A DNA stretch of 47,218 nt from Chloroflexota bacterium (lineage in GTDB: Bacteria > Chloroflexota > Dehalococcoidia > GIF9 > UBA5629). The stretch covers positions 1-47,218 of the forward strand of contig VGNY01000004.1 in the NCBI GenBank assembly GCA_016865895.1, read 5' to 3'. The translations under genes and the position numbers were made by a program. Position 1 is the stretch's first letter. The number at the start of each line of letters is the position of its first letter. The notes beneath the pieces were generated by a model. It made no database searches, was not told where the DNA came from, and saw only the letters and a program-made list of their open reading frames with translations. This document shows positions 1 through 47,218 of this stretch, piece after piece.

Positions 1-20
1 CTCTGTGCTAATGTCATTTA

Positions 21-82
21 GGGCTTACCTCCTTATGGTTTGTTGCTTAGACTATAAAGTCTACCACAAGGTAGGTGAGCCC
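21..82. other. Long imperfect hairpin with nested stem-loop
   Basis: GGGCTTACCTCCTTATGG pairs with CCACAAGGTAGGTGAGCCCC (one bulge, one mismatch, one G-U); the loop contains TAGACT-ATAA-AGTCTA. Confidence 0.5.
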
Positions 83-374
83 CAATTCTTACCCTTTCGG
101 AAAAGCCTGAATAAAAAGAACGCTACTGAAAATTGCCTGGTTGAGAAATTGATATGGGGAATCCCGGATAAATAATAATCCCGCACGGTCATTGAACATT
201 AGGGCGTATTGTGTACTGATGCGATATGTTAGCCATTTGGTATAATTGTTGGGGGCAGGTCAAACGGGTATAAGCTGGAGAATTGACAACAGACTATGAG
301 AAATATATTATAATATAAAAAGGGGGAAGCACTTTCTGAAAGCGGTTACTTATAACTAATATGGAGGTTGAAAG

Positions 375-2060
375 ATGAAAAGGTTGCTAATTCCAGTTTT
401 GCTGTTTCTGGTGATGGGTGTGGGTTGTGTACCAGGTGGGCCAATTACTATCACCACTACCACTCAGCCGCCGGTCATAAACTCCTTCGATGCACGTCCA
501 CCAACCATTGCCGCTGGCGAATCTGCTACTCTTAGCTGGAGCGTTGCCGGGGCAACGGCGGTCAGCATAGACCAGGGAGTAGGCAATGTGGCTCTGACTG
601 GGAGCAGGGCGGTAACACCGAGCGTGACCATTGTCTATACCCTGACGGCAACTAACGCAGCCGGAAGCAGTACTGCTACAGCCCAGGTTATAGTTTCAGG
701 AGCACCATCACCCCCTCCGTCTCCTAGTCTGCCGGTTGTCAACTCTTTTACTGCTAGCCCGCCTAGTATAACTGTTGGTGGCTCAGCTACATTGAGCTGG
801 AATGTGTCAAATGCGACATCGGTAACCATTGACCAAGGAGTAGGTGTTGTTGCCTCCTCAGGGACTACGTCTGTTTTTCCAGCAGCGACAACTACTTACA
901 CACTGACAGCTGCTAATGCTGCGGGGAGCACTACGGCATCGGCTCAGGTCGTGGTTTCAGGAGCACCATCGCCTTCAGGGTTGCCAGTTGTTAATTATTT
1001 CATGGCTAACCCGCCCACTATATCTGCTGGTGGTACCACTACCTTGGGCTGGAGTGTGTCTAATGCTACATCGGTAACTATTGACCAAGGTGTAGGTGCT
1101 GTCGGGTTAGTAGGGACTGCACCTGTGTCACCGGCAACGACCACCAGTTACACTTTGACGGCTTCTAATGCGGCTGGCTTGTACAGTCTTACTATTACAG
1201 TTATGGTGACTGGGGCACCGTCCCCGCCCGGACCTGATACTACACCACCAACGGTGCCGGTGCTGTTGTCTCCTTCCATTGGTGCTACTTTGCCTCAGCC
1301 GAGCAGCCCGTGGTCTTTTGACTGGGCTGATTCTTCTGACACGGAGAGTGGTATAAAGCAGTATCAGCTTTATGTAATTCATAGTGGAGCAATTAACCCG
1401 GCTATAGATGAGTATGTTACTGCTTCTTACTATACGAAGACTTCGGGTGGTTATATTGGTCATGATTCACTCACTAACTGGACCTGGAAAGTAAGAGCTC
1501 AGAATAACGCTGGACTGTGGAGCGACTGGTCTCCTGTTAGAGTTTTCAAGGTAGAACCCAAGATAACAAGTGTACTCGATATAACCCAAACAGGTATGGG
1601 TGCCTCTGCTGTTTTCGGCTGGAGTTCTGGCTATGTCAATGTAGGTCAAGGGCAAAGTTTTAAGGTTACCCAAGCTGGTTGGTTTGACGAGTTCCAGATA
1701 TACCTCAGCAGTTCGCAGCCGACAAGTACCTCTGACATTATAAGATGTGACATGAGGAATGCTGCTGGCACTGTGCTCCAGTCTGTTTCTGTTGCAGGGT
1801 TCGCCGCGGGTTCCGGGCGATGGGTAAAGTTCAGTTTTGGTTCGCAGAAATATATCACTCCAGGAACATACTATTGCACTTGTTATGTAGTAAGCCCAGC
1901 AGCAAATCACTGGTACTCTATACATGCCAATACTAACGATGCTTCTTATCCTGATGGCGGTCGGTATGTTTCCACAGGAGGTAGTCCTCAGAATTGGGGA
2001 ACGTGGGTCAGTTATCCCTGGGACCTCGCTTTTAAGGCGAAAATCTTGGTTGGACCCTAA
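375..2060 (+). CDS. Secreted lipoprotein with three Ig-like repeats and a C-terminal fibronectin/Ig-like region
   Basis: Lipobox-type signal MKRLLIPVLLFLVMGVGC; three repeats of the form VxxFxAxPPxIxxGxxxTLxWxVxxATxVxIDQGVG; SD-like ggaggttg before the ATG. Confidence 0.85.
   Translation: MKRLLIPVLLFLVMGVGCVPGGPITITTTTQPPVINSFDARPPTIAAGESATLSWSVAGATAVSIDQGVGNVALTGSRAVTPSVTIVYTLTATNAAGSSTATAQVIVSGAPSPPPSPSLPVVNSFTASPPSITVGGSATLSWNVSNATSVTIDQGVGVVASSGTTSVFPAATTTYTLTAANAAGSTTASAQVVVSGAPSPSGLPVVNYFMANPPTISAGGTTTLGWSVSNATSVTIDQGVGAVGLVGTAPVSPATTTSYTLTASNAAGLYSLTITVMVTGAPSPPGPDTTPPTVPVLLSPSIGATLPQPSSPWSFDWADSSDTESGIKQYQLYVIHSGAINPAIDEYVTASYYTKTSGGYIGHDSLTNWTWKVRAQNNAGLWSDWSPVRVFKVEPKITSVLDITQTGMGASAVFGWSSGYVNVGQGQSFKVTQAGWFDEFQIYLSSSQPTSTSDIIRCDMRNAAGTVLQSVSVAGFAAGSGRWVKFSFGSQKYITPGTYYCTCYVVSPAANHWYSIHANTNDASYPDGGRYVSTGGSPQNWGTWVSYPWDLAFKAKILVGP
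473..1224 (+). repeat. Three tandem ~250-260 bp repeats encoding the Ig-like domains
   Basis: Repeated segments starting near 473, 735 and 987, each encoding a SVTIDQGVG-type motif. Confidence 0.8.
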
Positions 2061-2201
2061 TAATGTGAGGCGAAAGTAGGGACTGGCGAAGTTGACTTGT
2101 GGGATAAAGTAGAGGGGTTGTTGCTCATTAAAGATTGGTAATAGTTGCTCGTGATAGAGGGTTAGGTTACATTTTGCTTGTTGCCAACATTATCCAGACG
2201 T

Positions 2202-2456
2202 TTAGGATATCGGCCCTTCCAGTTCAAAGCGATAGTTTTCGATGACCGGGTTGGCAAGTAATTTGTGGCACATTTCATCAACCTGTTTGCGGACTTCACC
2301 AATATCACTTCCCTCAATGCGGACCTCGATATATTTCCCGGCACGGACGTCTTCGACTGAGGTGAAGCCGAGATTATGTAACGCCCCTTTTATGGTCAAG
2401 CCTTGTGGGTCATTCACCGTTGGCTTGAGAGTGATGTAAACCTTAGCCAGATACAT
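2202..2456 (-). CDS. purS: Phosphoribosylformylglycinamidine synthase subunit PurS
   Basis: 84 aa; AKVYITLKPTVNDPQGLTIKGALHNLGFTSVEDVRAGKYIEVRIEG is PurS-like; located in a pur block. Confidence 0.9.
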   Translation of the reverse strand: MYLAKVYITLKPTVNDPQGLTIKGALHNLGFTSVEDVRAGKYIEVRIEGSDIGEVRKQVDEMCHKLLANPVIENYRFELEGPIS

Positions 2457-2504
2457 TCCTGCAGTGTCCTTCCAGTTAATAGTAAATTATTTTCAATGTA
2501 GTGT

Positions 2505-2556
2505 GACCCTTTAGGGTCGCATAAGGCGGGGCTAAAGCCCCGCAGCTACATTTGTA
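2505..2556. repeat. Intergenic palindromic repeat (GACCCT..AGGGTC and GCGGGGCTAAAGCCCCGC)
   Basis: Two adjacent palindromes; a related unit occurs near 35640-35695. Confidence 0.6.
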
Positions 2557-2567
2557 AGCAATCTTTC

Positions 2568-3467
2568 TCATAGTGTCCTTCCGGTTAAGCGTTGGTAGGC
2601 TTCCCGATACCGATTGGTTGTAGCCTTGACAACCTCGGGCGGCAGCATTGGTGCTGGTGGCTCTTTGTTCCAGCCTGAATCTACCAACCAGTCACGAACC
2701 GGTTGCTTGTCGAAACTTGGCTGGGAACGTCCCACAGAGTACTGAGAGGCATCCCAGAAGCGACTTGAATCTGGCGTCAGTAGCTCGTCAATGAGGACAA
2801 GCTTGCCATCAACAAAACCGAACTCGAACTTAGTATCGGCAATGATAATGCCTCGCCCTTGAGCATAGTCCCGGGCGTATTGGTAAATAGCCAGGCTCTT
2901 TTCCTCAAGGTCACTAGGAGTAGTTTTCCCCACCAGGTTTTCCAGCTCTTTTTTGCTCAGAGGCTGGTCATGCCCGGTGTCAGCTTTGGTGGTTGGTGTA
3001 AATAAAGGTTCAGGTAGCTCCTGACTTTCCTGCAGTCCTTTGGGTGCGGATATGCCTGAAACAGTGCCAGATTCTTTATATTCTGCCCAGGCTGAACCGG
3101 AAAGGTAGCCGCGAACTACACACTCAACAGGGACGCGCTCAGCTTTGAGAGTAATCATTGACCGACTGATGAGATAGTCTGGTAGGGTAATATTTGGTGG
3201 AAGGTATTGCTTGAGGGAGTTCAATTTATCAGTCGGCGTTATTAAGTGGTTGGGCACGATATGTCGTGTTTTTTCGAACCAGAAGCACGAGAGTTGGTTG
3301 AGCACCAGACCTTTATCCGGGATAGGATTAGGCAGGACAACATCAAAGGCGGAGAGTCGGTCTGTAGATACTATTAACAGCTTATCACCCAGGTCATAGG
3401 TGTCCCGCACTTTTCCCCGGCAGAACAAGGGAAGGGGCAAATTTGCTTCTGATAAAACTATTGACAT
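2568..3467 (-). CDS. purC: Phosphoribosylaminoimidazole-succinocarboxamide synthase
   Basis: GKVRDTYDLGDKLLIVSTDRLSAFDVVLPNPIPDKG and ECVVRGYLSGSAW motifs. Confidence 0.95.
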   Translation of the reverse strand: MSIVLSEANLPLPLFCRGKVRDTYDLGDKLLIVSTDRLSAFDVVLPNPIPDKGLVLNQLSCFWFEKTRHIVPNHLITPTDKLNSLKQYLPPNITLPDYLISRSMITLKAERVPVECVVRGYLSGSAWAEYKESGTVSGISAPKGLQESQELPEPLFTPTTKADTGHDQPLSKKELENLVGKTTPSDLEEKSLAIYQYARDYAQGRGIIIADTKFEFGFVDGKLVLIDELLTPDSSRFWDASQYSVGRSQPSFDKQPVRDWLVDSGWNKEPPAPMLPPEVVKATTNRYREAYQRLTGRTL

Positions 3468-3480
3468 AACCCTCCTTAGT

Positions 3481-4827
3481 TCAAAGCGATTGTGGCGCCA
3501 GCTCCTCAGTTTTAGCTGCTTTAGCCTTCTTTTTCTCGGTTATGCCTAGCCGACGAAAGACTGCATCCACATGTTTGATGAAGTAGTTGTAGTCAAAGAG
3601 GGCCTCCAGTTCTTTTTTGGACAGATGAGCCATTATATCAGCGTCAGCCTTGAGCAGGTCTGAGAAACTGGTTTTCTGTTTCCAAGCTTTCATGGCATTT
3701 CGTTGGACTAACTCATAGGCTTTTTGACGACTTAATCCTTTGTCTATCAGCGATATAAGCACTCGTTGGGAGAAGACCAGGCCTTGAGTAAGCTCAAGGT
3801 TTCGGCGCATGTTATCAGGATAGACTTGGAGTCCTTGCATCACAGAAGTGAAGATACTCAGGATGTAGTCCAGTACTAGGCAAGCATCGGGAAAGATGAC
3901 GCGTTCGGTGGAGGAATGGCTGATATCCCTCTCATGCCATAGGGCCACATTCTCCATTGAAGTAAGTGCGTAACCTCTTACCAATCGGGCCAATCCGCAG
4001 ACGCGCTCACAAAGCTCTGGGTTGCGTTTGTGGGGCATCGCCGAGGAGCCGGTCTGCCCCGCAGTAAATGGCTCTTCGGCCTCCAATATTTCAGTTCTTT
4101 GCAAGCCCCTGATTTCTGTGGCGAACTTCTCCAGTGAGCTGGCGATGATGGCCAGAGTGGTGACGAACTGAGCATGGCGGTCGCGCTGGATAATCTGGCT
4201 TGATATCGGTGCTGGAACCAACTCTAGCTTGGCGCAAGCTCTCTCTTCAACTTCTGGCGGCACGGTGGCGTAAGTGCCCACAGCCCCGGAGATTTTGCCC
4301 ACGCTGATAGTTTTCTCCGCTTCGGCTAACCGAGCGGCATTGCGTTTCATCTCCTGTGCCCATAGAGCTAGTTTTAAGCCGAAGGTGATAGGTTCGGCAT
4401 GGACGCCGTGAGTCCGGCCTATCATGATGGTTTGTTTATGCTCGATGGCTTTGTCTTCAAGTACAGTGATTAGTTCGGCAATGTCTTGAACCAAAAGTTT
4501 CGAGGCTTCTTTCAGTTGCAGGCTAAGCGCTGTATCAATAACATCGGAGGATGTAAGGCCGAGGTGAATGAAGCGAGATTCATTATCTAGGCTCTCGGCT
4601 ACTGTTTGAAGGAAAGCGGTCATATCATGGTGGGTTATTTTAAGGATTTCGGTGATGCGCTCCAGACTGTAGCGTGCCGCCTTTATCTTTGGAATGGCCT
4701 CTTTGGGTATAGTGCCTATTTCTGCCCAACCCTCACAGACAGCAATTTCTACCTGAAGCCATTTATCGAACTTATTTTCTTCAGACCATATTTTTTTCAT
4801 CTGTGGTCGGGAATAGCGTTCAATCAT
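3481..4827 (-). CDS. purB: Adenylosuccinate lyase
   Basis: Signature GSSAMPHKRNP; MIERYSRPQMKKIWSEENKFDKWLQVE N-terminus. Confidence 0.95.
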   Translation of the reverse strand: MIERYSRPQMKKIWSEENKFDKWLQVEIAVCEGWAEIGTIPKEAIPKIKAARYSLERITEILKITHHDMTAFLQTVAESLDNESRFIHLGLTSSDVIDTALSLQLKEASKLLVQDIAELITVLEDKAIEHKQTIMIGRTHGVHAEPITFGLKLALWAQEMKRNAARLAEAEKTISVGKISGAVGTYATVPPEVEERACAKLELVPAPISSQIIQRDRHAQFVTTLAIIASSLEKFATEIRGLQRTEILEAEEPFTAGQTGSSAMPHKRNPELCERVCGLARLVRGYALTSMENVALWHERDISHSSTERVIFPDACLVLDYILSIFTSVMQGLQVYPDNMRRNLELTQGLVFSQRVLISLIDKGLSRQKAYELVQRNAMKAWKQKTSFSDLLKADADIMAHLSKKELEALFDYNYFIKHVDAVFRRLGITEKKKAKAAKTEELAPQSL

Positions 4828-4856
4828 ATTCTTCTCCAGATTGTTTTACTCACTGG

Positions 4857-5002
4857 TCATTCTGAGCTGCTCCACTTGTCACTCTGGGCGAAAGCGAAGG
4901 GTCTCCGGAGATTCTTCGGTCGTGAAGTTTACACTGAGCTGTGTTAGATTCTTCGCTGCGCTCAGAATAACACAAAAAGCGAGGTGCTCCATCAGAATGA
5001 CA
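4857..5002. repeat. Dispersed palindromic repeat cluster (GTCATTCTGAGC / GCTCAGAATAAC family)
   Basis: ggtcattctgagc..., gggcgaaagcgaagggtct, agattcttcgctgcgctcagaataaca, atcagaatgac; related units at 27113-27228 and 31370-31530. Confidence 0.7.
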
Positions 5003-5012
5003 AAAGCAATAA

Positions 5013-5471
5013 TTATCCCTCAGCCAGTTTTTGCCTGTATTTTTCGTAGGCATCTCTTATCTCTTTATATTTCACACCGAGGATTTGAGCAGCTAGCAAA
5101 GCTGCGTTTTTAGCGCCGGAAGTACCGATGCCAACACATGCTACAGGTACTCCGGCTGGCATCTGGACTATGGAGTAGAGCGAGTCAACGCCTTTAAGTT
5201 CACTGGTGGGCAGTGGCACACCGATGACTGGCAGTGTTGTCAGGCTAGCCAGAACTCCGGGAAGGTGCGCAGCAAATCCTGCCGCAGCGATAATGACTTC
5301 AATCCCTCGCTCCTTGGCCTTGGCGGCGTATTCACGAAGCCGCTGCGGGCTTCTATGAGCTGACATGACTAAAAATTCGTATTCGATATTTAATTGTTGC
5401 AGCATATCTAGTGCTGGTTGTATTAATGGCTCATCGGTTTTGCTGCCTATGACTATCCCGACTAAAGGCAT
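5013..5471 (-). CDS. purE: 5-(carboxyamino)imidazole ribonucleotide mutase
   Basis: GIVIGSKTDEPLIQPALDMLQQLNIEYEFLVMSAHRSPQRL; LPVIGVPL. Confidence 0.95.
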   Translation of the reverse strand: MPLVGIVIGSKTDEPLIQPALDMLQQLNIEYEFLVMSAHRSPQRLREYAAKAKERGIEVIIAAAGFAAHLPGVLASLTTLPVIGVPLPTSELKGVDSLYSIVQMPAGVPVACVGIGTSGAKNAALLAAQILGVKYKEIRDAYEKYRQKLAEG

Positions 5472-6763
5472 CAGTTAACCTCCCTGGCTGCGATATCTTT
5501 GCGGTAGTGGCAACCATCGAAGTGGATACGGGGTAAGTTTTGGTAGACTTTGCCTCTGGCTTCAGCCATTGTTTTACCGGTTGCTGTCACCGTGAGTACT
5601 CGCCCTCCATCAGTATATATCTGCGAATTTTCGCCGAGCTTGGTTCCGGCGTGAAAAACTATTGTCTCCTTGTCTAGCTTATCCAGCCCTGTTATAGGAA
5701 AGCCCGTGTTATAACTTCCGGGATATCCGGCTGATGCCATCACCACACCAACGCAGGCTTCGTTGTTCCACTCCACGGTTACTTCACTGAGCCTATTATC
5801 TACTATAGCCCGGAGAATGTCTACCAGGTCAGTCTGGAGGCGGGGTAAGATGGCTTGAGTCTCAGGGTCACCGAACCTGGCGTTAAATTCCAACACCTTT
5901 GGCCCATCGGGAGTTATCATCAATCCGGCATAAAGCACCCCTTTGTAGGGCACACCTTCGCTGGCCATCGCTTTCACTGCCGGTTCTAAAATCCCTTTCA
6001 TCACCTCCTGGGTCAATTTAGCATCGAAGAATCCAGGTGGACTATAGCTGCCCATGCCGCCAGTGTTGAGGCCCTGGTCGTTATCGAACACCCTCTTGTA
6101 ATCGCAGGCTGGAACCATAGGAACGACTGTTTTGCCATCGGTAAAAGCCAGGAGACTTACCTCTTTGCCGAGAAGACATTCCTCGATTACCACTCTGTCA
6201 CCAGCTGAGCCGAAAACCTTGGCCTCCATAATGTCTGACAGAGCTTTTTGGGCCTCCTCTCTGGAGGAAGCTACGATTACTCCCTTGCCGGCTGCCAGCC
6301 CATCAGCTTTAACCACAATCGGTGCTGGTTGTGATTTGAGATATTCGCTAGCTTCAGCGTAGGCTGAAAAGATAACACCCTCGGGGCAGGGGATGGCGTA
6401 TTTCTGCATCAGTTTCTTGGCAAAGACTTTGCTAGATTCTATCTGGGTGGCGGCTTTTGTTGGGCCGAAGATGGGCATACCTAATCGCTCGAAATAATCC
6501 ACAATGCCTGCAGCCAGTGGTGCTTCTGGCCCGACAACAGTGAGGTCGATGTTGGCGTCCTGTGCAGCTTTGGCTAAAGCCTCTATATCGTTGGGTTTGA
6601 TATTCAGATTGTGGGCAATAGATACCGTGCCAGCATTTCCTGGGGCAACATAGAGTTCCTTGACTTTTCGGCTTTGGGCGATTTTCCAAGTCAGAGCATG
6701 CTCTCGAGCCCCACCGCCGATAACCAGCATCTTCAAACTGGTCTTCTCCCGTGTTTGCTTCAT
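5471..6763 (-). CDS. purD: Phosphoribosylamine-glycine ligase
   Basis: LVIGGGAREHALTWKIAQS; FNARFGDPETQAILPRL. Confidence 0.95.
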   Translation of the reverse strand: MKQTREKTSLKMLVIGGGAREHALTWKIAQSRKVKELYVAPGNAGTVSIAHNLNIKPNDIEALAKAAQDANIDLTVVGPEAPLAAGIVDYFERLGMPIFGPTKAATQIESSKVFAKKLMQKYAIPCPEGVIFSAYAEASEYLKSQPAPIVVKADGLAAGKGVIVASSREEAQKALSDIMEAKVFGSAGDRVVIEECLLGKEVSLLAFTDGKTVVPMVPACDYKRVFDNDQGLNTGGMGSYSPPGFFDAKLTQEVMKGILEPAVKAMASEGVPYKGVLYAGLMITPDGPKVLEFNARFGDPETQAILPRLQTDLVDILRAIVDNRLSEVTVEWNNEACVGVVMASAGYPGSYNTGFPITGLDKLDKETIVFHAGTKLGENSQIYTDGGRVLTVTATGKTMAEARGKVYQNLPRIHFDGCHYRKDIAAREVN

Positions 6764-6802
6764 TTCTTCATGCCCGCGAGTCTCGATTTGTGGCCATTTT
6801 GG

Positions 6803-7063
6803 TCACAGCATCCCCTTGGTGAATTTTTCCGCCTGAACCGGGTCAAGCATCTGAATCAGTTTAACCAGTTCGGCAACATGTTCCTTTTCGTCATCACATA
6901 TATGTTCCAAAACTTTTATCGCCTCCTCGTCCTCTAGAGCCTCGATATGCTCCTGATACTGGTTTATGGCCTGCAATTCGGCTATTAAATCCTCACGGAG
7001 CATTTCTAAGTCTAATTCCCGTTCATCCACGATACCGGTTTCTTCATCAAAAGGGTAGCTCAT
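6803..7063 (-). CDS. Small half-ferritin-like protein (EncFtn/rubrerythrin-like two-helix protein)
   Basis: 86 aa; EDLIAELQAINQYQEHIEALEDEEAIKVLEHICDDEKEHVAELVKLIQMLDP contains Glu and ExxH-type ferritin ligands. Confidence 0.65.
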   Translation of the reverse strand: MSYPFDEETGIVDERELDLEMLREDLIAELQAINQYQEHIEALEDEEAIKVLEHICDDEKEHVAELVKLIQMLDPVQAEKFTKGML

Positions 7064-7225
7064 TTCTGCCTCCTTGAATACTTGATAACTATAGTGGTTG
7101 TTTGCTTGTATTCTGAAATGATGGTTGGTGCAACTTTCTGGATTCTAACCGACTGATTGAGTATATCCAGTGCTGAGGGTAAAATCAAGTACTTTGTCTA
7201 TGATACAATGAAGGGGGTGTAAATC

Positions 7226-8236
7226 TTGTTTTACATACTCTACGGGAAAGACGATTTCTCCCTCCGACAGAAACTGGAGGAAATAAAACAGGAGTTGAGC
7301 AGTCCGGAGATGTTGGCGGTTAATACCAGCCTGTTAGACGGTCAGCAGCTGAGCCTAATCCAGCTCATAGATGCTTGCAGTTCTGTACCCTTTTTGTGTC
7401 CAGTTAGGCTGGTCATTGTTAATGGTCTGTTGGGACGTTTTGAACAAAAATCTGGTGCGAGGCAACGGGGAGCCCGTTCTAAAATGAAACTTAATTCCAA
7501 TTTGGAAGAATGGATGGCTCTGGCTGACTATGTCAGACAGATGCCAGCGACAACTGTGCTCATTTTGGTTGATGGTGAACTAAATGAAAAGAAAGCAGCT
7601 AATCGTTTGTTAAGGTCTTTGGTGCCGCTGGCCAAGGTTATGACCTTTCACCAATTTAAAGATAAAGATTTGAGCGACTGGGTACAAAACCGGGTGAAGC
7701 AAGGCGGCGGCACCATATCTCCTGGCGCTATTGGGTTACTTATAGGACTTGTCGGTGCAGATTTGTGGACTATGAGCAGTGAAATAGATAAGCTCATTGA
7801 TTTTTGTTCAGGGCAGCCTATTACCGAGGACAGTGTCAGGCAGATAACAAGTTATGCTCGTGAAGCCAATATCTTTGTTCTGGTGGATGCTATTCTTGAG
7901 GGAAGAAGAAAGGTAGCCCAGCAGTCACTACATCGGTTACTGCAGGAAGGGGCGGCTCCTCCTTATGTTCTGGCCATGATTACTCGCCAGCTCCGGTTGA
8001 TAGTTATGGCTAAAGAACTTGGAAGAAGGTTGTTTCAGCCGGAAATTCGAGAAAGGTTGGAATCGACTTCGGATTATGTTTTGGAGAAGGCATTAAAACA
8101 AGCCAGAGCATACACTTTGGAACGCATAAAGAGCGCTTACCACAGGCTCTTGGAAGCTGATATCGCTATAAAAACCGGGAAATACGATGGTGACCTCACA
8201 CTTGACCTTCTAGTTGTCGAACTCTGCCGGGGTTGA
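7226..8236 (+). CDS. holA: DNA polymerase III delta subunit
   Basis: FYILYGKDDFSLRQKLEEIK; DLWTMSSEIDKLIDF; AREANIFVLVDAILEGRRKVA; TTG start. Confidence 0.85.
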   Translation: MFYILYGKDDFSLRQKLEEIKQELSSPEMLAVNTSLLDGQQLSLIQLIDACSSVPFLCPVRLVIVNGLLGRFEQKSGARQRGARSKMKLNSNLEEWMALADYVRQMPATTVLILVDGELNEKKAANRLLRSLVPLAKVMTFHQFKDKDLSDWVQNRVKQGGGTISPGAIGLLIGLVGADLWTMSSEIDKLIDFCSGQPITEDSVRQITSYAREANIFVLVDAILEGRRKVAQQSLHRLLQEGAAPPYVLAMITRQLRLIVMAKELGRRLFQPEIRERLESTSDYVLEKALKQARAYTLERIKSAYHRLLEADIAIKTGKYDGDLTLDLLVVELCRG

Positions 8237-8258
8237 ACTGCTTGATTAGCTCTCAATT

Positions 8259-9203
8259 CTAGCTTGGCGGCAATTTGCTTTGCCCTTTTCGTTTGCTTGG
8301 TTGTTGTGCCTCTGCTCTTGCTGGTGATTTTTGCTCAATAAGCTCCCCGGTGCTGATTTCAGGGGCGTTACCGAAGAAGACTTTAGTATGCGGCCAGGGG
8401 ATTTCAATGTTTTCCTCGTCGAAGGCCTTCTTCAGTCTGCGGCGCAGTTCTCCCATCACATCCCACTGAGCCAATGGTTTGGTTTCACCAAGTATCTTTA
8501 TGGCAATTCCAGAATTTCCGAACTCGTCTATTCTTAGTACCTCCGGTGCTTTCAAAATCCGTGGTGTCCAGTCAGGGTCTTCAGCCAGCTCTTTACCTAC
8601 CCTGTTGATAACTTTGATAACATGGTCGAGGTTCTCACCGTAGCCAACAGAGATATTCATGTTCACCCGTGACCACTCTTTAGTATAGTTGCTGGCAACA
8701 CCGATCTCGCTGTTGGGGATACTGTGGACTATGCCATCCAGGTCTCTGAGAACTGTCCTGCGCAGGGTTACATCTTCGACCAGGCCGGCGATTCCAGCGA
8801 TTTTGACAACGTCGCCTATGCCATACTGATTTTCCAGTAGGATGAGAACGCCGTTGAAAATATCTTTGACCAGACTCTGAGCACCGAAGCCCACTGCTAT
8901 GCCAGCAATGCCAAGTCCAGCCAAAGCTGGAGCGATATTTATTCCCAGCTCTGCGATGATTGTAAAAATCGCCACTACACCGACAAAAACCATCCCGGTC
9001 TGGATGAATACGTTACTTAGAGTGTCAGTTCTTTTCTTAATAGCCGATTTTGGCTTACCCACCATGGTGCCCTTGACGATTCTCTTTACCATGATGGGTA
9101 TAAAGTGACGCAGTAAGTAGTAGAGAGCCACCGATATAGCGATGATTAACAAGATACGCGGGCCATGTTCTAAAAGCCAGTTGATAACTGGTGTCCAGTC
9201 CAT
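8259..9203 (-). CDS. MscS-family mechanosensitive ion channel
   Basis: AGLGIAGIAVGFGAQSLVKDIFNGVLILLENQYGIGDVVKIAGIAGLVEDVTLRRTVLRDLDGIVHSIPNS. Confidence 0.92.
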   Translation of the reverse strand: MDWTPVINWLLEHGPRILLIIAISVALYYLLRHFIPIMVKRIVKGTMVGKPKSAIKKRTDTLSNVFIQTGMVFVGVVAIFTIIAELGINIAPALAGLGIAGIAVGFGAQSLVKDIFNGVLILLENQYGIGDVVKIAGIAGLVEDVTLRRTVLRDLDGIVHSIPNSEIGVASNYTKEWSRVNMNISVGYGENLDHVIKVINRVGKELAEDPDWTPRILKAPEVLRIDEFGNSGIAIKILGETKPLAQWDVMGELRRRLKKAFDEENIEIPWPHTKVFFGNAPEISTGELIEQKSPARAEAQQPSKRKGQSKLPPS

Positions 9204-9308
9204 ATTCCCCCCCTTCTTGTTTGGATTCTAACAAAATAAGGTGAAATTTGCCAGCGAGCTGAACATTATCAAGTCACTATCAGTTACCAAAAATGAATCT
9301 GCGGTGAG

Positions 9309-11840
9309 GTGTGTGTTAAAATAAAGGCCATGGGCGAGACGAGAACAATTTACCTGGCGCCGCATTCCCACTACGATGTTGTCTGGGCTTTTACCAAAGA
9401 GGACTATTACTTTATCAATGAGATGATTCTAACAAATGCGGTTAAGATGATAAAAGAATCAGATTTTAAATTTCTGGTGGAGCAGACCTATCTTTTGGAG
9501 ATGATTGAACAGAGGAATCCACAGCTCTTCTCTGACATCAAAGATGCTATCGCCGCAGGCAGGATTGAAGTAGTGGATGGTCAGTATATAATGGCTGACT
9601 TGATGATTCCATCCGGGGAAGTACTGGTCAGAGAGGTCCTTTTTGGAAAGAAGTACTGCAAGGAGAAGTTTGGCATAGACGTGCCGGTAGCTTGGGCGGC
9701 TGACGGCTTTGGACTTAATGCACAAATGCCTCAGATATATAATAAGTCTGGATATAAATGGCTCGCCTTCCGGCGAGGGCTGCCTGAAACCATCGGTTAC
9801 CGAGTGAGCGAATTTATCTGGGAGGGGCTTGATGGCTCGAAAATACTCAGCCACTGGATGCCTCTGGGCTACCGTGCCGGGTTGGACATTGATAAGTGGG
9901 AAGAAGCTTATGAGAAGCTATCTACTTTTGCCACAACGTCTCATTTGCTTATGCCGTGTGGAAGTGGCGGCGTTCCCCCTCAGGAGGAGACACCAGAAAA
10001 GGTTGCCCAGTGGAATAAGGAACATGATGATTCCAAGATGGTAATTTCAACACCAAGCGAATTCCTTCGAAATCTTGAGAAAGATGGTGATGATTTCGCC
10101 ACGTTTCACGGTGAGCTCTACAGTTCTGACTTGCAGAATACATTTCCCGACGTGGTTTCCAGCCGTATTGGGCTTAAATTGGCTATTAAGAATTGTGAAA
10201 CCCTCCTGCTCAGTGCAGAAAAGATGTCCACAATAGCCTGGATTCATGGAAAGCCATACCCTGAAGGTGAAATGACGGAGATATGGAAAAAGATGCTATT
10301 TTTGGCTAATCATGATGTTCTGCCGAGCTGTGGCATCGATGAGATCTATGAGGAGGCCTGGGAATATATTGGCGATATAAACAAGATGACACGTCTCTTG
10401 TTGAAAGATGCTGCCGCTTACTTCTTGAAAGACAATGGGCATGGTGACGGTATTGTAGTTCTCAATCCTAACAATTGGGAGGTTACAGACTGGGTGGAGG
10501 TGGAGGTGCAACTTGGAGAACAGTGGGGTGAAGAATTAGGTATTGCTCTCAATGGGGAACAGATTCCGTGTGAGGTGATTACTGTTGAGCGAAAAGAAGA
10601 CGGAAGTATACACAGGGCCAAGCTTTGCTTTGTGGCAACGGTTCCGTCAATGGGGTACCGCGTCTATCAAATAGTCAAGAACAATAAGCAGTTTCCAACC
10701 GGCGTAAATGTTCAAGGAACTGAAGTGATAACCAAGCACTATAAACTGACTATAGATGATAAAACAGGCATTCTACAGGTATTCGACAAAGATGATAGGA
10801 AAATTCTCGGGGGGAATGAATTAATAATAGACCAGGAAATCGGTGACCTTTATTTCCACAGGAGTCAGTTTGATGGCCTGATTCACTCGGAAAGTGGAGA
10901 AGGCATTCATTTCAGCACGTTCAAGCCTGATGGATGCAGAATAGAAACCAGCCCTGTGCGGACAGTTATTACATTCAAGGACTCATTTTATTGCCTGCAA
11001 TGGCCCTATTACCTTACCAAAAAATTCGGTTCAATATTACAACGACATAAGACTATAGACGTCCTTAAAAAAGTTATTGTTTATAATGATATACCTCGAA
11101 TTGATTTTATCACTACAATAAACTCACAACAGTCTCACATACGAATTCGGCTTAAATTTGACACCTGTATGGTGATCCCTGCTTATATCCGTCAAACACA
11201 ATTCGGAGTTATTGACCTGCCTCCACCAACCAATGTGGAGGCCTCGATTAAGACTCCATCAGTCAACTGGGTAAATTGTGAGGAGGGAAGACGTGGCCTT
11301 GCCTTCTTCACCCGAGGCGTACCGCTAAACGAGATAAAGACGGGGGAAATCTATTGTACTTTGTTGAGGAGTGTCTCTGTCCTATCAACCGATGGTTCCA
11401 GTGGTCCGCTGATACCTACTCCCTATGCTATGGAGTTAGGTGAACGAACTTACGTCTATGCGGTTTACCCCCATTCTGGTGATTGGAAGAAATCAACCAT
11501 TCACAGACGGGGCCACGAATTCACCTATCATTTACTTGCTTTCCATGTTGATACTGCGGCTTTAGATGAAAAGCTACAAAGTTTTACACTCGAACCAGAT
11601 AATCTGATTATTTCTGCCCTCAAAAAGGGCGAGGATGAGGATGCCGTCATTTTGAGGTTCTACGAAACTAAGGGAGAAAGGTGTAGCGCATCATTGCAAA
11701 TGCCAAGTCAGATTAAAACAGCCAGATGTGTCAACCTGTTGGAGGAGGATGTGTCCGAACTGAAAATTGAGAATGAAAAGCTGAAAATGGAAGTTAATCC
11801 GTTTGAAATCATCACCTTGAAGCTGCTGTTCCACACTTAG
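9309..11840 (+). CDS. GH38 family alpha-mannosidase (ATG at 9330 is an alternative start)
   Basis: LAPHSHYDVVWAFTKEDYY; AWAADGFGLNAQMPQIYNKSGYKWLAFRRG. Confidence 0.88.
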   Translation: MCVKIKAMGETRTIYLAPHSHYDVVWAFTKEDYYFINEMILTNAVKMIKESDFKFLVEQTYLLEMIEQRNPQLFSDIKDAIAAGRIEVVDGQYIMADLMIPSGEVLVREVLFGKKYCKEKFGIDVPVAWAADGFGLNAQMPQIYNKSGYKWLAFRRGLPETIGYRVSEFIWEGLDGSKILSHWMPLGYRAGLDIDKWEEAYEKLSTFATTSHLLMPCGSGGVPPQEETPEKVAQWNKEHDDSKMVISTPSEFLRNLEKDGDDFATFHGELYSSDLQNTFPDVVSSRIGLKLAIKNCETLLLSAEKMSTIAWIHGKPYPEGEMTEIWKKMLFLANHDVLPSCGIDEIYEEAWEYIGDINKMTRLLLKDAAAYFLKDNGHGDGIVVLNPNNWEVTDWVEVEVQLGEQWGEELGIALNGEQIPCEVITVERKEDGSIHRAKLCFVATVPSMGYRVYQIVKNNKQFPTGVNVQGTEVITKHYKLTIDDKTGILQVFDKDDRKILGGNELIIDQEIGDLYFHRSQFDGLIHSESGEGIHFSTFKPDGCRIETSPVRTVITFKDSFYCLQWPYYLTKKFGSILQRHKTIDVLKKVIVYNDIPRIDFITTINSQQSHIRIRLKFDTCMVIPAYIRQTQFGVIDLPPPTNVEASIKTPSVNWVNCEEGRRGLAFFTRGVPLNEIKTGEIYCTLLRSVSVLSTDGSSGPLIPTPYAMELGERTYVYAVYPHSGDWKKSTIHRRGHEFTYHLLAFHVDTAALDEKLQSFTLEPDNLIISALKKGEDEDAVILRFYETKGERCSASLQMPSQIKTARCVNLLEEDVSELKIENEKLKMEVNPFEIITLKLLFHT

Positions 11841-11900
11841 CACCTGTTCGTGCTTTTGGTGTTTTCCTGAAATCAAACAGCTGTAATTGAAATCTCACGG

Positions 11901-12002
11901 AGGCTTCACTTTCCCACGTCTTGCGCCCACGGAATCTGTAGAATATGATATCTGATAGTTCGACATAGAATCGAGTCTGGGGTAAAATGGAAAGTGAAGC
12001 TT
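11901..12002 (+). promoter_or_regulatory. Candidate structured 5' leader upstream of glgC
   Basis: AGGCTTCACTTTCC (11901-11914) pairs along 14 nt (one G-U) with GGAAAGTGAAGCTT (11989-12002), just upstream of the glgC SD (ggggaggtg). Confidence 0.45.
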
Positions 12003-12019
12003 AGTGGGGAGGTGATGAT

Positions 12020-13300
12020 ATGAATCGGGTGTTAGCTATGATTTTGGCTGGTGGTGCCAGCGAGCGGTTGAGTGTTCTGTCAGCGGAGAGAGCTAAACCG
12101 GCGGTGCCTTTTGGTGGCAAATACCGCATAATTGATTTTACTTTGAGCAATTGCGCCAATTCTGGGATTTATAATGTAGCGGTGCTTACCCAGTTCAATC
12201 CCCGCTCTTTGGCGCAGCACATCGGCGTTGGTCGGCCTTGGGACCTGGATAGGACTACAGGTGGAGTTGTTCTACTTCAACCGTTCTTGAGCCGGTCAAC
12301 TCGAGATTGGTATAAAGGCACGGCTGACGCTGTCTATCAAAACCTCTACTTTATAGAAGACCAGAAAGTAGATGAGGTTCTCATTCTGTCTGGTGACCAT
12401 GTTTATTCGATGCGTTATGACCATATGATACTTGCCCATCGTAGCCGGAGAGCTGATGTTACCGTGGCGGTAACCGAAGTGCCTATGTCTGAGGTAGCAA
12501 GGTTTGGCATTATCACTCTGGACCATAATGAGCGTGTAATTGGTTTCCAGGAGAAGCCGAAGAGCGCTAAGAGCAATCTCGCTTCAATGGGGGTATATGT
12601 TTTTGACAAGAGTGTTCTCATCGATTGCCTTGAGGAGTATGGTCAGAAGAAGGGTGGTCTTGATTTTGGGCATAATATTCTGCCCGAAATTATCGGAAAG
12701 CATAAGGTTTACGGCTACAGGTTTCGCGGCTACTGGCGAGATGTAGGCACTATTGAGTCTTACTGGCAAGCTAATATGGATTTGATTGTCGATTTACCGG
12801 ACCTGAACCTTTATGACCCCACAGCGGAAATTCGAACTGTATATCGGGATAAACCCCCGGCGAAGCTCGGACCTGATGCCCAGGTAGTGAGGAGCCTGAT
12901 ATCTAACGGCGCCATAATAAATGGCCGGGTGCAGAACTCAATTATTTCCCCGGGGGCGTTTATTGAGGAATACGCTCTGGTGAAGGATTCGATTATCTTT
13001 GAGGATACCACAATTGGCAAGGGGGCTATCATTGACCGGTGTATTGTCGATAAACAGGTCTGGGTCAGTCCGGGGTGCCATATCGGCTATGGTGATGATA
13101 TGACGGCCAACAAGGAAGAGCTAGATAATCTGAATGCGGGTATAACTATAATCGGCAAGGGTGCCAGGGTACCTGGCGAAATGAAAATCGGCCGCAACTG
13201 CAAAATTGGCTGCTGGGTGGAAGGCGGTGACTTTTCTTCCAAGGTTATTGCCAGTGGCGAAAGCGTGGCCAGTAAAACACCAAGGCGCCATCCCTTATAG
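12020..13300 (+). CDS. glgC: Glucose-1-phosphate adenylyltransferase
   Basis: [39 protein letters not shown]; left-handed beta-helix C-terminus. Confidence 0.92.
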
Positions 13301-13310
13301 GAGGTAGGAG

Positions 13311-14999
13311 ATGAAAGTCGGAGCGTTTACTTTTGTTTTACACAGTCACCTTCCTTATTGCCGCAATGCTGGTCGTTGGCCTCATGGTGAGGAATGGCTT
13401 CATGAGGCAGCCTCTGGAACCTACATACCTTTGCTTAATGCCCTTTATGACCTGAAACAAGAAGGCTACGCTTTCAAATTAACTTTGGGCATTACTCCGG
13501 TTTTAATTGAGCAGCTAGCCGACGCTTTAGTAATTGCTCATCTTGTGGAATTTGTCGAAGACAAAATTCGCCGGGCTCAGGAAGATGTGAACCGCTTTGA
13601 CAAAGCTGGTGAAGGTCATCTCCTGTATCTAGCTAAGTTCTATTTTGACTATTATCAGCATATACTAACCAGCTTCAATGATAGGTTTGGAAGAAATATA
13701 ATCTCCGCCTTTAAACGGCTACAGGATGAAGGTTATGTGGAAATTACTACCAGTGCGGCCACACATGCATATTTGCCCCTGTTAGAGCGTGATTCCTCTA
13801 TTTATGGTCAACTGCAGGTTGGAAAGCAAAGCTATCAGCGCCATTTTGGTAAAAACCCGTCCTCAATCTGGCTTCCTGAGTGCGGTTATCGGCCTCCCTA
13901 CTATGCCGGAAGCCAAAGCAAGAGCTATGTTAAGCCTGGCTTGGAATCTTTTCTCACCCAGCTTGGCATGAGCTGTTTCTTCGCCGAAACTCATACGGTG
14001 GAAGGCGGCGAGCCAGTGGGCAAGGCCAGGGAAGAAGTCATTGGTCCTTATGCCAGTATATCACGGCGCTATGTAGTGCCGCTGACACAATATTCAGAGC
14101 CAACGCATAGAACCACCTATCTGCCTTACTGGGTGCAAACTCCTGAGGTAGCTGTTATTGGTAGGAATAACAGAACCAGTATGCAGGTATGGTCTGCGGA
14201 GTGGGGTTATCCTGGAGATTTTAACTACCGCGAATTTCATAAGAAGGATGGCATCTCCGGGCTTCAGTACTGGAAGGTCACCGGAGCTAAAGTTGATTTG
14301 GCTTATAAGGAATACTATGACCCATATTGGGCAAAACAACGTGTTGCTGAACATGGCTCTCATTATTCTCATTTGGTCGAGGAATTAATCACCATCTTCT
14401 ATCAGGAAACCGGCAAATTTGGCATCATCTCCGCGGCTTATGATACTGAACTCTTTGGGCATTGGTGGTTTGAAGGTGTTGACTGGCTTAAAGAGGTTCT
14501 ACGTGATCTTAGCCAGAGTGAGTTTGTGGAGCTGACCACTGCCAGCGAGTTCATTAAAAATCATCCGCCGGAGGATGTGTTGGCTTTGCCTGAAAGTTCT
14601 TGGGGTTTGGGTGGAGGTCATTTCACCTGGCAGAATGCTGATACTGACTGGGTATGGCCAATTATCCACTCGGCTGAGTTGAGAATGGAGAAGCTGGTGT
14701 CTAGGTATCCTAAAGCTGATGGGGCAATAAAGGACATCCTGAATCAGGCGGCCAGAGAATTGATGCTCCTGCAGTCCAGCGACTGGCCGTTTTTGATAAC
14801 CACAGGTCAAGCTAGCGTTTATGCTGAAAATCGTTTTCTTGAGCATGTGAACCGGTTTCAGCAACTGGCTGATATCGCTGAATCAGGAAAGGTAGACAAA
14901 GCAGCCTTGGCTTTATGCCATCAGTTGTGGGAATTGGACAAGGTGTTTCCCGATATTGACTATCGTTCCTTTGCTGAGAGGGAAGGCCAAAAAGCCTGA
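13311..14999 (+). CDS. GH57 1,4-alpha-glucan branching enzyme-like protein
   Basis: FTFVLHSHLPYCRNAGRWPHGEEWLHEA; SIWLPECGYRP; ISAAYDTELFGHWWFEG. Confidence 0.88.
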   Translation: MKVGAFTFVLHSHLPYCRNAGRWPHGEEWLHEAASGTYIPLLNALYDLKQEGYAFKLTLGITPVLIEQLADALVIAHLVEFVEDKIRRAQEDVNRFDKAGEGHLLYLAKFYFDYYQHILTSFNDRFGRNIISAFKRLQDEGYVEITTSAATHAYLPLLERDSSIYGQLQVGKQSYQRHFGKNPSSIWLPECGYRPPYYAGSQSKSYVKPGLESFLTQLGMSCFFAETHTVEGGEPVGKAREEVIGPYASISRRYVVPLTQYSEPTHRTTYLPYWVQTPEVAVIGRNNRTSMQVWSAEWGYPGDFNYREFHKKDGISGLQYWKVTGAKVDLAYKEYYDPYWAKQRVAEHGSHYSHLVEELITIFYQETGKFGIISAAYDTELFGHWWFEGVDWLKEVLRDLSQSEFVELTTASEFIKNHPPEDVLALPESSWGLGGGHFTWQNADTDWVWPIIHSAELRMEKLVSRYPKADGAIKDILNQAARELMLLQSSDWPFLITTGQASVYAENRFLEHVNRFQQLADIAESGKVDKAALALCHQLWELDKVFPDIDYRSFAEREGQKA

Positions 15000-16432
15000 T
15001 GAAAGTCCTCTTTGTTGCTGCTGAAGCCGCCCCGCTGGTCAAGATAGGTGGCTTGGCTGATGTTATTGGCTCTTTACCCAAGGCTTTAAATGATTTGGGG
15101 CATGATGTGCGGGTAGTGATGCCAAGATATGGCATTATAGATACTGCCAGATTTCCCATATCATCAGTGATTGGACTTGTGAAAATGCAGGCAACGAAAA
15201 GCAAGGGACCCGTCTCTTTGAAGGTCACTGAACTTATTGGTAAGGTCAAAGTTTATCTGGTAGATAGCTATGACTTCTCCAGTTCTGCAGAAGTGTATGG
15301 CAAAGATGACCTGAAGCGTTTTCTTTTATTTTGTCGGGCTGTTCTAGAGGTGTTGCCCAGGTTGGACTGGCAACCAGAGATAGTCCATTGCCATGACTGG
15401 CATACTGCATTGGTTCCCATGTGGCTGAAACGAAAAAGCTCTCAGTATTCGACCGTTTTCACTATTCATAATTTAGCCTATCAAGGAGCTTTTGATAATA
15501 AGTTCCTGTCTGATTCTGGGTTGGGGCGGGATTGGCAATTGTGCTTGGCTGGTGTGCCTAAGCCACCGTTTAATTTTATGGGTCAGGGTATACTTTGGGC
15601 TGACATAGTAACCACGGTCAGTAAGACGTATGCGAGAGAAATCTTGACCGTGGAATATGGGGTGGGGCTCGACCATCTCTTGCGCTACCGACAGGATAAG
15701 CTCTTAGGTATAGTCAACGGATTGGACTACGATGAATTTAACCCGGCAAGTGACGCTTTCATAGCGGCTAAATATGATGCTTTGGCGGTGGATAGGAGGA
15801 TTGCCAATAAGCTGGCGCTTCAGAAATGGGTGGGGTTTGCTGAAGATACAGAAACACCACTCATCGGTATGGTATCACGTCTTGATGAACAGAAAGGCCT
15901 TGACATCGTAATTGATAGTTTCAGTTCTCTATTTAAGAAAACAGGAGCTCAAATGGTTATTCTAGGCAGGGGCAGGGAACAGTATCATAATTTGCTCAAG
16001 CAGGCAGCTAGCAAGTATCCTAAACAGTTAGCTGTGTTTATTGACTTTAATGACCCTTTAGCCCATCTTATCTATGCTGGCTGCGATATGTTTTTGATGC
16101 CGTCTCGGTTTGAACCCTGTGGGCTGGGGCAGCTTATCGCTATGCGCTATGGAGCTGTACCTGTTGTTCGACACGTTGGCGGATTAGTTGACACTGTTCA
16201 GGATTTGACTCAGGACCTTAGTGAGGGTAATGGTTTTGTCTTTCAGGACTATGATGCTAAAGCTATGTTGGCTACTATAGAGCGAGCGCTAAACGGCTAC
16301 AAGAATAAGAAAGCATGGCGACGAGTGATGCAGCGCATAATGGCGCTCGATTTTTCCTGGCAGGCCTCCGCTAAAAAGTATGAGTCGCTTTATCGCGAGG
16401 TTCTGGAGATGAAAGAGCATGATAAGAAGTAA
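14999..16432 (+). CDS. glgA: Glycogen synthase (GT5)
   Basis: MKVLFVAAEAAPLVKIGGLADVIGSLPKAL; PSRFEPCGLGQLIAMRYGAVPVVRHVGGLVDTV; 1-nt overlap with the previous stop. Confidence 0.95.
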   Translation: MKVLFVAAEAAPLVKIGGLADVIGSLPKALNDLGHDVRVVMPRYGIIDTARFPISSVIGLVKMQATKSKGPVSLKVTELIGKVKVYLVDSYDFSSSAEVYGKDDLKRFLLFCRAVLEVLPRLDWQPEIVHCHDWHTALVPMWLKRKSSQYSTVFTIHNLAYQGAFDNKFLSDSGLGRDWQLCLAGVPKPPFNFMGQGILWADIVTTVSKTYAREILTVEYGVGLDHLLRYRQDKLLGIVNGLDYDEFNPASDAFIAAKYDALAVDRRIANKLALQKWVGFAEDTETPLIGMVSRLDEQKGLDIVIDSFSSLFKKTGAQMVILGRGREQYHNLLKQAASKYPKQLAVFIDFNDPLAHLIYAGCDMFLMPSRFEPCGLGQLIAMRYGAVPVVRHVGGLVDTVQDLTQDLSEGNGFVFQDYDAKAMLATIERALNGYKNKKAWRRVMQRIMALDFSWQASAKKYESLYREVLEMKEHDKK

Positions 16433-17414
16433 CCAGCGGCCAGTTTTGGCTGTTGACTTGGGCGGGACTAAGATTATTGCGGCGGTGGTTGTCCCTGATG
16501 GTAAAGTCATATCTCGGAGTTACTGCTTGACTCTGGCTGAAGAGGGACCAAAAGCAGTAATTGAGAGGCTACTATCTGCTGTGAGCGAAGCATTAGTAGG
16601 GGCAGAACTGAAAAATTCTGAGATAGCTGGTGTTGGCATGGCTGCTGCAGGGATTATAGATGCAAAGAAAGGGGTTATCACTACCTCTCCTAATTTGCCC
16701 GGTTGGCATGATGTTCCGCTAAGGGATGTTATTGCTGAAAGGATAGGCTTGGCCACCTATCTGGTTAACGATGCCAGTGCCGCCGCCTTGGGGGAGCATC
16801 GCTTTGGAGCCGGAAAGGGGTTGGGCAACCTCATTTATCTCACGGTAAGCACAGGGATCGGCGGTGGAATTATTATTGATGGCAGGCTATATACGGGAAC
16901 AGATGGTTGTGCTGGGGAAATAGGCCATATGACAATAGAGGCCCACGGACCACAGTGCAATTGTGGCAACTTCGGTTGCCTTGAAGCTCTGGCTTCAGGT
17001 TCAGCTATGACTAGAGAAGCAGTGAGACGAATGGGGCAAGGTGAGCCAAGTTCTATCGCTGAACTCGCAAGGGGCAGGCTTATGGATGTTACTGCTGAGA
17101 TGATTGCCGTGGTGGCTAGGCAGGGTGACAAAATGGCTTGCGAAATAGTAGCGGACGCTGCTAATTACTTGGGCATTGGCCTAGCGAATTTAGTCAATAT
17201 CTTCAATCCAGAGGTGATTGTTATTGGTGGCGGTGTGTCTAGCATGGGCAATATGCTGCTTGGGCCGGCTCGAAAAGTAGTCAAAGAGAGAGCTTTTAAG
17301 TTACCATTACGGACAGTACGTATAATTCGAGCTCGCCTTGGTAGCAACGCTGAGATGATGGGCGCTGCCGTGTATGTTTTTGACCAACAACTGGCAAAGA
17401 GGAGAAAAACATGA
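16419..17414 (+). CDS. ROK family glucokinase-like protein
   Basis: AVDLGGTKIIAAVV; STGIGGGIIIDGRLYTGTDGCAGEIGHMTIEAHGPQCNCGNFGCLEALASG. Confidence 0.9.
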   Translation: MIRSNQRPVLAVDLGGTKIIAAVVVPDGKVISRSYCLTLAEEGPKAVIERLLSAVSEALVGAELKNSEIAGVGMAAAGIIDAKKGVITTSPNLPGWHDVPLRDVIAERIGLATYLVNDASAAALGEHRFGAGKGLGNLIYLTVSTGIGGGIIIDGRLYTGTDGCAGEIGHMTIEAHGPQCNCGNFGCLEALASGSAMTREAVRRMGQGEPSSIAELARGRLMDVTAEMIAVVARQGDKMACEIVADAANYLGIGLANLVNIFNPEVIVIGGGVSSMGNMLLGPARKVVKERAFKLPLRTVRIIRARLGSNAEMMGAAVYVFDQQLAKRRKT

Positions 17415-18712
17415 TTTACTGGGCACAGCTTCTCCATTTTTATCAGCCGCCGACACAATCCCCCGCGGTTCTGAAGAAGATTTGCGACGAATCCTATCGC
17501 CCGCTGATAGAGGTCTTACATCGGTTTCCTCAGGCTAAAGTCACGGTGAACATCAATGGTGTTCTTACCGAGATGCTCCATGACTGCGGTCATGACGACA
17601 TTGTCTCCGGGCTGAGAAAGCTAGCTAAAAATGGTCAGGTAGAATTCACCGGCAGTGGGAAATATCATCCTATTCTGCCGTTGATTCCTCAAAAAGAAGT
17701 GGAGAGACAAATACGGCTAAATTACAGAACAAATCGGCAGTTTTTCGGAACTGTCTATGAACCGAAGGGCTTTTTCCCGCCTGAGATGTGCTACGGGAAA
17801 CAGATAGTGGGGCCTGTTCTTAATTCTGGACATAAATGGATGGTGCTGAGCGGCATTGCCTGTGCCTGCCCAGAAAGCTGGCCCGTGGATGCAATCCACT
17901 ATATCAAAGAAGGTAATGAACGGCTGATGGTATTGTTTCGTGATGATATAGTGAGCAACAAGATATCCTTCCGCAGTTTGCAACCCTCTGAATTCCTGGA
18001 CAACTTAAGATACATTAGAGGAAAAAAGAAAGACATATACATTGGTACTGCGATGGATGCAGAAACCTTTGGCCATCATATTCAACACTGGGAAGAACTC
18101 TTTTTGGCTGAAGTCTATGAGCAAATCGAAGCTTCCAGCCAGACATTATTCAGCCCGAAGCAGACCACAGTTTTAGCTCAGCAACATAGTCTTTTCTACG
18201 AGAATGGTAAGATAGCCGAGGAAGTCCGAGCTGTGACTATGAGTGAGCTTCTGGAATTTTTTCCCCAAGGGAGGCGCGTGGAGCCGCTAGCCTCATCGTG
18301 GAGCACTTCAGCGCAAGATTTAGCTGCCGAAAACTCCTACCCTTTGTGGAAGGAAAGGGGCAACGAGATTCACCGTCTCCAGTGGGAACATATTGGCATA
18401 ACCATTGAATTGGTGGACAAGGCTATGGAGGTTGCTGATAGTGATGAGGCCAAACGATTTGCCAATATCGCTCGGGGGTTGCTTGATAGGTCGTTGCATA
18501 GCTGTCAGTTCTGGTGGGCAAGCCGAAGACCGATGTGGGATATAAATCTAATTCACAAGGGATTACTGGAGCAGCAAGAGACTATAGTTAACGCTTATAG
18601 AGCTATTAACCTCAGCCAGACTGAGGAGGACCTAAAAAGAGACTATTACCACAAATTGGTGGCGGCAAGGGATGTAAGAAACAAGATTATTGACAGGCTT
18701 TTCGTGTGGTAA
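17411..18712 (+). CDS. GH57 family glycoside hydrolase (paralog A)
   Basis: MIYWAQLLHFYQPPTQ; KGFFPPEMCYGK; GTAMDAETFGHH; 4-nt overlap with the ROK gene. Confidence 0.85.
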   Translation: MIYWAQLLHFYQPPTQSPAVLKKICDESYRPLIEVLHRFPQAKVTVNINGVLTEMLHDCGHDDIVSGLRKLAKNGQVEFTGSGKYHPILPLIPQKEVERQIRLNYRTNRQFFGTVYEPKGFFPPEMCYGKQIVGPVLNSGHKWMVLSGIACACPESWPVDAIHYIKEGNERLMVLFRDDIVSNKISFRSLQPSEFLDNLRYIRGKKKDIYIGTAMDAETFGHHIQHWEELFLAEVYEQIEASSQTLFSPKQTTVLAQQHSLFYENGKIAEEVRAVTMSELLEFFPQGRRVEPLASSWSTSAQDLAAENSYPLWKERGNEIHRLQWEHIGITIELVDKAMEVADSDEAKRFANIARGLLDRSLHSCQFWWASRRPMWDINLIHKGLLEQQETIVNAYRAINLSQTEEDLKRDYYHKLVAARDVRNKIIDRLFVW

Positions 18713-18725
18713 AAAGGTTTTAACA

Positions 18726-20105
18726 ATGGGTCAGTGGATTCAGTGGCTAATTGATAATTGGCTTAATGTAACGATTCCTGTAATAGCTTTTCTTGCTACC
18801 TATGTTGTTAGTCTGTGGATGAGGAGAGTTGCCTATCGTGCCTTCGACCGCTGGACGGAAAGATTACGATGGGAAGGCAGTAAGGTAGTTGTTGCTGCCA
18901 CACGTAGTCCATTCTTACACTCTTTCTTGCTTTTGGGCGCATACATAGCTATTCAGGTATCGTCTCTGTCACCGGAGGGGAAAATACTGGGTGGCAGGAT
19001 AGTAGCCAGTTTGTTCATTTTGTTGTTGGGATGGGTAGCTATCAGCGTAAGCGAAAAGCTGATTAAGCTTTATATGTCACGAATAGAAGCCCCACAGCCT
19101 CCAACCACGCTGGCAGTGAACGTAGTGAGAATCACTATCATTGTTCTAGGTGTGTTGATACTGCTTGATATTTGGGGGGCACCTACCACGCCGATTATAC
19201 TTGTCTTGGCTGCCGTGGTGTTTATAGCTGGTTTGGCTTTACGGGATGTAATCCCCAATCTGCTATCAGGTGCTCAAGTGGCGTTGGGTGAGCAGATTAA
19301 AGTGGGTGATTTCATAAAACTGGAGTCAGGCGAATCAGGGCATGTGACCGCTATCAACTGGCGGAATACACAGATTAAGACACTAGAGGGCAATCTTGTT
19401 CTCATCCCGAATATCCAACTGGTGCGAACCACGGTAACCAATTTCGGTCATCCTGTTAAGAAGGCTACTTATCCCTTCCGCTTTTACACTCGCCTGCACT
19501 TAAAAGAGCTGACCGGGATTAAGGCAAGTAATTTGCGAGAACTGGTGGATATACTTAAAGGAGTTCCTGACTCAGTGGTTTACTATCATACCCACCATTT
19601 TTTGGAGGAGCATCATTATCTTACCCCGGAACCAGCAAACGACTTTGCCCTCTGGGTCAGCGATGCCCTGGGCGATGAGGTTCTGGGGGAAAGATTAGCC
19701 AGTGTGGATGCCTTCGATTTCCCCACCGTAGGCGCTTTAAAGATGTGGCTTGTGGAAGTTATAGAAGACTATCTGGCAAAAAACCCTGACGGTAAGAAAG
19801 CCCCGGAAGGGCAGGAATTTCATTTCATTCGGTCGAGGGGTGTTATTTTATCCACTCCTTATACCGCTCATGACCTCAGGGAGTTTGTGGAAGTGTTGAA
19901 GAAAGTCACCGTAGATATCATCTATTTCCATATGTTTGAATCTAGACTGAGATTGCAAAAAGGGACTAATGACTTCTCCATCTGGATTAAAGATTGTCTG
20001 GGCGAAGACAAGCTGGCTGACAAAATCGCTCGTCTCGACCCTTATTGTTATTCGTTAGATAGCCTCAGGTCAACGATAATTCAGCTTATTGAGGAGCGGA
20101 TGTAG
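18726..20105 (+). CDS. MscS-like channel with two C-terminal DUF5752-like repeats (ORF track start is 18690)
   Basis: FIAGLALRDVIPNLLSGAQVALGEQIKVGDFIKLESGESGHVTAINWRNTQIKTLEGNLVLIPN is MscS-like; tandem repeats NLRELVDILKGVPDSVVYYH... and DLREFVEVLKKVTVDIIYFH... Confidence 0.82.
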   Translation: MGQWIQWLIDNWLNVTIPVIAFLATYVVSLWMRRVAYRAFDRWTERLRWEGSKVVVAATRSPFLHSFLLLGAYIAIQVSSLSPEGKILGGRIVASLFILLLGWVAISVSEKLIKLYMSRIEAPQPPTTLAVNVVRITIIVLGVLILLDIWGAPTTPIILVLAAVVFIAGLALRDVIPNLLSGAQVALGEQIKVGDFIKLESGESGHVTAINWRNTQIKTLEGNLVLIPNIQLVRTTVTNFGHPVKKATYPFRFYTRLHLKELTGIKASNLRELVDILKGVPDSVVYYHTHHFLEEHHYLTPEPANDFALWVSDALGDEVLGERLASVDAFDFPTVGALKMWLVEVIEDYLAKNPDGKKAPEGQEFHFIRSRGVILSTPYTAHDLREFVEVLKKVTVDIIYFHMFESRLRLQKGTNDFSIWIKDCLGEDKLADKIARLDPYCYSLDSLRSTIIQLIEERM

Positions 20106-21365
20106 ATGACCAATTATGTGGAAGAAGAGATTTATCTCCAGTCGAAAAGCAAAATTCAGGACTATGAGTCAGTTCTGGGCAGGAGTTATATTGAAGAGCT
20201 GAGAATGCTCGGTGAGAGGCTCTCGGGGAAGGTTATTCAGACAGTAAATTCCACCTATGTGGGTGGTGGAGTTGCTGAAATACTGAGCCACATGGTGCCG
20301 CTGTTTAATCAGCTAGGCGTTGATGTCAGATGGAATGTCATTCAGGGTACGCCGGAATTCTTTGATGTCACTAAGAAGTTCCATAATGCCATTCACGGAA
20401 AAGATGAAAAGGTGTTTCCAGAAGAGCTCTCTCTCTTTTTAGAGGTAAGCCAGCGCAATATGAACGAGATGAATTTCTTTGGAGATATACTCTTTATTCA
20501 TGACCCCCAACCGGTAGCTCTAATAGCCAAGAGGAAGGAGATAGGCAGGAAGTGGGTCTGGAGATGCCACATAGATATGTCAAATCCAAACCCAAAAGTA
20601 TGGGATTTCCTCCGAGGATTTGTTCTTCAGTATGATGCTACAATATTTTCGTCGCCGAATTTCGCTCAACAGCTTTCTGTGCCCCAGTTTTTGGTTCCTC
20701 CGGCGATAGACCCTTTGAGCGACAAGAACAGAGAACTATCCCGAGATACGATAGATTCTGTTTTGAACAAATATGGACTAGATGGTGACAAACCTATGAT
20801 TGTCCAGATTTCCCGCTTTGATTATCTTAAAGACCCTATCGGAGTGATAGCCGCTTTTGAGCGGGTGAAGAAGAACATAGATTGTCAGTTGGTCTTGGCT
20901 GGAGGCACAGCTACTGATGACCCGGAATCGGAGAAAGTGATTAGCGAAGTGAGGGAACGTGCAGCCGGAAATCCAGATATTCATATTCTCCTGATTCCCC
21001 CTGGGAGTGATATTGAGGTAAATGCTTTGCAGCGGGCAGCAGCTGTGGTGATGCAGAAGTCTCTAAAGGAAGGTTTTGCTCTCACTGTAAGTGAGGCTCT
21101 GTGGAAGCGGAAACCGGTGGTTGCTTCTGCGGTGGGTGGTATACCATTGCAAATCAGACATAGGTTCACCGGACTGCTGTGTCATAGTATTGACGGTGCC
21201 GTTTATGCCTTGAGGCAGCTTCTAGCTAATCCTGAATATGCGGGCTGGTTAGGCGAAAATGGCCGAGAGCACGTTAAGCATAACTTCTTGATAACTCGCG
21301 AGCTGAGAGACTATTTGCTTCTTTTCCTGTCTCTTGGTTCTGCTGAGGACGTGATTTATCTCTAA
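20106..21365 (+). CDS. treT: GT4 trehalose synthase (TreT-like)
   Basis: VIQTVNSTYVGGGVAEILSHMVPLFNQLGVDVRWNVIQGTPEFFDVTKKFHNAIHG; HDPQPVAL; RCHIDMSNPNP. Confidence 0.82.
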   Translation: MTNYVEEEIYLQSKSKIQDYESVLGRSYIEELRMLGERLSGKVIQTVNSTYVGGGVAEILSHMVPLFNQLGVDVRWNVIQGTPEFFDVTKKFHNAIHGKDEKVFPEELSLFLEVSQRNMNEMNFFGDILFIHDPQPVALIAKRKEIGRKWVWRCHIDMSNPNPKVWDFLRGFVLQYDATIFSSPNFAQQLSVPQFLVPPAIDPLSDKNRELSRDTIDSVLNKYGLDGDKPMIVQISRFDYLKDPIGVIAAFERVKKNIDCQLVLAGGTATDDPESEKVISEVRERAAGNPDIHILLIPPGSDIEVNALQRAAAVVMQKSLKEGFALTVSEALWKRKPVVASAVGGIPLQIRHRFTGLLCHSIDGAVYALRQLLANPEYAGWLGENGREHVKHNFLITRELRDYLLLFLSLGSAEDVIYL

Positions 21366-21368
21366 TCT

Positions 21369-22619
21369 TTGTTCGGAATCTCAGAGGGGTTACACGTGTA
21401 TTGGGCGAACTTTTTGCATATTTATCAGCCACCGACGCAAACTCGGGAAATAGTGTGCAAAGTCACCGAGGAATGTTATAGAAATCTGGTGTCAGTGCTG
21501 GAAAGCAGACCTCAAGGAAAAATCACTTTAAATATAAGTGCTGTCTTGACCGAACACCTTAGCCGTTATGGATATATGGATGTGATAGAAGGCCTGGGGC
21601 GATTGGCGGAGAGAGGGCAAATTGAATTCACCGGCAGTGCCATGTACCACCCCATTTTGCCCCTCATTCCTGAAAGTGAGGTGGTCCGGCAAATAGAGCT
21701 GAACACCAAAATAAACAAGCACTATTTTGGTGAGGTCTATAGTCCTAATGGCTTTTTCCCGCCGGAAATGTGCTACAGTTCCGATGTCGCCAGAATAGTT
21801 GCCAGATTAGGTTTTTCCTGGGTCATAGTGGATGAGCTATCTTTCCGAGGTAAGATTGGAGCTGCCAGAGACGATACGATTTACCAGATTGAGGGTCTTG
21901 AGCATTTCAGAGTTTTCTTTAAAGAACGCCCTTACAGTGCCGGCCTTACTTATGGTCAATACCCAGATGCCCAGTCATTCCTTAAAGTACTACGAAATAA
22001 ACTGGATAGACATTGTTATCTGCTGACTGGTACTGATGGAGAAATCTATGGACATCACCGCCCGGGACAGGAGAAACTTCTTGAGGAGGTCTTTGCTCAA
22101 GGAGAACCCAGGACCTGTACCATTTCTGAACTTCCACAGCTTTTCAAGGGCATGGAAAAGGTTACACCGCTTGCCTCTTCCTGGAGCACCTGGGAGGATG
22201 AAATGGCTAAGGGCATACCTTATCCGCAGTGGTCATATCCCGGCCATGAAATTCACCAGTTGCAGTGGCGTCTGACCAATTTGGCAATAGAGGTCATTAA
22301 CCAAACCTCGGAGAGTTCTGATGGCTATCAAGAGGCAAGGCAGTTGCTTGATGAAGGGCTTCATAGTTGTCAATACTGGTGGGCGAGCTGTCGCCCGTGG
22401 TGGGATACCGGGATGATCGAAGCTGGAGCTAAAAAACTTTGTGACGCTATCCAGAGTATTAGTGACCTGTCTCGGGAGGAAATTTCCAAGGCGGGGTCAC
22501 TTTTTGCTTCTTTGGTGGAAATGACTAGACGATGGCAAGAAATGGGCAAGGCAAAAGTCCTGAAGCAGCGATATCTGGATGAGCACAAAGAGGTGACTTC
22601 TGAACTGACGTTCGGATAG
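21369..22619 (+). CDS. GH57 family glycoside hydrolase (paralog B; GTG at 21396 is a likely alternative start)
   Basis: VYWANFLHIYQPPTQ; NGFFPPEMCYSSD; LTGTDGEIYGHH; collinear with ORF 17411-18712. Confidence 0.85.
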   Translation: MFGISEGLHVYWANFLHIYQPPTQTREIVCKVTEECYRNLVSVLESRPQGKITLNISAVLTEHLSRYGYMDVIEGLGRLAERGQIEFTGSAMYHPILPLIPESEVVRQIELNTKINKHYFGEVYSPNGFFPPEMCYSSDVARIVARLGFSWVIVDELSFRGKIGAARDDTIYQIEGLEHFRVFFKERPYSAGLTYGQYPDAQSFLKVLRNKLDRHCYLLTGTDGEIYGHHRPGQEKLLEEVFAQGEPRTCTISELPQLFKGMEKVTPLASSWSTWEDEMAKGIPYPQWSYPGHEIHQLQWRLTNLAIEVINQTSESSDGYQEARQLLDEGLHSCQYWWASCRPWWDTGMIEAGAKKLCDAIQSISDLSREEISKAGSLFASLVEMTRRWQEMGKAKVLKQRYLDEHKEVTSELTFG

Positions 22620-22636
22620 CATCGAGAGGAGCCTTC

Positions 22637-24541
22637 GTGAAGGAAGTATACGTTATCTTGTCTTTCCATGCTCATGAACCTATCTGGGAACTTACGCAGA
22701 AGTTACTTGAGAATGTCGACGATATAAATTTAAAGCAGGCTTTACAAGATGAGAACTGGCTGCTTAAACGCAGTGCTGAAGGACGTGACATCTATGTGGA
22801 GTTGGTGCATTTCGCTCGAAACATGAATATTCCGGTGTCACTGGAGATTACTAATGAGCTGCTGACTCAGATAGCTACCATTATGCCCGAAACTTTAGAT
22901 GAGATTAGGAAAGCCTATCAGGAACGTCTTTTTTACCCTGTTTATGGTTATGCTCACCATACCCACATTGCGTTGCTAACTGAGGCCGAAATCGAGGACG
23001 AGATACGCCTCAATCAGGAATACATTCATGACGTGCTGCAGGTGCCGCAACCCAAATATCCTGGCCTTTTCCCTATCGAAGGCTCGTTAGATTCAAGCAA
23101 GCTTGTAGCTCTGAAGAGGAGGGGCATCACCTGGGTTATCTTTCCCAACTTTGACCGCCGCAAAGCTTTTTATGAAGCTGACGGCAGTTTAAATGAAAAA
23201 CACGAGCCTTTCTTAATAGCCGAGAGCATTATCGCTTTGCCGCGTCATTTCCCTGTTTCCCAGTACATATGGCGTCCTATTACCAAATGGAAGACCGAAG
23301 GCGTAAAAAGCCAGGGCTATATTCTTGGAAGGTACTGGGTGTTACCTGAGGAATACCAACGCCGACAATTTGTTCAGTTCCCTATTGACGGAGAGACAGC
23401 GGTGTCTGAATATACGGCCGTTCTGCGCAAATCCTTGAAAGAGGCCCCTGATAAGGGGCTTATCCTTTACATTCAAGACCTGGAACTGATGGATTTTGGC
23501 GATGTCGCTCTTGATATTATGCGGAGCGCGTGGAGCAACGTAATGGACCAGAATGAGACTAAGGTGAACTTTGTTACACCGGATCAATATCTGGAAGATG
23601 TAGTTATGCCTCAATTTGATAAACTTAAGCACGTTCGCTTTTACCAGGTCTCATGGTCTCCTGAAATTCGATTGGTTCTGCGCTATGATGGCCATTATCC
23701 ACCTCTGGAAGCAGGCGAGTTTAGGGGTATTGATGCGGTGAAGGAAATTTTCCGCTCGGTACCTTTCATTTTTTGGGAGCCGGGGCGCTATATCGCTGAG
23801 CTAGCTAACTTTCTCTTGACTAGTTTCGGTTTATCGCAGCAGGTGCCAACAACAGCGGCTGAATTAAATGAAGCCAATTATGACTTCGGCAAGCTTTCTG
23901 TTGATGTCCAGATTGCCTTGCACTCACGCATCATTAAGCGAGCCTGTAACTGGGGCTGGTTTCCCAATGAAGGCTTACAGAAAAGACCTTTCATCCACGG
24001 CTATTGTCTCGCCGACCTTCTTCTCATGCGGCTGGAAGCGAGTGAGCCTGTGTCTTTTAAAGACCACCTGCCACCAATAGCCAGCGCGTGGTTTCACGGA
24101 CTTGAGCGCATCCTCGAGGTTATCGTTGACACACGTTGTAGCTATCTGACCGAAGCGCTGGTCAAGTTGTCGTTTAAATCAGGCTGGGAATATGCTGAAG
24201 CCTTTGAGGAATTGGATTCAGCTTATCACTGGAGAAGGGAAGCCACCAAATTCATTCTTAAAGCACAGCACCACAGTGAGCGACTGCAATTTGCCACCGG
24301 TGCCAGGTTTGTCACTGAACTGAGGCGCCTGCTTATCAACTTCCGTGAATATTGCCGAGCTGTTTTTATTTCTATCGACCACATTCAACGCACTTGGGTG
24401 AAAGCCGGCGATGTTGACACTGTCCTCACCGCCATGTACGAGTACCTGTACCGACTGTATCCTCCCAAATTCCCTGCTATATTGCAGAGCACTCTCAGCG
24501 AGGAAGAACTGCAAAAGCTCAAAAAGCCTGAGTTGAGATAA
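22637..24541 (+). CDS. Divergent GH57-like protein
   Basis: MKEVYVILSFHAHEPIWELTQKLLEN; GLFPIEGSLDSSKLVALKRRGITWVIFPN; LILYIQDLELMDFGD; lies inside the GH57 operon. Confidence 0.65.
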   Translation: MKEVYVILSFHAHEPIWELTQKLLENVDDINLKQALQDENWLLKRSAEGRDIYVELVHFARNMNIPVSLEITNELLTQIATIMPETLDEIRKAYQERLFYPVYGYAHHTHIALLTEAEIEDEIRLNQEYIHDVLQVPQPKYPGLFPIEGSLDSSKLVALKRRGITWVIFPNFDRRKAFYEADGSLNEKHEPFLIAESIIALPRHFPVSQYIWRPITKWKTEGVKSQGYILGRYWVLPEEYQRRQFVQFPIDGETAVSEYTAVLRKSLKEAPDKGLILYIQDLELMDFGDVALDIMRSAWSNVMDQNETKVNFVTPDQYLEDVVMPQFDKLKHVRFYQVSWSPEIRLVLRYDGHYPPLEAGEFRGIDAVKEIFRSVPFIFWEPGRYIAELANFLLTSFGLSQQVPTTAAELNEANYDFGKLSVDVQIALHSRIIKRACNWGWFPNEGLQKRPFIHGYCLADLLLMRLEASEPVSFKDHLPPIASAWFHGLERILEVIVDTRCSYLTEALVKLSFKSGWEYAEAFEELDSAYHWRREATKFILKAQHHSERLQFATGARFVTELRRLLINFREYCRAVFISIDHIQRTWVKAGDVDTVLTAMYEYLYRLYPPKFPAILQSTLSEEELQKLKKPELR

Positions 24542-24603
24542 ACATTTAGCGGGAATGCTGGTATCATAAGGTGAAAGGCAATATCGTTAAAGGAGGGAGT
24601 GAA

Positions 24604-24825
24604 ATGAAAGCGAAGGAGCTATTCGGAAAAGAAGTTATTGATGTGGATGCTAAAGTGCTGGGTAAAATTGTAGATATGGAGCTAGATATAAGCAAGGCAT
24701 CCATACGGAGTATCTTGGTGAAGTCAGGTTTAACCAAAAAGCTCTCAATTCTGCCGCAAGATATTGAGAAGATTGGGGATAAAGTCGTACTCAAAATTGT
24801 CAAGGACAAAATACGGAAGGCATAG
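24604..24825 (+). CDS. Small PRC-barrel domain protein (ORF track start is 24571)
   Basis: MKAKELFGKEVIDVDAKVLGKIVDMELDISKASIRSILV; strong SD aaaggaggg before ATG 24604. Confidence 0.78.
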   Translation: MKAKELFGKEVIDVDAKVLGKIVDMELDISKASIRSILVKSGLTKKLSILPQDIEKIGDKVVLKIVKDKIRKA

Positions 24826-24843
24826 CTATAAGTGGATAGTTAG

Positions 24844-27036
24844 TTGAAACACATTTACCTCGGCTTGGCCATTCACAATCATCAACCATTGGGTAACTTC
24901 CCGTGGGTGTTCGAGCAAGCCTACCAGAAAGCCTATCTACCTATGGTTGAGGCGCTGGAAAGATACCCTGCTGTGCGTCTTTCTTTACATAACAGTGGTT
25001 GCCTCATTGATTGGCTGGAGCAAAACCACCCCGAATTCTTGCACCGGCTCGCTGGATTGGTTAACAGACAACAGGTGGAAATCATTGGTGGTGCCTATTA
25101 TGAGCCTATCTTACCAGCTATTCCAGACGCTGATAAATTGGGGCAAATTGCTAAGATGAGCACCTTCGTAAAGCGAGAATTTGGTATGAAACCGACCGGA
25201 CTGTGGCTGGCGGAGCGAGTCTGGGAGCCACACCTGGCTAAAACTCTAGCTGAAGCGGGTGTGGAATGGACATTGGTTGATGACAACGCTTTTAGGTCAC
25301 TGGGATTGGAGGACAAAGACCTATTTGGCTACTATATGACTGAGGAGCAAGGTTATCCTGTAAAGGTGTTTCCCATCAACAAGCAGCTACGGTATTCCAT
25401 ACCCTGGCACGATGTAGAGGAAGTTATTGGTTATCTGGACAGTGAGGCTTCGGACGAAGAAGATAAGATAGCCATATTGGGTGATGATGGTGAGAAGTTC
25501 GGTGTCTGGCCTGGTACCTATGAGCATTGCTGGCAGGAGGGATGGATAGATAAGTTTTTCACTGCATTGGAAGCTAATCAGCAGTGGCTGTATACCATTC
25601 TATTGGGTGAATACGCCTACCGGTTTTCACCCCTGGGCAGGATTTATTTACCCTGTGCTTCTTATGATGAAATGCTGGAGTGGTCGCTGCCTGCGGATAA
25701 GTCCTGGGAATATACCAATTTGAAACGACATCTTGGGGCCGAAGGGCGTCGAGATATAACTCAGTTTATGTACAGCGGTCTATGGCGCAGTTTTCTGGTC
25801 AAGTATCCGGAGATAAACCGAATGCACAAGAAGATGCTGCGGGTTCATCACAAGGTTTATCAAGCTCAAGCCCTGGGCAAAGACGATTGTGGACTGGGAG
25901 AGCTATGGAAGGCACAATGCAACTGTCCCTACTGGCATGGCGTTTTCGGCGGCATTTACCTGGCTGATATCCGGGCTGCTACCTATAGCCATCTTGTTCA
26001 GGCTGAGAATAAAGCTGATGATATGATTCACCGGCATCGGTCATGGTTAAGCAGGATTTTCCATTTCGGCCGCAATTGGCTAAATTGGCAAAAGGCCGAC
26101 TTTGATGGCGACGGCAGTGAGGAGTTACTGGTTGACAGCAATAGCCTCTCCGTTTATTTTAGCCCGACGGAAGGTGGCTCTATTTTTGAGTGGGACATCC
26201 ACCGTTATAACTATAACGTATTAAGCACGTTGGCTAGGCGACCAGAAGCTTATCACAAAGTCCTGACTGAGTCATCTTCTGATGAGCAAACACGAGAAGG
26301 AAATGTTGTCCCTAGCATCCATGACCTGATAAGGGTAAAAGATGAAGACGCTTTTCGCTATTTGGTGTATGACAAACATCCTCGTTCTAGTCTCATTGAC
26401 CATTTCTTTGCCTGCGACACAAAGATTGATGAATTTGCTGAGCTGTCTCATAGTGAGCTGGGAGACTTTGCTGGAAAACCGTACCAATTCTCAGTGGAGC
26501 AAAAAGGCAGTGAAATAAAAATTTTCTTAAGGCGGAGCGGAATTTTACAGGTTCAGCAAAAGAGCTTGCCTTTCGAAGTGCAGAAGGAAATCAGGCTGGA
26601 AGCAGGGCAAGAGAAACTTGACATAAGCTACCAGTTGAAAAATTTAAGCGGCTCATCTATTCAGGCTGTTTTTGGCAGCGAGTGGAATATTAACTTACTT
26701 GGTGGCGGGCATAATGAACAGGCATATTACAGAGTACCCAGACTTGCTTTGGATGACTACCATCTTGATTCCTGGGGTGAACTAGCCAACATTGAGAAGA
26801 TAATCCTGGGCAATCGAAATCTGGGCTTAGAGCTAGGATTGATGATGGAACCGAAAGTTAGCCTGTGGCATTTCCCGGTGGAAAGTGTTTCCAATTCCGA
26901 AGGCGGCATAGAAAGGCTTTATCAGGCAAGTTGCCTGGTTGTTCTGCTGCCGCTCGATTTGCCGCCAGGTGGGACAACCAGCCTTAATCTGGTCTGGCAG
27001 ATTAAACCACTTAGTGCTCCGCAGGGAAAATCCTAG
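24844..27036 (+). CDS. GH57 alpha-amylase/4-alpha-glucanotransferase-like protein with DUF1925/DUF1926-type C-terminus
   Basis: YLGLAIHNHQPLGNFPWVFEQAYQKAYLPMVEALERYP; GLWLAERVWEP; ILGDDGEKFGVWPGTYEHCW; TTG start. Confidence 0.88.
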   Translation: MKHIYLGLAIHNHQPLGNFPWVFEQAYQKAYLPMVEALERYPAVRLSLHNSGCLIDWLEQNHPEFLHRLAGLVNRQQVEIIGGAYYEPILPAIPDADKLGQIAKMSTFVKREFGMKPTGLWLAERVWEPHLAKTLAEAGVEWTLVDDNAFRSLGLEDKDLFGYYMTEEQGYPVKVFPINKQLRYSIPWHDVEEVIGYLDSEASDEEDKIAILGDDGEKFGVWPGTYEHCWQEGWIDKFFTALEANQQWLYTILLGEYAYRFSPLGRIYLPCASYDEMLEWSLPADKSWEYTNLKRHLGAEGRRDITQFMYSGLWRSFLVKYPEINRMHKKMLRVHHKVYQAQALGKDDCGLGELWKAQCNCPYWHGVFGGIYLADIRAATYSHLVQAENKADDMIHRHRSWLSRIFHFGRNWLNWQKADFDGDGSEELLVDSNSLSVYFSPTEGGSIFEWDIHRYNYNVLSTLARRPEAYHKVLTESSSDEQTREGNVVPSIHDLIRVKDEDAFRYLVYDKHPRSSLIDHFFACDTKIDEFAELSHSELGDFAGKPYQFSVEQKGSEIKIFLRRSGILQVQQKSLPFEVQKEIRLEAGQEKLDISYQLKNLSGSSIQAVFGSEWNINLLGGGHNEQAYYRVPRLALDDYHLDSWGELANIEKIILGNRNLGLELGLMMEPKVSLWHFPVESVSNSEGGIERLYQASCLVVLLPLDLPPGGTTSLNLVWQIKPLSAPQGKS

Positions 27037-27112
27037 GCTCTTAGCCCTAAATTCGAAACAACATTAAAATCAAAATCCCACAAACCCCAATGTTTTGGTC
27101 ATTTGAGCTTTT

Positions 27113-27228
27113 TGTGTCGTTCTGAGGGAGCCTTTCGTTTAATGTCATTCTGAAGGAGACCTTCCTTCAGGAAGAGTCAGAATGACAATTGTAGCAGTGT
27201 CACCCTGAGCGAAAGCGAAGGGTCTCAT
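27113..27228. repeat. Dispersed palindromic repeat (GTCATTCTGA / TCAGAATGAC; CCCTGAGCGAAAGCGAAGGGTCTC)
   Basis: gtcattctgaaggagaccttccttcaggaagagtcagaatgac and gtcaccctgagcgaaagcgaagggtctc. Confidence 0.7.
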
Positions 27229-27385
27229 TGTTACGTTTATGCAGTATATAGTTACTAGTAGTCTTATAATAAGATGGTATCACTGCATCGCATGTTTAGC
27301 GGTTTCTGGAACCCCAGACTATTATAAGACCATTAGTAAGTCAAATAGTTAATGACCATTAACCTCGCTGAACTGGTCCTCCATA

Positions 27386-28309
27386 TCATGGTTGTGCTCT
27401 AGCCCCAAATATGAGTTCCAGTGCTCCCATATCTACCATTTTTTGAGCCAGGCGTTTGCCAACTTTCTCAGGAGAAGAGACGTCACCTTCTTCTGAGGCG
27501 CGCAGAATGTGGCAGGCAGTAGCATCACCTACCATTCCGATGAGCCTTAAGACATTGTCTGATACGATGCCTAGGGCGGCTATAGGAGCACGGCAGCCAC
27601 ATCCCAGGGCTCGCAAGAATGTGCGCTCAGCGGTTATGCATTGCCATGTTGGTTCGTGATTTATTTTATGGACAAGCGATGAAACCTCTTTGCCTTCCGA
27701 GCGTATCTCTATTCCAAGAGTCCCTTGTCCCACCGCCGGCGTGAAATGCTCTACCGGTAAATATTCTGTTATTCTATCTTCCCAGCCCAAGCGTATTAAA
27801 GCAGCCGCTGCCACTATGATGCCGTCAATTTCTCCATCAAAGACTTTCCGCAGTCGTGTATCTATGTTTCCCCGTATATTGCATATTTTAAGGTCGGGAC
27901 GGAGAGCAAGTAGCTGAACTGCACGCCTGCGGCTTTCTGTGCCTATCTTCGAGCCTGGGGCAAGCTCAGCAATTTTGTCTGACTTAGACACAAGTACATC
28001 TCTAGGGTCAAGCCTTGCGGTTACTGCAGCGAGCAAAAGCCCAAGGGGTATTTCGGTGGGCAGGTCTTTGAGGCTGTGCACGGCCAGGTCAACCTTGCTA
28101 TCGAGAAGGGCTTTTTCCAGTTCCTTAACGAAAATTCTTTGTCCGCCGAGTTTGTCCAGTGGAGTGGTGCTGTTCCGGTCACCTCTGGTGGTTATTTTGA
28201 CGAGGCCAGCCTCTAGATTAGGTGCGACTTCTTTGAGTTTGGTCAGCACCCCCTCAGCTTGAATGATAGCCAGCTTGCTGCCGCGTGTGCCGATGTTAAT
28301 TTTTTTCAC
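27386..28309 (-). CDS. hemC: Hydroxymethylbilane synthase (porphobilinogen deaminase)
   Basis: IGTRGSKLAIIQAEGV; LAVHSLKDLPTEIP; ERTFLRALGCGCRAPIAA. Confidence 0.95.
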   Translation of the reverse strand: MKKINIGTRGSKLAIIQAEGVLTKLKEVAPNLEAGLVKITTRGDRNSTTPLDKLGGQRIFVKELEKALLDSKVDLAVHSLKDLPTEIPLGLLLAAVTARLDPRDVLVSKSDKIAELAPGSKIGTESRRRAVQLLALRPDLKICNIRGNIDTRLRKVFDGEIDGIIVAAAALIRLGWEDRITEYLPVEHFTPAVGQGTLGIEIRSEGKEVSSLVHKINHEPTWQCITAERTFLRALGCGCRAPIAALGIVSDNVLRLIGMVGDATACHILRASEEGDVSSPEKVGKRLAQKMVDMGALELIFGARAQP

Positions 28310-29586
28310 TCAGGCTTGTCCCTGTCGAGGCGGAAAAGCTCTTTGACCAGCGCGATGTAATCCTCTCTACTGTGAACATCATTCTTAAGGCATTGAATGG
28401 GGTCGTGAAGTATCTTCTGCACTATAGCTTTGGTCATGGCGTCTAATCTTTCCTGCTCTTCTGGGGAAAGTTGTCGCAACTTTTTCAGCGTCATACTAAG
28501 CTGCCTCTGGCGTATGTCTTCTGCCTTTTCTACCAGACTGCTGATTATGGGTTTAACTTCAATAGCCTGCCACCAGGCAATGAACCTCTTTACCTCAGCT
28601 TCTATAATCTCCATGGCACTTTCTATCTCGGCTTCTCTCTGCATTCGGTTGAGCTCTGAGAGATAGGTGAAATCGTCTATATCGTAGAGAAAGACATTGC
28701 TTATTTGTCTTACCTCGGGCTCTACGTCTCGAGGGACAGCGATGTCAATGACCACCAACGGTTTGTTAGCCCGGATCTGCAGGGTATTTTCTATAGTTCC
28801 GCGGTCGAGTATGAAATGCGGCGCTCCAGTACAGCTGATTACTATATCGCAATTAGCTAGCTGCTGGCTGAGGTTATCTATACCGACTGCATCTCCGCCA
28901 AGCGCTGCAGCTAGGGCAGAAGCCTTTTTATAGGAGCGGCTGGTGGTGGTAATCTGTGCGATACCCCTTTCCTTGAGTGCCTTGGCTACCAATCTTCCAG
29001 CTTCGCCGCTGCCGATGACCAGTGCCTTACAATTGGTCAGATTGCCGATGGCCTTCGCTGCCAATTCCACAGCTACAGAACTCACCGAGAGAGCATTCTT
29101 ACTGACCCCTGTCTTCTCTCTGACACGTCTGCCTACGTGGAGCGCTTGCTGGAAGAGATTGCGAAGTGGCAGTTCAACCAAACCCGCCCTCTTTGCTTTC
29201 TCAAGACTTTGCTTCACCTGTCCCAGAATCTCGAACTCCCCGATAATCAGGGAATCGAGCCCCGCAGCCACGCAGAAGAGATGCTTGACCGCAGCCTCAT
29301 CCTGATAGCAGTAAAGATGCGGCTGCAAATCAGTGTTAGAGATGTTTGCCCAGGCTTTCAGAAAATCGATGCTTGGATGATAGGTACAGCCACTTTCGGT
29401 CACAGAATAGACCTCAGTTCGGTTGCATGTAGACAGGATGACTCCCTGCGACACGTACCTGTTAAGTAGATATAGGGCATCGGCGGTGTGGACGCTGCTT
29501 ATCGCCAGCTTCTCCCGAATGTCAATCGGTGTTGTGCTGTGATTTACGCCGACGACGCGAATTTGTATGCGAGATAATTTGTTCAT
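28306..29586 (-). CDS. hemA: Glutamyl-tRNA reductase
   Basis: GVNHSTTPIDIREKLAIS; ILSTCNRTEVYSV; ATGA overlap with hemC. Confidence 0.95.
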   Translation of the reverse strand: MNKLSRIQIRVVGVNHSTTPIDIREKLAISSVHTADALYLLNRYVSQGVILSTCNRTEVYSVTESGCTYHPSIDFLKAWANISNTDLQPHLYCYQDEAAVKHLFCVAAGLDSLIIGEFEILGQVKQSLEKAKRAGLVELPLRNLFQQALHVGRRVREKTGVSKNALSVSSVAVELAAKAIGNLTNCKALVIGSGEAGRLVAKALKERGIAQITTTSRSYKKASALAAALGGDAVGIDNLSQQLANCDIVISCTGAPHFILDRGTIENTLQIRANKPLVVIDIAVPRDVEPEVRQISNVFLYDIDDFTYLSELNRMQREAEIESAMEIIEAEVKRFIAWWQAIEVKPIISSLVEKAEDIRQRQLSMTLKKLRQLSPEEQERLDAMTKAIVQKILHDPIQCLKNDVHSREDYIALVKELFRLDRDKPE

Positions 29587-29598
29587 GCTTTCCTTTGT

Positions 29599-30249
29599 TT
29601 ACCGTGCCTTAAGTTTTCTGATTATGACTTCCTTTGCCTCCTGATTTTCGCCTTGTCTCAGCAGCTCAGCAACTGAATTCAAGTTCAGAACTTCTTGCCA
29701 GGCGTCGCTGTCAACTGTAATTCCCTGCTGCTTCAACTCTGAGCGAACCTCGTCAGCAATCAGGGCTAGCTGAGCATATTCAGCTTTAAAGTCCTTTTCC
29801 AGCTCGGTCCTGATTTTGCGGGCTAGCGATGGACTTCTGCCTGAGGTGGAGACAGCGACAATGATATCGCCACGCCTCAAATAGGAGGGGACAATAAAAT
29901 CGGAGTTTTTCGGGTCATCCACCACATTTATCAGTATTCCTCGCCTTCTTGCCTTGGCAGCGATGCCTTCGTTAATTTTGGAATCATCAGTTGCCGCTAC
30001 GGCGATTAAGGCATCGTGTAAATCTTTCGCCTTGTAGCTCCTTTGTTGTGCTCGTATGGTACCGTCCTTTGCTAGCCGATTTAGCTCGGGGCATAAAGCC
30101 GGGCTAACGACTTCCACATCGGCACCGTGTTCCAGAAGTGTTTGCACCTTGCGTAAAGCCACCTTACCTCCACCGACCACCAAGCACTTCTTGCCACGGA
30201 TATTCAAAAAAATCGGATAATATGGAGATGCTGGCTCGCGCTTTTTCAT
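29599..30249 (-). CDS. Precorrin-2 dehydrogenase/sirohydrochlorin ferrochelatase-type protein (CysG N-terminal/SirC-like)
   Basis: YPIFLNIRGKKCLVVGGGKVALRKVQTLLEHGADVEVVSP; NSDFIVPSYLRRGDIIVAVSTSGRSPSLARKIR. Confidence 0.9.
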   Translation of the reverse strand: MKKREPASPYYPIFLNIRGKKCLVVGGGKVALRKVQTLLEHGADVEVVSPALCPELNRLAKDGTIRAQQRSYKAKDLHDALIAVAATDDSKINEGIAAKARRRGILINVVDDPKNSDFIVPSYLRRGDIIVAVSTSGRSPSLARKIRTELEKDFKAEYAQLALIADEVRSELKQQGITVDSDAWQEVLNLNSVAELLRQGENQEAKEVIIRKLKAR

Positions 30250-31373
30250 ACCGGATATCGAACTCTCACCTTTTTGATTTCCCTGGTGCTGAAAAGCAGT
30301 ACCAAGTCATTTTTGTCAAGCTTGGTCTCTGCTGATATTTTACTAGCAATGACTTTGTTGGCATTTTTGCTATCTGCATGTATCATAGCAAATAAGTTAT
30401 AGGGCCAGAGGGAGCTTGTCTGTCTTGCGTAGCAGTGACTTACTTCTGGAAATGTCGCCATTTTTTTACCCGCTGAGTCTACCATATCTGGTGGAACTTT
30501 CCAGCAAGCCATGGCATTAGCGGTAAATCCCAGCTTGTTATGGTTGATGGAGGCGCTGAAGCGCCGCATGATTCTATGCTGTGACAGTGCTTGGCAGTAG
30601 CTCAGAAATTCGCCCACATTTATTGATAACTTTGCTGACATTGAGTCAAAAGGTCTTTCAATAAGGGGAAGGTCTTGTTGTAGTTCATTGATAACAGCTC
30701 GGTCTATGGATAGTAGTCCAGAGTCTGCGTTTAGTGAATTGCTGTGCTCGATGCTGACATCTGACGCTGATGGATAAGAACGTTTATTGTCATTGCAAGG
30801 AGCGTAAGCCCTGTGGCAATCTTGGTGGGGAAGTGAAATGAGATTGCCACGCTTCGCTCGCAATGACGGGAAGGTAAAGGCTCGCAATGGCGGACGGGAA
30901 TCGCCCTCGCCGAGGTTAAAGTAAGCTCCTATCTTGAAGACTTTCACTGCTGGCAGGTTCAGTGTCGCGTCAGCTTTGATTCTGTTGCCCAATTTTTGCA
31001 CCTCGCTCTCCAAGTCCTCCTTTGCCGGCATTGCCAGTGTGAACCAGAAGTTGAAGTCATGGTCGCGTTTGTAGCAGTGGCTCACCAGTGGATGCGCGCT
31101 GATAATCTGGCTTGCCTCATCCAGTAACCCGGTGGCTGCTTTCATCGCCACCAGCGTAGTCTGGTAGCCGAGTCTTCTGGGATTAAAAACAGGCCCTATC
31201 TGGCGGATGATTTCCTCTTCTTTTAGCCTCTTAATTCGGCGGATTATCTCGTCGCCATTCACATCTAATCGCAGTCCCAGGGCAGCAAACGGCTCACGGC
31301 TCAACGAGACCTCCGCTTGGATGATGTTAAGTAGCTTTTTGTCAGTATTATCGAGTTTCATAGAATTTATCAC
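30246..31373 (-). CDS. Fused two-domain siroheme decarboxylase (AhbA/AhbB-like, Lrp/AsnC-type)
   Basis: Two halves each with HTH plus AsnC-type domain (LDNTDKKLLNIIQAEVSLSREPF... and SIDRAVINELQQDLPLIERPFDSMSAKL...); adjacent to ahbC/ahbD. Confidence 0.85.
   Translation of the reverse strand: MINSMKLDNTDKKLLNIIQAEVSLSREPFAALGLRLDVNGDEIIRRIKRLKEEEIIRQIGPVFNPRRLGYQTTLVAMKAATGLLDEASQIISAHPLVSHCYKRDHDFNFWFTLAMPAKEDLESEVQKLGNRIKADATLNLPAVKVFKIGAYFNLGEGDSRPPLRAFTFPSLRAKRGNLISLPHQDCHRAYAPCNDNKRSYPSASDVSIEHSNSLNADSGLLSIDRAVINELQQDLPLIERPFDSMSAKLSINVGEFLSYCQALSQHRIMRRFSASINHNKLGFTANAMACWKVPPDMVDSAGKKMATFPEVSHCYARQTSSLWPYNLFAMIHADSKNANKVIASKISAETKLDKNDLVLLFSTREIKKVRVRYPV
30790..30866. repeat. MITE-like inverted repeat embedded in the linker of the siroheme decarboxylase fusion
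   Basis: TCATTGCAAGGAGCGTAAGCCCTGTGGCAATCT ... AGATTGCCACGCTTCGCTCGCAATGA; translated on the minus strand as LRAKRGNLISLPHQDCHRAYAPCNDN; similar units at 31537-31598 and 35703-35745. Confidence 0.8.
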
Positions 31374-31600
31374 CCTGAGCGAGATTCTTCGGTCGCTCCG
31401 ATGAAAATCGGGACTCCATCAGAATGACAATCTCCTTGCGTCATTGTGGGTCCCGATGCAATCGGGACGTGGCAATCCCATTTTTTGTTTTGTCATTCTG
31501 AGCGCAGCGAAGAATCTCACGTGCTCCGCACCACCCAGATTGCCACGCTTCGCTCGCAAGGACAGTGGAGTGAAGGGCTCGCAATAGTGGATAGGGGTTG
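31370..31600. repeat. Cluster of dispersed palindromic repeats between the ahbD and ahbAB genes
   Basis: caccctgagcgagattcttcggtcgctccgatgaaaatcggg, tcattgtgggtcccgatgcaatcgggacgtggcaat, gtcattctgagcgcagcgaagaatctcac, agattgccacgcttcgctcgcaagga. Confidence 0.75.
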
Positions 31601-31629
31601 CTCAACAGCCTCCTTTTCATAGCTTATAT

Positions 31630-32712
31630 TTACCTTTTCTTTCGCCATAGCGCTGGTTCATAAATACAGTACGGCTCAGCCTCCAGATAGTCGCCGGTGG
31701 ATTCATAGGCTCTGGCTCGGCAGCCGCCGCAGACTCTCCTATATTCACAGATGCCGCACTTTCCCTTGATATTCGATAGGTCTCTTAATTCATAGAATAG
31801 AGCGGAGTCCGCCCAGATTCGACTGAAGCTCTCGTTTTTTATATTCCCGGCCTCAACATCCAAATAGCCACATCCCTGCACTCTGCCGCGATGGGAGACG
31901 AAGCAAAAACCGGTGCCAGCTAGACAGCCGCGTGTCATAGAGTTCATGGCTTTGTTGCCAACTTTTGTTCCTTGCGGATTGCCCTTTTTCTCTCTTTGTC
32001 TGATTATCCGTTGATAGTGAGGGGCATCTGTGGGTTTGAAGAATATCCTGTCTTCCAGCTCCTTTTGCCTGTCATAGACCCAGTTTAGTGTCTGCTCGTA
32101 TTCTTCTGAGGACATCTCGACTGCTTCTAATCCTTTTCCCCGGCCCGTCGGTACCAGCATGAACGGATGGAATGCCACTGCCCCTGCTTTAAGGGCAAGA
32201 TTAAGCAGTTCATTCAAATACTTGATGTTTAGCCTAGTGATGGTGCTGTTGATCTGGATTTCAACGTCTGCCTGACGCAGGTAGGCAATACCAGTCATAG
32301 CTGCTTGGAAGGCACCTGCCTTACCACGAAACCTGTCCTGAAGTTCCGGCATGGGGAAGTCTATGCTCACAGCCACTCTCGACACCGGGATTGCTTTCAA
32401 TTTATGTGCAATCTCCTCTGTGACCAGCGTGCCGTTGGTGCCTATGACCACCCTTATCCCTTTTTCCACCGCATACCTGGCTATCTGGAAGAGGTCAGGA
32501 CGCAGAAGTGGTTCACCTCCGCTGATTATTATGACAGGTTTACCTACATCCAGTATGCCATCAACTAGGCCTAGACATTCTTCGGTGGTTAGCTCGTCTT
32601 TATAAGTGCCGCTGGTGGAGGAAGACCGACAATGGGCGCAAAACAAGTTGCAGCTTCTGGTTATCTCCCAGGCGACCATCTGTAGTTTTGGGATAATGCC
32701 TTCTTTTATCAT
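31630..32712 (-). CDS. ahbD: Radical SAM haem synthase AhbD-like
   Basis: LQMVAWEITRSCNLFCAHCRSSS (CxxxCxxC); SGGEPLLRPDLF; C-terminal SPASM-type CGICEYRRVCGGCRARAYESTGDYLEAEPYC. Confidence 0.85.
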   Translation of the reverse strand: MIKEGIIPKLQMVAWEITRSCNLFCAHCRSSSTSGTYKDELTTEECLGLVDGILDVGKPVIIISGGEPLLRPDLFQIARYAVEKGIRVVIGTNGTLVTEEIAHKLKAIPVSRVAVSIDFPMPELQDRFRGKAGAFQAAMTGIAYLRQADVEIQINSTITRLNIKYLNELLNLALKAGAVAFHPFMLVPTGRGKGLEAVEMSSEEYEQTLNWVYDRQKELEDRIFFKPTDAPHYQRIIRQREKKGNPQGTKVGNKAMNSMTRGCLAGTGFCFVSHRGRVQGCGYLDVEAGNIKNESFSRIWADSALFYELRDLSNIKGKCGICEYRRVCGGCRARAYESTGDYLEAEPYCIYEPALWRKKR

Positions 32713-33872
32713 TTAACTAATTCAATTTCACCGTCGGTCAAATAACATGCCGGGTCTTCGGCCCAAACATCGCCGAAAACCGTCTCCGCTCGCACTCGCA
32801 GGTTGCCATTGCACAGATCAAGGTACCGACATCTGGCACATCGCCCCTTGAGCAATTTTTTTCTGTCTTTAAGGCCATGCATCAACGGGTCTGATGTATC
32901 CAGCCAGATATCGCCGAATTTCCGCTGGCGTACATTGCCGAAGGAGTAATGTTGCCAGAATTGGTCAGCGTGGACATCCCCTGAAGCGTCAACTGCCCCT
33001 ATGCGGATGCCTGAGTTGTTGCCACCATTGGCTCGGAGCAATGCCAGCGCCTTCTGAGCACGGGTTGGGTCTTGTCTTTTCAACTTGAGGTACAGATAAA
33101 CACCGTCAGCGTGATTGTCCACAGTGAGGACTTCTTTAGGCAGGCCACGCTGGTAGAGGTCTGTAGTGCGGTCGCAGATTAAATCAACCACTTTTCTAGT
33201 TTGAGAATGGACCAAATCATCTGTTCTAAGTTGACTTCCACGGCCGGCATAGACGAGATGGTAAAAACAGAGTCGTTCTATTTCTTCACGTTCGACTAGG
33301 TCAAAAATTGCGGGTATTTCCGTATAAGTGGAGCGAGTAATGGTCAATCTCAGAGATATTCTCAGTTCCAGGGCAGTGCAGTTTCTGATACCTTGTAAAG
33401 CGGCTTGGTAAGCGCCCTTTTCCCCACGAAACTGGTCGTTTTTGTCACCAATGCCGTCCAGGCTAATGCCCACCTCGGCGAAACCGACGTCTCTTATTCT
33501 CTTAGCCACCTCTTGGGTGATAAGAGTACCGTTGCTGGACAGTACAGTCATTAATCCTTCCTTTCCGGCGAAGTCGGCAAGCTCAAAGATGTCATTCCTG
33601 AGCAAGGGCTCGCCGCCGGAAAATAATATCACCGGCACACCGAAATCAGCCAGGTCACGGATAAAAGACTTTGCCTCTTTAGTATTTAGAGTACCAACAG
33701 GGTCTTGGTTGCTGGCGCTGCTATAACAGTGGACGCAGCGGAGGTTACACTTCGTGGTGCAGTTCCAGACGATGATAGGTGGTTGTCTGTCACCGGCATA
33801 AATTTGACCACCGTAGCGCAGATTGTCGCCTAGCCCCGCTGCATCACAGAGCAATCTCGAAACCGATATCAT
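32709..33872 (-). CDS. ahbC: Radical SAM 12,18-didecarboxysiroheme deacetylase AhbC-like
   Basis: PPIIVWNCTTKCNLRCVHCYSSASNQ; DLADFGVPVILFSGGEPLLRNDIFELADFA; RCARCRYLDLCNGNLRVRAETVFGDVWAEDPACY. Confidence 0.85.
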   Translation of the reverse strand: MISVSRLLCDAAGLGDNLRYGGQIYAGDRQPPIIVWNCTTKCNLRCVHCYSSASNQDPVGTLNTKEAKSFIRDLADFGVPVILFSGGEPLLRNDIFELADFAGKEGLMTVLSSNGTLITQEVAKRIRDVGFAEVGISLDGIGDKNDQFRGEKGAYQAALQGIRNCTALELRISLRLTITRSTYTEIPAIFDLVEREEIERLCFYHLVYAGRGSQLRTDDLVHSQTRKVVDLICDRTTDLYQRGLPKEVLTVDNHADGVYLYLKLKRQDPTRAQKALALLRANGGNNSGIRIGAVDASGDVHADQFWQHYSFGNVRQRKFGDIWLDTSDPLMHGLKDRKKLLKGRCARCRYLDLCNGNLRVRAETVFGDVWAEDPACYLTDGEIELVK

Positions 33873-33941
33873 TCCGTGGTTATTATACTTCCAAAGCTCA
33901 CCTTTCGGCTAATTACTCCTGCCGACATATCTCTGTAGTGC

Positions 33942-33980
33942 TCATTTGTCATCCCGATGCAATCGGGACTCGCAATGATA
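33942..33980. repeat. Dispersed palindromic repeat unit (TCATCCCGATGCAATCGGGACTCGCAATGA)
   Basis: cccgatgcaatcggga palindrome flanked by tcat/caatga, as in the 31440 copy. Confidence 0.55.
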
Positions 33981-34252
33981 GTCCATCCTTTTCAAATCGA
34001 GTGCTAAAATCATAGAGTGGTAACAGCCGACAATCGTAAATATTGACAACGGGGAGTAGGAAGGAGACTAGATAAAGTATGCCAGATGTATAGATGTGTT
34101 TCTGAGACGAGGCTGAGGGCATTAACAAACATGGTATAATGAGGGTGTGATTGAATGGAGGGCACTGGGACTCTGGGGAATCTGGGGAATCTGGAGTTGC
34201 TGGTGCTTTTTGTTTGGGTGACGATTGCTAGAGTTCGTGCTCATCTAGGTGG

Positions 34253-35630
34253 CGTGCGAGGAAAGACGAAGATAAGACGAAGAAACAGCTTTTAAGTGAG
34301 CTGGCGGCGCTGCGGCAGTGGATTGCCGAACTGGAAACACACGACAACGAGCGCAAGAAAGCGGAGGAGCGTTCCAGACAACTTGAAGAATACCTCCAGT
34401 TGCAGATTGAACGAATGCCTATCGCACTTATTGTCTGGGATGTAGATTTTCGTGTGCAATCCTGGAATCCCGCCGCTGAAAACATATTTGGCTTCTCGAA
34501 CCAGGAAGTATTGGGGAAGCATCCTTACGGCCTTGTTATGCCCAAAGAAGCTCAGCCTCATGTGGATACCATCTGGGATCGGCTTCTTGAAGGAGACATG
34601 ACAGCACATAGTATAAACGAAAATGTAACCAAAGATGGCCGTACGATTATCTGCCGCTGGACGAATACACCGCTAAGGAAGGCAGATGGCACCGTAATGG
34701 GAGTTCTTTCCATGGTTCAAGATATCGCCGAGCGCAAGCGGGCGGAGATGAAGGTCAAGAAGCTGTACACGCTGCAGTCAGCAATCAAGGAGATAAACGA
34801 GTTGCTTCTGAGGGCCAGGAGTGAACAGGAACTTTTCCGGGAGATATGTCATCACCTGACCACAGCGGACTTCGTCCGCTTTGCCTGGATAGGATTGCTG
34901 CAGGAAGGCACAACTGAAATCAAGTCGGTGGCACACGCTGGTTTCGAAGATGAGTTTCTATCAATTGTCGAGGTTACAATGGATGAGATGGATTTAGGCA
35001 CAGGACCCAGAGGTATAACGCTAAAGACGCACAAACCGGTCATTATCAATGACATAGAGAAGAACCCTAGCTATGACCCATGGTGGGAAGAGGCATTGAA
35101 GAGGGGCTACGCTGCGCTGGCTGCCATGCCACTGGTACGTGATAGTGAGGTTATCGGTATATTATGCATTAGCTCGGGCACCGGGGATGCCTTTGGCGAT
35201 GAATAAATTGGATTCCTCGCAGAGGCGGTGAACGATATAGCCGTGGGCGTCAAGTCCTTGCGGTTGGAGCAGAAGCTGGAGCAGAGCTATGAGAAACTGC
35301 GCCAGGCGATAACGGGCACGGTAGAGGCTATGGCGCAGACAGTGGAGATGAGAGCCCCCTATACTGCTGGCCATCAGCGCAGAGTGGCTGAGCTTGCCTT
35401 TGCTATAGCTACGGAGATGGAGCTTTCCGAAGAACAGGTCGAGGGGCTGAATGTGGCGGTGGCTGACGTGGTGGAGGACATGGCTTCCCACCGTCCTTAC
35501 TACCACCACGCTCTGGGTATAGATAAGGCGCTGGAAGGCGATTTCACAGAATAAAGACAAGTTCTACGACCCTGATGTGGTGGATGCCTGAATAAGGCTT
35601 TTCTATGAGAGAGGCAACAAATTGGAGTAA
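34253..35630 (+). pseudogene. Decayed PAS-GAF-HD(-GYP) sensor/regulator
   Basis: PAS (RMPIALIVWDVDFRVQSWNPAAENIFGFSNQEVLGKH) and GAF; in-frame TAA at 35204-35206 with the same frame continuing (IGFLAEAVNDIAVGVKSLRLEQ); HD N-terminus TAGHQRRVAELAFAIA joined directly to VADVVEDMASHRPY; frameshift near 35537; TGA at 35589-35591 inside FYDPDVVDA*IRLFYERG. Confidence 0.85.
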
Positions 35631-35639
35631 TGTGGCTGT

Positions 35640-35745
35640 GGGGCTTTAGACCCGCCTAGACCACACTGGGGCGACCCTGAAGGGTCGCAACTACATTGCT
35701 TTGTCATTGCGAGGAGCGCCAGCGACGTGGCAATCTTGGTGGCTA
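35640..35745. repeat. Dispersed palindromic repeats
   Basis: GGGGCGACCCTGAAGGGTCGCAACTACATTGC and TGTCATTGCGAGGAGCGCCAGCGACGTGGCAATCTTGGTGG. Confidence 0.7.
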
Positions 35746-36594
35746 GTCCAGTTCCAGGCTTATATCCAGGGCTTTGGGGGAGTGGGTTAGAGCACCTATT
35801 GAGATGAGGTCAACGCCAGTTTCAGCCACAGCACGAACTCTGTCCAGAGTAATGCCTCCGGAGGCTTCGATTAGAGCGCGGCCTTTAATTAGCTGGACAG
35901 CCTTACGCATATCCTCAAGGTTCATATTATCCAGCATAATGATATCGGCTCCAGCGTCAACGGCTTCAGCAGCTTCTTGAGGATTCTTGACTTCAATCTC
36001 GATTTTCAGATTAGGCGGAGATTTTTGGCGAGCTTTGTCTATGATTTGTTTTATGTTTAGCCCTTGATGGCGAAACGCTGCCAGGTGATTGTCCTTAATC
36101 AGGATACCATCTCCGAGGTGCATGCGATGGTTCTTGCCACCGCCGGCTCGCACAGCGTACTTTTCTAGTGCTCTTAACCCCGGTGTAGTTTTTCTGGTAT
36201 CAGTGATTTGGACCGGCAAGCCTTTGATAGCCTGGATGTAGCGGGCTGTCTCCGAAGCGATGCCGCTGAGATGTTGCAGGAAGTTTAGGGCAACCCGCTC
36301 GGCTTTTAATATGCTGGCAACTTTGCCTTCCATTTTGGCTATTATGTCTCTGGGCTTAACCTCAGTCCCATCCTCGATGAGGATATCTATTTTTAATTCT
36401 GGGTCAACTTTGAGGAAAACCTCTCGAGCTATCTCAGTTCCAGCTATAGTCCCCTTTGCTTTGGCGATTATTGATGCCTTTCCCTGTTGGGTCTTGGGTA
36501 TTAGCGCTTCGGTAGTCGCATCTCCGGAGCTGAGGTCTTCTGATAGAGCCTGGTCAATAAGCTGTTCAGCTTGGGGGGTGATTGATAATCTCAT
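35743..36594 (-). CDS. nadC: Nicotinate-nucleotide pyrophosphorylase (carboxylating)
   Basis: DLSSGDATTEALIP; ITDTRKTTPGLRALEKYAVRAGGGKNHRMHLGDGILIKDNH; EASGGI. Confidence 0.95.
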   Translation of the reverse strand: MRLSITPQAEQLIDQALSEDLSSGDATTEALIPKTQQGKASIIAKAKGTIAGTEIAREVFLKVDPELKIDILIEDGTEVKPRDIIAKMEGKVASILKAERVALNFLQHLSGIASETARYIQAIKGLPVQITDTRKTTPGLRALEKYAVRAGGGKNHRMHLGDGILIKDNHLAAFRHQGLNIKQIIDKARQKSPPNLKIEIEVKNPQEAAEAVDAGADIIMLDNMNLEDMRKAVQLIKGRALIEASGGITLDRVRAVAETGVDLISIGALTHSPKALDISLELD

Positions 36595-36606
36595 TTTATT
36601 GCTTAT

Positions 36607-38052
36607 TTAGATAGGTGCTTTTACGATTACGGTTGTACCTTTGCCGGGCTGGGACTTTATCTCCAATTTACCTCCAATTAGGCGTGCTCGTTCTTCCATT
36701 CCCTGGACACCAAGTTTTCCTTCCTTGACCAGGTCCCCAGTCAATCTCGATAGTGAGAAGCCCTTGCCATTATCGGTGATAGTCATTCTGATGTGGCTTG
36801 AGTCTGATTCTACAGTGACATTGACCTCGGAGGCTTGGGCATGCTTTCGGACATTATTCAGAGCCTCCTGGGCAATACGAAACAGGGCAAGCTCTGTTTC
36901 TGAGGGTAATGAAGGCAATATATCCGCCTTCACTGCAGCTTTAATCTCCAGTTCTTTGCTAAGTTCCTCAGCTAACCAGTTGAGTGCCGCTACCAATCCC
37001 ATCTGGTCTAGAATACTTGGTCTCAGGTCACGGGCGTACCGCTGCAAGCTTTTATAGGCTTCGTTGGCGATGTTTTGCAGATGTTCTAGCTCGCTTATGG
37101 TAGCTTTGGGTAGCTTATGTGCGCCTCCAGATATAAGGATGTCCAAGCGGCGCGATAATAGCACTATTAATTGAGCAATATCATCGTGGAGCTCCCGGGC
37201 GATACGTTTGCGTTCCTCCTCTTGTGCCATGAGAGTTTCACGAATTTGAAAACGGAGATTGTCCCTCAACCTTCTTTCCTCGGTTACATCACGAGCGATG
37301 TTCTGGAAGGCGAGGGGCTTGCCGCCGGCTCGGATGAGGCGGGTAAATAATTCTACTATTGTCTCTGAGCCATCTTTTTTAATCAATCGCTGGTCATAGC
37401 GCTGGTCTATTGCTTCGCCTTGCATAAGTCTGGCCCTGACCTCTCTGGCTGTGTTTAATGCCTCAGGGGAGAGAAACTCGGAAACATTTTTGCCTATTAC
37501 TTCATTGGGGGGGTAGCCGCTGACTTTTTCACATGCATTATTGGCTATAACTATTTTGCCATCCATGTCGTGAACCCAAATAGCATCGCTGGCGTTAGTA
37601 AAAAGTTCCTCGTAGTTCTCTTGTGATGTTCTTAAAGCTGTTGTGATTCCATATAACTGTCTCTGTTGCCGATACCATCCGCGGTGCATTTGAATTAGTG
37701 AAATGCTTAAGCCGGCGACGATAAGCACAGCGAAGCTTTCAGTTAAGGTGGTTCTAGTGTCGGTTGGAATAACCAGTGCCTGAGGTATCATAGCCAGACC
37801 AGATGCCAACCATATGGTAATGCCGAACTTTATTCCCACTGACCAGCCAGCGTAGATTATCAGCAGAAGGTAGGCAAACCGCTCTACGATATCTGTTGAT
37901 AGACCAAAAAATGAAGTGAGAGACACTTTGCCTATCAAAGGCACGTTGGCTAGAAGCTCATGGTAGTGGGATAGAGTCAGAATAATGAAGAGCAAGATTA
38001 TGAAGCAGATGTGGAAATTATGCCATCTAGTTGACATCATCCTGATGCTCAT
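36607..38052 (-). CDS. Membrane sensor histidine kinase, PAS plus HisKA_3 (NarX/DegS type)
   Basis: PAS NYEELFTNASDAIWVHDMDGKIVIANNACEKVSGYPPNEVIGK; EEERKRIARELHDDIAQ; ITDNGKGFSL; hydrophobic N-terminus. Confidence 0.92.
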   Translation of the reverse strand: MSIRMMSTRWHNFHICFIILLFIILTLSHYHELLANVPLIGKVSLTSFFGLSTDIVERFAYLLLIIYAGWSVGIKFGITIWLASGLAMIPQALVIPTDTRTTLTESFAVLIVAGLSISLIQMHRGWYRQQRQLYGITTALRTSQENYEELFTNASDAIWVHDMDGKIVIANNACEKVSGYPPNEVIGKNVSEFLSPEALNTAREVRARLMQGEAIDQRYDQRLIKKDGSETIVELFTRLIRAGGKPLAFQNIARDVTEERRLRDNLRFQIRETLMAQEEERKRIARELHDDIAQLIVLLSRRLDILISGGAHKLPKATISELEHLQNIANEAYKSLQRYARDLRPSILDQMGLVAALNWLAEELSKELEIKAAVKADILPSLPSETELALFRIAQEALNNVRKHAQASEVNVTVESDSSHIRMTITDNGKGFSLSRLTGDLVKEGKLGVQGMEERARLIGGKLEIKSQPGKGTTVIVKAPI

Positions 38053-38094
38053 CTTCGTTTATTCGTAGCAGTGTAGGTTGAGTGTCGATGTGTT

Positions 38095-38814
38095 CTAGTT
38101 TTCGGAGCTGCGCTCTTGTTTAATATCTTCCAGAGTAAGCAATCCCGACCTCAAGGCTTGAACAAGGGCCTCACTACGCGAAGCAACATTCATTTTGGTG
38201 AAGATATTGGACATGTGAGCCTTAACAGTACGTAGGCTGAGGCATAACCTATCAGCTATTTCCTTGTTGCTCATGCCAGTAGCCAGCAACTTCAACAATT
38301 CACTCTCCCGGTCGCTTAGAAGTCCGCCTATCTTGTTCTCTGCAGTGCCAGGCGATTTGACCAAAGCTTGCCTGAGTAGCTTCTCGATGATCTTAGGGTG
38401 AAGCACTGACTCGCCGGCTCTTATGGCTCGTATGGCATCTACCAGGTCTTGTCCTCGAGCGCTTTTCAGTAAGTAGCCGGCCGCTCCAGCTTCAAGCAAT
38501 CCTAGTACATAATTGTCATCCTCATAGGCGGTGAGGACTAATATAGCTATAGTGGGGGCGAGCTTCTTAATTTGCCGGCTGGCTTCAAGCCCATCGAATT
38601 GGGGCATCATAATATCCATCACCACAATATCTGGCTTCAATTGGGAAGCTAGGTTGACAGCCTCCTCTCCGTTACTTGCCTCGCCTATTATCTCCATGTC
38701 TTTCTGGCTGGAGAATACCTGTGACAGTGCCTGGCGTAAAAGAGGATGGTCATCAGCAATTAAGATTCTAGTCTTCGGTTTCACTTTTTGTATCTCCGGA
38801 CCTGTTAGTAGCAA
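38095..38814 (-). CDS. NarL/FixJ-family response regulator
   Basis: RILIADDHPLLRQALSQVFSSQ; VVMDIMMPQFDGLEA; LuxR HTH LLATGMSNKEIADRLCLSLRTVKAHMSNIFTKM. Confidence 0.95.
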   Translation of the reverse strand: MLLTGPEIQKVKPKTRILIADDHPLLRQALSQVFSSQKDMEIIGEASNGEEAVNLASQLKPDIVVMDIMMPQFDGLEASRQIKKLAPTIAILVLTAYEDDNYVLGLLEAGAAGYLLKSARGQDLVDAIRAIRAGESVLHPKIIEKLLRQALVKSPGTAENKIGGLLSDRESELLKLLATGMSNKEIADRLCLSLRTVKAHMSNIFTKMNVASRSEALVQALRSGLLTLEDIKQERSSEN

Positions 38815-39017
38815 TTATACGGCATACAAGGTTGGCGAGACAAAAAATTGTGGGCGGACATTTCCGAGCGATGGTGGCTATCTCGGCCGAGGTAGACGTT
38901 AGTGCTGTGCGGAGATTGTCACGTCCCCCGATATATCGGGGGACTCACAGTGATAGTGGGGAAATTTTGTTTCTTGTGGCGTTGTTAAGCTGCTCAAGCA
39001 TCTTATGTTTTCACATA

Positions 39018-39083
39018 GGCTAAAGTACTATCTGAAATTAGAGCCAAAGACCGATGATAGATAGCTTACCGGTTGATAAATTT
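39018..39083 (+). promoter_or_regulatory. Duplicated leader element, copy A (upstream of the cNMP-binding/acsA unit)
   Basis: ggctaaagt-N8-aaattagagccaaagaccgatga...ctt...tg.taaattt; matches copy B at 42136-42201 without gaps. Confidence 0.6.
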
Positions 39084-39202
39084 ATACTAGTGTGGCCGCA
39101 TCGAAAAGATGGGTGGTTGGGTAAGTAGAAGTGGCAAGTTTGTGGCTGCATTGTAATAGTACTGACTCAGGTAGGAGAAATGTTAAAGGAGGTGGAAAAA
39201 TA

Positions 39203-39379
39203 ATGCAATTGCCGTTCATAGCAGTCCTAAGTCTGGCGGTGTCTGCTGTTTTGTTTCTGGTAGCATTTTTTTGGTATCCAAATATACGTGGTATTCACAG
39301 TGCGATGCAGAGGATGTTGAAGCTGTGGTCTGAGCGTACAAGAGCTAGGTCGATAACCGAAACCGGCTGCCGCGGTTGA
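39203..39379 (+). CDS. Small single-TM protein (58 aa)
   Basis: ATG preceded by AAAGGAGGTG; MQLPFIAVLSLAVSAVLFLVAFFWYPNIRG; ORF track start is 39131. Confidence 0.5.
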   Translation: MQLPFIAVLSLAVSAVLFLVAFFWYPNIRGIHSAMQRMLKLWSERTRARSITETGCRG

Positions 39380-39462
39380 TAGTAGCACGAAGCTGCGGTA
39401 GCAGCTACGGAATGATGGATACTGTGCTGAGTGGTTAAGGGAGACTAAAGTAGGAGAAAAAA

Positions 39463-39918
39463 ATGAATAAATTCGATGTACTAAGGAAATGCGACATGTT
39501 TCGAGCCTTGGATGATAAGCAGCTTCGTGAAGTTGAGAAAATGTGTGATTATGAAGAATTTGAGGCCGGGGCAATCATCTGCAAACAAGGCTTCAGAGAA
39601 GAAAAGCTTTATGTAATCGAATACGGCACAGTAGGAATTATTCTTGAGGTTGGGCCACTTGCCCAACGCCAAGTTCAAGCGGTGACCGACTTTGATGTTT
39701 TTGGTTGGTCATCTATGCTCGACCCATACGTTTGCACCGCTACAGTTAAAGCTTTAGAGAAGACGAGGGCATTGGCTTTTGATGGACAAGAATTATCTGG
39801 TTTGTGTGTAACCAGGCATGAGATAGGCTGCAGAGTTTCGAGAGGCATTGCACGTGTAGTGGCAATGAGGCTACGACAGGCGTATATCCAGTTGGTGGGG
39901 GTTACTTCACCAGTGTAA
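39463..39918 (+). CDS. Cyclic nucleotide-binding domain protein without an evident HTH
   Basis: [53 protein letters not shown]. Confidence 0.82.
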
Positions 39919-39964
39919 ATCAGGCAGGTCGATTGTATCAATAAGTCTTGAAAGGAGGTCAACA

Positions 39965-41932
39965 ATGGCAAATGTCGAGACAATTACCTCAATGATGGGA
40001 GAGAAAAGGGTTTTTAATCCTCCCAAAGAATTCAGCGAAAGAGCATATATACGAAATCTGGTTGAGTACAAAGAAATTTATCAGTGGTCAATTGATGACC
40101 CGGAGGGATTCTGGGGTGAGATGGCGGAACAGCTCGATTGGTATAAGAAGTGGGATAAGGTGCTTGTTGAAGACTTTAAGGAAGGCAAGCATGAGTGGTT
40201 TGTGGGTGGTAAACTCAATGTCAGCCATAATTGTCTGGATAGACATGTTAGGACTTGGAGGAAAAATAAGGCAGCATTGATTTGGGAAGGTGACATCGGC
40301 GACAGTAAGATACTCACTTATCAACAGCTGTACCGAGAGGTGTGCAAATTTGCCAATGTACTGAAAAAGCATGGTGTTAAGAAGGGGGATAGGGTATCTA
40401 TTTACTTGCCCATGATTGTCGAGTTGCCGATTGCCATGCTGGCTTGTGCCAGAATTGGTGCTATCCACAGTGTTATTTTTGGCGGTTTCAGTGCTGATGC
40501 ATTGAGAGATAGAATGTTGGATTGTGGGTCCACTGTGCTAATTTGTGTTGATGGCTACTATCGCGGGGGTAAGATTATAAGGAGTAAGGATAATGCCGAT
40601 GAAGCTCTTGAGGCCTGTCCTCTGGTAAAGGATGTGATAGTGGTCAAACGAGCTAGCATAGAAGTAGCCATGAGGAAAGGACGTGATTATTGGTGGGATA
40701 ACGAAATGGCGGCTGCCGGAGTTAACGCATATTGTGAACCCGAGGTGATGGACGCTGAGGACCCTTTGTTTATCTTGTATACCAGTGGCAGTACTGGAAA
40801 ACCTAAGGGAGTCCTCCATACTCAGGCTGGTTATCTACTTTATTGTTACCAGACTTTCAAGTGGATATTTGATGTGAAGGAAGAGGACACTTTTTGGTGC
40901 ACTGCCGATATCGGGTGGGTCACAGGTCATAGTTATATCGTCTATGGTCCTTTAGCCTTTGGAGCGACAAGCCTCATGTTTGAGGGAGTCCCGACATATC
41001 CCCATCCTGATCGTTTTTGGGAAATCGTGGAAAAATATCAGGTAAATGTTTTTTATACGGCTCCTACTGCCCTTCGAGCATTAATGAAAGAAGGAGAACA
41101 GTGGCCTAACAAGCATGATTTAAGCTCTTTGCATCTGTTGGGTACGGTTGGCGAGCCCATAAATCCTGAAGCTTGGATGTGGTATTACAATATGATAGGC
41201 AAAGGAAAGTGCCCCATTGTAGATACCTGGTGGCAAACTGAGACCGGTGCTGCCCTGATTAGCCCACTACCTGGAGCCATTCCTATCAAGCCAGGTTCAG
41301 CAACACTGCCGTTTCCTGGAATTGAATTGGCGATACTGAGAGAGGATGGTTCTAACGTCGGTGTTAATGAAGGTGGTTATCTGGTGATTAAGAGACCATG
41401 GCCGGGTTTGATGCGGCGAGTCTATGGTGACCCAGAGAGATTTAAGAATACTTACTTCGTTCGGTTCCCTGGTGTCTATACCACAGGAGATGGAGCCAGG
41501 ATAGACGAAGATGGCTACTATTGGTTAATGGGTCGTATAGACGATGTTATTAATGTGTCAGGTCACCGCATAGGCACTGCCGAGGTTGAAAGTGCGTTGG
41601 TGTCTCATGAGAAGGTGGCAGAGGCTGCAGTTGTTGGCATGCCCCACGAAATAAAGGGTCAAGGTATATATGCCTTTGTTACCTTGAAGGCTGGTGTGGA
41701 TAAGTCTGAAGGATTGAAGAAGGAACTGGTAGCTCATGTGCGTAAGGAAATTGGTCCGATAGCCACACCGGATAAGATTCAATTTGCTGACGTCTTGCCT
41801 AAGACCAGGAGCGGCAAAATCATGAGGAGGATATTGACCAAGATTGCTGCCGGTGATATAGAGCAACTGGGAGATATTACCACGCTGGCTGACCCATCAG
41901 TGGTTGATATTTTGGTGAAGGAGAGAATGTAG
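39965..41932 (+). CDS. acsA: Acetyl-CoA synthetase (AMP-forming)
   Basis: [40 protein letters not shown] aaaggaggt. Confidence 0.93.
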
Positions 41933-42135
41933 GCCGTTTTCTTCAGCAGTAAGACTCGGTTTTCGAAGTTACTTCTGTTCCGTGCCACCAACCCGATTTG
42001 CTGCTGATTGTGCTGCACTTTGGCCAAAAGGGCTACTACTGATGGCTTGAGCGAGTTTACTGTAAGCATTTCAGATGCAATTTTTCTTTATTCAGTGCTG
42101 TGTTATTAATCGGGCGATTAGTACCTTTGAGTTAT

Positions 42136-42201
42136 GGCTAAAGTTATAGCCAAAATTAGAGCCAAAGACCGATGAGAGTTGTCTTGGCCACTGCTAAATT
42201 T
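42136..42201 (+). promoter_or_regulatory. Duplicated leader element, copy B (upstream of the small protein/FNT unit)
   Basis: ggctaaagttatagccaaaattagagccaaagaccgatga...ctt...tgctaaattt; same spacing as copy A. Confidence 0.6.
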
Positions 42202-42231
42202 GAAGTAAAGAGAAAAGAAGGAGGTGACAAA

Positions 42232-42558
42232 ATGACTAAGGAAATGCGTCCGAAGACCGAGGAAACCGCCGAAGCGCTGGAGAAGCTTGCCAGCGCACCC
42301 ACAGTTGTCCCGAAGGAAGGTCTGGCTGGAAGATGGGCAGTGCTATCCGTGTTGGCCAGAGCGGCTGACGAGCCTGAGTTCATGGCTCGTTTGGCAGAGA
42401 ACTCTCACGAAGCTCTCAAGGAATATTATACCTTAACTCAGGAGGAGAAAGCGGCCCTAGCTAGCGGTGACATCCAGAAGATAGAGAGTTGGGTAGGTAA
42501 ACTGGACAAGCGTCTATCAACCTGGCTCTGGTACCGACTATCTCAGGAGAAGTGGTAA
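42232..42558 (+). CDS. Small protein whose C-terminal domain matches the tail of the downstream FNT channel
   Basis: SD aaggaggtgac before ATG 42232; AVLSVLARAADEPEFMARLAENSHEALKEYYTLTQEEKAALASGD...RLSQEKW; ORF track start is 42172. Confidence 0.75.
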   Translation: MTKEMRPKTEETAEALEKLASAPTVVPKEGLAGRWAVLSVLARAADEPEFMARLAENSHEALKEYYTLTQEEKAALASGDIQKIESWVGKLDKRLSTWLWYRLSQEKW

Positions 42559-42574
42559 AGGGAGGAGCGGAGTC

Positions 42575-43825
42575 ATGGCAAACTTAAAGTCATCGGGCAA
42601 GGAAATACAGAGGCTGGAGAGTCAGAGGCTTCCGGCAGTTGAAGTGTCACGTCTCCAGACAGCATTGGAAGAGCTGAAAAACTGTGCTGCTACTGATTGT
42701 AGGCCGCCAGCAGAGATGGCAGTAAAAATGGAAGCTGTGGGTGTGGCCAAGGCGAATGGGAATATCTGGACTATCTCGCTTCTGGGCATACTAGCGGGTT
42801 TTTTCATTGGTTTGGGAGCCATGTTTTGTACTTTGGTTACCACTGACATCCAGGTTGGTTTCGGCCTGACCAAGCTGCTGGGTGGAGTCGTGTTCTGTCT
42901 AGGGCTTATTCTCGTGGTGCTAGCTGGAGCCGAGCTATTTACTGGCAATGCTCTCATGGTGGCCAGCCGAGCCAGCGGCAAGATAAAACTTTCTCAGCTG
43001 TTTCAAAACTGGGGCATAGTTTACTTCACCAATCTTGTCGGGTCATTGCTTCTAGTGGCAGTGGTCTTTTACAGTCAGTTCTGGGCACTAGATGGTTATA
43101 AGGTAGGTGTGAATGCCTTATCAATTGCCAATGCCAAGGTAAACCTGGCTTTTTGGCCGGCCTTCGCCCGTGGTATTCTGTGCAATACACTGGTCTGTTT
43201 AGCTGTCTGGCTCTGTTTTGGTGCTCGTTCCACCATTGATAAAGTATTTGCCATACTTTTCCCCATAACAGCGTTCGTGGCTTGTGGTTTTGAACACAGC
43301 ATAGCTAATATGTACTTTATTCCAATGGGTATAGTTATGGCAGGACAGGCCAAAGTCCTTGAAGTAGCTGGTGTAACTGCAAGCCAGGTAGCTAATCTCA
43401 ATGTAGCTGGCTTTATCGGCAATCTAGTCCCAGTTACTCTGGGCAATATTGTTGGTGGCACGTTTGTAGGCAGCATTTATTGGCTGGCATATCTTCGGAA
43501 GGAGCGTGCTGCTGAAGCAGCGACCGCCAGGCCGTGGCTTACGGGCATGTTCTCTAGGCCGGGCTTGCAACCTCAACAAGTGAACTATTTGGATGCTGAG
43601 ACCAAGGCTCTGATATCGGTGTTGGCTAAGGCCAGGGATGACAGTGCTTTCTTAGCCAAACTGGCTGATAATCCTGATAAGGCTCTTAAAGCTTATAAGT
43701 TAACTCCCGAGGCGAAGGCGGCTCTTGAGAGTGGAGATGTCCGCTGGCTGGAATCCAGGGTCGGTGTGTTAGATGAACCATTGCGTACTTGGCTTACCTC
43801 CCGGCTAGCCCAAGAAAAATGGTAA
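42575..43825 (+). CDS. Formate/nitrite transporter (FNT) family channel with an extra C-terminal domain
   Basis: GILAGFFIGLGAMFCTLV; VVLAGAELFTGNALM; ACGFEHSIANMYFIPMGI; GNIVGGTFVGSIYWLAY; tail ALISVLAKARDDSAFLAKLADNPDKALKAYKLTPEAKAALESGD...RLAQEKW. Confidence 0.9.
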   Translation: MANLKSSGKEIQRLESQRLPAVEVSRLQTALEELKNCAATDCRPPAEMAVKMEAVGVAKANGNIWTISLLGILAGFFIGLGAMFCTLVTTDIQVGFGLTKLLGGVVFCLGLILVVLAGAELFTGNALMVASRASGKIKLSQLFQNWGIVYFTNLVGSLLLVAVVFYSQFWALDGYKVGVNALSIANAKVNLAFWPAFARGILCNTLVCLAVWLCFGARSTIDKVFAILFPITAFVACGFEHSIANMYFIPMGIVMAGQAKVLEVAGVTASQVANLNVAGFIGNLVPVTLGNIVGGTFVGSIYWLAYLRKERAAEAATARPWLTGMFSRPGLQPQQVNYLDAETKALISVLAKARDDSAFLAKLADNPDKALKAYKLTPEAKAALESGDVRWLESRVGVLDEPLRTWLTSRLAQEKW

Positions 43826-43840
43826 CTACCCTCCCATTGG

Positions 43841-43877
43841 AAAGGTGGTGATGGCTGAGAAGCTCACCACCTTTTTC
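43841..43877 (+). terminator. Rho-independent terminator after the FNT gene
   Basis: aaaggtggtga-N12-tcaccacctttttc. Confidence 0.8.
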
Positions 43878-43893
43878 TACAGAGACCAGCAAG

Positions 43894-44376
43894 CTATTTA
43901 TTGGGGTCTTTCTTGGTTATCTCCTGGATAATCATTTCAACGCAAGTGGGGATTGCCTGCTTAACATTAGGTGTACATTCTTCGCTGAAGGTGCTTATAT
44001 CTGATGCCTCGATGGCAAAAATGGTGATTTGCGGTGGTAGGGCAAGACCTAGCCTTTTGCCAAGCTCGATGGTGGTAGTAAAGCTAACATTGTGAGGTGC
44101 GGCTGTACGGTGGGTAGAATCAAACGCTTCAGGGTCAAGGCGGTAGATTTGTCCTGCCTTGCCATCTGCTGTCTGAATGGCGTCAATGATGACTGCTCTG
44201 TCATAGCCAACCAGCAGGTCTAAAAGGCTGAGACCGGCTACGCCGGTCTCCATAACGGTTATCTCTGGTTGGTCAAGCCTCTTTTTGAGTTCAGCAGCAA
44301 CATAAAGCCCCACCCCATCATCGCTGAGAAGCGAATTACCCATTCCCAGAATCAGTGTCTTCGTATTTCCATCCAC
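43894..44376 (-). CDS. Hydrogenase maturation protease
   Basis: TLILGMGNSLLSDDGVGLYVAAEL; DLLVGYDRAVIIDAIQT; next to hydrogenase genes. Confidence 0.9.
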   Translation of the reverse strand: MDGNTKTLILGMGNSLLSDDGVGLYVAAELKKRLDQPEITVMETGVAGLSLLDLLVGYDRAVIIDAIQTADGKAGQIYRLDPEAFDSTHRTAAPHNVSFTTTIELGKRLGLALPPQITIFAIEASDISTFSEECTPNVKQAIPTCVEMIIQEITKKDPNK

Positions 44377-44414
44377 TTATGATATTGCAACTATTACTGA
44401 CTGAGAAGCGCCGT

Positions 44415-45875
44415 TTAGCGGCTTAGCCTTTCTATCACTTCCCCCTTGCTATTGTAGATGATTACCTCCATTGGTGCCTGTCCTGGTAGGGTGTGGGTAG
44501 CGCAGGCAAGACAAAGGTCATAGGGACGCCAGGCCATTTCGATGCGGTTAAGCAGCCCTTCGGTTATCTCCTTGCCCGGTTTGATGAGTGCCATAGCCGC
44601 TTTCTTAACGGACATATTGACGGCGGCTGCATTATTGACGGTAGCCACAATCAGGTTGGCTTTCTTGATGACTCCTTTTTCGTCGGTAATGTAGTGATGG
44701 GTTAGCGTACCTCGAGGAGCCTCCACAATGCCGACACCTTCGTCAGGAGTAGCTGTGGGAATAGTACGTATATTGGGGCTGGTAATCTCGGGGTCTTTGC
44801 TGAGTTCCAGTAATCTTTCGGCAGCGTAGAGAAGCTCAACTAGGCGTGCCCAGTGAGTGGCTAATGTCTGATGCACGGGTTTGCCGCCCAGTGTGGAATA
44901 AAATCTCTCGTATTCTGTCTGGGCCAGCGGTGTTGCCATGCCATCGGCAGCATTGAGTCGGGAAAGAGGAGTTGCTCGGAAAACACCGCTATCCTTGCCA
45001 TCAACAAATCCCTTCCAGCCGATTTTCTTCAGGAAGGGGAATTTCATGTAACTCCAGGGCTCCACATGTTCAGCGACATGGTCGAGGTATTCCCGAGGGG
45101 CGTATTTGGCAAATTCCTTGCCATCGGGGTTAACCACTCTAACTTTGCCATCGTAGAAGTTGACCTTGTTCTTTTCGTCAACCAGTCCCATGTAGTAGGT
45201 GCGGTGAGTATAAGCATCGCTGAGAACCATATCCAGGTACTCTTTGTTCTTGAGGACGATATCATCAAAGACTTTCAGAGAAAGTTTGGCAAATTCCACA
45301 GAGTCCTTGGCTATCTGTTCAACTTCTTTCCTTTCGTCTTCGTTAAGGCCTTTGCTGATGCCGCCGGGAAGCCCAAATACTGGATGCACAGCCCTGCCGC
45401 CGAGCATGTGGATAATGCGGTGATTTTTCATCCGGGTGTTAATCACGGCTCCGCCTAGTTCCAAGCCGACCTTGGCGATGACACCCAGGATGTTGCGTTC
45501 GGCTACAGGAGCTTCAGGGCCCATGACGAAGTCAGGGCCAGCGAGGATATAGAAATGGGTGGTGTGGTCGGTGACGTAGAAGGCGCTGTAGAAAAGTTCG
45601 CGCAGCTTTTTGGCTGGGCTTGGCGGGTTAACATGGAACAGGTCGTCCAAGGCCTTGGTTGATGCCATATGGTGAGCTTCGGGGCAGACACCACAGATGC
45701 GCTGAGTGATTTGGGGCATGTCCTCGGCCAGTCGTCCTTCAGAGAATTTCTCAAAGCCCCTTAGCTCTGGGACTTGAAAGTAAGTATTTTCTACTTCACC
45801 AGCATCGTTGAGGAAAATTTCAATTTTGCCGTGACCTTCAAGTCTGGTGATAGGGTCTATGGTGATTTTTTTCAT
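44415..45875 (-). CDS. mvhA: [NiFe] hydrogenase large subunit, group 3 (Mvh/F420-non-reducing type)
   Basis: TRLEGHGKIEIFLNDAGEV; RICGVCPEAHHMAS; C-terminal DLCLACATHTLPGQAPMEV. Confidence 0.88.
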   Translation of the reverse strand: MKKITIDPITRLEGHGKIEIFLNDAGEVENTYFQVPELRGFEKFSEGRLAEDMPQITQRICGVCPEAHHMASTKALDDLFHVNPPSPAKKLRELFYSAFYVTDHTTHFYILAGPDFVMGPEAPVAERNILGVIAKVGLELGGAVINTRMKNHRIIHMLGGRAVHPVFGLPGGISKGLNEDERKEVEQIAKDSVEFAKLSLKVFDDIVLKNKEYLDMVLSDAYTHRTYYMGLVDEKNKVNFYDGKVRVVNPDGKEFAKYAPREYLDHVAEHVEPWSYMKFPFLKKIGWKGFVDGKDSGVFRATPLSRLNAADGMATPLAQTEYERFYSTLGGKPVHQTLATHWARLVELLYAAERLLELSKDPEITSPNIRTIPTATPDEGVGIVEAPRGTLTHHYITDEKGVIKKANLIVATVNNAAAVNMSVKKAAMALIKPGKEITEGLLNRIEMAWRPYDLCLACATHTLPGQAPMEVIIYNSKGEVIERLSR

Positions 45876-46831
45876 TTTATTCTTGCCCTCCTTAGTAGCG
45901 AATCAGGTAAGCTGTAGCGGTAGAAGGTGCCTACAGGGTCGTGGATGCTGGCGATGATTTTATCTATTTCGGCTGGGTCATTGGAGTCAATCACTGAGGA
46001 TATGGCGCTTAAGAAATGAGCTCCTTGGTCGATTACTCCGTCCACCGGTCCGTAGCAGCCAGTGCAAGGCATGTTAGCCTGTGGGCAGGGGGCCTCACAG
46101 CCACCACGGGTGGCGATGCCGGCGCATAGTAAGCCTTGCTCCAGCAGACATATTTCTGGTTCAGGTATGATTTCAAAGGTTCGGTAGAATTTCTTAACCT
46201 TTTTCACATCTCTTTTCCGAGGGCAATCATCGCATACCGCTTTGGCATTATGTGTAATCACTGTCCCTTTTGGCGGCAGTTTACCCTCAATTAAGGCTTC
46301 CAAAGCCAGCCATGTCGTTCTGGCTTCTGGGGGACAACCGGGGATGGTATAGTCCACATCCACTGTCTGGCCGAGTGTCTTGACCGTATCATAGAACTCA
46401 GGGATGTTAAGTTCACCTTCAGGCACCTTGTATTTTGTCTGTGGTAAGACCTTTTCTTTGTTATCGGTTGATGGTGTTTCCAGGTAGGCTCGTTCAAAAA
46501 TGAGTTCCCGGTTGAACATATTGCCCAGGCCAGGGATGCCACCTCCATAGGCACAGGCGCCGTAGGCAATCATCACCTTTGACTTTTCGCGGAGCATTTT
46601 AGCTAGGTGTTCCTGTTCTGAAGTTCGAACGGCTCCATTAAACAGACAGACATCTATGCTTTTCTGGGGCATAGCTTCGACGTCTTTGTACTTGGCGTCA
46701 ATGGCTACCGGCCAGAACACGATGTCAGCGACCTCAGCTAGTTTCAGGATTTTGTCGCCAATCTGGAGCTGAGCAATTTCACATCCGCCGCAACTAGAAG
46801 CCCAGTAGAGAGCTATTTTAAGCTTTGCCAT
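45872..46831 (-). CDS. mvhG: [NiFe] hydrogenase small subunit (MvhG-like)
   Basis: [54 protein letters not shown]; Cys-rich C-terminus. Confidence 0.87.
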
Positions 46832-47218
46832 GTTTTGCCTCCTTGGAGTTGTTCTTAAAGGGTCCTAGTGCCCTAACTTTGGCGGTCATATCGTCAACTA
46901 TTGAGACGAAGCGGTCACCTTCGGATGCTGATACCCAATCAAGTCGTACTCGCTCATTATCAATTCCGAGCTGGCTCAATGTTTTCTTGAGCAATGGCAT
47001 GCGCCGCATTGTCTTATAGTTTCCTTCGGAGTAGTGGCAATCGCCAGGATGACAACCTAAGACCAAAACGCCATCAGCTCCTAGTTGAAAAGCTTTGACG
47101 ATGAAGGTTGGTTCTACCCGGCCACTGCACATCACTCTGATGATACGGACGTTAGGTGAGCATTTCATTCTGGCAGTGCCAGCCAAATCGGCGCCCCGAT
47201 AAGAGCACCAGTTACAAC
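46818..47218 (-). CDS. mvhD: MvhD-like hydrogenase iron-sulfur subunit, truncated by the window edge
   Basis: The frame continues to the edge as [62 protein letters not shown]. Confidence 0.85.

Follow-up and report, generated by a model that had tools for sequence, protein, structure and literature searches.

A small domain ending in the motif QEKW was found in two forms at one locus of a Chloroflexota bacterium of the class Dehalococcoidia: as a free protein and, encoded immediately downstream, as the C-terminal tail of an FNT-family channel. In other species, the same domain forms the C-terminal tail of the catalytic (alpha) subunit of a NuoE/NuoF-type formate dehydrogenase (FDH). The arrangement is real and conserved, and apparently undescribed; a literature search combining the domain with formate proteins found no paper. 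Both the fold and its use in cis and in trans are already known, and the arrangement is a variant of them.

The window, i.e., the whole stretch of DNA that was analysed, comprises 47,218 nt of contig VGNY01000004.1 (GCA_016865895.1), part of a genome of 2.6 Mb. The features considered here are as follows:

36607–38052, minus strand: sensor histidine kinase with a hydrophobic N-terminal region, PAS, HisKA_3 and HATPase_c
38095–38814, minus strand: divergent NarL/LuxR-type response regulator (Response_reg and GerE)
39035–39056, plus strand: second exact copy of AAATTAGAGCCAAAGACCGATG, at the start of the cNMP/acs unit
39463–39918, plus strand: cyclic-nucleotide-binding-fold protein without a DNA-binding domain, recurrent in FNT-type modules
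39965–41932, plus strand: AMP-forming acetyl-CoA synthetase
42153–42174, plus strand: conserved 22-nt element AAATTAGAGCCAAAGACCGATG, ahead of the free gene
42232–42558, plus strand: free QEKW-domain protein, 108 aa, predicted Os1348/NHLP-clan fold (ORF, HMM, BLASTP, AlphaFold)
42560–42567, plus strand: Shine–Dalgarno-like GGGAGGAG, between the free-protein stop and the FNT start
42575–43825, plus strand: FNT-family channel, putatively formate-type, 416 aa, with an N-terminal extension and a C-terminal QEKW domain
42713–43486, plus strand: FNT (Form_Nir_trans) channel body, PF01226 positions 1–240
43514–43588, plus strand: linker from the last membrane helix to the tail domain, residues 314–338, pLDDT <50
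43607–43822, plus strand: tethered QEKW domain, FNT residues 345–416 (HMM, BLASTP, AlphaFold model)

The free-protein ORF starts with an ATG at 42232, has a strong Shine–Dalgarno sequence ahead of it and ends with the stop codon at 42556–42558; the domain occupies residues ~33–108. The FNT gene follows after 16 nt on the same strand, and both genes have a good Shine–Dalgarno sequence. A small ORF with one likely membrane helix is located at 39131–39379, downstream of the place where related genomes have an extra free-domain gene, and is found at the same position in relative L029. Positions 43894–47216 hold a convergent cluster encoding a hydrogenase maturation protease and Vhu/Mvh-like [NiFe] hydrogenase subunits; this cluster adjoins the module in several relatives and is replaced in others. 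Two radical-SAM genes resembling AhbD/NirJ2 and AhbC/NirJ1 lie beside haem/sirohaem genes at 31630–33872. Judged by their best matches, which were below equivalog cut-offs, they are genes of an alternative haem pathway, not RiPP enzymes.

The free protein and the FNT tail (from ~43607) were identical at 42 of 73 positions (58%, BLASTP E = 5e-23) and both ended in QEKW, in agreement with the preliminary description, which had called them homologous. This homology is not due to chance, because both copies matched the same NCBIfam domain, NF038399 ('Os1348 family NHLP clan'). The free copy scored 40.3 bits against a cut-off of 40, and the FNT tail alone scored 33.6 bits (E = 3e-8), which is below that cut-off. 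Free copies scored 40.3, 42.8, 44.4, 53.6 and 40.6 bits. The Pfam family Frankia_peptide matched the domain weakly. On these profile scores, the domain is assigned to the Os1348/NHLP clan, with free copies over the cut-off and the FNT tail below it. The window genome contained only these two copies of the domain, and a plasmid search yielded nothing.

The AlphaFold model of the free protein (mean pLDDT 69.5) had helices at residues 31–46, 48–56, 58–64, 70–78, 81–88 and 93–105, with the first ~29 residues predicted to be disordered. In the model of the channel, the tail was a separately folded helical domain past the low-confidence linker. The best Foldseek matches were the OphA clasp, SonA (a borosin precursor leader), nitrile hydratase alpha and Os1348, all with E ≥ 0.55; TMt reached 0.73 for SonA, with E > 0.5. 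These matches, individually weak, agree with the HMM results, and the models are consistent with an Os1348/NHLP-, LigA- or borosin-binding-domain-like fold, the latter two being bundles of five to six helices. The resemblance to LigA and Nif11-type leaders given in the preliminary description was thus about right. Domains of the LigA/borosin-binding type dock on partner proteins, in trans or in cis (PMC8429565), and Os1348 is a homodimer in the crystal, with an interface formed by helices 1, 4, 5 and 6 (PMC7726476).

The body of the channel matched PF01226 with 245 bits (cut-off 34.6), and its score against the FocA equivalog TIGR04060 was 249.6 bits, below the cut-off of 290.1. Behind its last helix, it has a Y-L-R motif, which is typical of formate channels (PMC5572259). 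Its sequence suggests a FocA-like FNT of the formate type, with acetate as a possible substrate given the neighbouring acs gene. FNT proteins were present in 52 of the 393 Dehalococcoidia genomes, 12 of which encoded a tailed one, and a free copy was located beside the channel in all 12. The tailed FNT ORFs were 410–471 aa long, with a degenerate tail end in L072, and their bodies formed one clade (support 86/94); the seemingly tailless rows L154, L155 and L160 of that tree are wrong-frame ORFs to be disregarded and fall outside this clade. Other FNT paralogues in the class had no tail. The tail is not a common FNT feature, and the corresponding objection, namely that the domain might be a common FNT extension, failed in this domain search.

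On FDH, the tail starts directly after the normal end of the enzyme. One tailed host scored 827.6 bits against TIGR01591 (cut-off 666), making it a true Fdh-alpha, and the remaining tailed FDHs also exceeded the cut-off. FDH paralogues elsewhere in the same genomes were without a tail. The ORFs encoding tailed alpha subunits were 931–1027 aa long, or 607–611 aa after an in-frame TGA. A single in-frame TGA interrupted the genes at L073:5778-8744, L077:5370-8345 and L078:4858-7824, and this codon likely encodes selenocysteine. At L091:645-3455, the tail is apparently frameshifted: the ORF stops shortly after the enzyme body, with part of a tail encoded close by in a different frame.

A profile search detected the domain in 29 of the 393 Dehalococcoidia genomes. 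It occurred in ORFs of ~100–190 aa or at the extreme C-terminus of FNT or FDH alpha, apart from a few short fragments, and no third host protein was found among the 393 genomes. Gene maps of 34 loci revealed a recurring module in which genes for a kinase and a response regulator are divergent from the free gene. In one version, the free gene is followed by the tailed FNT, often with acetyl-CoA synthetase, acetate permease and the cNMP-fold protein; in the other, it is followed by NuoE-like, NuoF-like and tailed FDH alpha genes. The co-occurrence of free and tethered copies, noticed initially in the window, was borne out by both of its ORFs and recurred in about a dozen other genomes. A tail without a free copy was seen only where the contig was cut or the tail broken. 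Since genomes G383, G394 and G240 have free copies without any tail, a function independent of the tail must exist for the free protein. We considered a general role for the free protein in bridging a tailed FNT and a tailed FDH within a cell and rejected it, as no genome was shown to have both tails. Genome G187 has an FNT as well as a contig with the free gene and NuoE/NuoF that stops before FDH; the free copy of that contig groups with another family, and contamination is possible.

Outside Dehalococcoidia, a phylum-wide sample of 400 genomes yielded no domain on FNT or FDH and only distant small or leader-like homologues. At four loci of other Chloroflexota (L125, L132, L133 and L141), distant Os1348-like leader domains were located near genes whose sequences, by eye, resembled cyclic-nucleotide-binding domains; a cNMP-fold gene is also part of the FNT-type module in Dehalococcoidia. 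At L137:9562-19901, five successive ORFs each had an Os1348-like leader domain heading a long low-complexity protein, which by sequence looks like a precursor array.

On the phylogenetic tree of the domain, copies clustered by form: FNT tails in one clade (95/88), FDH tails in another (98/93) and 30 of the 31 free copies in a third (96/91), with only the long-branch L087 outside. A single clade of all free copies was not rejected (p-AU 0.33). The pairing of free copies and tails is therefore old, and the cis and trans copies have been maintained as distinct lineages. These separate clades, with all but one free copy in theirs, rule out a recent local duplication of the domain.

The most conserved part of the domain was its C-terminus, RLxQEKW, in which R, Q and E were invariant across 51 copies and K and W were conserved in at least 90%. 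Among free copies accompanied by a tail, or by a contig end that could hide one, four of 29 deviated mildly from QEKW, compared to three of three in genomes without a detected tail (one-sided p about 0.007, uncorrected for relatedness). The three altered termini were QEK-stop (L075), KERW (L088) and QEIW (L087). In L086, both the free and the tail copy ended in QQESW. Charge complementarity between free copies and tails (K/R versus E after LD) seemed suggestive at first and proved inconsistent across copies.

A divergent response regulator was found near 29 of the 33 free genes. The element AAATTAGAGCCAAAGACCGATG occurs in two exact copies in the whole 2.6 Mb genome, both in this locus. An element ending in CGATG preceded 21 of the 33 free genes, compared to 4.5 in mononucleotide shuffles. 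In the related genomes L029–L031, both element positions precede a free gene; the window has therefore apparently lost one free copy. AAATTAGAGCCAAAGACCGATG is likely a shared promoter or regulator site and is a candidate site for the response regulator; we infer that the neighbouring regulator binds it and controls the module. The predicted fold of the leader RNA was no more stable than that of shuffles (z −0.14).

We tentatively favour, at somewhat under an even chance, a reading in which the domain is a docking (clasp) module of formate proteins, working both in cis and in trans and governed by a single two-component system. On formate-handling proteins, this small helical domain of the NHLP/Os1348/LigA/borosin-binding-domain fold would mediate protein interactions, with the free protein as the docking subunit in trans and the tail on FNT or FDH as the same clasp in cis. 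The contacts for assembly would be made by the domain and by the conserved helix at its C-terminus (...W-L-x-x-R-L-x-Q-E-K-W). The free copy and the tail might pair pseudo-symmetrically as a heterodimer, in the manner of the Os1348 homodimer, or might sit side by side on a common partner. In either case, the clasp would retain the formate channel, or the enzyme, within a complex and tune its activity, and expression would be set by the adjacent two-component system via the conserved upstream element. The preliminary description had proposed dimerisation or competition of the two copies. We found no covariation of free and tail distances beyond the channel or FDH core (partial r −0.38, n = 13, Mantel p 0.97, and partial r −0.15, n = 7, in a second set; the domain is short and power was low in both), and direct binding of the free copy to the tail is therefore not established.

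The main rival to the docking reading is signalling to the two-component system, which we consider unlikely. The histidine kinase or response regulator nearby would be the binding partner of free and tethered copies alike; the channel or FDH would compete against the free protein for the kinase and thereby report formate flux, in the way that transporters report to DcuS or UhpB-type sensors. The divergent response regulator is a more regular companion of the free gene than the tail is, G383 and G394 retain the free gene and the two-component system without a tail, the 22-nt element occurs nowhere in this genome outside the locus, and the identical C-terminal motif of both copies fits a common third partner. 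However, plain transcriptional control would explain the adjacency equally well, the kinase has no demonstrated shared interaction motif, and a soluble cytoplasmic FDH would be an odd reporter of transport. A slightly less probable form of this idea is formate-flux sensing in which cis and trans copies compete for one partner, e.g., the linked histidine kinase, whose occupancy sets the regulon. Pore gating in the manner of GlnK–AmtB, where the free protein would open or close the pore by binding the tails on the cytoplasmic side of the FNT pentamer, is more doubtful still. Immediately ahead of the channel gene lies the gene for the small soluble protein, FNT proteins have cytoplasmic termini and a flexible linker precedes the tail; moreover, FocA relies for transport on its own C-terminal residues and on a partner that binds its N-terminus (PMC5572259). 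Yet many genomes pair the free copy with FDH and have no tailed channel, and gating thus cannot be the general role. Of the earlier suggestion, the presence of free and tethered copies is supported, and a reading purely as channel gating is too narrow.

A role as a RiPP-type substrate or maturation tag, with the domain as leader and the C-terminal WLxxRLxQEKW as an enzyme-modified core, appears improbable despite the similarity to NF038399 and Frankia_peptide and the fold matches to borosin precursors. Precursors of the NHLP type are defined by a leader ending in Gly-Gly and a hypervariable core (PMC2887384). Here, the conserved Gly-Gly cleavage motif is absent (five GG are scattered elsewhere in the region), and the C-terminus is near-invariant, whereas cores of the TIGR03793 type are hypervariable and rich in Cys, Ser and Thr. 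None of the 29 domain-bearing genomes had a YcaO cyclodehydratase or an NHLM exporter (TIGR03796) over the cut-off, and modification enzymes were absent from the gene families mapped around the loci; the genome-wide search for such enzymes covered YcaO. A RiPP role is disfavoured on account of the missing Gly-Gly, the near-invariant end and the lack of YcaO and of an exporter over the cut-off. We give the least credence to selfish or neutral fusion, according to which the tails are functionless relics of read-through from the free gene. An extreme C-terminal position is easily gained, and the degenerate FNT tail of L072 and the apparently frameshifted FDH tail of L091 would fit such an origin, but each fusion type forms one old clade across many genera with a near-invariant QEKW, and the motif is intact in most tails, unlike under neutral decay.

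The fold has been known mainly from the leaders of antibiotic precursors and from small subunits of dioxygenases; these observations extend it to core C1 metabolism, where one and the same removable tail connects a membrane channel with a soluble enzyme. Should the free copy bind the tails, the two would form a docking pair that is compact and portable, and would offer a concrete clue to formate handling by uncultured Dehalococcoidia. Formate-flux sensing, if true, would mean that a RiPP-leader fold also serves in signalling, outside any RiPP role. Matches to NF038399 or PF14407 should not automatically be annotated as RiPP precursors.

Among known systems, Os1348 (NF038399; PF14407; PDB 6lk7) is similar in its HMM match (40–54 bits), its small all-helical form and the homodimer of its solved member. 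It differs in being antibiotic-related and encoded beside GNAT, peptidase and SagB-like genes; the gene described here belongs to a formate/acetate operon, has a near-invariant C-terminus and exists alongside a tethered copy. The borosin binding domain (SonA; the OphMA clasp) and LigA of extradiol dioxygenases gave the best fold matches and likewise dock in trans or in cis, but here there is no methyltransferase or dioxygenase partner, the hosts are a formate channel and FDH, and cis and trans copies occur side by side. The channel shares PF01226, FocA-type similarity and the Y-L-R past the last helix with FocA/FdhC-type formate channels. E. coli FocA ends five residues after Y-L-R, whereas this channel continues with a ~30-residue linker and a folded tail of 72 residues. 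In GlnK–AmtB, a small soluble protein is likewise encoded just upstream of an oligomeric channel. That system is unrelated in sequence and fold and serves as a comparison of working principle only, as the small protein described here also pairs with an enzyme.
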